Below, one piece after another: positions 1-49,837 of a stretch of 49,837 bases of DNA. Origin of the DNA: an uncultured Desulfosporosinus sp. GTDB lineage: Bacteria; Bacillota; Desulfitobacteriia; Desulfitobacteriales; Desulfitobacteriaceae. The translations under genes and the position numbers were made by a program. A model generated the notes under the pieces. It searched no databases and was not told the origin of the DNA. It saw nothing but the letters and a program-made list of their open reading frames with translations. Each line of letters opens with the position of its first letter. Position 1 is the stretch's first letter. The stretch covers positions 1-49,837 of the forward strand of contig CAKMJS010000055.1 in the NCBI GenBank assembly GCA_927405585.1. The letters run 5' to 3'.

Positions 1-100
1 AAGAAGATGATTCGCTCATTGTTTTTTTGAAACTCCGTTAAGAGTTTCTCTCATTGGCTGTCCTTGTTGTTTAGTTTTCAAAGACCATGGATGGTCTGGG
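1..100 (-). other. Leader of a 16S rRNA gene that lies beyond the window edge
   Basis: Read on the minus strand, this stretch carries TTTGAAAACTAAACAACAAG, the motif commonly found just upstream of 16S genes in Firmicutes, then a small hairpin (GAAACTC/GAGTTTC) and a run heading out of the window. No 16S sequence is inside the window. The position after lysS agrees with B. subtilis, where an rRNA operon follows lysS. From about 133 to 417 I see only AT-rich spacer, with no gene and no clear promoter. Confidence 0.7.
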
Positions 101-132
101 TGTCACCGGAGCCATGGATGGCGGGAGGTGAC
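82..132. repeat. Nested palindromes in the rRNA leader
   Basis: AGACCAT GG ATGGTCT (82-97) is a perfect 7-bp palindrome. Next to it GTCACC (102-107) pairs with GGTGAC (127-132) around a second CCATGGATGG. These may be leader folding or processing structures, or a small inserted palindromic element. Confidence 0.5.
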
Positions 133-417
133 CAAAGACCATGACCCATTAGGTCAGAGCAACATCTTAGCATTTTAAACTTACGTTGTCAATACCAATT
201 TTATCCAAGTTCCCTTAGTTTGCGCTCAGATAATTGCTCCGTTCAATATCAACTATTATGCTGAACGAACAGTATCCACTATACCACGACTATGGGGTTC
301 AATTCAACCATTACTATTGCAACTATACTAGTTTTATGCTGACTTTAATCATTTATTCTCCATTAATCATCTATTACGTATAAATAAAATATTATTACTC
401 TTTCTGCCTCGTAAACA

Positions 418-444
418 AAGGCTGGCTCTGTATGAGCCAGCCTT
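418..444 (-). terminator. Intrinsic terminator downstream of lysS
   Basis: A perfect 11-bp stem (AAGGCTGGCTC with GAGCCAGCCTT, 5-nt loop) lies 66 nt past the lysS stop. On the minus strand it is followed by TGTTTAC, a weak U-tract. Confidence 0.7.
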
Positions 445-509
445 GAATCCTTCAGTCTTCTTACGATCTACTATTTTACCCCTTTACCTCTTTTTTCTTA
501 ATCTTAATC

Positions 510-2027
<1,518 letters not shown>

Positions 2028-2037
2028 TTATCTATCA

Positions 2038-2067
2038 ATTTTACCAAACTTGTATGTTACTAAACAA
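2038..2067 (-). promoter_or_regulatory. Possible sigma-A promoter for lysS
   Basis: TTGTTT, 18-bp spacer, TAAAAT, located 35-64 nt before the lysS start and after the greA terminator. The match is moderate. Confidence 0.4.
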
Positions 2068-2082
2068 GAAGAATAAAAACTA

Positions 2083-2116
2083 AGTGCAGCTTCCTGCATT
2101 CCAGAAATACTGCACT
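2083..2116 (-). terminator. Terminator downstream of greA
   Basis: AGTGCAG pairs with CTGCACT around an inner partial stem. On the minus strand TAGTTTTTATT follows. It lies 65 nt beyond the greA stop and suggests lysS is transcribed separately, at least in part. Confidence 0.6.
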
Positions 2117-2180
2117 CCAATCAATCTTATTTTCTCACCGTATTTCATCATGTACTTATGAGTAGTGCTATACTTAAAAA

Positions 2181-2651
2181 TTACTTAATATTTAGAATTT
2201 GATAGTGTAATATCCCTGCAGGGACATTAACCTCAACAATAGCACCTTTGGGCTGTCCCAGAACAGCTTTTCCAACGGGTGACTCATTGGAAATCTTATT
2301 GGTACCTGGATCCGCCTCTGCCGAACCAACGATGAAATACTCTTCTTCATCGCCAAAGTCCATGTCTTTCAGACGCACTTTTGCACCTAATGCAACGATA
2401 TCTGTTCCTTCCACTTCATCAATAACTCGTGCATTCCTGAGCATTTTTTCGAGAGTTATAATCCGTCCTTCAATAAAGGCCTGATCGTTCTTGGCATCAT
2501 CGTACTCTGAGTTTTCGCTAATATCTCCAAAGTCAATGGCCTGCTTAATACGTCCGGCTACTTCCCGCCGCTTCACTGTTTTAGATAGCTCTAATTCTTC
2601 TTCAAGTTTTTTGAGACCTTCTAAAGTCAGAATGACTTCTTTTTCAGCCAT
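2181..2651 (-). CDS. greA: Transcription elongation factor GreA
   Basis: Binds in the secondary channel of RNA polymerase and stimulates cleavage of backtracked RNA. The protein (156 residues from the chosen start) has the N-terminal coiled coil (about 5-75), including the tip region with [19 protein letters not shown], followed by the FKBP-like C-terminal domain ending [11 protein letters not shown]. An upstream in-frame start exists but adds a basic, unconserved stretch. The ATG at 2651 (MAEKEV) has GGGAG upstream and gives the usual family length. A near-perfect sigma-A promoter lies about 135 nt upstream. Placement between dusB and lysS is typical for clostridia. Confidence 0.96.
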
Positions 2652-2784
2652 ATTTTTCTCGCTCCCTTTTCTCGTCCTACGCATTGCGCGTTTTATGATA
2701 CAGCGCACTTCTCTCAAAGCCTTGTCTGCGTACTCATTTTAAATCTAGGAACTCTTTAAAGATTCCTCAATTACATTACTCGTT

Positions 2785-2813
2785 ATTATAAGGACCTTGC
2801 AAATTATTGTCAA
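2785..2813 (-). promoter_or_regulatory. Consensus sigma-A promoter for greA
   Basis: TTGACA, exactly 17 bp, TATAAT: perfect consensus for both hexamers on the minus strand, upstream of greA and after dusB. Confidence 0.85.
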
Positions 2814-2873
2814 GGATGCTGCACTTCTTCTTAACGACTAATATTTTCAAATTATCTATTTTTTCGACATTTA

Positions 2874-3839
2874 CTATTCTATGCTTTGTAAAATTCGACT
2901 GAGAATATATCGCATATCTTCAGGCGATCTGGTTTGCATGATCTCGTCTCGAAGTTGGGCTGCCTTCCTAATCCCTTTGATATACCACACTGCGTGTTTT
3001 CGCATTTCATTAAGACCGATTCGCTCACCCTTATAACGCAATATGCGGTCGAAATGCTGCAAAGCAACGTTTAGACGTTCTTCGATAAGTGGTTCGGACA
3101 ATAAAATCCCATAGTTAATAAAATGTTGAGTACGTGGAATGAGCCAGGGATTCCCGAGAGCACCACGTCCGATCATGACTCCGTCACAGCCCGTTTGCTG
3201 GATTAACTTGTCGGCATCCTCAGGAAAGAAAACATCCCCGTTCCCAATGACCGGAATACCGACTTCTTCTTTCACTCGTCGAATCCATTCCCAGTCGGCA
3301 TGCCCTGAGTAAAATTGTTCCCGGGTTCTCGCATGCACCGTAAGCATTTGGACGCCAACAGACTCGAGCGCTTTCGCTAGTTCAATAGCCACAATTTCAT
3401 CGTCGTTCCATCCAAGGCGCATTTTAACCGTTACCGGTACATTCACTGCACGCACAACAGCTGAAGCAATCGCTTGCGCGCGAGGGATATCCTTTAGTAG
3501 TGCCGACCCTTCTCCATTCTTGACGATCTTTTGCGCGGGGCATCCCATATTAATATCGATGACGTTGGCGCTACAATCTATGGCCAATAGAGCTGCACGA
3601 GCCATTGTCTCAGGATCTGTCCCAAAAAGTTGTACGATCCTAGGTTCTGCTTCCCCACGCAAATCTAGCATACTCAAGGTTTTAGAGTTTTGATAAGTCA
3701 ACGCTTTATCACTAATCATTTCAGTCCAGACATACTCTCCACCCACAGAACATACCGTTTCACGAAATGCTTTGTCCGTCACTCCGGCCAAAGGCGCTAA
3801 AAATACTGGAACTCCAAGTTCATATTGTCCTAACTTCAT
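2874..3839 (-). CDS. dusB: tRNA-dihydrouridine synthase, DusB family
   Basis: FMN-dependent reduction of uridine to dihydrouridine in tRNA. The TIM barrel begins with VPVFLAPLAGVTDKAFRE. The DINMGCPAQKIVKNGEGSAL segment carries the catalytic Cys, and VKMRLGW, TVHARTREQFYSG and NGDVF follow in the expected order. The ATG at 3839 (MKLGQYELG) follows AGAGG; the longer reading adds 20 unconserved residues encoded by the repeat region upstream. Length is 321 residues, as usual. Downstream of coaX and upstream of greA. A hairpin repeat sits in the coaX-dusB gap. Confidence 0.95.
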   Translation of the reverse strand: MKLGQYELGVPVFLAPLAGVTDKAFRETVCSVGGEYVWTEMISDKALTYQNSKTLSMLDLRGEAEPRIVQLFGTDPETMARAALLAIDCSANVIDINMGCPAQKIVKNGEGSALLKDIPRAQAIASAVVRAVNVPVTVKMRLGWNDDEIVAIELAKALESVGVQMLTVHARTREQFYSGHADWEWIRRVKEEVGIPVIGNGDVFFPEDADKLIQQTGCDGVMIGRGALGNPWLIPRTQHFINYGILLSEPLIEERLNVALQHFDRILRYKGERIGLNEMRKHAVWYIKGIRKAAQLRDEIMQTRSPEDMRYILSRILQSIE

Positions 3840-3862
3840 AATTTTATTCCTCTTTTTTCGAT

Positions 3863-3940
3863 CTCCCACTTTTACAAATGGGAGTGGTACCCTAGGCATT
3901 GTGAAGTTTCGATGTTCAACTTTAGCTGAACGAGTTCACT
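3863..3940 (-). repeat. IS200/IS605-like end hairpin, copy A (degenerate)
   Basis: Minus-strand reading gives GTGAACTCGTTCAGCTAAAG, then TTGAACATCG, then after a spacer the hairpin CTCCCA/TGGGAG. It shares its core with the copy at 21,173-21,229 and its first part with the copy at 28,752-28,793. It starts just past the coaX stop. No transposase is adjacent. Confidence 0.55.
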
Positions 3941-3942
3941 TA

Positions 3943-4710
3943 CTATTTCCTATTACGCTCATAAATTAATAAAAGTCCTTCAAGGGTCAAAAATTGATCT
4001 ACCGTTTCAATCGTGTCGGATTCTTGGGAGATCATTTCGGCTAATCCACCGGTTGCAATCACTTTAGTCTCTGGTCCCATTTCTGCTTTCATACGATTAA
4101 CAATCCCATCTACTTGCCCAATGAAGCCATAGTAGATTCCGGACTGTATTGCAGCTACAGTATTTCTAGCAATAACGGATGTAGGCTTAACCATTTCAAC
4201 GCGGGGTAACTTTGAAGCCCTCTGAAACAGTGCGTCTGTCGAGATTCCAATTCCAGGAGCAATCGCCCCGCCTAAGTATTCTCCTCGTTTTGAGACTACA
4301 CAAAACGTTGTCGCCGTTCCAGAATCTACAATGATAAGTGGTCCTCCGTATTTATTATATGCCGCGACGGCATTCACAATGCGGTCAGCCCCAACCTCCC
4401 TAGGGTTGTCAATTATTATAGGCATCCCCGTTTTAACACCTGGGCCCACAACTAGTGGTTCAACGCCAAAGTATTTTCGGGCAAGGGCTTCCAAGGTTGG
4501 GTTCACTGGAGGTACAACCGAGGAAATAACGACCGCCCCAATCTCTGGAAAGGTTAAACCGCTAAAATCAAATAAATTTTTGATAACGACCGCATATTCA
4601 TCCCTTGTCCGGGATTTATCAGTAGATACCCTCCAATGATGAGTCAGTATCCTTTCATCATATACCCCCAACACGATGTTTGTATTACCCACATCAAATA
4701 CAAGAATCAT
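3943..4710 (-). CDS. coaX: Type III pantothenate kinase
   Basis: Phosphorylates pantothenate, the first committed step of coenzyme A synthesis. The 255-residue protein has the acetate kinase/Hsp70-like fold signatures: [10 protein letters not shown] at the N-terminus (phosphate 1), [11 protein letters not shown] and [13 protein letters not shown] in the middle, and IATGGLAE near the C-terminus. CGAGGAG precedes the ATG. In related clostridia coaX follows birA directly; here bioY and an insertion sequence lie between. With panC and panD in the same region it links pantothenate synthesis to CoA. Confidence 0.96.
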
Positions 4711-5094
4711 AATAACGCTCCTCGTATAATTAATTTAGTTCCTACCCCACGAGTCCAAAAAACTAATGGAATGTGGGGTATTTAATTGACCATGGAAAAC
4801 TGGAAATTCAGTTTGTCTGGTCAATATCAACAAGATGCGCGCAGGATAACGCATACCCCATGCAGCCGTCGTGCCTGTGGGCAGTGTGGACAAGTCAACC
4901 CTAATGCATACTTCAAATTCGACTTGTCCAAAGCCTGTTGGGAAAGCTCTTTTAAGACAGACCCAAAAGGGCTTTTCCATAGGCTGGCACTGTCCACAGG
5001 CTCAGGATGAGGAATACCTGAGATTCCTCAAGTCGTTCTTTGACAACAAAAAAGTATTTAAATTTGTTGGGATTTCAGGCAAAATGGTACCGTG

Positions 5095-5320
5095 AGGTTC
5101 GTTCTGGCAAGGCCTTCCGCTCCTTGAGGCTTTGACCTCTTTTAAAGTCTGACTGCCAGCCCACAATTTGAACTTTTAACTCGAAGGTTGCACAGTTTAA
5201 AGGGAACCCCTCCGATGGTAGCAGATCGGCTGGATCCAAGGTCCTTTTAAGACAAGTGCTGATTCGGCGAGGTTGTTGACCTGTTGTGGTGCCTGGTCCC
5301 AACGTTAATCTTACTAATTC
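5095..5320 (+). ncRNA. Candidate IS110 bridge RNA
   Basis: IS110 recombinases use a structured RNA from the element's non-coding end, with two loops that pair to target and donor DNA. This 226-nt stretch directly before the transposase has suitable structure: CTGGCA (5104-5109) pairs with TGCCAG (5154-5159) around a 44-nt internal region with a GCCT/AGGC stem, and a second small stem-loop AGGT-TGTTG-ACCT is at 5270-5282. The structure was found by eye and guide loops are not assigned. Confidence 0.35.
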
Positions 5321-5349
5321 TTCAACTCGGAAAGTGAGGTGATTTTACT

Positions 5350-6591
5350 ATGAGTTTATTTGTCGGTATTGATGTGAGTTCCAATGATTTTAAAGTGCGA
5401 GTAATCGACGAGCGAGGTGATGAACCGGTTAAAAGGCTGCGGGCTTTGAATGATAAGCCTGGTTGTGAGCAAATTGCCCGATATCTCACTGAAGCCTGTG
5501 CTAAAGAGAAAGAGGATCGGCTGGTTATTGGTTTAGAAGCCACTTCCGTGTATAGTTGGCCGTTACAAATGTTCTTAGCGGAAGACCATTGCTTAGCACC
5601 TTTACAGCCCCAAATTTATTCCTTTAACCCCAAGGTGGTGGCTAATTTCAAGAAGGCTTATGTAGACCTTCCGAAGAACGACTGGATTGATGCCTGGGTC
5701 ATTGCCGAACGTTTACGCTTCGGTCGGCTCCCGGAGGGCTCTCAGATCGATTTCCGCTACTTACCGTTACAGCGCCTCACTCGCTTCCGTTGTCATCTGA
5801 TTGAGATGATCTCCAGGGAGAAGAACTATTTTCTCACGAACTTGTTCTTGAAGTTTAGCACGCTTGCCCAAGGTGCGGTTTTTAGCAACACTTTCGGCGC
5901 TACTTCTGAATCCTTGACACTTGACTTTTTTTCTCCAGAAGAGGTTGCGGCTCGACCGCTTGATGAACTAATTGATTTCCTCATGGAGAAAGGAAGAAGT
6001 CATTTCGAGGATCCGGAAGCCAAAGTCAGAGAGTTAAAGGAAGCTGCCCGCAAGGCCCATCGACTGCGTGGGAGCCTATTGCAACCCATTAACCTTATCC
6101 TGGCCACGAGCATCGAAACCATCCACACTTTAGAGAAACAGGTCAAGAAAATCGATAAGGCCATCGAAGCAGAAATCAGGCATTTTCCTAATACGCTCAT
6201 TACCATTCCCGGTATTGGCCCCGTGCTTTCAGCTGGTATTATTGCTGAGATTGGAGATATCCGTCGTTTTCCGAATGAAGGAGCCTTAGCAAAGTTTATT
6301 GGGTTAACCTGGCGTTCTCACCAGTCAGGTGATTTTACAGCCGACGACACACCCTTAACCCGAACCGGCAACACCTATTTGCGCAGTTATATCATCCAGG
6401 CTGCTAACTTAGTCCGCCAAAAGGAACCAGAGTACAAAGCCTTCTACCAACGTAAATTCTCGGAAAGTAAGACTCACCATCATCGCCGTGCTCTCGTGCT
6501 TACTGCACGCAAACTCGTCCGTATGGTTGATGCTCTGCTACGCAGCAACAAAATATACATGCCACAGGGCAATAGGGGGAATGTAAGCTAA
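5350..6591 (+). CDS. IS110 family transposase (DEDD recombinase)
   Basis: A 413-residue transposase. The N-terminal RuvC-like DEDD domain shows GIDVSSNDFKV (D9), GLEATSVYSWPL with the Glu, and the late acidic pair in PKNDWIDAWVIAERL. A helical linker follows (about 210-280). The C-terminal IS116/IS110/IS902 domain starts at TIPGIGPVLSAGIIAEIGD and contains the Ser-bearing segment WRSHQSGDF, where the family's catalytic serine is expected, then TRTGNTYLRSYIIQAA. GTGAGGTGATTTT precedes the ATG. No frameshift or stop is seen, so it may be active. It is the only clear transposase in the window. Confidence 0.93.
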   Translation: MSLFVGIDVSSNDFKVRVIDERGDEPVKRLRALNDKPGCEQIARYLTEACAKEKEDRLVIGLEATSVYSWPLQMFLAEDHCLAPLQPQIYSFNPKVVANFKKAYVDLPKNDWIDAWVIAERLRFGRLPEGSQIDFRYLPLQRLTRFRCHLIEMISREKNYFLTNLFLKFSTLAQGAVFSNTFGATSESLTLDFFSPEEVAARPLDELIDFLMEKGRSHFEDPEAKVRELKEAARKAHRLRGSLLQPINLILATSIETIHTLEKQVKKIDKAIEAEIRHFPNTLITIPGIGPVLSAGIIAEIGDIRRFPNEGALAKFIGLTWRSHQSGDFTADDTPLTRTGNTYLRSYIIQAANLVRQKEPEYKAFYQRKFSESKTHHHRRALVLTARKLVRMVDALLRSNKIYMPQGNRGNVS

Positions 6592-6761
6592 GCATAAACG
6601 CGATAATCCAACTTCCATTTTTGTAACTTATTCCCATATGATTTTGGGGATGAGAGGGTTTTTTATTGCCTTTTTTGCCCACTGATAATTAAATAACTGA
6701 AAATTTGACTCACTTAGGGTCTTGACATATTACCGAAGGACTTTTGGCTAGTGAGCTACCC

Positions 6762-7301
6762 TCAGGCGGCTTTACGGCGACGAACCACTTCCTGTCCGAC
6801 CCAGACGGCTATTCCTGCCTTAATTAGATCTCCCAAAATAAAGGGAACAAAACCGATCAAAACACTCGAGACACTAGCCTGATTGTCCAACACCCAACGC
6901 AAGATCATAAACATATAGCTTAACCCGAAGAGGTATAATGTGCCTAGACCAGCCAGGACAGCAACAATCGCCCACCACAGGCTACCTTCACGGTAAACTC
7001 GCCCAACAACGTACGCAGCGGCCACATTGCCCAGAAGAAATCCAAAGGTCGGCTTAAGGATGTAGCCTACTCCTCCAAATGGAGCGGAAGAGAAAACAGG
7101 CAATCCAAAGAGTCCTAATACCAAATACACTAACATGGCCATAGCCGCATACTCGGCGCCAAGGATAATACCTGACATAAGTACCAGAACCGGTAAAACA
7201 CTAAACGGAACTAAGCCTGGCGAAACCCAGTGAAGTAACATCCCTGCCAAACACATTAGGGCTGCCATTACGGATGTCATTGCTAGTTTTCTAGTTTTCA
7301 T
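6762..7301 (-). CDS. bioY: Biotin transporter, substrate-binding membrane subunit BioY
   Basis: S component of the energy-coupling factor biotin transporter in the cytoplasmic membrane; it binds biotin and normally works with a shared ECF module encoded elsewhere. The 179-residue protein has about six hydrophobic segments. The family pattern is visible: PFSVLPVLVLMSGIILG early, PVFSSAPFGGVGYILKPTFGFLLG in the middle, then an acidic/Lys loop GDLIKAGIAVWVG near the end. AGGAGG precedes the ATG. The BirA operator lies directly in front, so transcription should fall when biotin is plentiful. The downstream gene coaX is cut off from it by the insertion sequence. Confidence 0.95.
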   Translation of the reverse strand: MKTRKLAMTSVMAALMCLAGMLLHWVSPGLVPFSVLPVLVLMSGIILGAEYAAMAMLVYLVLGLFGLPVFSSAPFGGVGYILKPTFGFLLGNVAAAYVVGRVYREGSLWWAIVAVLAGLGTLYLFGLSYMFMILRWVLDNQASVSSVLIGFVPFILGDLIKAGIAVWVGQEVVRRRKAA

Positions 7302-7316
7302 TACATGTCCTCCTTC

Positions 7317-7352
7317 TATTGTAAACTTATTTTATTATTAGAGTTTACAATA
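7317..7352 (-). promoter_or_regulatory. BirA operator overlapping the bioY promoter
   Basis: A perfect palindrome: TATTGTAAACT and AGTTTACAATA separated by 14 bp, the arrangement bound by BirA-biotin dimers in Firmicutes. It ends 16 nt before the bioY start. A promoter-like pair TTGCTA - 17 bp - TAATAA runs through it on the minus strand, so binding would block transcription. Confidence 0.85.
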
Positions 7353-7440
7353 GAATCTAGCAAGTTACAATAACAGTCTTAAAGTATACAAAAACCTTTT
7401 CGTTGCAGCGTAATCCGTTTAACCATACCAATGCGATGGC

Positions 7441-8421
7441 TTAAAAATATTCGCCAATTTTAGAACGCACTTGTACTTCTCCGGCTGAAAAGCTTTTTTC
7501 TCCATCGTCCGTCTCAAGAAGTAGAGCTCCGTCGATCGAGATTCCTTTGAAAACACCCTGACATACTTGTTCTCCCCGCAAAATTCTTACTTCTTCGCCC
7601 AAACTAACAGCCCTTTCCAACCAATTTGACCTTAACTCCTCAAAGGCCTTATTTTCTAAGCATATTACTTGTTTTTCTAAATGCTTCATAATTCCAGCCG
7701 CCAAAACATTAAGATCTACTTCATACCCTAGGATTTCTAAAAGAGTCGTTGCCTTTAATAAAGGACTTAATCTTTCACGAGGAAAATTAACATTAATCCC
7801 AATTCCCAAAATCAAGGCTTGAACAGTATTCCATTCTCCCACAACTTCTCCGAGAATTCCAGCGATTTTCGAACCGTCGAAAACAAGGTCATTGGGCCAT
7901 TTAATCCCGATACGAAGAGAATAAAGTTCCTCAAATGCGTCGACGATCGCAACACTTGTTGCGAGAGTTAATTTTGAGGCGTCCGCCAAAGACAAATTAG
8001 GCCGAAGTACCACCGACATCCAAAGTCCGCCCCTTGGAGATTCCCACTGGCGCTGCAGCCGCCCTTTACCCGAGCTCTGGCTCCTTGCTATAACCACTTG
8101 ACCATGGGCGCCTCCTTGCCTGGCAAGCTCTTTTGCCCAAACGTTAGTGGATTCCAGCTCATCTTCAAGGGTTATCTTGCTCCCCAAGGATATGGTAGTT
8201 AATGCTTTCTTTAAAACCCACTCATTTAACGAGAAAGGAGTTTTTAATAGACAATATCCATTCCTTGTCTGCCCCTCAATTTCAAACCCTTCTTCTTTTA
8301 AAACCTGTATCTGTTTCCATATTGCCGCTCTCGTGACCTTCAATTGTTGGCTAATCCGCTCGCCGGACACATATTTTTCAGGGTGTGCGGCGAGGAGATG
8401 AAGGATGTCATGACGTAACAT
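7441..8421 (-). CDS. birA: Bifunctional biotin ligase and biotin operon repressor
   Basis: Attaches biotin to biotin carboxyl carrier protein through biotinyl-AMP; the BirA-bioAMP dimer also represses biotin genes. The 326-residue protein has an N-terminal winged helix (about 1-65, YVSGERISQQLKVTRAAIWKQ), the catalytic domain with SSGKGRLQRQWESPRGGLWMS (biotin/ATP loop) and IKWPNDLVFDGSKIAGILGE, and a C-terminal SH3-like domain ending KSFSAGEVQVR. The DNA-binding domain makes it a regulator, consistent with the operator next door at bioY. AGAGG precedes the ATG. It ends the DUF2520-panC-panD-birA series, 61 nt after panD. Confidence 0.96.
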   Translation of the reverse strand: MLRHDILHLLAAHPEKYVSGERISQQLKVTRAAIWKQIQVLKEEGFEIEGQTRNGYCLLKTPFSLNEWVLKKALTTISLGSKITLEDELESTNVWAKELARQGGAHGQVVIARSQSSGKGRLQRQWESPRGGLWMSVVLRPNLSLADASKLTLATSVAIVDAFEELYSLRIGIKWPNDLVFDGSKIAGILGEVVGEWNTVQALILGIGINVNFPRERLSPLLKATTLLEILGYEVDLNVLAAGIMKHLEKQVICLENKAFEELRSNWLERAVSLGEEVRILRGEQVCQGVFKGISIDGALLLETDDGEKSFSAGEVQVRSKIGEYF

Positions 8422-8482
8422 TTAAATTCCTCTTTCCCCTCAACTTGTCCTCGTCGAAGCAAGTATTAGGCAACTCGCCTTG

Positions 8483-8866
8483 TCAAGATTCTTGTCCATG
8501 GAGTTCTTCTGATGCTATCTTAGTTGGATGATTTAGATCATTGACAAAGACAACTTTAGGGTTATACTGATGGGCTGCTTCATCGGTTAAAATTGCATAA
8601 GAAATTATGATGACTTGGTCCCCGACTTGAACAAGACGGGCAGCAGCACCATTTAGGCAAATCACCCCTGAGTTTCGCTCTCCGGGAATAACATAAGTTT
8701 CAAGCCTAGCTCCATTGTTGTTGTTCACTACCTGGACCTTCTCATTCGGCAAGATATCCGCTGCTTCGATCAACGCGGTGTCAATCGTAATACTTCCCAC
8801 GTATTGGAGATTAGCCTCAGTCACCGTTGCTTTATGAATTTTAGATTTCATCATCGTTCTAAACAT
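8483..8866 (-). CDS. panD: Aspartate 1-decarboxylase precursor
   Basis: Makes beta-alanine from aspartate for pantothenate. It is a pyruvoyl enzyme that self-cleaves between Gly24 and Ser25; the site QYVGSI is present at exactly these residues when translation starts at MFRTMMKS, which supports this start. The conserved NGAAARL and [10 protein letters not shown] segments follow. Length is 127 residues, as usual. The start overlaps the panC stop by 8 nt, so the two are translationally coupled and supply both halves of the pantothenate ligation. Confidence 0.96.
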
Positions 8867-9716
8867 GGGGAATCACCTCCAGCACTTTGTTATCAATCAA
8901 GCGCGTTGATCCGAACTTAACGGCTAAGGCGATAAGCACCGGTCGCTCGATAATGGTTACTTCAGACAAGTCTCCTGCATCCCGAACTTCCACATAGTCA
9001 ATTACTCCATGGCAGTTGCGGGAGATCTTTTCTCGCAGCTGCTTTTCTAGTTCTCGTGCTGATCGTTCTCCTGCTAGCAAACACTCTTCCGCCTCGATAA
9101 GACTCTGGGATAATACCTTAGCTTCTTGCCGTTGTTCCGAAGTTAAAAAGACATTGCGCGAGCTTAACGCTAGTCCATCTTCCTCTCGAACAATGGGTAC
9201 AGGACAAACCTCTATTGGTAGACTTAGATCGCTAACCATACGCTGGATGATCAAATATTGTTGATAATCCTTCTGCCCAAAAAACGCTAAGTCGGGTTGA
9301 ACAATATGAAACAACTTACATACGACCGTCGCAACCCCTCGAAAGTGTCCCGGACGGGTGGCCCCACAAAGCACCGCATCTAACTGACTCACCTCAACAT
9401 AAGTGACGATTGGGTGAGGATACATATCTTGCTCTGTTGGATGAAAGAGAACATCGACCCCTGCGTGTTTGATCAAATTGACATCTCGCTCCAAATCCCT
9501 CGGATACCTTGATAAGTCTTCTTTCGGACCAAATTGTAGGGGATTTACAAAAATGCTGAGTACGACGTAGGCGCACGTTTGTTTAGCCTGCTCAATTAAT
9601 GCTAGGTGCCCTCTATGCAAATAACCCATGGTAGGGACAAGGGCAATAACCCGTCCACGTTGTTTTTCCTGTGCAATTATTTGACGTAGTTCAGGAATTA
9701 GCGAAGTCCTTTTCAT
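8859..9716 (-). CDS. panC: Pantothenate synthetase (pantoate-beta-alanine ligase)
   Basis: Joins pantoate and beta-alanine, using ATP. Rossmann-type nucleotidyltransferase fold: [18 protein letters not shown] holds the HxGH motif, then [27 protein letters not shown] and DGLALSSRN (the KMSKS equivalent region). A GTG 12 nt upstream lies inside the GGTGGAG ribosome binding site, so the ATG at 9716 is used, giving 285 residues. It overlaps DUF2520 upstream by 26 nt and panD downstream by 8 nt. In many clostridia panB sits between the DUF2520 gene and panC; it is missing here. Confidence 0.96.
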
Positions 9717-10584
9717 GTTGCTCTCCACCTTCCAGTAAATATTTCAACCGCTTATATTCCTCAGGAGGGAAAGATAAACCCTGTTGAGCCTTCTTGTTTT
9801 TTCCTAACTCTAACGCTTTTAACCCTAAGCCCTGATAAATCTCAATAAGTTTCGGCGGCAGGTGCTCTAAGTGACCCTGTATCACTTGCACATCTCCCCG
9901 TGCAATCGGTCCAGTCAAAGCTTTGGGTAACCCTACCTGTTCTAAATTATAAAGTGTCCCTCTCATTAACGGCAACAAAGAAGCTAATGCTTCCTCCCCT
10001 GAAATGCCTGCTTCAGCGTAAAGCTCCACCGCTAAAGCGGCTAGAACGACTAAATAATTTGAGGCTACAACTGCACCCGCATGATAGAGTGTCTTCTTGT
10101 CCGCTAAGATCATATGTGGAATTCCACCTAAATCCTCAACGATTTTCTCTCCAAATTCCAAGTTATCTCCTTCGATCCCAAAATGTGTACCCGTAAGGAT
10201 TGTTAAAGCCTCCTCCACGCTCGCAAATGCCTGCAAGGGATGTAACGAGAGGCAACCTACTGGTAAGCTCTCTTTGACCCGTAATATCTTCGAAGGGAGT
10301 GATCCAGAACAGTGAATCCACACTTGTGTCGATTTTAGGAGTACGCTTTCACTCAACTGCTCTGCGATCGAGCGAATCACGCCATCTTGAGTAGTAATAA
10401 ACAGCAAATCAACAGCAGCAACAAGCTCTTCTAACGTAAGATGATCAATCTCCAAATAGCTGCAAAACCGTTCATACGAGTGACGACTTCGGGTATGGAC
10501 CCCAATACATTCATGCCCTGCCTCAACTAATCTTACGGCTAAAGCCGTACCAACAATTCCAGTTCCAATAATCCCAAATTTCAT
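9691..10584 (-). CDS. Rossmann-like and DUF2520 domain protein
   Basis: A 297-residue protein with an N-terminal NAD(P)-binding fold (MKFGIIGTGIVGTALAVRL, glycine-rich GxGxxG) and a C-terminal helical DUF2520 domain (about 130-280, with YHAGAVVASNYLVVLAALAV). It resembles 6-phosphogluconate dehydrogenase/ketopantoate reductase-type oxidoreductases in layout. The ATG at 10584 follows AGGAGG; the longer reading adds residues coded by the spacer. It heads the panC-panD-birA series and overlaps panC, so a step in pantoate supply is a reasonable inference, for example ketopantoate reduction, but the family's activity is not something I can state as known. Confidence 0.85.
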   Translation of the reverse strand: MKFGIIGTGIVGTALAVRLVEAGHECIGVHTRSRHSYERFCSYLEIDHLTLEELVAAVDLLFITTQDGVIRSIAEQLSESVLLKSTQVWIHCSGSLPSKILRVKESLPVGCLSLHPLQAFASVEEALTILTGTHFGIEGDNLEFGEKIVEDLGGIPHMILADKKTLYHAGAVVASNYLVVLAALAVELYAEAGISGEEALASLLPLMRGTLYNLEQVGLPKALTGPIARGDVQVIQGHLEHLPPKLIEIYQGLGLKALELGKNKKAQQGLSFPPEEYKRLKYLLEGGEQHEKDFANS

Positions 10585-10624
10585 CTCGTCCCTCCTTGAT
10601 AAGAGAAAGTGTTCCGGTACTACC

Positions 10625-10656
10625 AAAAAACACCTTCACTGAGCGTGAAGGTGTTT
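10625..10656 (-). terminator. Strong terminator/possible attenuator before the pan-bir series
   Basis: AAACACCTTCAC pairs perfectly with GTGAAGGTGTTT (12 bp, 5-nt loop) and six U residues follow on the minus strand. It is 190 nt after folK and only about 40 nt before the DUF2520 start, so it either ends the folate unit or controls read-through into the pan genes. Confidence 0.8.
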
Positions 10657-10659
10657 CAT
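10636..10659 (-). CDS. Possible 7-codon leader peptide inside the terminator
   Basis: GGAGGG, 5 nt, then ATG and codons for MKHLHAQ followed by TGA. The whole mini-ORF lies in the terminator hairpin, so a ribosome on it would open the hairpin. It could be chance: only seven codons and no homolog to compare. No promoter was identified with confidence in the 190-nt leader (10,660-10,845), which does contain two direct copies of GTTTTAGG(G)TGA. Confidence 0.3.
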   Translation of the reverse strand: MKHLHAQ

Positions 10660-10845
10660 TCTAACCCTCCGTCTCGGTCGATTTGATCCAAGCGGTTACT
10701 ATTTTGTATTTAATTAGAGCTTTGTAGTTATTGTCCCGTCTTAAGATTTTCATCACCCTAAAACGGTCAGTCACCTAAAACAGTACAACTCTTTCGATAT
10801 CGTCTGGTAGTTAGGTGTTTAGTAGGGACACGATGCTTCGCGCTC

Positions 10846-11313
10846 TTATTGTATAAGCGGGTGTACTTTTCCTTCTCCGAATACTCCAGTAATAGGTCTT
10901 CCTGAGGGCAATACCAGATCCGGCGCGATTTCTCGCAAAGGATCAAGTACAAATGCCCGTTCTTCCAAATAAGGATGAGGCAAAATTAATTCTTCAGTCT
11001 CGCTTATTATATTATCATAAATAAGCAGATCAATGTCAATTGTTCGAGAACCCCAGTGTACCAGACGTTCTCGTCCAAGTTGATTTTCAATCTGCTGGCA
11101 AACATGAAGAAGTTCCAAGGGCTCAAGAGCTGTTTCAACCTCGATCACCTGATTCCAGTACAAGGGTTGGTCTATTACACCCCAAGGCTCTGTTTCGTAA
11201 ACACGTGAAATAGCCTGAACCTTTATCAAGGGGCTTGCTAAGGCAGCGATCGCCCTGCTTAGATAATCTCCCCGGTCTCCTAAATTACTACCCAGCCCTA
11301 AAAAAACTCCCAC
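10846..11313 (-). CDS. folK: 6-hydroxymethyl-7,8-dihydropterin pyrophosphokinase (HPPK)
   Basis: Transfers pyrophosphate from ATP to 6-hydroxymethyl-dihydropterin in folate synthesis. Hallmarks are FLGLGSNLGDR at the start, RVYETEPWG, and the metal/ATP segment WGSRTIDIDLLIYDN followed by LPHPYLEERAFVL. The first possible start (TTG at 11337) overlaps the ribosome binding site and folB; the GTG at 11313, 2 nt after the folB stop, gives a normal 155-residue protein. It is the last gene of folP-folB-folK. Confidence 0.94.
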   Translation of the reverse strand: MGVFLGLGSNLGDRGDYLSRAIAALASPLIKVQAISRVYETEPWGVIDQPLYWNQVIEVETALEPLELLHVCQQIENQLGRERLVHWGSRTIDIDLLIYDNIISETEELILPHPYLEERAFVLDPLREIAPDLVLPSGRPITGVFGEGKVHPLIQ

Positions 11314-11315
11314 GC

Positions 11316-11690
11316 TTACTTTCCTACCTCCCGCCAAATCTCGACAGAAACATCTCTAAAAATCCCAGGAATCGGAGCCTGAGGTTTATGCACTTCAACC
11401 CGTACAGACGTACAGGAAAACTGACCCAAAACACGTTGCGCAATATCTTCTGCCAAGTGCTCTATCAGCTGGTGCCGACTATCTCCGGTGACACAGGCCT
11501 TTATTACTTGATACACCTCTCCATAGTGGATAGTATCCTCTACTTGATCTGAAGCTCCTGCCTGGCTCAGATCGCAAAAAAGATCCATATCGATCAAAAA
11601 CTTCTGCCCTAAAACTTGTTCCTCTGGCAATACCCCATGATAAGCATAAAATTCAAGTCCACGAAGATGAATAACGTCACGCCCCAACAT
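11316..11690 (-). CDS. folB: Dihydroneopterin aldolase
   Basis: Converts dihydroneopterin to 6-hydroxymethyl-dihydropterin and glycolaldehyde, supplying FolK. The 124-residue protein has the family start IHLRGLEFYAYHGVLPEEQVLGQ, with the catalytic region and Glu, then YGEVYQVIKA, LIEHLAEDIAQ and VRVEVHKPQAPIPG. The ATG at 11690 follows AGAGGTG and overlaps the folP stop by 14 nt, so the fol genes are coupled. Confidence 0.95.
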   Translation of the reverse strand: MLGRDVIHLRGLEFYAYHGVLPEEQVLGQKFLIDMDLFCDLSQAGASDQVEDTIHYGEVYQVIKACVTGDSRHQLIEHLAEDIAQRVLGQFSCTSVRVEVHKPQAPIPGIFRDVSVEIWREVGK

Positions 11691-12891
11691 AGTGAGCACC
11701 TCTCTGTCCCCGCACAATGGCATCGGCCATCTGCACTGCCCTGCAATTTGCTTGAACATCGTGGACGCGTATTATATCTACACCCGCAACAACCCCAAGA
11801 ACACTCGTCGCCAGGGTCCCTTCCAAACGCTCATCCACCGTCAGGTTCAATGTTTTGCCTATCATGGACTTGCGAGAAGTTCCCAGTAAGACCGGATGTC
11901 CAAGTGTTTTAAATTCAGCCAAGCGAGCCATAACCTCAAGATTCTGCTCCATCGTCTTTCCAAATCCAATTCCCGGGTCAACAATGATTTGATCGCCAGA
12001 TAATCCATGGGCCTCTGCCAATTCAATACTTTTCCTCAGAAAGGTCAGCATATCTCCCATGAGATGATGATAGCTTGTGCCTTCCTGATTATGCATTACG
12101 ATCACAGGGACCTGGTACTCTCCAATAACCCGGGCCATGTCTGGGTCTTTTTGCAAGCCCCAGACATCATTAATCAAGTGGGCACCCGCTTCAAGTGCTT
12201 TTGCCGCGACACTCGCCTTATAGGTATCGATTGAAACTGGGAGCGCAACCTGCTCTAATAGTGTTTTGAGGACAGGCTCTATACGACGCCATTCTTCTTC
12301 CGCACTCACAGCCTCGTGATTAGGTCGCGTTGACTCAGCTCCTATGTCTAGAATATCTACGCCTTCTTTAACCATACGTTGCGCTTGAGCGATGGCACTT
12401 TCAATAGAATAGTACTTACCCCCATCAGAGAACGAATCTGGCGTTAAATTCAATATTCCCATGACAAGGGTACGCTCCCCAAGCTTTAGTTCCCTACCCC
12501 GACATTTCAAGGTGCGGGATTTCGCAGGTTCCAAGGCAGCCAGTAACTGTTTTAAGTCATGTCCTACTTTTTTAAGCCCGAAAGGTTGGGCTAAAATCTT
12601 ACTCGCCAGCTGCCCGAGTTGCCGTACCGTGCCAAGCAACATCACATCCGTGGCTTCTATTTTATTGACGATAACATTTCTGTGTACAGCCGCATCTCCG
12701 CCTACTGATAGCATCTCTTGTTTTAAGATATGGGCAACCCATAACGGTACTTGTTCTAGTTTAATCGCACGCCCTAAAGCTTTACCAGCCATATGAGCAA
12801 TTCCTCCGGGATCAGACCCAATTTGAGTCAAAGCCATTCTAGCTTCTTCCAAATTGTCTAGAGTGACCCAGCGTATGCCATACGTTTGCAT
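11677..12891 (-). CDS. folP: Dihydropteroate synthase with N-terminal extension
   Basis: Condenses p-aminobenzoate with hydroxymethyl-dihydropterin pyrophosphate; target of sulfonamides. The TIM-barrel core starts near residue 140 (VMGILNLTPDSFSDGGKYY), with DIGAESTRP, PVSIDTYKA, LINDVWG, VIVMHNQ, DPGIGFGK, LLGTSRKSMIG and IIRVHDV all in place. About 135 residues precede the core, so the protein is 404 residues against roughly 280 for E. coli. This kind of extension is seen in clostridial relatives; its role is unknown. GGGAGG precedes the ATG. First gene of the folP-folB-folK unit. Confidence 0.95.
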   Translation of the reverse strand: MQTYGIRWVTLDNLEEARMALTQIGSDPGGIAHMAGKALGRAIKLEQVPLWVAHILKQEMLSVGGDAAVHRNVIVNKIEATDVMLLGTVRQLGQLASKILAQPFGLKKVGHDLKQLLAALEPAKSRTLKCRGRELKLGERTLVMGILNLTPDSFSDGGKYYSIESAIAQAQRMVKEGVDILDIGAESTRPNHEAVSAEEEWRRIEPVLKTLLEQVALPVSIDTYKASVAAKALEAGAHLINDVWGLQKDPDMARVIGEYQVPVIVMHNQEGTSYHHLMGDMLTFLRKSIELAEAHGLSGDQIIVDPGIGFGKTMEQNLEVMARLAEFKTLGHPVLLGTSRKSMIGKTLNLTVDERLEGTLATSVLGVVAGVDIIRVHDVQANCRAVQMADAIVRGQRGAHYVGA

Positions 12892-12906
12892 TAATTTTAC
12901 CCTCCC

Positions 12907-13446
12907 TTAATAGATGACCTGTTTCATCGCTGGGGTATACTTGTAACATAGAGCTTCAACGGAACAATCACGACAATTTCTTGCCCAATCATCTGCTAAG
13001 GCCAAGGCTGTTCCTAGCAAGGACAAATTATCCTCAGGATGCCGACGATGTTCACGGATCCCTTTTAAAATCACTTGAATATCATCCCAACTAAATCGAC
13101 ACGCTTCAAGTAAGGGGAGCGCCAGTCGCGCGCTTGCCTCTGCGTGATCATCACCTGTTTCATATTCTACCCAACGTCCTATATCATGCAGGAACGCAGC
13201 CGCATAAATGCTCTCTTTGGGGAGAAGTAATTCCCCTTTTTCTAACAAATATGCATAAGCAATACGAGCAACATTTAAGCCATGCTCAAAGCCATGCCTA
13301 CAAAAAAGGCGTTCCTTTTCCAATTCTTCTATCCTTTTCATGTACTTAATATACTCTTCATGTTCTAAAAGTTGGTTAATACGTGACATTGATATAAAAA
13401 TATTGCCCCACTCCAAACATCTTGCCCGAGGGCCGTTCGCTGCCAT
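12907..13446 (-). CDS. HD-domain phosphohydrolase-like protein
   Basis: A 179-residue protein with a metal-binding HD signature: RHGFEHGLNVARIAYAY, AAAFLHDIGRWVEY (the HD pair), GDDHAEASARLA, REHRRHPED and a late Asp in ALADDWARNC. The C-terminus has Cys residues (CRDC, plus one more). HD proteins hydrolyse nucleotides or other phosphate esters; the substrate cannot be read from sequence. The given ATG overlaps the stop of the upstream DUF881 gene (TAATG), suggesting coupling; an internal ATG at 13389 (MSRINQ) would remove 19 poorly conserved-looking residues and is a real alternative. Confidence 0.75.
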   Translation of the reverse strand: MAANGPRARCLEWGNIFISMSRINQLLEHEEYIKYMKRIEELEKERLFCRHGFEHGLNVARIAYAYLLEKGELLLPKESIYAAAFLHDIGRWVEYETGDDHAEASARLALPLLEACRFSWDDIQVILKGIREHRRHPEDNLSLLGTALALADDWARNCRDCSVEALCYKYTPAMKQVIY

Positions 13447-14156
13447 TAATCTTCCGGAATCATCGGTTTTGACTGCTTAAATATATACGCTCCCTTGTAG
13501 GAGGGGATCCGCACTGTTTTTCTAGCAATGCTCACTGTTAAGCCATTTTGTTTAAGCGTTGTGGCCTCAAGATTAGTGAAATAATCCATTAGAGTATCTT
13601 GGTTCCCGATTGCACTTAATTCGTAGGGAATCCCCTCCGCGCGATTTATCGGCACTTGGTTCACCAAGATCGTTGAACTTCCACTCAGTACGATGGCTGT
13701 TGTACCGACAATTCGTTGCCCATTTAAGCTGATTGCCTCTGCACCGGCAAGCTTCAAGGTATTGATCAGTTTAGTAAGCTCATCCGTTCTGAGAGGAAAT
13801 AGGACCTTTTTATTGCGATCATCAATGCTAATTACTATCCCCGGGCCTTCCACCGCTTGAGTACCGTCAAGCATTTGGAATTGTGACAGCAAGGCAAGGA
13901 GGTTAGGATCCGTACCTACCCGTTTTCTTGCAGCGTCCAATTCCTCCAATAACTTGAGATGTGCTTCTTGAAGTTGGACATTCTGGGCCTGAGAATTCGC
14001 CAGAACTGATTTCATTTGTATCATGCGTTCGGCACTAATTTGCTCGGCAGCTGAGACGTTCTTTTGAGTTTGAGCCTGAAGAGATATCAGAAAACCTAGG
14101 GCAATCGCCACCAAGGTTACGGGTAGGGCTAACGTCCTTTTCCAACGCTGCATCAT
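13446..14156 (-). CDS. DUF881 family membrane-anchored protein (second of pair)
   Basis: A 236-residue protein with one N-terminal transmembrane segment (about 9-26), a coiled-coil stretch (about 35-80) and the extracytoplasmic DUF881 domain, with VEGPGIVISIDDR and GAEAISLNGQRIVGTTAIV. Similar proteins occur next to division genes in many Firmicutes; the molecular role is unsettled. ATG overlaps the stop of the preceding DUF881 gene as ATGA, so the two are co-translated, probably as partners. Confidence 0.85.
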   Translation of the reverse strand: MMQRWKRTLALPVTLVAIALGFLISLQAQTQKNVSAAEQISAERMIQMKSVLANSQAQNVQLQEAHLKLLEELDAARKRVGTDPNLLALLSQFQMLDGTQAVEGPGIVISIDDRNKKVLFPLRTDELTKLINTLKLAGAEAISLNGQRIVGTTAIVLSGSSTILVNQVPINRAEGIPYELSAIGNQDTLMDYFTNLEATTLKQNGLTVSIARKTVRIPSYKGAYIFKQSKPMIPED

Positions 14157-14863
14157 GTTCCCTCCTTAACCGGTTCGGCATAGCGATATTGTCGCAATTT
14201 CCCTGCCGGTATCATGACCTTTTCCAAAACATCTAGTTTACGGGTAATTCCGTTTTGCTCCTGTAGTTCACCGAGTCTATCCCAAAGGTAAAAATTAAGT
14301 GCCAACGTTAAATTGCGAGAATCTCCAATGGATTCTATCAGATAAGGGGGCATTTGGCGGGTCCCATTGATTTGGATAAATGATCCTCCACAAAACACCT
14401 CCGTATGTGTCGTGACACGCTGTCCATTGACTGCGATGGCTTCCGCTCCGCCATTCCAGAGTGCGTTCAAGATTTCGCGGATGTATTGTTCATGGATAAA
14501 GTAGCTATTTGGATCTTCTTCCCCGACAGCTGCACGCTGAGAATCATCCAATGTAATGCGGATACCTGGACCTGTTAGGGCGAGTATACCAGCACTCATC
14601 TTTGCCTCTTGAAGCTGTTCATTGGCCAAGGTCGTTGCGCTTTGACCTTCAGCATATTTCACCAGTTCAAGTTGTATCTTTTCATTCTCGACCGAAAGCT
14701 GTTGGTTCTCTTGCTCGGTTTGGATTAGACTTGGTACAGCCGTTTCCGGCGTTGGCAGTTGTAATCCAGTAACCCCCTGAGTTTTGAGCAGGATTATAAA
14801 AAGAAATCCCAGTAAAACAGAAGCGAATCCAAGTAGAGACCATTCTCTTCTATCTAATTTCAT
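14153..14863 (-). CDS. DUF881 family membrane-anchored protein (first of pair)
   Basis: A 236-residue protein with a transmembrane segment near residues 10-28, a coiled coil (about 50-90) and a DUF881 domain (LTGPGIRITLDD, GGAEAIAVNGQRVTTHTEV). It is a paralog of the next gene; both keep the GPGI-I-DD and AEAI--NGQR signatures. GGAGGTGG lies 4-6 nt before the ATG at 14863; a longer GTG start would run through this site. The 138-nt gap to ndk holds a 7-bp hairpin (TCCTACT/AGTAGGA) without a U-run. Confidence 0.85.
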   Translation of the reverse strand: MKLDRREWSLLGFASVLLGFLFIILLKTQGVTGLQLPTPETAVPSLIQTEQENQQLSVENEKIQLELVKYAEGQSATTLANEQLQEAKMSAGILALTGPGIRITLDDSQRAAVGEEDPNSYFIHEQYIREILNALWNGGAEAIAVNGQRVTTHTEVFCGGSFIQINGTRQMPPYLIESIGDSRNLTLALNFYLWDRLGELQEQNGITRKLDVLEKVMIPAGKLRQYRYAEPVKEGT

Positions 14864-15001
14864 TATCCCACCTCCATACGACCAATTTTGGAAAAAGGAC
14901 ACCCCTACGGGCGCCCTTATTTACTTACTACCTATTTGGTTATTATTCATTTAACCACTTCCAAGAAGTCCTACTAGATTTAAGTAGGAGTGGAATGACA
15001 T

Positions 15002-15451
15002 TTACTCACTCAACCATTCATCGCCAAATTTGGGATAGTCTATGAGTTCTTCAGGTTTGAAATAAAGTGCAATCTCACGTTCAGCACTTGTCACTGAATC
15101 CGAACCATGGATAATATTACGACTAACATCCATCCCATACATCCCGCGTATGGACCCTGGATTCGCCTCCACAGGCTTGGTTGACCCCATTAGTTGGCGG
15201 GCTAATGCTACTCCATTCTTCCCTTGCCATACCATTGCAACGACCGGCGAAGACATAATGTACGCCACTGTCGGCTCAAAGAACCCTTTGCCTCGATGTT
15301 CAGCGTAATGCGCTTCAGCCAAATCGCGATCTACTTGAATTAACTTCATTCCAGCAAGCTTGAAACCCTTTTTCTCAAAACAGGTAATAATTTCTCCGAC
15401 CAACCCCCGCTGAACTGCATCCGGTTTCAGCATAATAAATGTTTTCTCCAT
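15002..15451 (-). CDS. ndk: Nucleoside diphosphate kinase
   Basis: Balances nucleoside triphosphate pools by a ping-pong reaction through a phospho-histidine. The 149-residue protein has [14 protein letters not shown] at the start, the [20 protein letters not shown] loop and the active site [16 protein letters not shown] with the catalytic His. AGGAGAG precedes the ATG. Not usually found between ftsH and folP in B. subtilis, so its placement here is lineage-specific. Confidence 0.97.
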
Positions 15452-15478
15452 CCTTAACTCTCCTTTAAGTCAAAACCT

Positions 15479-15501
15479 AGGTGTCTCCTAGTTGGACACC
15501 T
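15479..15501. terminator. Hairpin between ftsH and ndk
   Basis: AGGTGTC pairs with GACACCT (9-nt loop). On the plus strand TTGTTTTTGTC follows; on the minus strand, the direction of ftsH, the tail is only AGGTTTTGA. It may therefore act weakly for ftsH. Confidence 0.45.
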
Positions 15502-15540
15502 TTGTTTTTGTCACTTTGTAAGCTGCATCCATCGGGTGTA

Positions 15541-17484
15541 CTAACCTTCTATGGTCTTTTCTAGATTGATGGTACCGTCCGTACTTTCCCCATTCTTTTC
15601 AAGGTTTATGGTACCGTCTGTACCTTCTCCTGTCTTTTCAAGGTTTATGGTACCTTCGGCACTTTCTCCTGCATCAACTTTAACATTAAATTGGGCCATG
15701 AGAGCAGCAAAACTAGTGACATCTAACGTCTCTTTTTCCATCAATGCTTCCGCGATAGCATGTAGCTTGTCAATGTTTTCCTTAATTAAGTTTTGAGCCT
15801 TTAGGTAACACTCATCAATAATCCTGCGCGCCTCTTTGTCAATTTCATAAGCGACAGCATCACTATAACTTCGGTCGCGAGAAATATCTCGCCCGAGGAA
15901 GACCTGCTCCTCCTTATGACCAAAGGTGATTGGGCCCAGAGCCTCGGACATTCCCAACTCAGTGATCATTTTACGAACTATCCCCGTGGCTCGCTCTAGA
16001 TCATTAGAGGCACCCGTACTAATTTCTTGAAGGACTAAAGCCTCAGACACTCGACCGCCAAGTAACATGACCACCTGGTCCATCAGCTGAGATTTTGTCA
16101 TATAATTACGATCTTCTTTCGGAAGAAGAAGCGTATATCCCCCAGCCCTCCCGCGAGGAATAATCGAAACCTTGTGTAACGGATCCGTATGGACAAGCAG
16201 TTCTCCGAGTAAGGCATGCCCTGCTTCGTGATATGAGACGAGTTTCTTTTCGAAAGGGCTTATGACCCGACTCTTCTTCTCAGGTCCTGCGATTACACGT
16301 TCTATGGAATCTTCCATCGCTTGCTGTCTAATTGTAGTTTCACTTCGACGAGCGGAAAGTAGTGCCGCTTCATTAATCAAGTTAGCAAGGTCTGCGCCCG
16401 TAAAACCAGAGGTGCGTCGAGCAAGAACCTCAAGATCGACATCTTTGGCTAACGGCATCCCTTTAACATGAACTTTAAGAATCTCTTCCCGTCCTTTAAC
16501 ATCTGGAACATCCACTACTACTTGCCTGTCAAATCGACCTGGGCGCAATAGCGCTGGGTCAAGAACATCCGCCCTATTTGTAGCAGCAATGATTATGACT
16601 CCATCATTGCCGTTAAATCCATCCATCTCTACAAGAAGCTGATTAAGAGTTTGTTCACGTTCATCATGTCCACCGCCTAAGCCAGCACCCCTTTGCCGTC
16701 CAACCGCATCGATCTCATCGATAAATACAATGCAAGGAGCACTTTTCTTAGCTTGCTCAAACAAATCTCGAACCCGTGAAGCACCAACCCCAACAAACAT
16801 TTCCACAAAATCTGACCCACTGATGCTGAAAAATGGCACGCCAGCTTCTCCAGAAACAGCACGAGCAAGTAAGGTTTTGCCTGTTCCAGGAGGTCCGAAA
16901 AGCAGCACCCCCGTGGGAATCTTGGCTCCCAATTCCTGAAACTTCTTAGGAAACTTCAAGAATTCAACGACTTCCTGAAGTTCTTCTTTCACCTCGTCCG
17001 CACCCGCAACATCTGCAAAGGTTACTTTTTTCTTATCTTCTCCGATAAGTTTTGCTTTGCTTTTACCAAACTGCATCACCCGATTGCCACCGCCCTGGCT
17101 TTGTTGCATAAAGAAGAAGAACAGTAGGACGATAATGAGAATCGGAAACATTGTGGTAAGCAATCCCACCCACCACTGAGGTTTCGGAGGTTGTTCTACT
17201 TTTAATGGAAGACCTTGGTTATACAGATCCTGTGTAAGTTGTGGATCTGTCCCCAGTCCAACCACTTCGTGGATTTTATCATCTTTCATTGTGACGGTAT
17301 ACTTAATAGTATCTTCTTCAACAACAGCTGCGACGTCCTTAACTTGACCCTCAACAACAGCTTTTTTAAAAGCGTTATAATCCAGTCCTATCTCTTTAGT
17401 GACGGGAGGGGTTGACCATTTTATTAACATAATTGCCATCAGGATTATTAGTACATAAATTGTAGCATTCTTAAAGACCTTCAA
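15541..17484 (-). CDS. ftsH: ATP-dependent zinc metalloprotease FtsH
   Basis: Membrane-bound AAA+ protease that removes damaged membrane and regulatory proteins. Two transmembrane segments (about 3-21 and 107-127) flank a small extracytoplasmic domain. Walker A GPPGTGKT, Walker [10 protein letters not shown], the arginine-finger region [10 protein letters not shown] and the zinc site HEAGH are all intact. The start is a TTG 7 nt after GAGGAGG. The C-terminal tail is unusual: three 13-residue repeats around GTINLEK. An hpt gene, commonly between tilS and ftsH in Firmicutes, is absent. It has its own sigma-A promoter. Confidence 0.97.
15553..15669 (-). repeat. Three 39-bp tandem repeats in the ftsH 3' end
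   Basis: Residues 606-644 are [26 protein letters not shown] and [13 protein letters not shown]: three in-frame 13-residue units. The DNA units are very similar, so they arose by recent duplication and could vary in number between strains. Confidence 0.9.
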
Positions 17485-17537
17485 ATATGGTCCTCCTCTC
17501 TAGATGAGAAACCGCCTCTTATGAAGCAATTCCACAT

Positions 17538-17566
17538 ATTATACCACGCAGTATTGGGTTTTACAA
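17538..17566 (-). promoter_or_regulatory. Sigma-A promoter for ftsH
   Basis: TTGTAA, 17 bp, TATAAT, in the 87-nt gap between tilS and ftsH on the minus strand. Confidence 0.7.
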
Positions 17567-17571
17567 TGAAT

Positions 17572-19011
17572 TCAAATTAGAACCGGGCCTGTTGCTTTGA
17601 GGATGCAATAGACCCTTTCGCTATTTTGGTCTGGTCGACACAGGTCACTTTGGCGAACACCTGGAATCCAGAGTACTTCCGACCCGTTCGCAATCAATGG
17701 CAGCTTATTTCTAACTTTTACTGAGATATTATCTTCTTGAAAAATCTTTTTCAGAGATTTGTGCCCCACTCCCTGAAACCACATTTTGTCTCCTTGACGC
17801 CTAGTACGACACAACCATTGGCCTGGGTATTGGGTCAAGAGCTCGCGGCTAAAAACTGCTACCTTGCTCTCCTGGCTTCCCATTGACCCGTTCGACGAGG
17901 AAAGATTCCATTCCTTCAACAACCCGACTTCTAAATTCAGACTTGGAATTACGGACCAATGCCCCATCTCTAATGCTATTTCTGGAGAGGCTTGATTAAT
18001 TATTTTTTGATCGAGTATGGCATGCTCTTCTAGCGAGGCAGTATTACAATTGAACCAAATGCCCTCGTCGGTAATTTTAACCGACATGCCTGGTATATCC
18101 TGCATCCAACCAATCTTTCCCTCTGAGCCCATAATTTTTGATACATAGGTATACCCTAACCCTCTGGTTTCCCCCGTGACCAGCATGGCCGCTCTGCGTA
18201 ACAAGCGGGAAAAAATCGCAGCTGGCTCGGTAAAGACTTCTGATTTTAAGCCAACTGTACCTAATGAATCTGACAGATTATAGTGCTTCCAGGCTATTTC
18301 CACTTGTTGCGCTATGTATTCTTCATCCCAACGAAGAAGTTCTCCTGTACGCCCAAGTGCCTCCTGAATTCGAGGATTGTAATCTTTCTCCAAGCTAGGC
18401 AATAACTCTAGGCGGATCCGGTTACGAACATACACTGACTCTTCATTCGAGCGATCAAGTGCATAGGGCAGCTCTTCACGAGCACAGTAATTCAGGATAT
18501 CTGCTTTCTCAAACGTCAGTAGGGGACGGATGATCGAGTCCTTAGTCGGATATATTCCAGCCAATCCTGCAGTTCCACTCCCTCTAAGCAATCGATATAA
18601 TATGGTCTCTGCTTGGTCACCGAGGTGATGCGCTGTTGCAAGAAGGGTGCATCCCTCCACACCCATATCCTCTTTCCAACGGGCGTACCGCCATTCTCTT
18701 GCAGCCTCTTGGAATGATTGTCCCATGGTGTGAGCATACGTTTTAGCATCGAAGCGATGAATAATACATGGGATATCCCACTTTGCCGCTATTTCCTGAA
18801 CTAGTTGTACTTCTTGATCTGATTCTTTCCGAACTCCATGATGAACATGCGTCAACACCAGTGAAATTCCTTTAGAACTGTTTTCTTGTGAATACCGCCA
18901 CAGGATATGACTTAATGCTATTGAGTCTGGTCCTCCAGATACTGCAACCATAACTTTAGCGTTTAGGGGAATCTGGTGAGGCAATATATGTGTGCGCAGT
19001 TTTTCGTACAT
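17572..19011 (-). CDS. tilS: tRNA(Ile)-lysidine synthetase
   Basis: Converts C34 of the tRNA-Ile CAU anticodon to lysidine, which changes its codon from AUG to AUA; essential. The N-terminal PP-loop ATPase (MVAVSGGPDSIALSHIL) starts near residue 20, LATAHHLGDQAETILYRLLRG and RPLL follow, and the C-terminal substrate-binding domain lies at about 370-479. Length is 479 residues, as for other Firmicutes. A purine-rich AAGGGGGTCAAAGG precedes the ATG. Confidence 0.95.
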   Translation of the reverse strand: MYEKLRTHILPHQIPLNAKVMVAVSGGPDSIALSHILWRYSQENSSKGISLVLTHVHHGVRKESDQEVQLVQEIAAKWDIPCIIHRFDAKTYAHTMGQSFQEAAREWRYARWKEDMGVEGCTLLATAHHLGDQAETILYRLLRGSGTAGLAGIYPTKDSIIRPLLTFEKADILNYCAREELPYALDRSNEESVYVRNRIRLELLPSLEKDYNPRIQEALGRTGELLRWDEEYIAQQVEIAWKHYNLSDSLGTVGLKSEVFTEPAAIFSRLLRRAAMLVTGETRGLGYTYVSKIMGSEGKIGWMQDIPGMSVKITDEGIWFNCNTASLEEHAILDQKIINQASPEIALEMGHWSVIPSLNLEVGLLKEWNLSSSNGSMGSQESKVAVFSRELLTQYPGQWLCRTRRQGDKMWFQGVGHKSLKKIFQEDNISVKVRNKLPLIANGSEVLWIPGVRQSDLCRPDQNSERVYCILKATGPVLI

Positions 19012-19312
19012 GCCTTTGACCCCCTTCCGCTAAAAGTCTATTTCTAAAGCTGCTTATCATCATTTATAACCTTAACATTCTCTCCATTGAAACACAACGG
19101 TATACTTAACACTCCCCACAGCTGGAGCTAAGGGATTCTTGCTGTCTTACCGAATCATCTTTAGATATTATAACTTCCATGTTTTGTGGGAATACGAGTT
19201 GATAAACTCCACCTTTTCGAGATTATTTTTGAGTATAGTTTATTTGTTTTGAAGGATAACCAATTATACCAGAAGGGGGTCTTTGGACACGTCTTTTTGC
19301 TTTTTTTACAAG

Positions 19313-19364
19313 AAAAGGGGGCGCCTCTCCATAGAAATTTCATTTCTATTTTGAGACGGCCCCT
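19313..19364 (-). terminator. Terminator of fhs
   Basis: A long imperfect hairpin (GGGG-rich base, AGAAAT/ATTTCT top) followed on the minus strand by TTTTCTTGT and more U-rich sequence. It lies 100 nt past fhs. The rest of the 452-nt gap (19,012-19,463) shows no gene. Confidence 0.75.
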
Positions 19365-19463
19365 CGTAGTAATGTTCCCTTTTAAAACTTGCACTGTAAT
19401 TCCTCAGCCACAGAATCATAATTTTGAAGTCTGTGAGATAAAGGTGCCTATTTACTGGTTGGA

Positions 19464-21134
19464 TTAGAACAAGCCTGTAATTATTCCGTCGGCATCAATA
19501 TCCATTCTCATAGCTGCCGGACGTTTCGGCAATCCAGGCATAGTCATAATAGCACCTGTAACTGCTACCAAGAACCCAGCTCCAGCAGAAAGGCGAAGTT
19601 CCCGAACAGTGATCGTGAAACCTGTCGGCCGACCTAATCGAGTCTGATCATCTGTGAGAGAGTACTGAGTTTTAGCCATGCAGATCGGCAAATTGCCATA
19701 ACCCATTTCCACATATTTCTTCATGGAAGCTTCAGCTGTTTTATCAAAGATAACGCCATCCGCACCATAAATATCTTTGGCTATTTTCTCGATTTTCTCT
19801 TTAATGGACAAATCAAGTTCATAGAGAACCTTGAAGTTGGATTTTTTGTTATCGAGCAAGGCAATTACTTTTTCAGCTAGCTCAACGCCGCCTTCTCCAC
19901 CTTTGGTGAACACTTCACAAAGCGCCACGTCGGCACCTAATTCCTGACATCTCTTGCGTATGAATTCTAGTTCAGCTTCTGTGTCCGTTGGGAAGCGGTT
20001 AATCGCAACAACAGCTTGAACACCGAATTTGCCCATGTTTTCAATATGTTTCTCAAGGTTGACCACACCGCGTGCTAAGGCTCCCAAGTCTTCTTCGCCT
20101 AGTTGGTCTTTCGCAAGTCCACCATTCATCTTCAAGGCCCGAACAGTCGCTACAATGACAATCGCCCCTGGTTTAAATCCAGCGAATCGGCATTTGAGAT
20201 CAAGGAATTTTTCTGCTCCAAGGTCAGCTCCAAAACCAGCCTCTGTGACAACATAATCCGCCAGTTTGAGAGCCAATTTCGTTGCCATAATGCTGTTACA
20301 CCCATGAGCAATATTCGCAAAAGGTCCACCATGGATAAACACAGGGGTGTTTTCTAAAGTTTGAACGAGATTTGGTTTAATCGCATCTTTCATTATAAGA
20401 GCCATTGCGCCCTCAGCTTCTAAGTCATGGGCAGTTACAGGCTTACCATCATAAGTATAGGCCACGACAATCTTACCAAACCGTGCTTTAAGATCCATAA
20501 GATCACTTGCCAAACATAGAATTGCCATTACTTCAGAGGCTACAGTAATATCATAGCCTCCTTCGCGGGGAACGCCTTCCATCTTGCCACCTAACCCTAG
20601 GACGATTTTGCGTAGAGCACGGTCATTCATATCCACAACGCGACGGAAAACGACTTGACGAGGATCAATATTTAGCAGGTTTCCCTGTTGAATACTGTTG
20701 TCTAACATTGCGGCCAAGAGACTATGGGCAGAAGTGATAGCATGGAAATCTCCAGTGAAATGTAGATTAATATCTTCCATAGGCACACATTGAGCATAAC
20801 CACCGCCCGCGGCTCCACCCTTTACTCCAAAACAAGGTCCTAGTGATGGTTCGCGTACAGCGATCATAGCCTTCTTGCCCATTTTTGAGAGCGCTTGTCC
20901 TAATCCCACGGTTACTGTCGTTTTTCCTTCTCCTGCAGGGGTAGGATTAATAGCTGTCACTAAGATAAGATTGCCATTTGGTTTATCTTTTAACCGATTC
21001 CAAACACTCAGATTAATTTTGGCCTTATACTTGCCATAAGACTCAATTTCATCCTCTTGCAACTCGAGGTTTTTGGCAATCTCAAGGATTGGTTTCATTA
21101 CTGCCGCCTGGGCGATTTCGATGTCACTTTTCAT
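19464..21134 (-). CDS. fhs: Formate-tetrahydrofolate ligase
   Basis: ATP-dependent activation of formate to 10-formyl-THF, the first folate step of the methyl branch of the Wood-Ljungdahl pathway and a one-carbon supply for purines. The 556-residue protein shows the ATP-binding loop [41 protein letters not shown] (shortened here) and the C-terminal signature [22 protein letters not shown] region. GGGGGAG precedes the ATG. In B. subtilis nothing like it sits between spoIIE and tilS. It has its own promoter-like sequence, long leader and terminator, so it is an independent unit inserted in the block. The fol genes nearby make its cofactor. Confidence 0.97.
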
Positions 21135-21172
21135 TGTTACTATCTCCCCCTATTTAAATTTACCCACGTTTA

Positions 21173-21229
21173 GACTCCCACTTCAATAAGTGGGTTGACG
21201 ATGTTCAGCTTTAGCTGAACTAGTGCACT
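21173..21229 (-). repeat. IS200/IS605-like end hairpin, copy B (best preserved)
   Basis: On the minus strand: AGTGCACTAGTTCAGCTAAA, GCTGAACATCGTCAACC, then CCCACTT ATTG AAGTGGG and AGTC. The combination GTCAACCCAC-hairpin-GTGGGAGTC resembles right ends of IS200/IS605 elements, which also form the 3' part of TnpB guide RNAs. No tnpA or tnpB is near. It lies in the leader of fhs. Confidence 0.6.
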
Positions 21230-21499
21230 GTCTTTTCCCGAAAACCAAACTAGAATCCTTTACCCTATCACACCTCAGTTATCACCCGGTTTAATCAAAA
21301 AAGGTAGGTCTATCCCTCTGCCTAATCAATTGTGATTAGTATATCCACAAAAATACTTTTCAGCAAAAAAATACTTCTTTTCGGATTAGTCCTTTTTCTT
21401 TTAGGTTTTTTAAAAAAAATCGGTTTTTTAAACTTAAGGGCAGGGTAATTAGAAGACATAATAGTTTGATTCGACGGATATTTCTGTTTTCCTGCTAGC

Positions 21500-21527
21500 A
21501 GTATAATATAAGTTCTTGGCATTGCAA
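21500..21527 (-). promoter_or_regulatory. Possible sigma-A promoter for fhs
   Basis: TTGCAA, 16 bp, TATACT on the minus strand, about 366 nt before the fhs start. If used, the leader is about 360 nt and includes repeat copy B and long A/U runs. I recognise no riboswitch in it. Confidence 0.4.
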
Positions 21528-21625
21528 GCCTTCTTCAGTGTGAAATTTTACCAACCCACAAGTGAACTTGAAGCAACTTATATCAAAAGGAACACTTTTC
21601 GACGAAGGAGACATTAATCTCCAGT

Positions 21626-21654
21626 GGCGATAGTGTCTGTTGGACACTATCGCC
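21626..21654. repeat. Perfect 12-bp hairpin after spoIIE
   Basis: GGCGATAGTGTC and GACACTATCGCC around TGTTG, 37 nt past the spoIIE stop. It may be a terminator stem, but no U-run follows on either strand. Confidence 0.7.
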
Positions 21655-21690
21655 GAGACACAAGGTAAACAACATCCACCATTAAAAGTA

Positions 21691-23778
21691 TCACTCGTTC
21701 CAATAGTTCTTACGAATAACTAATATGATTCCATCATCCTCTAGCGCTCCCCCGCTCAAACGTCGGGCTTCCTGCCCAATAAGGTCAGCGATGTCCTGAG
21801 ACTTATCAATCGTAGTTTTTTCAAGAAACTCTTGAATCCAATCCGACCCATTTTTTATTACGTCTTGTACCCCATCAGTCAGTAAAATCAACGTTTCCCC
21901 GCTCTGCATTTCCACTTCCATTACAGGTATATCAATCTGGTTTAAGATGCCGGCTGGTAGGCTAGACGATGCAAACGATTTCACCCCATCCTGGCCGATT
22001 AAATAGGAGGCAGAAGCTCCTACTTTAACTAACTTTATGTTTGACGATTCTAAGTCTAGGATAGCCATATCAATGGTTACGAAGCTTTCTTCAGGGGAAC
22101 GTAATACGAGAATCGAGTTGAGTGCTTGAATAGCGCCTTCCGGTTCAAACCCTGTGGTGAGGAGTTGCTCAAGAAGGGTTAACGCGGTAGCACTCATCTT
22201 AGAGGCATTTTCCCCTACACCCATTCCATCACTTAGAATAAAAGCATGCTGGGTTGATGAAAATGCTATCGAAGCATAGTTATCTCCACTCATTCCGTTT
22301 CCAGTCTTCGCAAATGTGGTGACCCCCACATCAAGAAAGTGGCGGCGACGGCGAGCTAGATTTGATGGTTTTATGACTTCCCAGTTATGCTGTGTATGAA
22401 GCTCTTTGGCAAGATTCCCGATGACCTGAGAAACGTTTAGAAATTGCCGAGACAAAGCCTCTTGATTCAGGAGCAGACGACGCCGCCAGGTCTCTTGGCT
22501 CTTCTCTTGTTCAATGATAAATTGCACGCCCAATAACATTTCCTTTAGCCGTCCGCAATGGCGTTTCCACTCAATTGGTAGCGACTGTAATTTCACATCT
22601 GTTTGATTCTCTACCAATCCAAAAAGCTCAAAGAAAATGTGGTAAGTTTTATAAAATTCTCGTTTCCAACAAGCATCCATGGTCGGACATGAATGACACA
22701 CTCGCTCAACTAAAACATTCATCAGTTCAGGAACTTCTGGGCGCATCTCGAAAGCTTCTAACTCAGCCGCTTGATAACTTAGTGCGATTTGATCGAAGAT
22801 TTCGGCTAATGCCTTAACCTTGGAAACGGTGGTTTCTACCTCAGGAATTACCTTTGGTTTTAAAAAATTCTTTTGGTGACTTGCTCCCGGCCATAAAAGA
22901 AATAGAAATAAACCAACTGTAGAGGAAACAAGTTGAGTATAGATCGCCTCTTGTCTCAAAAAGATTGTGAGCATCAACATAACCGCAATAAAAGCGGTTC
23001 CTATTCCTAATTTTCCGAATCTTCGAAAGGCACCCGTACAAAAACCGGCTAACCCGTAAATCCCTGCATCCATTAAATTTTGGGGGTTAATAGTTGTTAA
23101 TTGGGGCATAAAACCTAGAATTGCTCCAACACCTGCCGAAGTCCCTGCTCCGTATCGCTCCGATACAAATAAAACAAAAAAACTTAATAGGACAAGAGAG
23201 AGATTAATATCCATGATCTGTACACCTTGGAGACCACTAATCACACCAATAAGAATAAAAAGCCAAGCGATTCCTTGTTCACGTTGGAATTCGCCCCTCC
23301 AAATAGCTTCCTGATGACACATTGCATACCAAAAAATAATTGCAAACCAACCAACAAGCAGACTATGAAGCCCTACTGTGATGAATTCATAAAGATCAGG
23401 CTTTGCTAGGCTTATAGCTAAAGAAGAAACTAGGGCTACTAGCAAACCCGTTATAACCACCAAATATATCCCTTCATGCTTTTTTTTGCTTAAAGCGGGC
23501 ATAATCAGCATCAAGGCCGCTAACATAACCACGACTTGTAACGCAAAGGATACATCACCTAGGGAAATCACACCGACGACAACTCCGAGAATTCCAAATA
23601 TTACCCCACTTTCTCCTCTCAGGAGCAAGGCAGCAGCAAACGCAATTCCGAAAGGATGGAAGTCCAAAATGCTGCCCCGTGCCAACAACCCTCCCAATAA
23701 CAGTGGTAGAAAGGTACTTTCGATTGAAATCCTGCTGCGCAGGCTTTTATCTAGCTTTAATGTTGCCCATTCTTCCAT
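21691..23778 (-). CDS. spoIIE: Stage II sporulation protein E, serine phosphatase
   Basis: Dephosphorylates SpoIIAA in the forespore, which frees sigma-F; it also binds FtsZ at the asymmetric septum. The N-terminal half has about ten hydrophobic segments (about 20-310). A linker with the cysteine cluster CHSCPTMDACWKREFY follows, then the PP2C domain (about 475-695) with GDNYASIAFS, FILSDGMGVGENASK and LLTDGVQD for metal binding. The ATG at 23778 follows AGAGGTG. Length is 695 residues, shorter than the B. subtilis protein. A Spo0A-type promoter lies in front. Confidence 0.96.
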   Translation of the reverse strand: MEEWATLKLDKSLRSRISIESTFLPLLLGGLLARGSILDFHPFGIAFAAALLLRGESGVIFGILGVVVGVISLGDVSFALQVVVMLAALMLIMPALSKKKHEGIYLVVITGLLVALVSSLAISLAKPDLYEFITVGLHSLLVGWFAIIFWYAMCHQEAIWRGEFQREQGIAWLFILIGVISGLQGVQIMDINLSLVLLSFFVLFVSERYGAGTSAGVGAILGFMPQLTTINPQNLMDAGIYGLAGFCTGAFRRFGKLGIGTAFIAVMLMLTIFLRQEAIYTQLVSSTVGLFLFLLWPGASHQKNFLKPKVIPEVETTVSKVKALAEIFDQIALSYQAAELEAFEMRPEVPELMNVLVERVCHSCPTMDACWKREFYKTYHIFFELFGLVENQTDVKLQSLPIEWKRHCGRLKEMLLGVQFIIEQEKSQETWRRRLLLNQEALSRQFLNVSQVIGNLAKELHTQHNWEVIKPSNLARRRRHFLDVGVTTFAKTGNGMSGDNYASIAFSSTQHAFILSDGMGVGENASKMSATALTLLEQLLTTGFEPEGAIQALNSILVLRSPEESFVTIDMAILDLESSNIKLVKVGASASYLIGQDGVKSFASSSLPAGILNQIDIPVMEVEMQSGETLILLTDGVQDVIKNGSDWIQEFLEKTTIDKSQDIADLIGQEARRLSGGALEDDGIILVIRKNYWNE

Positions 23779-23808
23779 AATATCACCTCTCAACCATTTT
23801 ATGGTAAT

Positions 23809-23873
23809 ATTATAGCTTACTTAGAAAGCAAAGCTTGTCTAGTAATGTCACTCATGCGCAAGAACTTTCGACG
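23809..23873 (-). promoter_or_regulatory. spoIIE promoter: 21-bp spacing plus a Spo0A-box-like site
   Basis: TAGACA at 23,836-23,841 and TATAAT at 23,809-23,814 are separated by 21 bp on the minus strand. The B. subtilis spoIIE promoter has the same unusual spacing and depends on Spo0A. CGTCGAA, one mismatch from the 0A box TGTCGAA, is at 23,867-23,873. Confidence 0.55.
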
Positions 23874-23952
23874 TGATTCATAATTAATCTCTTTATACTG
23901 CATAATTAACCCTATGGCTCACGTAAGAGTATCAGCATTTTTATAAAACAGG

Positions 23953-24014
23953 TAAAGGGTACCCTCTTGTACCCCAAAATTTCCACTTCTGGTAAAAGTA
24001 GCGGGTACCCTTTA
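23953..24014. repeat. 12-bp inverted repeat upstream of spoIIE
   Basis: TAAAGGGTACCC (23,953-23,964) and GGGTACCCTTTA (24,003-24,014) are perfect inverse copies 38 nt apart, each containing the palindrome GGTACC. Function unknown; it lies between the yabR terminator and the spoIIE promoter. Confidence 0.7.
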
Positions 24015-24065
24015 GGTACCTCAAAAATATATGCTTTCCGATATATTAGAACATATTAAAACATA

Positions 24066-24092
24066 TTAAAAAAAACCGCCTTTCGGCGGTTT
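24066..24092 (-). terminator. Terminator of yabR/divIC unit
   Basis: AAACCGCC pairs with GGCGGTTT (8 bp, 4-nt loop), followed by U7 on the minus strand. It starts two nt after the yabR stop. Confidence 0.9.
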
Positions 24093-24094
24093 AC

Positions 24095-24484
24095 CTATGA
24101 TCTACTTGAACCTCTGCCACCACGTTTAGAATCTGTAGCCCGACGAAATTCAGTCTGGCGCTCATCACTGTCTTTTATAAACTTAGCCAACTTATCTTCA
24201 AAGGACACGGTTGGCGGAAGACGGCGTTCACGACCCACATTACGAACAGTGGGATTTGCCTGTTTAATAGAGAGTCCAATTTTCCCTTTTTCATCAACAT
24301 GAATGACTTTTACTTTAACATGATCCTGTTCTTTTAAGTAATCTCGGACGTCCTTGACATAGGCATCAGCGACTTCCGAAATATGTACGAGACCGGTTAC
24401 TCTATCCGGTAACTCAATAAATGCTCCGAAGTTCGTGATCCCTGTAACGACTCCTTCAACAATACTGCCAACGTCAATGGCCAT
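24095..24484 (-). CDS. yabR: S1 RNA-binding domain protein (YabR/GSP13 type)
   Basis: A 129-residue protein whose first 75 residues are an S1 OB-fold: GSIVEGVVTGITNFGAFIEL, GLVHISEVADAYVKDV, VKVKVIHVDEKGKIGLSIKQ. The C-terminal tail is basic and ends in a Gly/Ser/Arg stretch. Relatives bind ribosomes or RNA; the exact task is not clear. Sits between divIC and spoIIE exactly as in B. subtilis. AGGAGG precedes the ATG. Confidence 0.9.
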   Translation of the reverse strand: MAIDVGSIVEGVVTGITNFGAFIELPDRVTGLVHISEVADAYVKDVRDYLKEQDHVKVKVIHVDEKGKIGLSIKQANPTVRNVGRERRLPPTVSFEDKLAKFIKDSDERQTEFRRATDSKRGGRGSSRS

Positions 24485-24584
24485 AGAAAGTAAACTCCTC
24501 CTTGTGATGATCTATCTATACCTACTCTATATTATATGCAGTACATTTCACGCCTGTCAAGGTTAAGAATACCCTTGTGTGGTA

Positions 24585-24896
24585 CTAATTCTTGGGAGAA
24601 ATGAGAATTTCGCCTCGTTTTACGAGTCCTAACTGCTCTCGGGCTAATTTTTCAATGTAACTTGGAGTGTTTAATTGAGCAATTTCATCATGAAGAAGTT
24701 TTTCTTGTTGAAGTAGCGTTAACCTTTCTTGATTCAAATAGGCTAATTGTTCTTCTGTCTGTGAACGCAGTTTCCATAGTTGCCATCCAGAACTACCAAC
24801 TACGGCGACCATAAAGCAAAGCACAAAAATAGAACCGTAAAGAAGTCGAACCCTAGGTCGATTTTGAAGTTTATTCTTCTGACGAGTCCTCTTCAT
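24585..24896 (-). CDS. divIC: Septum formation initiator, DivIC/FtsB family
   Basis: Small division protein of the FtsL-DivIB-DivIC complex. The 103-residue protein has a basic cytoplasmic end, one transmembrane segment (about 17-36) and an extracytoplasmic coiled coil (about 42-78), followed by SYIEKLAREQLGLVKRGE, the conserved segment of the family. AGAGGA lies before the ATG, inside the end of the upstream HTH gene, with a 26-nt overlap in another frame. Confidence 0.92.
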   Translation of the reverse strand: MKRTRQKNKLQNRPRVRLLYGSIFVLCFMVAVVGSSGWQLWKLRSQTEEQLAYLNQERLTLLQQEKLLHDEIAQLNTPSYIEKLAREQLGLVKRGEILISPKN

Positions 24897-25113
24897 CCAG
24901 TTCCTCTCCCCCTAAACCAAGCTCTCCGCCTGGTATAATACAGACAATTTCATACCCTTTGCTTCTGGCACGGGTCAATAAAGTTGCCACAGAACTTTGA
25001 CTGAGATGGAGTTGTTTGGCGATGTTTTCGAAGGATTTTCCACTTTCTTTGAGAATCACCGCTTGCCGTTCGCGAAAACTTAACTTTTCCAAGCCCCGGA
25101 TTTCAATTTGCAC
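24871..25113 (-). CDS. Small HTH protein, sigma-70 region 4-like
   Basis: An 80-residue protein from the GTG at 25113, which has AAGGGTG 7 nt before it; a longer reading adds 11 residues without a ribosome binding site. Residues about 8-55 form a helix-turn-helix like sigma region 4 or LuxR: LSFRERQAVILKESGKSFEN, then IAKQLHLSQSSVATLLTRAR. The tail is strongly acidic (GGEELDEEDSSEE). There is no region 2, so it is not a sigma factor by itself. Its end overlaps divIC. DnaA-box-like sites lie directly upstream. I cannot name its targets; regulation of division or sporulation is inference from place. Confidence 0.75.
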   Translation of the reverse strand: MQIEIRGLEKLSFRERQAVILKESGKSFENIAKQLHLSQSSVATLLTRARSKGYEIVCIIPGGELGLGGEELDEEDSSEE

Positions 25114-25136
25114 TGCGGCACACCCTTGCTGATAAG

Positions 25137-25168
25137 TTATACACAAGTGTGGATAAATATGTGGACAA
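25137..25168. promoter_or_regulatory. Cluster of three DnaA-box-like sites
   Basis: TTATACACA (25,137-25,145, plus strand), TTATCCACA (25,148-25,156, minus strand) and TTGTCCACA (25,160-25,168, minus strand). The first two match TTATNCACA exactly, the third has one mismatch. A further TTATCCACA is inside yabQ at 25,448-25,456 (minus strand). The cluster begins 24 nt upstream of the HTH gene start. Confidence 0.6.
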
Positions 25169-25193
25169 ATCCACTACAAACCGTTTACAAATA

Positions 25194-25213
25194 GCCTACA
25201 AAAAAATGTAGGC
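25194..25213 (-). terminator. Small hairpin after yabQ
   Basis: GCCTACA/TGTAGGC around a run of six A (six U on the minus strand). No U-run after the stem, so terminator function is doubtful. Confidence 0.3.
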
Positions 25214-25262
25214 AACTCCATTATAGCCACTCTCCATCAGGTAATCAATCCCTCTCCAAAAA

Positions 25263-25736
25263 TTACCCATTAGTCCTAGGAGGTATGAGACTATTCCACC
25301 ACCTCTTTACCGTTCTTATTAGCCTCACGATTGGCTCAAAAAGGAAAACCTGAGCAATTCGATACAGAAGCAGGCTAAACCACTTCAGGATCGCATAAGG
25401 AGGCTTCATGATAAGAATGAGTCCTCTAATCGGAATCCTTATTCCTCTGTGGATAAGTCCCGCAAGATAATTTAGGGCCCGATAGAGTCCAAAATAAAAT
25501 CGTACGAAAAACCGGCTCAATAATCTTAAATATAGGACCAAACCCAGCAAGCTGCCCCAAATAATATAAAAACGAAAGGTTAGCGCATTTGCCCTTTCAA
25601 AAAAGCGGAAAAGAATAACCAGTGCAACAAGTGAAAAGAGTACATCGCCTAAAAACGTTAAAACCCTTCCCCAGCCTTGCCAGCTTCGAAAAGAACGGTA
25701 AAAGTCAAAAACTAACCCAACGGCCGCCCCAGCCAC
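25263..25736 (-). CDS. yabQ: Spore cortex biosynthesis protein YabQ
   Basis: Integral membrane protein needed for spore cortex formation in B. subtilis. The 157-residue reading has hydrophobic segments near 2-12, 25-46 and 55-80 with GLVFDFYRSFR, the family landmark, at the start, and a basic amphipathic C-terminus. The GTG at 25736 has no ribosome binding site. An AGGAGG lies further upstream, and 7 nt after it is an in-frame AUC codon at 25769 followed by ISEFTTFFWVI, which fits the usual N-terminus. The real start may be this non-standard codon. Gene order yabP-yabQ-divIC is conserved. Confidence 0.88.
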   Translation of the reverse strand: MAGAAVGLVFDFYRSFRSWQGWGRVLTFLGDVLFSLVALVILFRFFERANALTFRFYIIWGSLLGLVLYLRLLSRFFVRFYFGLYRALNYLAGLIHRGIRIPIRGLILIMKPPYAILKWFSLLLYRIAQVFLFEPIVRLIRTVKRWWNSLIPPRTNG

Positions 25737-25803
25737 AATTACCCAAAAAAATGTCGTGAATTCTGAGATTGTTCTTCCTCCTTTCTTCTGTCGATGGAGG
25801 TTT

Positions 25804-26082
25804 TCAACGGAAAATCCGGCTCATTATACCTTGCCGAGCGCCACCGCTTGTATTTCGATGATAGATTAAAGCACCCACATGCCCTTGAAGGTCAATTTTA
25901 CCCTCCTCAAGATTTAGCAATTTGATGCCTAGCTGCTCCCCTTTGATACTCAATATTCCAAGTTCAGTTTCCAGAACAATTTCCTTGGGGTCAAAGGACT
26001 GTACCTTCTGTACTCCTGTCAACGCAATCTGTTCTCGATTTTCCATGACAAGGCGATGTCCCTTGCCAACTTTGTCCGCCAT
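25804..26082 (-). CDS. yabP: Sporulation protein YabP
   Basis: A 92-residue protein of the YabP/YqfC family, linked to spore cortex formation and usually expressed in the mother cell under sigma-E (known for the family). Landmarks: ENREQIALTGVQKVQSFDPK and a beta-rich C-terminal half with LGILSIKGEQLGIKLLNLEEG. AGGGGGATG precedes the ATG. It is followed by yabQ 67 nt away, as in other spore formers. Confidence 0.93.
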   Translation of the reverse strand: MADKVGKGHRLVMENREQIALTGVQKVQSFDPKEIVLETELGILSIKGEQLGIKLLNLEEGKIDLQGHVGALIYHRNTSGGARQGIMSRIFR

Positions 26083-26466
26083 GCCCCATCCCCCTAACTC
26101 TTTTTCTTCTTACACCCTATTCACCTTGCACGTCCTTTAGAAGTGGAGGCAGATAAGTGAAGGGATTCTTATAATCAGCAACTGAAAGGAGTCCTTGAGG
26201 ACCGTATGGGTTAAATACGCTAAACTCGCTCTCTAAGCATCGAAAGCCCCATCCTAGAACAAAGCAAAGGACGCTGCGGTCTAGAGGGTTCAGGGGCAAT
26301 CTGAGGGCATCTGAAGCGGTTTGAGTTCAGGACGCAAATACGCTTTTCGTTTTTTCAGCCGAAAAGCGTATTTTGTATCCTCTTTTAATCACATTCCTCT
26401 CAGGAGTGTTGTATATAAACAAAGGAAACATTCAAAGTGTTAAAACAACAATTAAAAATATAGAGA
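26083..26466. other. 384-nt spacer between rqcP and yabP
   Basis: No gene is supported. It holds one strong hairpin (26,336-26,373) and presumably the yabP promoter. A minus-strand open frame at 26,117-26,299 has a plausible-looking peptide but a TTG start and no ribosome binding site. Confidence 0.5.
26336..26373. repeat. Perfect 14-bp hairpin
   Basis: AAATACGCTTTTCG and CGAAAAGCGTATTT flank a 10-nt loop rich in T. Ends in TTTT on the plus strand. It could terminate in either direction or insulate yabP from rqcP. Confidence 0.75.
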
Positions 26467-26502
26467 AAAGACAGAGTCTTTTAACCTTAAGACTCTGTCT
26501 TT
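26467..26502 (-). terminator. Terminator overlapping the rqcP stop codon
   Basis: AAAGACAGAGTCTT and AAGACTCTGTCTTT pair perfectly (14 bp). The rqcP TAA (26,487-26,489) is at the loop edge, so the last five codons are part of the stem. On the minus strand TTTTCTCT follows. Confidence 0.85.
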
Positions 26503-26750
26503 CGTTCATCACGAATCAATTCATAGAGGGTATGCGCTTCATTGGCCCTGACACTGTTTGGAATCGCTAAAACTTGGACTTCAAGAATGTGCTTCCCCAT
26601 TTCTAGGGTGATACGGTCCCCAACCTTCACTTCTGCGGAAGGTTTAGCAACCCTTCCGTTAATTACAATCTTTTCTCCAACACAGACATCTTTGGCAACT
26701 GTGCGTCGCTTTATCAGTCGAGAAACTTTTAAGTATTTATCAATGCGCAT
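26487..26750 (-). CDS. rqcP: S4-domain RNA-binding protein RqcP (YabO)
   Basis: Ribosome quality-control factor: with RqcH it adds alanine tails to nascent chains on stalled 50S subunits, stabilising the P-site tRNA (established for B. subtilis). The 87-residue protein is a single S4 domain: MRIDKYLKVSRLIKRRTVAK, KIVINGRVAKPSAEVKVGD. GGAAGGATG precedes the ATG. Position after hup and mazG and before yabP is as expected. Confidence 0.93.
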   Translation of the reverse strand: MRIDKYLKVSRLIKRRTVAKDVCVGEKIVINGRVAKPSAEVKVGDRITLEMGKHILEVQVLAIPNSVRANEAHTLYELIRDERKTES

Positions 26751-26793
26751 GCATGCACATCCTTCCTAAACAGTAAGTTGCATTTTTCGATAT

Positions 26794-26832
26794 ACAAAAT
26801 CAGGCTCCAGAAAACCTGGAACCTGATTTTGT
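26794..26832 (-). terminator. Terminator of hup
   Basis: ACAAAATCAGG pairs with CCTGATTTTGT, extended by an inner CCAG/CTGG stem. It lies 18 nt beyond the hup stop. The U-rich part is within the base of the stem. Confidence 0.7.
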
Positions 26833-26850
26833 AAAAATTTGTCCGAAGAC

Positions 26851-27126
26851 TCACTTTTGGACTGCGTCTTTAAGAGCCTTCCCTGCCTTGAAGCCAGGTA
26901 CCTTAGCTGCTGGGATCAAGATAGTTTCCTTCGTTTGAGGATTTCTTCCCGTTCGTTCCGCACGATCTTTTACTTCGAACGTCCCAAAACCAACCAGTTG
27001 GACTTTTTCACTTTGCGCCAAGGACTGCTCGATTGTAGCAAAAACGGCACTCACAGCCTTTTCTGCATCCTTCTTGGACATGTCAGCCTTCTCAGCAACA
27101 GCGCTAACTAATTCAGCCTTATTCAA
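26851..27126 (-). CDS. hup: HU family DNA-binding protein
   Basis: Histone-like protein that bends and compacts DNA as a dimer. The 91-residue protein shows the full family pattern: [47 protein letters not shown] and [17 protein letters not shown] ribosome binding site AGGAGGGAC is 7-8 nt before the ATG. Strong own terminator, so probably highly expressed on its own. Confidence 0.96.
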
Positions 27127-27210
27127 AAATAGTCCCTCCTAATAACTGATCTTATCACGACAATTTATATTTCGCGATAAATAATCAATCTCCTGCTTTT
27201 TTAATATATA

Positions 27211-28668
27211 TTACATTAATTTCCCACTTTTTTCTTGAGATTTAGCTTTTTCCCAAAAAACATCCATGTAATCTAGTGATAATTGTTCTAAATCTAGACC
27301 ATCTTTTCGAGAGAGCTCCACCATTTTGAGAAAACGTCGTTGAAACTTATGTATGCTGTCTCTAAGAACCTCTTCTGGATCAAGCTTTAGAAATCGTGAT
27401 AGATTGACGATCGAGAACATTAAATCGCCTAATTCCTCCCGAATGCCTATGCCATTAGATAATGCACCTTTAAGCTCTTGTAACTCTTCCTCAACCTTCC
27501 TCCAAGGCCCATCGATCTCTGACCAGTCAAAGCCGACCTTAGCGGCTCTACGTTGGGTTGAGGCGGCCAACATGAGTGCGGGTAACCCTAATGGATCATT
27601 GAAAAAGGCTATCTCATCATTTCCTCCTGACTTTTCCTCCTGCTTAATCCTATCCCACGTCAGAATCACATCATCGGCTGTGTCTACCTTTTCCTCTCCA
27701 AAAACATGGGGATGCCTACGAATCATCTTTTGAATAACCCCTTGGAGTACATCTTGAATATTAAATTCTCGTTCTTCAGAAGCAAGTTGTGCATGAAATA
27801 CAACTTGCATTAATAAGTCTCCCAACTCTTCACACAAATTATACATATCATTTTTCTCGATTGCGTCAATAACTTCGTAACTCTCTTCAATCAGACATGG
27901 TTTTAAAGAAGCGTGCGTTTGTTCAAGGTCCCATGCACACCCTCTGTCTGAACGTAATAAAGCCATTATATTAGTCAACTTAGAAAAAGATATAACCTCT
28001 GAGTTCGGCGGCAAAACTATTGTCGTCAAATGATCGTAGGTCCCGTGGTCTAACTCATAGAGGGGAAGCTTGTCCACCTGTTCGGCAGGGGTGCCAAGAG
28101 CTTTAGTAATATACACCCATGCATCATCTGGGTAGGAACTCATAAGGTCCAGTTTGACCTCTGAGGCCATTAATTTATCATACACTTGGGGAATTATCAG
28201 CCACTCCTTGCCTGTCAGTCCCTCCTCTTTAAGCGCATCATTATTACGTATCACGACCCCATCAATCGGATCGAACTTTAAGACTCTAAATATTTCATCG
28301 ACAAAACTCATGGCCGGATGGATTACTACTTCATATTCCTGTGCAAGCTTTTCACCAATAAGCTGTACAGTCTTCTCTGCAACCATAGGATGCCCTGGAA
28401 CCACATAGATAACTTCAGGACTCTTTATTAACTCTTGACGCAACTGCTCTGTGATGCTTTCATACACAGCCTCAAAGGAAGTTTCCCTAGCATAGACCTC
28501 ATCAAACGATTCAACACATATACCCTCGGTCATCAATTCTTGAACGCAGGGATGCTCTGCAGTCCGTGCAAAAATTTTCTTCGCCTGACATATACGCCGG
28601 TAGTTTCCAAGGGTTAACTGTTCAATTCCCGAAGGACCTAAGCCCATAACATGAAGACACGAGGACAT
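27211..28668 (-). CDS. mazG: Nucleotide pyrophosphohydrolase MazG with tetrapyrrole-methylase domain (YabN)
   Basis: A 485-residue fusion. Residues 1-220 form a tetrapyrrole (SAM) methylase-like fold (HVMGLGPSGIEQLTLGNY, YVVPGHPMVAEKTVQ). Residues about 245-480 hold two MazG units with EESYEVIDAIEKND, ELGDLLMQVVFHAQLA and REELGDLMFSIVNLSRFLK. MazG cleaves non-canonical nucleoside triphosphates; the job of the methylase-like part is unclear. The same fusion is found in Bacillus YabN. AGGAGGTG precedes the ATG. The spoVB flippase gene often found between spoVT and mazG is missing. Confidence 0.94.
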   Translation of the reverse strand: MSSCLHVMGLGPSGIEQLTLGNYRRICQAKKIFARTAEHPCVQELMTEGICVESFDEVYARETSFEAVYESITEQLRQELIKSPEVIYVVPGHPMVAEKTVQLIGEKLAQEYEVVIHPAMSFVDEIFRVLKFDPIDGVVIRNNDALKEEGLTGKEWLIIPQVYDKLMASEVKLDLMSSYPDDAWVYITKALGTPAEQVDKLPLYELDHGTYDHLTTIVLPPNSEVISFSKLTNIMALLRSDRGCAWDLEQTHASLKPCLIEESYEVIDAIEKNDMYNLCEELGDLLMQVVFHAQLASEEREFNIQDVLQGVIQKMIRRHPHVFGEEKVDTADDVILTWDRIKQEEKSGGNDEIAFFNDPLGLPALMLAASTQRRAAKVGFDWSEIDGPWRKVEEELQELKGALSNGIGIREELGDLMFSIVNLSRFLKLDPEEVLRDSIHKFQRRFLKMVELSRKDGLDLEQLSLDYMDVFWEKAKSQEKSGKLM

Positions 28669-28715
28669 TAATTCACCTCCTAGGAGTATATTACCATAAT
28701 TCTATAAACCTAGTA

Positions 28716-28744
28716 AAAAAAATAAAGCGGCAAGACCGCTTTAT
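28716..28744 (-). terminator. Terminator of spoVT
   Basis: ATAAAGCGG pairs with CCGCTTTAT (9 bp, 5-nt loop), followed by a long U-run on the minus strand. It lies 45 nt beyond the spoVT stop. Confidence 0.9.
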
Positions 28745-28751
28745 CCCTTCC

Positions 28752-28793
28752 AAGACTCACACCTCAATAAGCGTGAGTGTGGACGAGTTCACT
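28752..28793 (-). repeat. IS200/IS605-like end hairpin, copy C (short)
   Basis: Minus strand: AGTGAACTCGTCCACACTCA, CGCTTATTGAGGTGTGAGTC. It keeps the outer GTGAACTCGT and the terminal hairpin with TTATTGA loop of copy B but lacks the TTCAGCTAAAGCTGAAC part. It includes the spoVT stop codon. Confidence 0.5.
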
Positions 28794-29349
28794 GTTCCAT
28801 CTGCTTTGCTAAAAATCCAGCGGCAGTCTCGACTAATTTTATCTCCAACTCACCCATCTTAATACTAGGATCTTTGGACATGAGCATCACTGCACCAATA
28901 GGATCCCCTTGAGAAATAATCGGGGCAATAACTTCACTGGTATGTTTATTCTTTTCCTCTTCCTCACTGTCAGAACTATTACCCAAGACATGCTCCCCCG
29001 CAATACCGATATGAATAGTTTTCCTTTCTTCCATGGCTTGTTCTATGGCAGGCCCTACTGCTTTATTTAAATACTCCTTCTTGGACGCTCCTGCAACTGC
29101 GATAATCGTATCACGATCTGAGATACAAGTAATGTGCCCCGTTGCCTCGAAGAGAGAATCAGCATACTCTTTAGCAAATTCTCCCAGTTCTCGGATAGGG
29201 GAATATTTCTTCAGAATTACTTCCCCTTCTCGATCTACAAAAATCTCTAACGGATCTCCTTCCCGAATACGAAGAGTCCGACGAATTTCCTTTGGAATAA
29301 CGACACGACCGAGGTCATCAATTCTTCTAACAATACCTGTTGCTTTCAT
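28789..29349 (-). CDS. spoVT: Stage V sporulation protein T
   Basis: Forespore transcription regulator that tunes sigma-G genes. N-terminal AbrB-type swapped-hairpin domain (MKATGIVRRIDDLGRVVIPK, EIRRTLRIREGDPLEIFVD) and C-terminal GAF-like domain (about 60-186). Of two readings the ATG at 29349 (MKATGI) is the family start, with AGGAGG upstream; the longer one adds 33 residues. Length is 186, close to the B. subtilis protein. Repeat copy C begins at its stop codon. Confidence 0.95.
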   Translation of the reverse strand: MKATGIVRRIDDLGRVVIPKEIRRTLRIREGDPLEIFVDREGEVILKKYSPIRELGEFAKEYADSLFEATGHITCISDRDTIIAVAGASKKEYLNKAVGPAIEQAMEERKTIHIGIAGEHVLGNSSDSEEEEKNKHTSEVIAPIISQGDPIGAVMLMSKDPSIKMGELEIKLVETAAGFLAKQMEQ

Positions 29350-29476
29350 AAACGCACCATCCTCCTTTTGTCGTTCCCGAAAACTAACGTTTTCACGCTT
29401 TGTAATAAACCTTAAATTCAATGATAGTATATATCTAAGGATTGCCAATTATTCATTTATTTCCAATGTAAAACAA

Positions 29477-29502
29477 AAGAAGGCAATTTTAATTGCCTTC
29501 TT
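29477..29502 (-). terminator. Terminator of prsA
   Basis: AAGAAGGCAATT/AATTGCCTTCTT hairpin followed by TTGTTTTAC on the minus strand, 6 nt past the prsA stop. Confidence 0.8.
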
Positions 29503-29507
29503 GGTGA

Positions 29508-30452
29508 TTAACTTGCTGGCTGGTATTCTTTAGCATACTCGGTTTTTGCCTTACTACGCAGATCGTCGAAATAAGTCTGAAACTTAGTGTCTTTAGCCGT
29601 ATTCAAGGCATCGTCTTTCACTTGAGCTTTTAACTTTTCAAAGTCTGGCTCAACTGCGGGGGTGTGAGCCTCAACCAAGATGACATGATAACCAAATTCC
29701 GTTTTTACTGGCTCTGGAGAAAATGTTCCCACTTTTTGAGCAAAAGCGGCCGTATCAAACTCGGGTACCATCTGCCCTCTCGTAAAGGTCCCGAGATCCC
29801 CACCTGATTCATTAGCTCTATCTTCAGTGGATTTTTCTTTTGCGAGCTGTATAAAATCAGCACCCGCTTTCAGTTGGACGATAATGGCTTTGGCTTCCTC
29901 TTCCGTAGCAACTAAAATATGTCGAGCTTTTGCACTTTCAGGCTGTCCATAGCCTTCTTTATTTTGATCAAAGAATGCTTTGGCGTCTGTGTCACTTACT
30001 TCTTTTATATCTCCTGTTGCTTTTTCATAAACTGCTAAAAAGTTTTTCAATTCGGCTTCCGTCATACCTTGTTGTTTAAGCGTATTTTGGAATTCCTTTT
30101 CATCCCCAATATTTTTTTTAATGAGTTCCTCTTGCTCTTTGACTTTTGGATCCTCGATATCAAGCTTTTGATTCTTCACTTCTTGGGCAATTAGCTTCCC
30201 TTCGATCATACGGTCTAATATATAGCTTTTAATTTGTGGTAAGGCTGCTTTGCCTTCCTCAGTATCAAATTTCATACCTTGTTGTTCGTAAGTCTTTTGA
30301 GCCTCGGCAACTCGCTCCTCATAGTCTTTAATCAAAATTGATTCTCCGTTTACTTTTACTGCCCATTTACCGCCAACCAACGAAGAACACCCCGTGGTTA
30401 CAAGCATCAATACAAGGACTCCGAAAATCATCCCCACTCGAGACTTTCTCAT
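29508..30452 (-). CDS. prsA: Foldase lipoprotein PrsA (parvulin-type prolyl isomerase)
   Basis: Membrane-anchored foldase outside the cell membrane. The 314-residue precursor has a lipoprotein signal (FGVLVLMLVTTGC, lipidated Cys22), a SurA-type N-terminal chaperone region (about 35-165) and a PpiC/parvulin domain (about 170-265: KARHILVATEEEAKAIIVQL, GGDLGTFTRGQMVPEFDTA, TEFGYHVILVE). Lies between mfd and spoVT, a location common in clostridia. Confidence 0.93.
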   Translation of the reverse strand: MRKSRVGMIFGVLVLMLVTTGCSSLVGGKWAVKVNGESILIKDYEERVAEAQKTYEQQGMKFDTEEGKAALPQIKSYILDRMIEGKLIAQEVKNQKLDIEDPKVKEQEELIKKNIGDEKEFQNTLKQQGMTEAELKNFLAVYEKATGDIKEVSDTDAKAFFDQNKEGYGQPESAKARHILVATEEEAKAIIVQLKAGADFIQLAKEKSTEDRANESGGDLGTFTRGQMVPEFDTAAFAQKVGTFSPEPVKTEFGYHVILVEAHTPAVEPDFEKLKAQVKDDALNTAKDTKFQTYFDDLRSKAKTEYAKEYQPAS

Positions 30453-30490
30453 TTAGACACACCCTTTCATTTTGACATGAGAACAGTATA

Positions 30491-33400
30491 TCAAGGACTT
30501 GTCCTTGAAGCAATATTACAAAATGCAATGAGCACTTGTCGCACCGCCTCAATCACCTCTTCTTGATTAAGTGTTCGGATACGAATTTTGCAGCCTAGAT
30601 TTCCACCGTTCACAGTCTTAAAAGACAAAGGATAAGGGGAAGCCGAGGCAACTGCCATCAGACTCTCACCTGTCATGCCCATATCTGCGGCGAAACGGAT
30701 ATTAACACTTAATTTGGCTTGTTGAATTTGTTCGACTTTCAATGTGCTTGCCAGTAGTTTGATGCGAATAATCTCAATTAAGTGTTCAACTTCACGGGTC
30801 GGAGTACCGAAACGATCCACTAATTCGTCAACCATCTCGCTGAGTTGTTCCTCATCCCGAACCATGGCCAGCCGTTGGTATAATAAGGCCTTAACTTGGT
30901 TATCCACAACATAAGGGTCCGGTAAAAAGGCATCCACCTGAAGCTCAATGCTCGGTTCGAGGACTTCTTCAATCTTTTCTCCACGCAGTTCCTGAACTGC
31001 TTCCTTCAGCATCTGACTGTACATTTCAAACCCTACCGCTGCTAAATGCCCATGCTGTTGGGCACCTATCAAGTTCCCTGCCCCACGAATTTCTAGATCT
31101 CGCATGGCAATTTTAAAACCCGCGCCAAATTCAGTAAACTCACGGATTGCAGCCAAACGTTTTTCTGCTATTTCTGTTAGAACCTTTTGTGGTTTATACA
31201 AAAGGTAGGCAAACGCTTTGCGATGGGATCGCCCAACCCTCCCGCGCAACTGATATAGTTGGGACAATCCGAAGCGATCTGCCTCGTCAATTATTAGGGT
31301 ATTTACATTTGGCATATCCAGTCCTGTTTCGATAATAGTCGTTGAAACCAAGACATCGATTTCCTGTTCCAAAAAATCAAGCATCACCCGTTCTAATTCT
31401 GTTTCTCGCATTTGACCGTGGGCAACCCCAAACCTCGCTTCAGGAACCAATTGGCCCAAAAAATGAGTGACTTTATCCATATCCTCGACACGATTATGCA
31501 CATAGAATACTTGACCGCCCCGTTGAATTTCTCGCCTTATGGCGTCACGAACCACATCAGCCCGAAATTCTGTGACATACGTTTGTACTGGATACCGACC
31601 TTCCGGTGGAGTCTCAATAACACTCATGTCTCTAACTCCCACCAGCGACATATGCAATGTCCTCGGAATTGGAGTTGCCGACAAAGTTAGCACATCAACA
31701 TTTCCCTTCAAGGTTTTCAGTTTCTCTTTGTGGGCAACCCCGAAACGTTGCTCCTCATCGATGACCAATAAGCCTAAATCTTTAAATTTGATGGCATCAG
31801 AAAGAATGCGGTGAGTTCCCACAATAATATCAATCCGCCCTACCTTAAGCCCTTCTAATATTTCCTTTTGCTCCTTCTGGGACCGAAAGCGGCTTAGCAT
31901 TTCAATTGAAATCGGATATTCTATAAACCTTTCCCGAAAGGTATTAAAATGTTGTTGGGCTAAAATTGTGGTGGGAACGAGGACTGCCACTTGTTTACTG
32001 TCCTGCACGGCTTTAAACGCCGCGCGAAGGGCCACTTCCGTTTTGCCGTATCCCACATCCCCGCAAAGTAAGCGGTCCATCGGGCGTGAGCGCATCATAT
32101 CAAGTTTTACATCCGAGATGCTCTGAATTTGGTCCGGGGTTTCTACATATGGAAACTTCTCCTCAAATTCAGTCTGCCACACATTATCATGAGAAAAGGC
32201 AAAACCTTGGATTGCTTCCCTTTTGGCATAAAGTTTCACTAAATCAATCGCCATTTCTTTGACAGCACTGCGTGTTTTAGTTTTTACCTTGTACCACTCA
32301 GTTCCTCCAAGTTTATAAAGCTTGGGAAGTGATTCAGCAGCACTTCCCAGATATTTTTGGAGAAGATGCAGTTGATCTAAAGGGACATAAAGTCGATCTT
32401 CTCCAGCATAGCGAATCCCAAAGTAGTCCTTTTCTACCCCTCCAACCTCTAACCGCTCAATGCCCGTAAATTGACCAATCCCGTGGGAAACATGCACAAC
32501 ATAATCCCCGGCTTTAAGATCGGAGATGAATATACTCTTGGACGCAGGTTTGCTAGGCTTCTTGACAGCCGTCTTGCTCTCTCTTTTATAGATTTCAGTT
32601 TCAGTTAGAATAACTAATTTGGCGAGTGGTAACTCGAAGCCATGGTCGAGGGAATAGGGGTAGACATACACTTGTCCTTCTTGAACTGGATCTTTAAGTT
32701 CTTTGCGAGTGGCAGATAGTCCACGATCCTTTAAGCCCTGAATCAAACGCAGGGCATGATCTTCATCTCCAACAAAGAGAGCCACCACATTCCCGGCATC
32801 CTTGCGATGCTCAATCTCCTCGACTAACTTACTTGTTTTTCCCATGAAGCCCGTTAATGGGCGAGCGTTCAAGTTGAAAACTCGCTTTGGTGTGAGACCT
32901 GGAGCTTGTCGTAAAAGCGTTGAAAGACTGATTAATGGATGTCGCTCTCCGTGGATTAGGAGATCATTGTAGTCTATAAACTGAGTCTCAGGATGAACCA
33001 ACCCCTCACCGTGTTCAAGTTGATGAGTGAATTCAAGTAGACGCTCATTAGCTTGAAACTCTAACTGCTCTTTCAAGCGTAAAGGTTCATCTAAAACAAC
33101 AAAATGATCCTCCGGAAGATATGAGAAAAAGGGGACGAGTGGCGTATCAACTAAGCTTAAAACAGAATAAACATTTTCATCTAAGATTCCTTGTTCAAGG
33201 CGTTCATCCAAAAAATTTACTTTATTTTGTAAGCGTTCTGCAATATCCTTCTTTCCAGCACGAGTAAGACGGCCCGTTATTTTTCGAGCTTCTGCCCGAA
33301 CTGCAAAGCGAAGTTGCCCTAGCTCCTCCCTTGTGACAACATATTCCATGGCAGGAGAAATACACACTTTATTCACAGTAGCAATCGATTTCTGCGTGCC

Positions 33401-34030
33401 AAGGTCAAAGGTCCGAATGGAGTCGACTTCGTCATCGAAAAACTCAATGCGCACAGCCTCTCCGTCTAAGGGTGCAATATCTAAGATCCCGCCTCTTAGG
33501 GCGAACTGCCCTTTTCCCTCCACCGTCTCTACCCGTTCGTAACCACCAGCAGTTAAGGCAATAAGAACTTCGGCCAAACCATATCCTTTCCCCACTTCAA
33601 ACTCTAACGTATACTCTGTCCAGCGTTTCAGAGGAAATACACGCCGCTCCACTGCTAAGACGGAAGCCACGACAGTACACTTATGGTCCAGTGCCAGTCG
33701 ACTCATAACACGAATTCGATCTGAAGTCGTTTCCCTACTTCTACCTAAGACTTCAAAAGGAAGCCATTCTGTGGTGGGCAAGTGTAGAATGGTTTCTTCG
33801 GGGCACCAGGTCCGTAAATCGTTAGTCCACTTTTGGGCCTGCTCTTCCGAATAGGTTAGGATTAAGCCTGTTTTTGACTTTTGTAATAGCTGAGCGACAA
33901 AGGCTGCTTTTTGGCTTCCTGTTAAATCGTAAATCATTTGGGGCCAATCACCTTGGCTTAACGCTTGAGCGATTTCCTTAATATCAAGCCCCTGTCGAAG
34001 ATAGTCATGAATTGTATTCAAACCGCGCAT
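30491..34030 (-). CDS. mfd: Transcription-repair coupling factor Mfd
   Basis: Removes RNA polymerase stalled at DNA lesions and recruits UvrA. About 1,179 residues: UvrB-like N-terminal modules (1-360), RNA polymerase interaction domain (GDYVVHVSHGIGQFTGIERL), superfamily 2 helicase core with Walker A GDVGYGKTEVALR, DEEQRFGV and the RecG-like TRG region (RGRVGRSHRKAFAYLLY), and the C-terminal UvrA-regulating domain. The start is uncertain: the ATG at 34030 has GAAAGG immediately before it, while a TTG at 34021 (after GG) is better spaced. Confidence 0.96.
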   Translation of the reverse strand: MRGLNTIHDYLRQGLDIKEIAQALSQGDWPQMIYDLTGSQKAAFVAQLLQKSKTGLILTYSEEQAQKWTNDLRTWCPEETILHLPTTEWLPFEVLGRSRETTSDRIRVMSRLALDHKCTVVASVLAVERRVFPLKRWTEYTLEFEVGKGYGLAEVLIALTAGGYERVETVEGKGQFALRGGILDIAPLDGEAVRIEFFDDEVDSIRTFDLGTQKSIATVNKVCISPAMEYVVTREELGQLRFAVRAEARKITGRLTRAGKKDIAERLQNKVNFLDERLEQGILDENVYSVLSLVDTPLVPFFSYLPEDHFVVLDEPLRLKEQLEFQANERLLEFTHQLEHGEGLVHPETQFIDYNDLLIHGERHPLISLSTLLRQAPGLTPKRVFNLNARPLTGFMGKTSKLVEEIEHRKDAGNVVALFVGDEDHALRLIQGLKDRGLSATRKELKDPVQEGQVYVYPYSLDHGFELPLAKLVILTETEIYKRESKTAVKKPSKPASKSIFISDLKAGDYVVHVSHGIGQFTGIERLEVGGVEKDYFGIRYAGEDRLYVPLDQLHLLQKYLGSAAESLPKLYKLGGTEWYKVKTKTRSAVKEMAIDLVKLYAKREAIQGFAFSHDNVWQTEFEEKFPYVETPDQIQSISDVKLDMMRSRPMDRLLCGDVGYGKTEVALRAAFKAVQDSKQVAVLVPTTILAQQHFNTFRERFIEYPISIEMLSRFRSQKEQKEILEGLKVGRIDIIVGTHRILSDAIKFKDLGLLVIDEEQRFGVAHKEKLKTLKGNVDVLTLSATPIPRTLHMSLVGVRDMSVIETPPEGRYPVQTYVTEFRADVVRDAIRREIQRGGQVFYVHNRVEDMDKVTHFLGQLVPEARFGVAHGQMRETELERVMLDFLEQEIDVLVSTTIIETGLDMPNVNTLIIDEADRFGLSQLYQLRGRVGRSHRKAFAYLLYKPQKVLTEIAEKRLAAIREFTEFGAGFKIAMRDLEIRGAGNLIGAQQHGHLAAVGFEMYSQMLKEAVQELRGEKIEEVLEPSIELQVDAFLPDPYVVDNQVKALLYQRLAMVRDEEQLSEMVDELVDRFGTPTREVEHLIEIIRIKLLASTLKVEQIQQAKLSVNIRFAADMGMTGESLMAVASASPYPLSFKTVNGGNLGCKIRIRTLNQEEVIEAVRQVLIAFCNIASRTSP

Positions 34031-34077
34031 CCTTTCGGGTAACAAAAAAGATGAACGTCCCGTAAAGGACCCCCATT

Positions 34078-34280
34078 GCGAGGTTCGAGGTTCGTGGTTC
34101 GATCTTAGGATTATTACCCCAAGCCTCGAACCACGATTCTCGAACTACGAACTGCGATTTTGTCTACCTCTAATCTGGTAGGCACTTATACGATATTCGA
34201 GGTTCGAGATTCGAGATTCGATCTTAGGACTATTCCCCGCTTCGAACCACGATCCTCGAACTTCGAACTTCGAACTTCGC
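34078..34280. repeat. Two adjacent TTCG heptad hairpin elements
   Basis: Two roughly 80-90 bp copies (34,078-34,155 and 34,192-34,280). Each has a left arm of 7-nt units such as GGTTCGA GGTTCGT GGTTCGA, a shared centre TTCGATCTTAGGA then TATT and CCC, and a right arm of the inverse units (CGAACCACGAT, CTCGAAC, TTCGAAC). Each copy can form a long hairpin. They fill the gap between mfd and fin. Confidence 0.85.
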
Positions 34281-34288
34281 TTTTGCCC

Positions 34289-34465
34289 TTACTGATAAAC
34301 TATTCTTGACTTAATTTCCATGTCCTGTAGGCAATCAGGACAAAGTGCGTAAGCGACATTTCCAACAATATCCATTATAGGGTCAGCGTTATTGTTGGTC
34401 AAGTCATCTAACTCAATATCGCCTATAATTCGATCACAGGCATGACATAACTTCAATATCTTCAT
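34289..34465 (-). CDS. fin: Anti-sigma-F factor Fin-like protein (58 residues)
   Basis: A very short gene between pth and mfd, exactly where fin (yabK) lies in B. subtilis. Fin blocks sigma-F and helps the switch to sigma-G in the forespore (known for Bacillus). The protein starts MKILKLCHACDRIIGDIEL and has two zinc-knuckle CxxC pairs: C7/C10 and C42/C45 (LCPDCLQDME). GGAGGTGATTTTGGT precedes the ATG. The B. subtilis protein is longer, so this is a compact version; assignment rests on position and the cysteine pattern. Confidence 0.85.
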   Translation of the reverse strand: MKILKLCHACDRIIGDIELDDLTNNNADPIMDIVGNVAYALCPDCLQDMEIKSRIVYQ

Positions 34466-34522
34466 ACCAAAATCACCTCCCTAGCTAGTAGAATTGCCCC
34501 TAGCAAGGAAGGTTATACTCAG

Positions 34523-35080
34523 TTATTGATGATATAAATTCATAGCCCGGTCGGTTTCCCCTTTAATCCATAAATATGTCGCCTTTTCTGCCCGTCCTAA
34601 CACCTCATCCAACTGAGCAGTCTCATCTTCCGCAAAGGAGGAAAGGACATACCGAGCTGGGTCATACTCTTTAGGTGGACGACCCACGCCCAATTTCAGG
34701 CGCCAAAATTTCTCTGTTCCCAATTCAGCTAAAATAGATTTTATACCGTTATGGCCCCCTGCGCCTCCTTGATCACGCAAACGAATTTTTCCTAGTGATA
34801 AATCCATGTCATCATGGACAATTAGTAAATCCTTACCCAGTATTTTATAGAAATTGGTGAGTTCTCTCACTGAGCGACCGCTCAAGTTCATAAATGTATT
34901 GGGCTTTAAGAGCAAAATCCGCTCCCCTTCTATATTTCCTTCCGTCCATAATCCTTGGAACTTGGCACGGAATTGAAGCTTATACTCCTCTGCCAATAGG
35001 TCAACCAGCAAAAAACCAATATTATGGCGCGTCTCTGCATATTGAGGCCCTGGGTTTCCAAGACCGACAATAACCTTCAT
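34523..35080 (-). CDS. pth: Peptidyl-tRNA hydrolase
   Basis: Recycles peptidyl-tRNA released from ribosomes. The 185-residue protein starts [20 protein letters not shown] (catalytic His20 at the end of this segment) and continues with [27 protein letters not shown] and [22 protein letters not shown] precedes the ATG. It is divergent from the PRC-barrel gene and upstream of fin and mfd, as in B. subtilis (spoVC-fin-mfd). Confidence 0.97.
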
Positions 35081-35169
35081 TCCAATCTCCTCCCAAGCAT
35101 ATTCAACCTAACCTCTGAATACATTCTTTAAGTATAAGCAACTAATCTTCACCGTAAGGGGGTGAACCT

Positions 35170-35898
35170 GTGAAACCCAGTAGAATGTATTTATCCTTAC
35201 CGATCATTTCACTCCAAGAAGGACAACAAATCGGGTATGTAAAGAGCTTAATTCTGAATGCCAGCACCAAGGCGCTCGCAGCGATCGTAGTAGACTCAAA
35301 GGGTTTCTTTAAGGATCAACGTATTATACCCTATTCTAAAGTCATCAGTGTCGGCGAGGACGCGATCACCATTGACCAAGAATCCCACGTGGAAAAAACC
35401 TCAAGTCTGCCTGAATTATTAGATCTAGTCAAAGAAAAACTGACCATCATCGGAACCAAGATGGTCACAGAAACAGGGAAAACACTTGGAATTGCTAACG
35501 AATATTATGTCGATCCGGAAACAGGGAAAATAACTCAGATAGAGATTTCTGGCGGTAAAATCGAAGGCATCATAAGTGGCAAGGCATGGATTTCTGCAGA
35601 GTACATTAAGACCATTGGTCACGATGTCATCATTTCCCAAAAAGGTAGCGAAAATGCGCTAACTGTTGCGGACAAAGGACTCAGCGACTCCTTAAAAAAC
35701 CTCATGCATTCAACCTCACATCTGGCCTCAGAAACAACTCACACAATCAGCAACTACTTTAAAAAAGGGAAATCCAAAGTAGCAGTTGCTCCCCCTGCCC
35801 AGGATAAGGAACTAGTCATCCTTCCTGAAGCAGAAACTATCCCTCCGACTAAGCAAACTGTTATCGAAATACCCATAACCAAAGAACCCCTGGGATAA
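35170..35898 (+). CDS. PRC-barrel domain protein
   Basis: A 242-residue plus-strand protein with two PRC-barrel repeats: first at about 8-75 (ISLQEGQQIGYVKSLILNAS, FFKDQRIIPYSKVISVGEDA) and second at about 92-155 (IGTKMVTETGKTLGIANEYY, GKITQIEISGG). A Ser/Thr/His-rich region and a Lys-rich, Pro-rich tail follow. The start is GTG after GGGGGTG. PRC barrels occur in RimM and in photosynthetic reaction centre subunit H; stand-alone ones in Firmicutes have no settled function. It takes the place of ctc, which lies between prs and pth in B. subtilis. Confidence 0.85.
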   Translation: MKPSRMYLSLPIISLQEGQQIGYVKSLILNASTKALAAIVVDSKGFFKDQRIIPYSKVISVGEDAITIDQESHVEKTSSLPELLDLVKEKLTIIGTKMVTETGKTLGIANEYYVDPETGKITQIEISGGKIEGIISGKAWISAEYIKTIGHDVIISQKGSENALTVADKGLSDSLKNLMHSTSHLASETTHTISNYFKKGKSKVAVAPPAQDKELVILPEAETIPPTKQTVIEIPITKEPLG

Positions 35899-35916
35899 TC
35901 CCCCGGGGGTCTTTTT
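35886..35916 (+). terminator. Terminator of the PRC-barrel gene
   Basis: ACCCC-t-GGGA / TCCC ... GGGGT stem, then CTTTTT. The TAA of the gene is in the loop. The tail touches the prs stop, so two convergent genes end here. Confidence 0.85.
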
Positions 35917-36850
35917 AACTAAAAAGTTTACTGACGGAGAGATCTTCATGAATACGAACAATGGCTTCACCCAGGAGCGGGGCAACAGACAGAACCTTAA
36001 TCTGAGGAATCATTTTCTCGATTGGAATAGTATTCGTGACCACGAGTTCACGGATAACGGAGTTTTGCAACCGTTCAATAGCTGGCCCGGATAATACAGG
36101 ATGGGTGCAACACGCATAAACTTCCTTAGCACCCCGTTCAATAAGGACTTGTGCCCCTTGGGTGATAGTACCAGCGGTATCGATGATGTCATCGATCATG
36201 ATCACCGTCTTACCTCTCAGTTCACCGATGACATTCATGATTTCAGAAACGTTGGGTTCTGGTCGCCGTTTATCAATAATTGCCAGGGTGGCGCCGATTC
36301 GTTCAGCCAGATTACGCGCTCGAGTAACTCCACCTAAGTCAGGTGATACGACACAGATGTTTTCAAGCCCTTTTTCCTGGAAATACTCCGACAAAATCGG
36401 GACTCCAGGCAAATGGTCCAGTGGAATATCAAAGAACCCTTGAATAGCTGGAGCGTGTAAGTCCATGGTTACGACACGGTCAGCACCGGCGGTGGTAATC
36501 AAGTTGGCCATTAATTTAGCCGTAATCGGGTCACGTGCCCTTGACTTCCGTTCTTGTCGAGCATATCCATAATATGGCATCACAGCGGTAATGCGGCGCG
36601 CCGAAGCTCGACGCATGGCATCAATCATAATCAGTAATTCCATGATGTTGTCATTGGTTGGGTAGCAAGTGGGTTGAACAACATAAATATCCGAACCGCG
36701 CACACTTTCATCAATGGCTAGACAGATTTCCCCATCTCCGAAACGTTGAATCTTAGCTTCACCAAGCGGAACCCCGAGATAATCCACAATTTCCTGTGCT
36801 AATGGACGATTAGCATTTCCACAAAAAATTTTAAATTCTTTTGCTGCCAT
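35915..36850 (-). CDS. prs: Ribose-phosphate pyrophosphokinase (PRPP synthetase)
   Basis: Makes PRPP from ribose 5-phosphate and ATP for nucleotide, His and Trp synthesis. The 311-residue protein has the flexible ATP loop [37 protein letters not shown] and the PRPP-binding loop [16 protein letters not shown]. Fifteen nt downstream of glmU, as in B. subtilis. The two form a unit feeding cell wall and nucleotide precursors. Confidence 0.97.
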
Positions 36851-36865
36851 GGGTCTTTTAGCCCC

Positions 36866-38227
36866 CTATTTCATCTTTTCGCTTTGCCAATGTTCCCTGA
36901 TGACCTGCGGACTCCGTTCAACCGCCAAGGCCCTTGCCGGAACATTCTTCGTGATGGTAGAACCCGCACCCGTAACAGCATGTTCTCCCACTTCAAGAGG
37001 AGCAACCAAGTTTGTATTACTTCCGATGAAAGCATGATCTCCGATTTTAGTAGGATGTTTGTTAACCCCGTCGTAGTTACAAGTGATTGTACCCGCTCCA
37101 ATATTGACCGATTTTCCGACGTGTGTGTCGCCAATATAACTCAAATGGGGTATTTTTGACCCCATTTCAATCCAACTATTTTTAATTTCTACAAAATCCC
37201 CTACTTTTACGTCCGCCTCTAGTTTCGTGCCTGGTCGTAAATAGGTAAAAGGGCCAATGTGACAACGTTCTCCAATCACGGCATCTTTAGCCACTGTGTA
37301 GGTTACTTCTGATCCACACCCTACCACACAATTCTCCAAGCTGGTCTGTGGTCCAATCACAGCGTCCTCTTCAATCCGGGTTTTTCCGATTAAACGGGTA
37401 AAGGGTAAAATCGTAACGTCCTGGGTTAGTTCTACTTCCGCATCGATGAAGGTGGAGGAAGGGTCTACAAGCGTAACTCCTTCAGACATCCAATGATCAA
37501 GAATCCTCTCTCTCAAAATCCCTTCAGCCTCAGCTAATTGACCCCGACTATTAATGCCGAGTGCCTCTTTAGAATCTCGGGTACAATAAGCCAGTACTTT
37601 CTCTCCAAGCTTTAAAAGAACATCAAAGACTTCCGTCAGATAATATTCCCCCTGCGCATTTTGAGGGGTAATTTTGACAAGGGCCTCCTTGAGTGCCGAC
37701 ACTTTAAAACAATATGTTCCTGTGTTAATTTCATTGATTTGTCGTTGCTCAACTGTGGCATCTTTTTCTTCAACAATTTTAACAATTAATTCTCCATTTT
37801 TAATAACTCGACCATAACCGAAGGGCTTTTCCATATAGGCAGTTAAGACCGTGGCGCTAACCCCTTGAGCTTCATGCAATCTAATAAGAGCTTGTAAGGT
37901 TTCGCTTTTAAGCAGCGGTTGATCCCCGCTTAAGACTAGAACGGTCTGTGCACCATCCAAATAAGGTAGAGCTTGCATGACGGCATGACCCGTTCCTAAT
38001 TGTTCAGATTGAACCACGAGCTCTGCACGATCAGAAATGCGGGTCTCAATCTCCTCTCGTCCATGTCCAACAATAACCAATGGCCGTACAATCCCGACTT
38101 GGTTTACAGTGTCTAGGACGTGTTCAATCAGAGTTTTACCTGCTAAAGAATGCATGACTTTTGGCAGCTTTGATTTCATTCTTGTCCCTTTTCCTGCAGC
38201 CATAAGCACCGCTACCAAATTCGACAT
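36866..38227 (-). CDS. glmU: Bifunctional UDP-N-acetylglucosamine pyrophosphorylase / glucosamine-1-phosphate acetyltransferase
   Basis: Last two steps of UDP-GlcNAc synthesis for peptidoglycan. The N-terminal uridyltransferase (1-230) has LMAAGKGTRMKSKLPKVMH and VLSGDQPLL; the C-terminal left-handed beta-helix acetyltransferase (about 250-453) has hexapeptide repeats with YLRPGTKLEADVKVGDFVE, SYIGDTHVG and GAGTITCNYDG. The ATG at 38227 is preceded by GGAGG; an earlier TTG would run through that site. Length is 453 residues, normal. Confidence 0.97.
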   Translation of the reverse strand: MSNLVAVLMAAGKGTRMKSKLPKVMHSLAGKTLIEHVLDTVNQVGIVRPLVIVGHGREEIETRISDRAELVVQSEQLGTGHAVMQALPYLDGAQTVLVLSGDQPLLKSETLQALIRLHEAQGVSATVLTAYMEKPFGYGRVIKNGELIVKIVEEKDATVEQRQINEINTGTYCFKVSALKEALVKITPQNAQGEYYLTEVFDVLLKLGEKVLAYCTRDSKEALGINSRGQLAEAEGILRERILDHWMSEGVTLVDPSSTFIDAEVELTQDVTILPFTRLIGKTRIEEDAVIGPQTSLENCVVGCGSEVTYTVAKDAVIGERCHIGPFTYLRPGTKLEADVKVGDFVEIKNSWIEMGSKIPHLSYIGDTHVGKSVNIGAGTITCNYDGVNKHPTKIGDHAFIGSNTNLVAPLEVGEHAVTGAGSTITKNVPARALAVERSPQVIREHWQSEKMK

Positions 38228-38347
38228 GTCATAATTCGCCTCCAACTTTAGTCTAACCTTCTACTTATCTTTACATTCAAAAGTAATTTATTCGTCAAAT
38301 TAGGTGGAAAATCCTCTTTTATCTTGTAATTTAAATATTTTATGGAC

Positions 38348-38374
38348 AAAGGGGACCTCTGCAAGGTCCCCTTT
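38348..38374 (-). terminator. Hairpin after spoVG
   Basis: AAAGGGGACCT and AGGTCCCCTTT (11 bp perfect, 5-nt loop), 28 nt beyond the spoVG stop. U-run is short (TTTGTCC), so strength is uncertain. Confidence 0.65.
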
Positions 38375-38402
38375 AACATTCTATTATGACTCATTAATCC
38401 GT

Positions 38403-38657
38403 TTAAATGGCTTCCTGATATGCTTTTAAGACAGCCGTCTGGATCACCTCTCGTGCTGCAGCAGAAATGGGGTGGGCGATATCACGAAATTCCCCTTCAG
38501 GTGTTTTACGGCTGGGCATGGCTACAAAAATACCATTCATACCTTCAACAACTTTAACATCATGGACGACGAAAGCATTATCAAAAGTCACAGAGACCAC
38601 TGCCTTCATCTTTCCTTCCGTGTTAATCTTTCGAACCCGTACATCGGTAATATTCAT
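38403..38657 (-). CDS. spoVG: Septation regulator SpoVG
   Basis: Small RNA- and DNA-binding regulator affecting septation and sporulation. The 84-residue protein has the conserved [12 protein letters not shown] start, [20 protein letters not shown] and [29 protein letters not shown] precedes the ATG. A sigma-H-type promoter lies in front, as in B. subtilis. Confidence 0.97.
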
Positions 38658-38704
38658 TATGAATCACCACCCTTCAACTGTCCTCCGGGCTTGTCCATAA
38701 AGAT

Positions 38705-38731
38705 ATTCTCTGTATGGTAAAAAAATCCTGC
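38705..38731 (-). promoter_or_regulatory. Sigma-H-type promoter of spoVG
   Basis: GCAGGATTTT, 11 bp, GAGAAT on the minus strand, about 50 nt before the start. The sigma-H consensus is AGGAATTT and GAAT, and spoVG is a classical sigma-H gene in B. subtilis. AT-rich DNA lies upstream. Confidence 0.65.
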
Positions 38732-38776
38732 ATTATAATTAGGAAAATTTCAAGAAATTAATCCAGTGCTAACATT

Positions 38777-39586
38777 TTAGAAGCTAACCACAGGAACAAC
38801 TGACGTTTTGCCAGTATACAGGTCCAGTTCTTTAAGCTGCAAAAGAGATAAATACCCTTCAACGAGCTTAGGTTCTTCTGACATCCGGGCTTCCACCAAG
38901 ACTCCAATCCCCACCACGTCTGCCTCAAATTCCAACATCAGATTTCTTATTCCTAAAGCCGTTCCGCCCGCCTTCATGAAATCATCAATCACGAGTACAC
39001 GTTGCTTGGGCTCTAAGGCTCTTCGCGAAAGTGACATGGTCTGAATACGCCGAGATGATCCGGAAACATAATTAATGCTAACTGAAGAACCCTCTGTCAC
39101 TTTGTTTCCAGTGCGAATGACCACCATAGGTAAGCCTAAGGCCTCTGCTGTAATGAGGGCGAGAGGAATCCCTTTGGTTTCTATTGTAACGACAACATCC
39201 GGCAATTTGTCTCGGAAAGCTCCTGCAAAAATTAGACCCAGTGGACGTAGTACAGAGGGATCAAACAGCAAATCAGTCATATACAAAAACCCGCCTGCGA
39301 GAATTCGTTCTTTATCGCTCAGACGTTCAGAAAGCCTACTTAGGAATTGCGTTGCTTCTTCAGGTGCTATTTCGGGAATATACCGAACCCCACCTGATGC
39401 TCCGGAAATTGTTTCGATATGACCCTGACCTGAAAGGAGTAAACTCCCCTTGACCGCCATTAAATCCTCACTGATGGTTGACTTGGCCGTACCGAACCGT
39501 TCTGCAAATAGGGATAACGGGGTCAGAACATTCGGTTTTAGCATCAATTCTTGGGTGATGGCCACCATCCGCTCTGCTCTTTTCAT
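38777..39586 (-). CDS. purR: Pur operon repressor PurR
   Basis: Represses purine genes and responds to PRPP. The 269-residue protein has an N-terminal winged helix (about 1-70, SLFAERFGTAKSTISEDLMA) and a phosphoribosyltransferase-like domain with the PRPP motif RVLVIDDFMKAGGTALG. The ATG at 39586 follows AGGTGG; a GTG 9 nt earlier is inside that site. Next to ispE and spoVG as in B. subtilis, but yabJ, usually downstream of purR, is missing. Confidence 0.95.
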   Translation of the reverse strand: MKRAERMVAITQELMLKPNVLTPLSLFAERFGTAKSTISEDLMAVKGSLLLSGQGHIETISGASGGVRYIPEIAPEEATQFLSRLSERLSDKERILAGGFLYMTDLLFDPSVLRPLGLIFAGAFRDKLPDVVVTIETKGIPLALITAEALGLPMVVIRTGNKVTEGSSVSINYVSGSSRRIQTMSLSRRALEPKQRVLVIDDFMKAGGTALGIRNLMLEFEADVVGIGVLVEARMSEEPKLVEGYLSLLQLKELDLYTGKTSVVPVVSF

Positions 39587-39599
39587 CTTCTCCACCTAA

Positions 39600-40292
39600 T
39601 TAATCCACCTTATCCGGGTCATTCTTTAAACTAAGAAACTCAAACATAACATTTTCAGCAGTTACGATGTGCGCCATAGCTAAAGCTTGTGCTTCCTCGC
39701 TATTATGATTTCTCAACGCTTCAACGATCATCCGATGCTCTTCCAGCGCCAGTTTATTTCGTCCTGGAACAGCTAATGAAGTCGACCGAAAACGTTGAAT
39801 CTGCTCCCTTAAATTAGCTAAGATTTGAATCAACCGTTCATTACGACTAGCTTTATACACTAAGGCATGGAAATCTGTATCAGACTTTACATAGAGTTCT
39901 AAGTTCGATTCACCATCACTGGATCTATATAACAACGCCCGTTCCATTTGTTCTAATTCGTCCTCCGTAATCCGTTCAGCCGCTAAGCCTGCCGCCAATC
40001 CCTCTAGGGCAGACCGAATCTCAAAAACATCAGCGACATCTTTCGACGAAACGCCAGCAACATACGCTCCCTTGCGTGGAATCATCACCACAAAATTCTC
40101 AAGTTCTAATTTTCGGATTGCTTCACGTACTGGAGTGCGGCTAACCCCCATTTCTTCGGCCAATTGAATCTCCATCAAGCGTTCACCAGGCTCAAGAATC
40201 CCACTCAGAATTGCCTCGCGCATTGACTCAAAAACAATCTCCCGTAGCGGTTTATACCCATCGAGGATTACCGGTAATAATCGCTTCTCCAC
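39600..40292 (-). CDS. GntR family regulator, FadR/FCD type
   Basis: A 230-residue regulator. Winged helix at about 15-75 (REIVFESMREAILSGILEPG, LAEEMGVSRTPVREAIRKLE) and an all-helical FCD ligand domain at about 85-220, with the metal-binding type residues DTDFHALV, EEHRMIVEAL and AMAHI. The GTG at 40292 (after AGGGGAG) is preferred to an upstream ATG at 40310, which overlaps that site. It overlaps ispE by 41 nt and precedes purR by 13 nt, so it is co-transcribed; its ligand and targets are unknown. Confidence 0.85.
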   Translation of the reverse strand: MEKRLLPVILDGYKPLREIVFESMREAILSGILEPGERLMEIQLAEEMGVSRTPVREAIRKLELENFVVMIPRKGAYVAGVSSKDVADVFEIRSALEGLAAGLAAERITEDELEQMERALLYRSSDGESNLELYVKSDTDFHALVYKASRNERLIQILANLREQIQRFRSTSLAVPGRNKLALEEHRMIVEALRNHNSEEAQALAMAHIVTAENVMFEFLSLKNDPDKVD

Positions 40293-41169
40293 AAATGTCT
40301 CCCCTTTCATCTATTGCGTCTACAGTTCTTGTGACCCAAACGTTTTTAAAGCCTTTTTTTCTCAACTGTCCTGCGACTTCTTGAGCATGCTGTTTTCCTT
40401 GCGCAATCCCGAATACACTAGAACCGCTTCCCGACATTAAGGCGCCGTAGCACTCAGCCTCTAGTAAATGTCGCTTAAGCATCAAAATTTCAGGAACCAT
40501 TTGGGCCGAGGCCAGCTCAAAATCATTGTAAAGTAAGTTTGCAACCTGCCGCGTCGACTTCTGAGTTAAAGCCTCTTCCCAATCAGCTTCTACTAAAAGC
40601 CCGCCCTGCCCAACTAAATCAAATCGACGGTAAGCTTCCCTTGTGTTCACTCCAGCAAACGGTTTGGTCAAGACAAGGTCCATCGTTGGCGCTAGAGGCA
40701 ATGGTTTAAGCTGCTCTCCTCGTCCAGTGGCCCACATCGTCCCGCCTTTCAGACAAAAAGCGACATCTGCACCACATCGTCTTGCTAACATTAGGAGTTC
40801 TTCCCTACTTAAAGGTTCTCTATATATTTGATTTAATAAACGGAGCGTTGCTGCTGCATCCGCGCTCCCTCCAGCTAGTCCGGCCTGGACGGGAATACGC
40901 TTTTCAATTTCAATTTCTAGTCCTTCGAATTGGCCAAGTTGTTCGAGAAACAATACCGCTGCTTTATGCGCTATATTTCCCGGGCCACTTAATGCTCCAC
41001 ACCGGCATACAACCTTCTCTCCATGACGCCGAACCCGGACAACATCGTGTAAGGCGATTGATTGCATGACACTTTGAAGCTCATGATATCCATCTTCCCG
41101 AATTCCCTGGATTGCTAAAGCCAGATTTATTTTGGCATAGGCGAACGTTGTTAGAAAAGATTGTTCCAT
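40252..41169 (-). CDS. ispE: 4-diphosphocytidyl-2-C-methyl-D-erythritol kinase
   Basis: Fourth step of the MEP isoprenoid pathway. GHMP kinase fold: AYAKINLALAIQGIREDGYH at the start, the ATP loop PVQAGLAGGSADAAATLRLL, and SGSGSSVFGIA near the C-terminus. The ATG at 41169 (MEQSFL) has GGAAAGGG at a good distance; another ATG two codons earlier is too close. Length is 305 residues. Upstream of purR as in B. subtilis. Confidence 0.95.
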   Translation of the reverse strand: MEQSFLTTFAYAKINLALAIQGIREDGYHELQSVMQSIALHDVVRVRRHGEKVVCRCGALSGPGNIAHKAAVLFLEQLGQFEGLEIEIEKRIPVQAGLAGGSADAAATLRLLNQIYREPLSREELLMLARRCGADVAFCLKGGTMWATGRGEQLKPLPLAPTMDLVLTKPFAGVNTREAYRRFDLVGQGGLLVEADWEEALTQKSTRQVANLLYNDFELASAQMVPEILMLKRHLLEAECYGALMSGSGSSVFGIAQGKQHAQEVAGQLRKKGFKNVWVTRTVDAIDERGDICGEAIITGNPRWV

Positions 41170-41320
41170 TTGCATTGCCCTTTCCGAACATTACGAATGC
41201 ATTTCCTTTTATTATACATATTTTTGAGGCGGAGTTCCAGCACTTCTCCTTGAAAAAATCACGCAGTGTCTGAACTCTGTAAGGGCAATTCATGAATTAT
41301 CCCTACCATATTCCTTAAAA

Positions 41321-41350
41321 ACTTAAAGGGACGAAGATTATCCCCGTCCC
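41321..41350 (-). terminator. Terminator of cphA
   Basis: GGGACG pairs with CGTCCC, followed on the minus strand by TTTAAGTTTTTAAGG, right after the cphA stop. Confidence 0.75.
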
Positions 41351-41360
41351 ACAAATAGAC

Positions 41361-44018
41361 TTAAAATTCTCCACCAACCACCCACTCGATCTGAGCTGAT
41401 TCATGGGTTAAGGCCTTATTTAATTCCATACGTAGGCGGATTTCCTCTTCAATCGGCTCAATGTGCTCATAGAACATCACAAAAGTGTCCCCCGGAACAC
41501 AACTGTCTAAGCCCCGCCTAAATGCTTCTATTTCCGAAAGAACGACTTCTATTTTACTCTGACTCATGCCATTTTGAACCGCTGCATTATAGAGAAGTTG
41601 GGCAATTTCCCCTGGGAGACGACCACGCAAATCTGAGTCTTCTCGAATAATCAGACGTTTAAAGCCTTGTGCCGCAATACGCCCCACTTCACGTATCGAC
41701 TCATCTGGCCGATCACCGGGTACCGTGATACAGCCTACGAGGGAGCCGCACTTAAATTGTTTTAGTGTTTTGGCAACTTCTCGAATCCCTGCAGCATTAT
41801 GGCCATAGTCGACAAAAACACGCACTCCATTAAGTTCATAAAGATTTAGTCGCCCGCGATTGTGCTCCGCATTCGAGGAGAAATTTTGCAGTGAATTTCT
41901 AATTGCGACAGCGCTTAAGCCCAAGGCCCAGCCTGCTGCGACCGAGGCCAAGACATTATGAATATTATGCTGGGCTTTGCCATCCCAGGTCACAGGAATC
42001 TGTTTCACCGAGCAGATGCGATAACTTCTTGAACCCTGACAAAGCAGAATCATGCCTCGACGCACAAAGACAGCTGTTCCACCGAACCCCAAATGTTTAC
42101 GCACACAGATATTATCTTTTTCAGTACTAAAGAAAATGACTCTCCCTTTGGTTCGTTTCGCCATTTGAATAACTTGAGGGTCATCCGCATTAAGAACCAC
42201 ATAACTATGTGGCTTAACAACCTCTGCGACCAAGCTCTTCACATGGGCAATATCTTCGAGTGTCTCAATGCCATACTGACCTAGATGATCATTAGAAACA
42301 TTGGTAATCACAGCAACATCCGCATAGTCATACCCTAAACCTGCTCTTAGAATCCCACCTCGCGCTGTTTCAAGCACCGCTACCTGCACATCGGGATGTC
42401 TTAATACAATTCTAGCGCTCTCCGGTCCTGTCATATCCCCTTTTACCCATAATTTTTGATTTATATATATTCCATCTGTTGAAGACATTCCCACAAGTAA
42501 TTGTTGATCTCCAAGAATTTTGCTAATCAGACGAGTCGTAGTTGTTTTTCCATTCGTACCGGTAATCGCCACGATGGGGATTCTTCCATTTCCCGAGGGT
42601 AGCACTTGCTCCACGATCGCTTTACCCACATCCCTTGCTTTACCCACACTTGGAAAATGGTGCATGCGAATGCCTGGCGCGGCGTTGACTTCGATGATAT
42701 GTCCGTTTTTCTGGCGATATGATGCCTGAATATCTTCAATCACTAAATCTATCCCTGCAACATCCAAGCCAATTAGCTTTGAGGCATAGATGGCTAAAGC
42801 CACGTTATCTGGATGCACAAGGTCAGTCACATCCTCGGCGATTCCTCCAGTACTTAAATTTGCACTATCGCGTAAATACACTACTTCTCCTTGTTCAGGA
42901 ACGGAGGATAATTGCAACCCCCTTTGAGTCAAGGTTAATAGCACCACGGGGTCAATTCGTAATTTTGTTAAAGCCTTCTCATGGTCCTCTCCACGCAGAG
43001 GGTCCTCGTTGGTTTGAGCTACTAACTCCGATATCGTCAATAGACCGTCCCCAACCACATGTGCCGGAATACGTTTAGCTGCAGCAATTAAACGCTCTCC
43101 AACTACAAGTAGGCGATAATGCTGACCCTCGATATATTCTTCAACAATGACCCAATCGCCATAAGCTTGAGCGACCTTAAACGCTGCTCTAACTTCAGCT
43201 TCACTCCTGATTTGGAGAGTCACTCCTTTTCCTTGATTCCCATGTAAGGGCTTGATCACAACAGCAGTTTCCATATCCCGAAATGCCGCGATTGCAGCCG
43301 CTTCCGTATTAACAATATGTCCCCACGGTACAGGAACTCCACCATCGTCTAGTATCTGCTTCGTCATTTCCTTATCACAAGCAATATCAACCCCTATACT
43401 TGAGGTCGCACCCGTAATAGTAGCTTGGATACGTCTTTGATACCGCCCATAACCCAATTGCAATAAACTACTCTCATTCAGACGATGGACAGGAATTCCC
43501 CGTTTCTGACAAGCTTCAACAATCACTTGGGTTGAAACCCCCAATTTATAGTCAGCCGTTACCTTAGTAATTCGGTTTACAGCTTGTTCAACATCAAACG
43601 GTTCTTGCTTCAAAAGAGCTTTTACGCATAAAAACGCTTGCTTAAAGCCCTCCATCGCTCCCTCTTTGGCTTCGTAATTAAAGATAATCTCATAGCAACC
43701 CGGTTCATCTAAAATTGACATTGTTTTGCCATATTTAATAGTTTGACCAGCTTGTGTCAAAAGATCTATCGTCACATGTTCAATGACGTGCCCAATTAGG
43801 GTACCCTCTTGTAATCGCTCGAGGAATCCACCATGTTTGCCCCTTGAACAATAATGGTCCGCCAAGGTAGGCAAATTCTCCACAAGACGAAGTCTGAAAT
43901 CTCCCAGTTCATTACTAAATCGTTCTGTCCATTCTTGGAGATCCACAATCGCACGAATAATAGGCCTAAGGCTGTAAGCATTGGCCCCTTCGATCGCTTG
44001 GATTTCTCTAATCTCCAT
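41361..44018 (-). CDS. cphA: Cyanophycin synthetase
   Basis: Makes cyanophycin, an Asp-Arg nitrogen and carbon store polymer, without ribosomes. The 885-residue protein has an N-terminal domain (1-160), an ATP-grasp domain (about 210-470, with PWGHIV, VVIKPLHGNQGKGVTLQI, EEYIEGQHYRLLVVG and IEVNAAPGIRMHHFPS) and a C-terminal Mur-ligase-like domain (about 480-880, AITGTNGKTTTTRLISKIL, TARGGILRAGLGYDYADVAV). All three are as in bacterial CphA1. Pairs with cphB 97 nt upstream. Confidence 0.96.
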   Translation of the reverse strand: MEIREIQAIEGANAYSLRPIIRAIVDLQEWTERFSNELGDFRLRLVENLPTLADHYCSRGKHGGFLERLQEGTLIGHVIEHVTIDLLTQAGQTIKYGKTMSILDEPGCYEIIFNYEAKEGAMEGFKQAFLCVKALLKQEPFDVEQAVNRITKVTADYKLGVSTQVIVEACQKRGIPVHRLNESSLLQLGYGRYQRRIQATITGATSSIGVDIACDKEMTKQILDDGGVPVPWGHIVNTEAAAIAAFRDMETAVVIKPLHGNQGKGVTLQIRSEAEVRAAFKVAQAYGDWVIVEEYIEGQHYRLLVVGERLIAAAKRIPAHVVGDGLLTISELVAQTNEDPLRGEDHEKALTKLRIDPVVLLTLTQRGLQLSSVPEQGEVVYLRDSANLSTGGIAEDVTDLVHPDNVALAIYASKLIGLDVAGIDLVIEDIQASYRQKNGHIIEVNAAPGIRMHHFPSVGKARDVGKAIVEQVLPSGNGRIPIVAITGTNGKTTTTRLISKILGDQQLLVGMSSTDGIYINQKLWVKGDMTGPESARIVLRHPDVQVAVLETARGGILRAGLGYDYADVAVITNVSNDHLGQYGIETLEDIAHVKSLVAEVVKPHSYVVLNADDPQVIQMAKRTKGRVIFFSTEKDNICVRKHLGFGGTAVFVRRGMILLCQGSRSYRICSVKQIPVTWDGKAQHNIHNVLASVAAGWALGLSAVAIRNSLQNFSSNAEHNRGRLNLYELNGVRVFVDYGHNAAGIREVAKTLKQFKCGSLVGCITVPGDRPDESIREVGRIAAQGFKRLIIREDSDLRGRLPGEIAQLLYNAAVQNGMSQSKIEVVLSEIEAFRRGLDSCVPGDTFVMFYEHIEPIEEEIRLRMELNKALTHESAQIEWVVGGEF

Positions 44019-44115
44019 TATGTTGTTGTTCCCCCTTTAGTAACAATGGATAATATACTAAGCTAGTTTTCACCATTTTCGCTTCTGGTATTCCCTGTTC
44101 TAGCTATAAATATAA

Positions 44116-44916
44116 CTAAATCAGTGATACCCGACGTTTTAGATCAAAACCATAGCCATCAGATAGAACGTGCATTGAAATTGGACTCAATACCAGCGCT
44201 TGACCAGGAGTCGTTTCCGATACGTTGGTTGTAGTGGAGGGAGACGCATCGACAACCGTTACCGTATTACTTCCAACCACCGAAAATTGCGCATTAGATT
44301 GCACTAGAATGGCCGTATCCTCGTCAATCCCCACTCCCAGAACATAAGGATTTTGGGAGATTGCCGATAAGAGTCGGCCGATTCGCCCACGTTGGGCGAA
44401 GTGTTGATCAATTACAACCGAGCGAAGTAAGCCCAAACCTGGTGCCATCGTTAAGGTATTTTTTTTGGGCGTTCCTGCTTCCCCTCCGACAATCATCGTA
44501 TCCGACATGACAGAGGCCCCTGCGCTTGTTCCTGCAATAATGACCCCCTGTTCGTAAAGTTGTTGGAGCATCCGTCCGAGTAACGTACCTCCTAGCAAGC
44601 CAGTAATCCGAAGTTGGTCTCCCCCTGTGAAAAAAACCCCAGTCGATTTTTCAAATTGTTTCCCGATCCCATGAGTATTTGCCTGAATACGGTCTGAAAC
44701 ATCGAGGACTTGAACCTCCTGGGCTCCAAGTTCTAGAAACAAGGCATGATACTCAACCCCTACTTGACGTGGGTATTCTGTGGCAGCTGTCAAGACCGTA
44801 ATACGGCTTTCCCTGCCGCCTGATTCCTTGATAAAACGCTTAAGGATTTTGCACTCTCCCTTTTTATCCTCTGCACCTCCGATAATAAGCAGCTTCCCTT
44901 CGATATGTTCAGACAC
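44116..44916 (-). CDS. cphB: Cyanophycinase
   Basis: Serine exopeptidase that cuts cyanophycin to beta-Asp-Arg dipeptides. The 266-residue protein belongs to the S51 family: KLLIIGGAEDKKGECKILKRF, VFFTGGDQLRIT, the nucleophile Ser in IIAGTSAGASVMSD, and the late segment GLGLLRSVVIDQHFAQRGRIG (shortened in places). Located directly before cphA in the same direction, so storage and release are controlled together. Confidence 0.95.
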   Translation of the reverse strand: MSEHIEGKLLIIGGAEDKKGECKILKRFIKESGGRESRITVLTAATEYPRQVGVEYHALFLELGAQEVQVLDVSDRIQANTHGIGKQFEKSTGVFFTGGDQLRITGLLGGTLLGRMLQQLYEQGVIIAGTSAGASVMSDTMIVGGEAGTPKKNTLTMAPGLGLLRSVVIDQHFAQRGRIGRLLSAISQNPYVLGVGIDEDTAILVQSNAQFSVVGSNTVTVVDASPSTTTNVSETTPGQALVLSPISMHVLSDGYGFDLKRRVSLI

Positions 44917-44939
44917 ACTGATCCCTCCAGTCCAAAATA

Positions 44940-44988
44940 GATATTCGAAGTTCGTGATTCGTGGTTCGAACAGGAAACATCGAATATC
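44940..44988. repeat. TTCG heptad element, partial copy
   Basis: GATATTCGA at one end and TCGAATATC at the other are inverse copies; between them are heptads TTCGTGA TTCGTGG TTCGAAC. It shares the 7-nt period and the GATATTCGA edge with the elements at 34,078-34,280. Located upstream of cphB. Confidence 0.7.
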
Positions 44989-45143
44989 ATGCCTAAGCTC
45001 AACTTACTTATGATTAAGGAAAAATCAACATAAGGTCCCCTATATTCTCCATCTAGAATAGGTTTAATTATACAAAGAACATTCAGAAATCACTAACATA
45101 CCATGAGATAGAACCATCTAAGCAAAGAAAGGAGGCATAGCCA

Positions 45144-45482
45144 ATGCCCAACCGTTCAATTCTCATCCATACCGCCCGTCGAAGACTTGAGCTTTATGAA
45201 GGAAACCGATTAATTCATCAATATCCCATTGCAGTTGGCAAGGGATCGACCCCTACTCCCAACGGTCACTACACTATCGCCACCAAAACAGTATATCCAG
45301 GCGGTGTCTTTGGTAGTCGTTGGATGGGACTTTCTCTTCCATACTATGGCATTCACGGAACGAATAACCCGGCAAGCATTGGCCAGGCAGTATCCAAAGG
45401 ATGTATCCGTATGCATAACCACGACGCCGAAAGCCTTTACCAACTAATTGAAATAGGAACCACAGTAATTATTCAACGCTAA
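45144..45482 (+). CDS. L,D-transpeptidase (YkuD domain)
   Basis: A 112-residue protein that is almost only the YkuD catalytic domain: IHTARRRLELYEGNRLIHQY, PIAVGKGSTPTPNGHYTI, the catalytic block YGIHGTNNPASIGQAVSKGC, then IRMHNHD. The conserved His and Cys are present. Such enzymes cross-link peptidoglycan. There is no signal peptide or membrane segment, which also holds for several spore-former YkuD proteins. GAAAGGAGG precedes the ATG. Plus strand, between cphB and yabG. Confidence 0.92.
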   Translation: MPNRSILIHTARRRLELYEGNRLIHQYPIAVGKGSTPTPNGHYTIATKTVYPGGVFGSRWMGLSLPYYGIHGTNNPASIGQAVSKGCIRMHNHDAESLYQLIEIGTTVIIQR

Positions 45483-45486
45483 AACG

Positions 45487-45574
45487 GGGCGTGTTTCGCG
45501 TGTTAAAGGCGTGTTAAAAGGACCGTCCCTTTAACACGTTAACACGTTTAACAACGTTATTAGTACTAACACGC
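45487..45574. repeat. GTGTTAA palindrome cluster
   Basis: CGTGTTAAA ... TTTAACACG forms a hairpin (45,510-45,538) flanked by further CGTGTTAA and TTAACACG copies, giving several alternative pairings. It follows the L,D-transpeptidase stop, so it may act as a terminator, but no U-run follows. Confidence 0.65.
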
Positions 45575-45601
45575 TCTCAACTCGGTCCGTAATCGCGCCT
45601 A

Positions 45602-46438
45602 CTAATATGGGCTCCTAGGGTAGCCCTTCCGCATCTGACCTCGCGTCTCAATCCCCCCAACTCCATCCGTCCCCGTAATAGTATGCAAAAGAATATCCTT
45701 CACCGAAACAATCTGATCCATAGGGGTAAACGCAATTCTCTCCACAACAAAAACGGGATCAAAGGCATGGATCAGCATGCGTTTGGGAGATGAAGCGAAG
45801 TTTGCCCCTGCCGATAGAATAGCCTCATAGTTAGACTGACAAGCTCCGGCAAAGATCACCAATGTATCTCTATCATGCTGAAAACGACGAGCTTCCAGAA
45901 CAGACTCCACAAAATAGCGAGAGCTGCGGTAACTGTCCAAACTATGAAAATCTTTTTTTCCTCTTATAAAAGCATCATGACCCGTTAAGACCAAGATATC
46001 TGTCGGATTTTCTTGTAAAATTTTTCGAATAACTTTTGGTTGTTCGATTTCAGATTTACAAACCCCCTTGGCTTGGATTCCCATTTGCTTATACGTTTTA
46101 ATACATTGGCTTAAATACTCCTGGTCGCCATCAACTTGTAACACCCGTCCAGGTATCTCAAAGAAGTCACTATTATCGTCCAGATCTACTTTTCTTTGAT
46201 TCGTTAATTTGTTTAATTTCTGATAGATCATCTTATTATCCTTACGCTCATAATTGGCAACTTCCACTGGACTCTTGACAATTAGGTCGGAAACTGGTGC
46301 ATCAGCAAGTAACCTTAAATTAAGCCCTTTAAGAATAACCGTAGCGTCGCCTTCCGAATTTGCATGTATCTGATCAATGTGAAAGAAAATATCCTCTTGA
46401 TGTGAGAACCGTGCAACAATATCGCCGACATGAAACAT
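45602..46438 (-). CDS. yabG: Sporulation-specific protease YabG
   Basis: Mother-cell protease that trims and processes spore coat proteins. The 278-residue protein has the YabG layout: an N-terminal beta-rich part (MFHVGDIVARFSHQEDIFFH) and a protease domain with TDILVLTGHDAF, YRSSRYFVESVLEARRFQ and VIFAGACQSNYEAILSAGAN, holding the likely catalytic His and Cys. AGGAGG is 7 nt before the ATG at 46438. In B. subtilis yabG is controlled by sigma-K; a CATANNNTA sequence lies upstream here. Confidence 0.94.
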   Translation of the reverse strand: MFHVGDIVARFSHQEDIFFHIDQIHANSEGDATVILKGLNLRLLADAPVSDLIVKSPVEVANYERKDNKMIYQKLNKLTNQRKVDLDDNSDFFEIPGRVLQVDGDQEYLSQCIKTYKQMGIQAKGVCKSEIEQPKVIRKILQENPTDILVLTGHDAFIRGKKDFHSLDSYRSSRYFVESVLEARRFQHDRDTLVIFAGACQSNYEAILSAGANFASSPKRMLIHAFDPVFVVERIAFTPMDQIVSVKDILLHTITGTDGVGGIETRGQMRKGYPRSPY

Positions 46439-46475
46439 AGCCAAACCTCCTTATCGTAGTTCCACGAGATTGCTA

Positions 46476-46513
46476 TATACTATGTCGAACCAATTCAAAC
46501 GGCATATAGTATA
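46476..46513. promoter_or_regulatory. Symmetric divergent promoter region yabG / glycosyltransferase
   Basis: TATACTAT (46,476-46,483) and ATAGTATA (46,506-46,513) are inverse copies. Each side contains a CATANNNTA match (minus CATAGTATA, plus CATATAGTA), the -10 pattern of sigma-K promoters. I could not assign -35 elements. Confidence 0.4.
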
Positions 46514-46543
46514 CCAAGTTATCAATTAAAGGGGGGCTCAAAG

Positions 46544-47392
46544 ATGTTCGCGGTCGTCATTCCTGCCAAAAATGAAGAAAAGAGCATCATGCCCACTTTG
46601 ACCACCATTTTACGCCTTCCTGTCAGTTACATCATTTTGGTTCTCAACGGTTGTACGGACCAGACCTTCAAACTTGCACGTTCAATTCCCGATTCTCGGA
46701 TTCATATCCTTTATTTTTCAGACTCCTTAGGGATTGATATACCACGAGCGATTGGAGCGCGCTATGCACGCCATTTAGGGGCTAAAGGGGCACTCTTTGT
46801 TGATGGAGATATGTCTGGAGATATCTTTGAAAATCTCCTTACCCTCATCTCCTCAGTGGAATCTGGGGTTGATGTTGCCTTAACAAATTGTTATCCCTAT
46901 ATTCCTCATCGTCATAAACTTGCCAATCTCGTCTTAAGATTTCGATCAAAGCTCAACCGCGAACTAGATCTCTTTAAAAGTCTGGGGCTTGCAACTCCCA
47001 CACATGGCCCGCATGCGCTTTCTCAACGTGCGATGAATTCCCTTCCTCTTGAAGCCATCGCGATTCCTCCACTTACCCTGTACTGGTCAAAAAAATTTGA
47101 CCTCATCATCAAAGTGGCCACCTCCATCCCTCATGAAGCACTACACTCTCCAAGAAAGCATCGGCGTCATGCTCGTCTGATTGCTGAAACTATCATTGGA
47201 GACTGCCTGATGGGTTTAACACTTATCCACAATGAACCCCCCACTCGGTCACTAGGCAAACACAATTTAATGGGCTACCACCCGGAACGGCGTTTTGATC
47301 TCCTTCATTGTTGGGAGAAGTCACTACTATCACAGGATATGTTTTATGAACAACATGTCATCATCTCCGGATTATCCTCTCACTTCGAATAG
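46544..47392 (+). CDS. Family 2-like glycosyltransferase
   Basis: A 282-residue cytoplasmic-type glycosyltransferase with a GT-A fold start: VVIPAKNEEKSIMPTLTTIL, VLNGCTDQTFKLA, and the metal/nucleotide motif ALFVDGDMSGD (DGD in place of the common DxD). The C-terminal half is His- and Arg-rich. No membrane segment is evident. AAAGGGGGG precedes the ATG. It is divergent from yabG with a symmetric promoter region, so a role in spore envelope sugar is inference. The sugar donor is unknown. Confidence 0.85.
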   Translation: MFAVVIPAKNEEKSIMPTLTTILRLPVSYIILVLNGCTDQTFKLARSIPDSRIHILYFSDSLGIDIPRAIGARYARHLGAKGALFVDGDMSGDIFENLLTLISSVESGVDVALTNCYPYIPHRHKLANLVLRFRSKLNRELDLFKSLGLATPTHGPHALSQRAMNSLPLEAIAIPPLTLYWSKKFDLIIKVATSIPHEALHSPRKHRRHARLIAETIIGDCLMGLTLIHNEPPTRSLGKHNLMGYHPERRFDLLHCWEKSLLSQDMFYEQHVIISGLSSHFE

Positions 47393-47429
47393 AAAAAGGT
47401 TATGTGGACGGACTAAATGGTCTAGAACC

Positions 47430-48014
47430 CTACTTTATATTAATATCACGCTTCTTTAAGTAATCATCGATCTTATTCATTTCCTCCACCCTTACGTGCA
47501 CGGTCGGCTGGATTTTTTCTTCTTGAACTCCATTCCACTTCAAGTAAATCAGTTGACTGTATGATTTTTTCAAGATGGGGTCTGCATAGTGTATGTCTAC
47601 CACAACATAATGGGGGTTAATATTAAATTGCTTGGGATAGACCTCCTCACTAGGTATGAACATAACTAAGTTTGAAGAGGAATCTTTGGGTATTTCGTTG
47701 ACAATCGCTGATTCATCGTGATGAATTGGCTTTCCAGTTAATCCCTCATCAAAGACAATCGTCTCGCTTGACAAATCTTTGGCTGGATGCATTCCCACAT
47801 TAGTAAATTTCAACTCAAAACTAAGTTCAGTACCCAGATCAACTTTAGGCGACTCTTTTAGTATGAAGTATGGGCGTGCCGTCTCCTGTTGTGCTTTCCA
47901 CGCTGCTACCGTTAAATAGACCGTAATTAAAGCTGTTAGAGCTAATACTGTCGTCGCTGTTGTGGCAATGATATTCGACCATTTTAATAATCGTTTCTTG
48001 TTTGCTTTTTCCAA
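47430..48014 (-). CDS. Unknown membrane-anchored protein
   Basis: A 194-residue protein with a basic N-terminus, one transmembrane segment (about 16-38) and a soluble domain rich in beta strands (LGTELSFELKFTNVGMHPAK, VVVDIHYADPILKKSYSQLI). The pattern ELKFTNVG...A suggests an immunoglobulin-like fold. I do not recognise a family. The start is TTG with GGAGG 11 nt before it. It is the last bacterial gene before the archaeal-looking segment; its upstream region is cut short there. Confidence 0.7.
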   Translation of the reverse strand: MEKANKKRLLKWSNIIATTATTVLALTALITVYLTVAAWKAQQETARPYFILKESPKVDLGTELSFELKFTNVGMHPAKDLSSETIVFDEGLTGKPIHHDESAIVNEIPKDSSSNLVMFIPSEEVYPKQFNINPHYVVVDIHYADPILKKSYSQLIYLKWNGVQEEKIQPTVHVRVEEMNKIDDYLKKRDINIK

Positions 48015-48049
48015 TCGTAGCTCTACCTCCGTAATATTGAACGTACAAA

Positions 48050-48085
48050 CTTAGACAATGCGCTCGTTAATGTTATCTTTCGGCT
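48050..48085. other. Junction between bacterial and archaeal-type DNA
   Basis: Left of here the sequence is the upstream region of a TTG-started Firmicute gene with its ribosome binding site. Right of here it codes a class I lysyl-tRNA synthetase that stops after [11 protein letters not shown], where family members continue for hundreds of residues. The switch falls within about 30 nt. Confidence 0.75.
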
Positions 48086-48654
48086 TCCAGATCAAACCCT
48101 GTGACTTTTGTGGTCGTTATTTTCCCGCACTCGTTACAGCGGGGGTTAAAAGGGCTCCATTCTTCTGCGACTGTTTTTCCAGAAACCTCTTCAAGGATTT
48201 TTGCAATTTCGTCCCTTTTCACAAGGGCGGACTTTATCGCTTCGGTATACATTCCTGCCCTGTACATTTCGGCCGCCCTGTAGACCTCGGGGTTAATGCC
48301 AAGGCGTCTGAGTGCTTCAAGGAAAGGCTTCAGGAAATGCTCAGCGTAATTTGCACATTCCCCGCATGGGCAGGGAACTTCGGAAATGGGCTTTCCCACA
48401 TGCTCGGCATAACTTTCTGGAAGGAAAGGGTAAACCTTACGCAGCGGGTCATAATTATCGGCAATGTAGATAAAACGGGCATCTGCTCCCCTATCAAGGA
48501 GAGCACGATAAGCAGCATCAGCAGTCACTACCTCCCTCATATTGCCTATATGGATGTGTCCGGAGGGAGTGATTCCAGTGGCAACAAGGTGCTTGCCACT
48601 CTTATTTAACGCGTCTTCGGCTATGACGTCTGCCCAGTGAATTGTATCAGCCAT
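48073..48654 (-). pseudogene. lysK: Class I lysyl-tRNA synthetase, N-terminal fragment (archaeal type)
   Basis: The first 193 residues of a class I LysRS of about 530. The class I signature is intact: [18 protein letters not shown] (HIGH motif in PSGHIHIGN). [14 protein letters not shown] and [10 protein letters not shown] are cysteine pairs of the zinc region. The text closely resembles Methanosarcina LysRS1 as I remember it. The KMSKS loop and anticodon domain are missing because the sequence ends at the junction, so the fragment cannot be functional. GGTGAG lies before the ATG at 48654. Methanosarcina holds both LysRS classes; the Firmicute here has its own class II enzyme at the other end. 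Confidence 0.85.
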
Positions 48655-49611
48655 GGTTCTCACCAGAATATAAGATAAACCGTAGAATCAGGTATGAAGA
48701 CAAGAAATCAGGATCTTTTCATGCATTTATCTACAGGTTTGGATTTCCTGCATAATTATCGTATCAACTGATAAACTTTGGGCTGGCAATGAAAACCCTG
48801 AAAGTACTTGATTTCTTTCCATTTCAGGGCACAGGGAACCAAAGAGAATGAAAGACGGAAAAACAGAAAAAAAGGTAGAGACTGGTAAATTAAAGAAGGA
48901 AAGGATGAAACAGGGAAAAAAGAAAGAGAGAATCAACTCAGGGAGACAAAAAAAGGAAAAAAAGTAATGGAGGTTCAAAGGCAAATTGTTTCAGGAGTCT
49001 ACAGAATTACGGAGATTTAAAATGGCGCTTTACAAGGCAAATCAAGTAAATTTGATTTACCAATAAATAAAAGCACGTATAAATATATAAATTTATCGTA
49101 TTTAGTCGATTACGTCCTTAAAAAAAAGATAATTACAGAACAACCTTACTAAAAACAACTAAAACGGAAATCCGAAATGAAAACTGTTCAGACCCGAAGC
49201 AAAAACTGCAGATTGGAAAAACAAAGAAGAATGACTGCAAAAAAATAAAAAGGGTTTGAAATATAACAATCCGTGGAAATAACAGTTTCTAAAATCCGGG
49301 CTTCAGCATAGTTTTATAAAAAAAATCTGTTGAAACCAATCAAATCATGGTGCTTTCTTTTTAACTCTCAGTTAAGCAGTGTAAACCTATTTGACCATTA
49401 ATGTAGAAAGATAACCGTTCCTGTAAAAAATAAGGCTAAAAAACAGCACTTAAAGCTAAAAACAGTGTTTTTTCAAAGAAAAGAACATATAGGCGTAAAT
49501 CTCCCATAATGCCCCAGTGAACTTTTTATGCGCCTGAATCATCCTACCAGACCTTCTATTCACAATTAAAAAGTTATATTTTTCCCCTGAGAATCAATCA
49601 TCAAAAACGGA
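48655..49611. other. 957-nt spacer without recognisable gene (archaeal-like)
   Basis: AT-rich with A-runs and no supported gene. About 48,832-48,970 is strongly purine-biased on the plus strand. TATAAATATATAAA at about 49,078-49,091 resembles an archaeal TATA box. AAATCAA/TTTGATTT form a small inverted repeat near 49,039-49,058. Open frames here look random (for example a Phe/Leu/Ser-rich one opposite the purine tract). Confidence 0.6.
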
Positions 49612-49837
49612 TTAGGCATTCCAACTCACGATTGTTCCAGTAGCCGCATCAATTTCAAATTCATATTCCATATCGTCAAAAATGATAGACCCTTCATATA
49701 CTGCTATTCCATCTTCATAATCCAGATAAAGATGAACGTCGGATTCAGTTGCCCCATAAACTTTTGCAAGTGCTGTGGATTTTGCCTTTTCTTGACCAGT
49801 ATACGTATTGTTATCACTTGACTGTGTACTGGAATGC
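49612..49837 (-). CDS. PepSY-domain protein, C-terminal part (runs off the window)
   Basis: The reading frame enters from the window end and stops at TAA (49,612-49,614), giving 75 residues. It contains AKSTALAKVYGATESDVHLY, then LDYEDGIAVYEGSII and YEFEIDAATGTIVSWNA, the typical PepSY pattern of an EG-like strand followed by YEFEIDA-TG-I. PepSY domains are thought to inhibit or chaperone peptidases, and secreted PepSY proteins are common in Methanosarcina. N-terminus, signal and any second domain are outside the window. A T-rich stretch follows the stop. Confidence 0.75.
   Translation of the reverse strand, partial: HSSTQSSDNNTYTGQEKAKSTALAKVYGATESDVHLYLDYEDGIAVYEGSIIFDDMEYEFEIDAATGTIVSWNA

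What the first reader, a model, noticed from the sequence alone, without database searches (positions are those of the whole stretch)
5095..5320. IS110 element with a probable bridge-RNA locus
The transposase is intact with DEDD residues and the serine domain, and the long non-coding 5' flank has stem-loops of the type that carry target- and donor-binding loops. If the element is active, the guide loops should match the coaX-bioY junction. This is a programmable recombinase candidate in an uncommon host.
Basis: partly seen in the sequence, partly recalled or inferred. Interest (0 to 1): 0.6.

Follow-up and report, generated by a model that had tools for sequence, protein, structure and literature searches.

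The report
RNA-guided IS110 inserts into ribosome-binding sites
This is a mobile DNA element whose guide RNA appears to carry a copy of the ribosome's own "find the gene start" sequence, so that it lands in the ribosome-binding sites of genes, here between bioY and coaX; relatives with the same aim occur in other bacteria of the phylum Bacillota.

Summary
The window carries an IS110-group element (core CT 4721-4722, element 4723-6740, core CT 6741-6742) with an intact transposase (5350-6591, +) and a 627-bp left end. About 5071-5310 looks like a bridge RNA of IS621 type. Its left target guide reads CGCTC-CT; the left half of the target reads ACGCTC-CT. That target is the Shine-Dalgarno (SD) sequence of coaX: 18 of 18 relatives with bioY next to coaX keep AAGGAG there, without the element.

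The aim is shared by the lineage. Of 58 insertions of 29 related elements, 44 lie 6-16 nt before a start codon of an ORF of 50 codons or more (10% of flank positions, 26% of other AGGAG sites). Target guides fit their own targets better than shuffled ones (0 of 20,000), and donor guides covary with the element's right end (0 of 100,000). Of 35 guides, 22 hold CCTCCT, the anti-SD word.

Bridge RNAs are known, and IS900 (IS110 family) is already reported to target translation-start signals. New here is an RNA guide that explains such targeting, and its spread. RNA expression and activity are inferred, not shown.

The parts
4708..4722 (-). coaX start codon (CAT on + at 4708-4710) and its Shine-Dalgarno AGGAG (4722-4718 on the - strand), the target
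   Evidence: AAGGAG before the coaX start, without the element, in 18 relatives
4715..4720 (+). left target half ACGCTC (LT)
4721..4722 (+). left core dinucleotide CT
   Evidence: empty/filled comparison
4723..5349 (+). left end (LE), non-coding, 627 bp
4725..4730 (+). -10 box TATAAT of the promoter that would form when the ends join in the circle (17-bp spacer)
   Evidence: sequence; use not tested
4828..5002 (+). folded insert in LE, absent from Carboxydocella; similar stretches occur in other genomes with no transposase found in the DNA held
   Evidence: (4735-5060, z -8.8)
5071..5310 (+). bridge RNA (approximate; its ends are not mapped)
5104..5109 (+). target-loop outer stem, 5' arm (pairs with 5154-5159)
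   Evidence: helix 1
5116..5124 (+). left target guide (LTG), TCCGCTC + core CT
5142..5147 (+). right target guide (RTG) TTAAAG; its last AG is complementary to core CT
5154..5159 (+). target-loop outer stem, 3' arm
   Evidence: helix 1
5161..5166 (+). donor-loop outer stem, 5' arm (pairs with 5284-5289)
   Evidence: helix 3: all 6 pairs have changes on both sides
5182..5187 (+). left donor guide (LDG) CGAAGG, matches RE ..ACCGAAGGA-CT
5268..5271 (+). right donor guide (RDG) CGAG, complementary to LE CT-CG
5284..5289 (+). donor-loop outer stem, 3' arm
   Evidence: helix 3
5350..6591 (+). IS110 transposase/recombinase, 413 aa
6592..6740 (+). right end (RE), 149 bp
6722..6727 (+). -35 box TTGACA of the circle-junction promoter
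   Evidence: sequence; use not tested
6741..6742 (+). right core dinucleotide CT
6743..6752 (+). right target half TTTGGCTAGT (RT), shortly before the bioY stop codon at 6762-6764 (- strand)

Best explanation
It is an IS110-group insertion sequence. When the element excises as a circle, its joined ends create a sigma-70 promoter (TTGACA-17-TATAAT across the CT core) that drives a bridge RNA from the left end. The donor loop of the RNA pairs with the element's own ends (CGAAGG with RE, CGAG with CT-CG of LE). [quoted passage not shown] The recombinase then exchanges strands at the CT core, so that the element sits inside the SD and the half next to the host gene (AGGAG plus start codon) stays intact. 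The guide is in effect a copy of the 16S rRNA anti-SD sequence (CCTCCT in 22 of 35 elements). Shown by sequence comparison: ends, core, empty sites, covariation of guide with target and donor, SD placement, RNA structure. Inferred: promoter use, RNA expression, strand exchange, activity of this copy.
For: Ends and core: 16 copies share CTCCTCG...GGACTT with the window, with unrelated flanks. The coaX empty site in 18 relatives fixes a CT core. Two more empty sites agree: before a phosphofructokinase-like gene in the three closest of 25 relatives, and before the target gene of L050 in the closest relative. Left target guide: mean matches at -1 to -6 are 4.44 against 3.61 shuffled (29 elements; 0 of 20,000); 29 of 58 insertions match at all of -1 to -5, and 17 more at four. 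With six plasmid elements read afterwards: 4.68 against 3.62 (35 elements; 0 of 20,000); those six alone match at 35 of 36 positions, which 6 of 720 permutations reach. Right target guide: +1 match 0.84 against 0.51 (25 elements; 2 of 20,000). Left donor guide: 15 distinct pairs, 64 of 75 positions, null 34.9, 0 of 100,000; 69 of 75 with one mis-set register mended by eye. Right donor guide: CGAG in 22 of 22 elements whose LE begins CT-CG, CAAG in 6 of 6 with CT-TG. SD placement: 44 of 58 insertions, against 10.1% of flank positions and 95 of 372 other AGGAG sites. Structure.
Against: No expression or transposition data. The window element has no further copy in its assembly by DNA search, so activity of this copy is unproven. 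The bRNA stretch alone folds no better than shuffles. Guide-target misfits: 12 of 58 insertions match at three or fewer of -1 to -5, among them L017, L102, G358 copies, L143, and L138, L100, L144 and L009 (target shifted by one C). The right guide misses at +1 in two of three Carboxydocella copies, in L138, L141, L119 and one G358 copy. The Desulfovirgula element has RDG CAAG with LE CT-TA. 14 of 58 insertions fail the start-codon test. Related elements are not independent in the shuffles; collapsing to 18 distinct guides gives 4.72 against 3.30, 0 of 20,000. The tested structure was drawn from the window's own sequence, which favours it over slid versions.
Confidence: 0.9

Rival explanations
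1. The bridge RNA specifies only a short CTCCT word, and insertions elsewhere are lost; the SD association is then largely survivorship, since insertion just before a gene harms less than insertion inside it.
For: AGGAG alone is followed by a start codon and ORF in only 95 of 372 and 191 of 673 cases in held DNA, against 44 of 58 for the insertions.
Against: The guides fix more than five bases. In 88 held Desulfosporosinus loci the longer words AAGGAGTG and AAGGAGCG precede a start and ORF in 19 of 24 and 18 of 21 cases, so the guide alone could give the observed rate (biased upward, because many of these loci were fetched around gene starts with such SDs).
Confidence: 0.25
2. Target choice is made by the protein (or by AT-rich intergenic DNA), and the CTCCT in the RNA is chance.
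For: All elements share the protein clade and most share CTCCT, so a protein preference alone could give a shared target.
Against: Variation in the guide tracks variation in the target: CCCC-CT guides with CCCC-CT targets (L091, L095, L152), CTGCCC-CT and CTCTCC-CT likewise (L219, L220); permutation tests.
Confidence: 0.04
3. As the title of a paper on IS900 proposes, the element seeks translation signals in order to express a protein from its opposite strand (hed).
For: IS900 has the reported target CATGNNNNNNTCTCCTT (PMC8141618 passages), with the same order of start codon, spacer and CTC-CT-T.
Against: The longest minus-strand ORF listed inside the element is 81 aa (4735-4980), and the SD stays with the host gene and points away from the element.
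Confidence: 0.03

Closest known systems
IS621 and the IS110 bridge RNA (Durrant et al. 2024, PMC11208160; section 6 and passages seen)
   Same: DEDD + Transposase_20 recombinase, long LE with two internal-loop stem-loops, CT core, circle-junction sigma-70 promoter, order of target and donor guides; a short ATA...TAT pattern around the donor (by eye)
   Different: The paper names repetitive extragenic palindromes as IS110 targets; here the target is the Shine-Dalgarno sequence. LE is 627 bp (IS621: 191 bp) with a separate folded insert upstream of the RNA
IS900 (IS110 family, Mycobacterium avium subsp. paratuberculosis; PMC8141618 passages seen; Doran et al. 1997 seen only as a cited title)
   Same: Target motif CATGNNNNNNTCTCCTT: start codon, spacer and CTC-CT-T in the same order and nearly the same spacing; the cited title says that it targets translation initiation signals
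   Different: No guide RNA in the passages seen; a hed ORF on its opposite strand is described, and no comparable ORF was seen here; the relation of the two transposases was not tested
seekRNA of IS1111/IS110 types (Siddiquee et al. 2024, PMC11187229; section 13 and passages seen)
   Same: In IS110 types the upstream non-coding region gives an RNA that matches the target
   Different: Targets there differ by element; 'Shine' does not occur in the text

Membership tests
IS110 family, IS110 group | DEDD RuvC-like domain plus Transposase_20 domain with conserved serine | tested here: met
   Pfam above cut-off; D8, E63, D111, D114, S326 invariant in 7 sequences
IS110 family, IS110 group | Non-coding region longer upstream (LE) than downstream (RE) | tested here: met
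   627 bp against 149 bp
IS110 family, IS110 group | Short core shared by target and element ends, no longer target duplication | tested here: met
   Empty/filled comparison gives a CT core
Bridge-RNA system (IS621 type) | Two stem-loops with internal loops carrying target and donor guides | tested here: met
   Covarying helices and guide positions
Bridge-RNA system (IS621 type) | Guides covary with target and donor DNA | tested here: met
Bridge-RNA system (IS621 type) | Promoter formed across the joined ends | tested here: inconclusive
   TTGACA-17-TATAAT is there in the sequence; its use was not tested
Bridge-RNA system (IS621 type) | RNA is made, binds the recombinase and directs recombination | not testable with these tools
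   needs small-RNA sequencing and recombination assays
IS1111 group | Guide region downstream of the transposase (long RE) | tested here: not met
   Guide region is upstream; RE is 149 bp
IS1111 group | Subterminal inverted repeats of 7-17 bp | not tested
   no dedicated search of RE against LE was made
IS900-type translation-signal targeting | Target is start codon plus SD | tested here: met
   44 of 58 insertions
IS900-type translation-signal targeting | hed-like ORF along the opposite strand | tested here: not met
   longest minus-strand ORF listed inside the element is 81 aa

The most novel reading that the evidence does not exclude
A lineage of IS110 elements spread across Bacillota has settled its bridge-RNA guide on the ribosome's anti-Shine-Dalgarno sequence, so that gene starts are gene-sparing landing sites, and the guide varies with the SD variant it uses. 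RNA-guided homing to translation-start sites would then be a stable evolutionary strategy, comparable to retrotransposons that home to tRNA genes, and might also explain IS900.
Probability: 0.7. Interest if true: 0.75.

Novelty: new variant of a known kind. Interest (0 to 1): 0.62.

Why it matters
It links two facts that stood apart: IS110 elements are RNA-guided, and one of them (IS900) was reported to seek translation-start signals. An anti-SD guide would give a mobile element a great many similar targets per genome while leaving the downstream SD and gene intact. It supplies naturally varied sets of guide, target and donor from many genera, useful for learning guide rules. It also raises a testable side question: whether such an RNA touches the SDs of mRNAs.

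Tried and rejected
Rfam: no match at gathering scores in the window; only a chance-level snoRNA match in 4700-5400. Own-genome DNA search: no further copy. Viral contigs gave one relative. Folding energy of the bRNA stretch: not significant. RNAalifold on 22 distant relatives gave a poor consensus (-12.0), so the structure rests on 12 closer RNAs; in their alignment two rows (G144a, G145) lack about the first 45 columns because I gave wrong coordinates. A hed-like ORF: none seen. An outward promoter in LE for the host gene: the consensus scan found none there. Direct or inverted repeats of 14 bp or more inside LE: none. Literature: searches on IS110 with bridge RNA, Shine-Dalgarno, ribosome binding site, seekRNA, IS900 and related terms listed no paper that I could recognise as describing an SD-aimed bridge RNA; most listed papers were seen as titles and abstract starts only, and subscription papers and preprints are not held. 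A paper citing Doran 1997 (PMC2775157, passages) and one on M. avium genomes (PMC7823733, passages) added nothing.

Rows dropped or not examined: one search listed far more matches than I fetched; 39 of its places plus one were fetched (40 regions). Fetched but not in the 58-insertion table: L093 (left end lost), L097 (no left end found), L104 and L151 (ends do not fit the pattern), L154 (fragment); also L010, L011, L012, L018, L019, seen but not tabulated. LDG test: four elements without a right end by my pattern (G422, G245, G420, Desulfovirgula) left out; the script mis-set the register for G178b, which counted against me. RTG test: 25 of 29 elements. The six plasmid elements were picked from the 30 listed rows for diversity (2,242 records matched), their left ends and guides were chosen by eye where the pattern gave two candidates (L215, L218, L220), and they are not in the start-codon count; in three of them (L215, L218, L220) an annotated CDS starts about 11 nt from the core, in the other three none does.

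Full report
What is there. It holds an intact IS110 transposase at 5350-6591 on the + strand with both Pfam domains of the family. Alignment of seven sequences keeps D8, E63, D111, D114 and S326 invariant; their catalytic role is recalled. The nearest copies, 93-95% identical in protein, are in D. lacus, D. nitroreducens, G008 (ten copies), G039 (four places, three with broken transposases) and one IMG/VR contig.

Ends and target. Sixteen copies share sequence with the window from CTCCTCGTATAAT to TTGACATATTACCGAAGGACTT, with unrelated DNA outside. Of 29 genus genomes searched with bioY, 18 besides the window's own keep bioY next to coaX without the element, and in all 18 the gap reads AAGGAG before the coaX start. 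Comparing filled and empty sites gives a CT core (AG on the gene strand): 4721-4722 and 6741-6742. The element therefore sits inside the Shine-Dalgarno sequence of coaX, and AGGAG plus the start codon stay with the gene. Two further insertions of G008 agree: before a phosphofructokinase-like gene (name from reading its N-terminus, not from a search) the three closest relatives have ..GAAGGAGTGAT.. and aligned sequence upstream, and before the gene of L050 the closest relative has ..TAAAGGAGTG..; more distant relatives often have other SDs there.

A shared target. A search of 398 genomes of the phylum with a seven-sequence profile found relatives in 62, the window's own included, at E <= 1e-60, in 48 of 266 genera. 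Forty regions were fetched. With Desulfosporosinus, Carboxydocella and other loci this gave 58 insertions of 29 elements with a readable left end. With six plasmid elements added, 50 of 64 targets read CTC before the CT core and 11 more CCC or TCC. In 44 of 58 insertions a start codon of an ORF of 50 codons or more lies 6-16 nt after the core on the gene strand. The same test succeeds at 10.1% of 329,564 flank positions and at 95 of 372 other AGGAG sites in the flanks. Fourteen insertions fail, among them L044, L017, L004 and L102. The named plasmid hosts, Desulfosporosinus and Carboxydocella are Bacillota (taxonomy lines for the plasmids; otherwise recalled).

The guide. On an alignment of 31 elements, the stretch before the transposase shows one layout in nearly all (by eye): an outer stem, a 5' loop strand ending in (N)CTC-CT followed by TG or G, a hairpin, a 3' loop strand ending in an AG that is complementary to the core, then a second stem-loop. 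On 12 related RNAs a five-helix structure keeps 88.8% of cells paired; 16 of 27 pairs show changes on both sides, and all six of the donor-loop outer stem do. Versions slid by 1-3 columns pair at 35-49%, but the structure was drawn from the window's sequence, which favours it. The count of further pair types does not exceed shuffles. RNAalifold on its own finds 32 pairs, 16 with two-sided changes. Energy alone is no evidence (z -0.39).

Guide against DNA. The left target guide matches its own targets better than those of other elements: 4.44 against 3.61 of six positions, 0 of 20,000 shuffles. Per insertion, 29 of 58 match at all of -1 to -5, 17 at four, 12 at three or fewer. Six plasmid elements read afterwards (Priestia, Alicyclobacillus, Enterococcus, Anoxybacillus, Cytobacillus, Bacillus) match at 35 of 36 positions; 6 of all 720 permutations reach this. 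Three of them use uncommon words (TTTCTC-CT, CTGCCC-CT, CTCTCC-CT), present in guide and target alike. The right target guide covaries at +1 (0.84 against 0.51, 2 of 20,000). The left donor guide covaries with the right end: 15 distinct pairs, 64 of 75 positions, null mean 34.9, 0 of 100,000; 69 of 75 after one register error of my script is mended by eye. The right donor guide reads CGAG in 22 of 22 elements whose LE begins CT-CG and CAAG in 6 of 6 with CT-TG; the Desulfovirgula element (CT-TA, CAAG) does not fit fully. Of 35 left target guides, 28 hold CTCCT and 22 hold CCTCCT, the anti-SD word of 16S rRNA (recalled).

Mechanism. The joined ends form TTGACA-17-TATAAT across the core; a promoter across the joined ends is described for IS110 circles (PMC11208160). 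I infer that this promoter makes the RNA, that the donor loop holds the element ends, that the target loop holds an SD, and that the recombinase exchanges strands at CT. These steps are published for IS621 and not shown here.

What is known. Bridge or seek RNAs of IS110 elements are published (PMC11208160: section 6 and passages; PMC11187229: section 13 and passages). IS900, an IS110-family element, has the reported target CATGNNNNNNTCTCCTT (PMC8141618, passages), and a paper cited there (Doran 1997, title only) says that it targets translation initiation signals. So the target class has a precedent. An SD-aimed guide RNA was not found in the searches made; 'shine' and 'ribosome binding' do not occur in the text of PMC11208160, and 'shine' does not occur in PMC11187229.

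Limits. Survivorship could add to the SD enrichment. Longer guide-like words are already at SDs in 19 of 24 and 18 of 21 cases in held DNA, but many of those loci were fetched around such gene starts. Elements are related, so permutations overstate independence; with 18 distinct guides the result holds (4.72 against 3.30, 0 of 20,000). No RNA or activity data exist here.

Noticed in passing
window 4735-5060: The left end upstream of the bridge RNA folds far better than shuffles (z -8.8) as a series of hairpins; Carboxydocella lacks it, and a part (about 4828-5002) matches stretches of other genomes with no transposase found in the DNA held, as if a separate palindromic repeat had been taken into the IS. 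Function unknown.
   Followed up: partly
L227, L229, L232: Left ends of the same lineage without a detectable transposase in the stretch held, by eye again next to CCTCCT and a start codon.
   Followed up: partly
L114, L147, L148, L149 (G358): The most distant relative tabulated (41% identity) still lies at SD-like sites, but its guide fits poorly by my alignment (CTCCT-CC); the loop may be read in another register.
   Followed up: no
L104, L151 (G207): A 45% relative whose repeated stretch extends beyond the usual ends and shows no CT-CGTAT left end by my pattern; ends and target unresolved.
   Followed up: no
L018 (Desulfosporosinus sp. I2 copy): The left terminus reads differently (CGAGAGGCTATATT where others have CTCCTCGTATAATT) and the transposase match is truncated.
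   Followed up: no
L119: A relative with a left end of about 846 bp, the longest in the table; LE length varies from about 350 to 850 bp.
   Followed up: no
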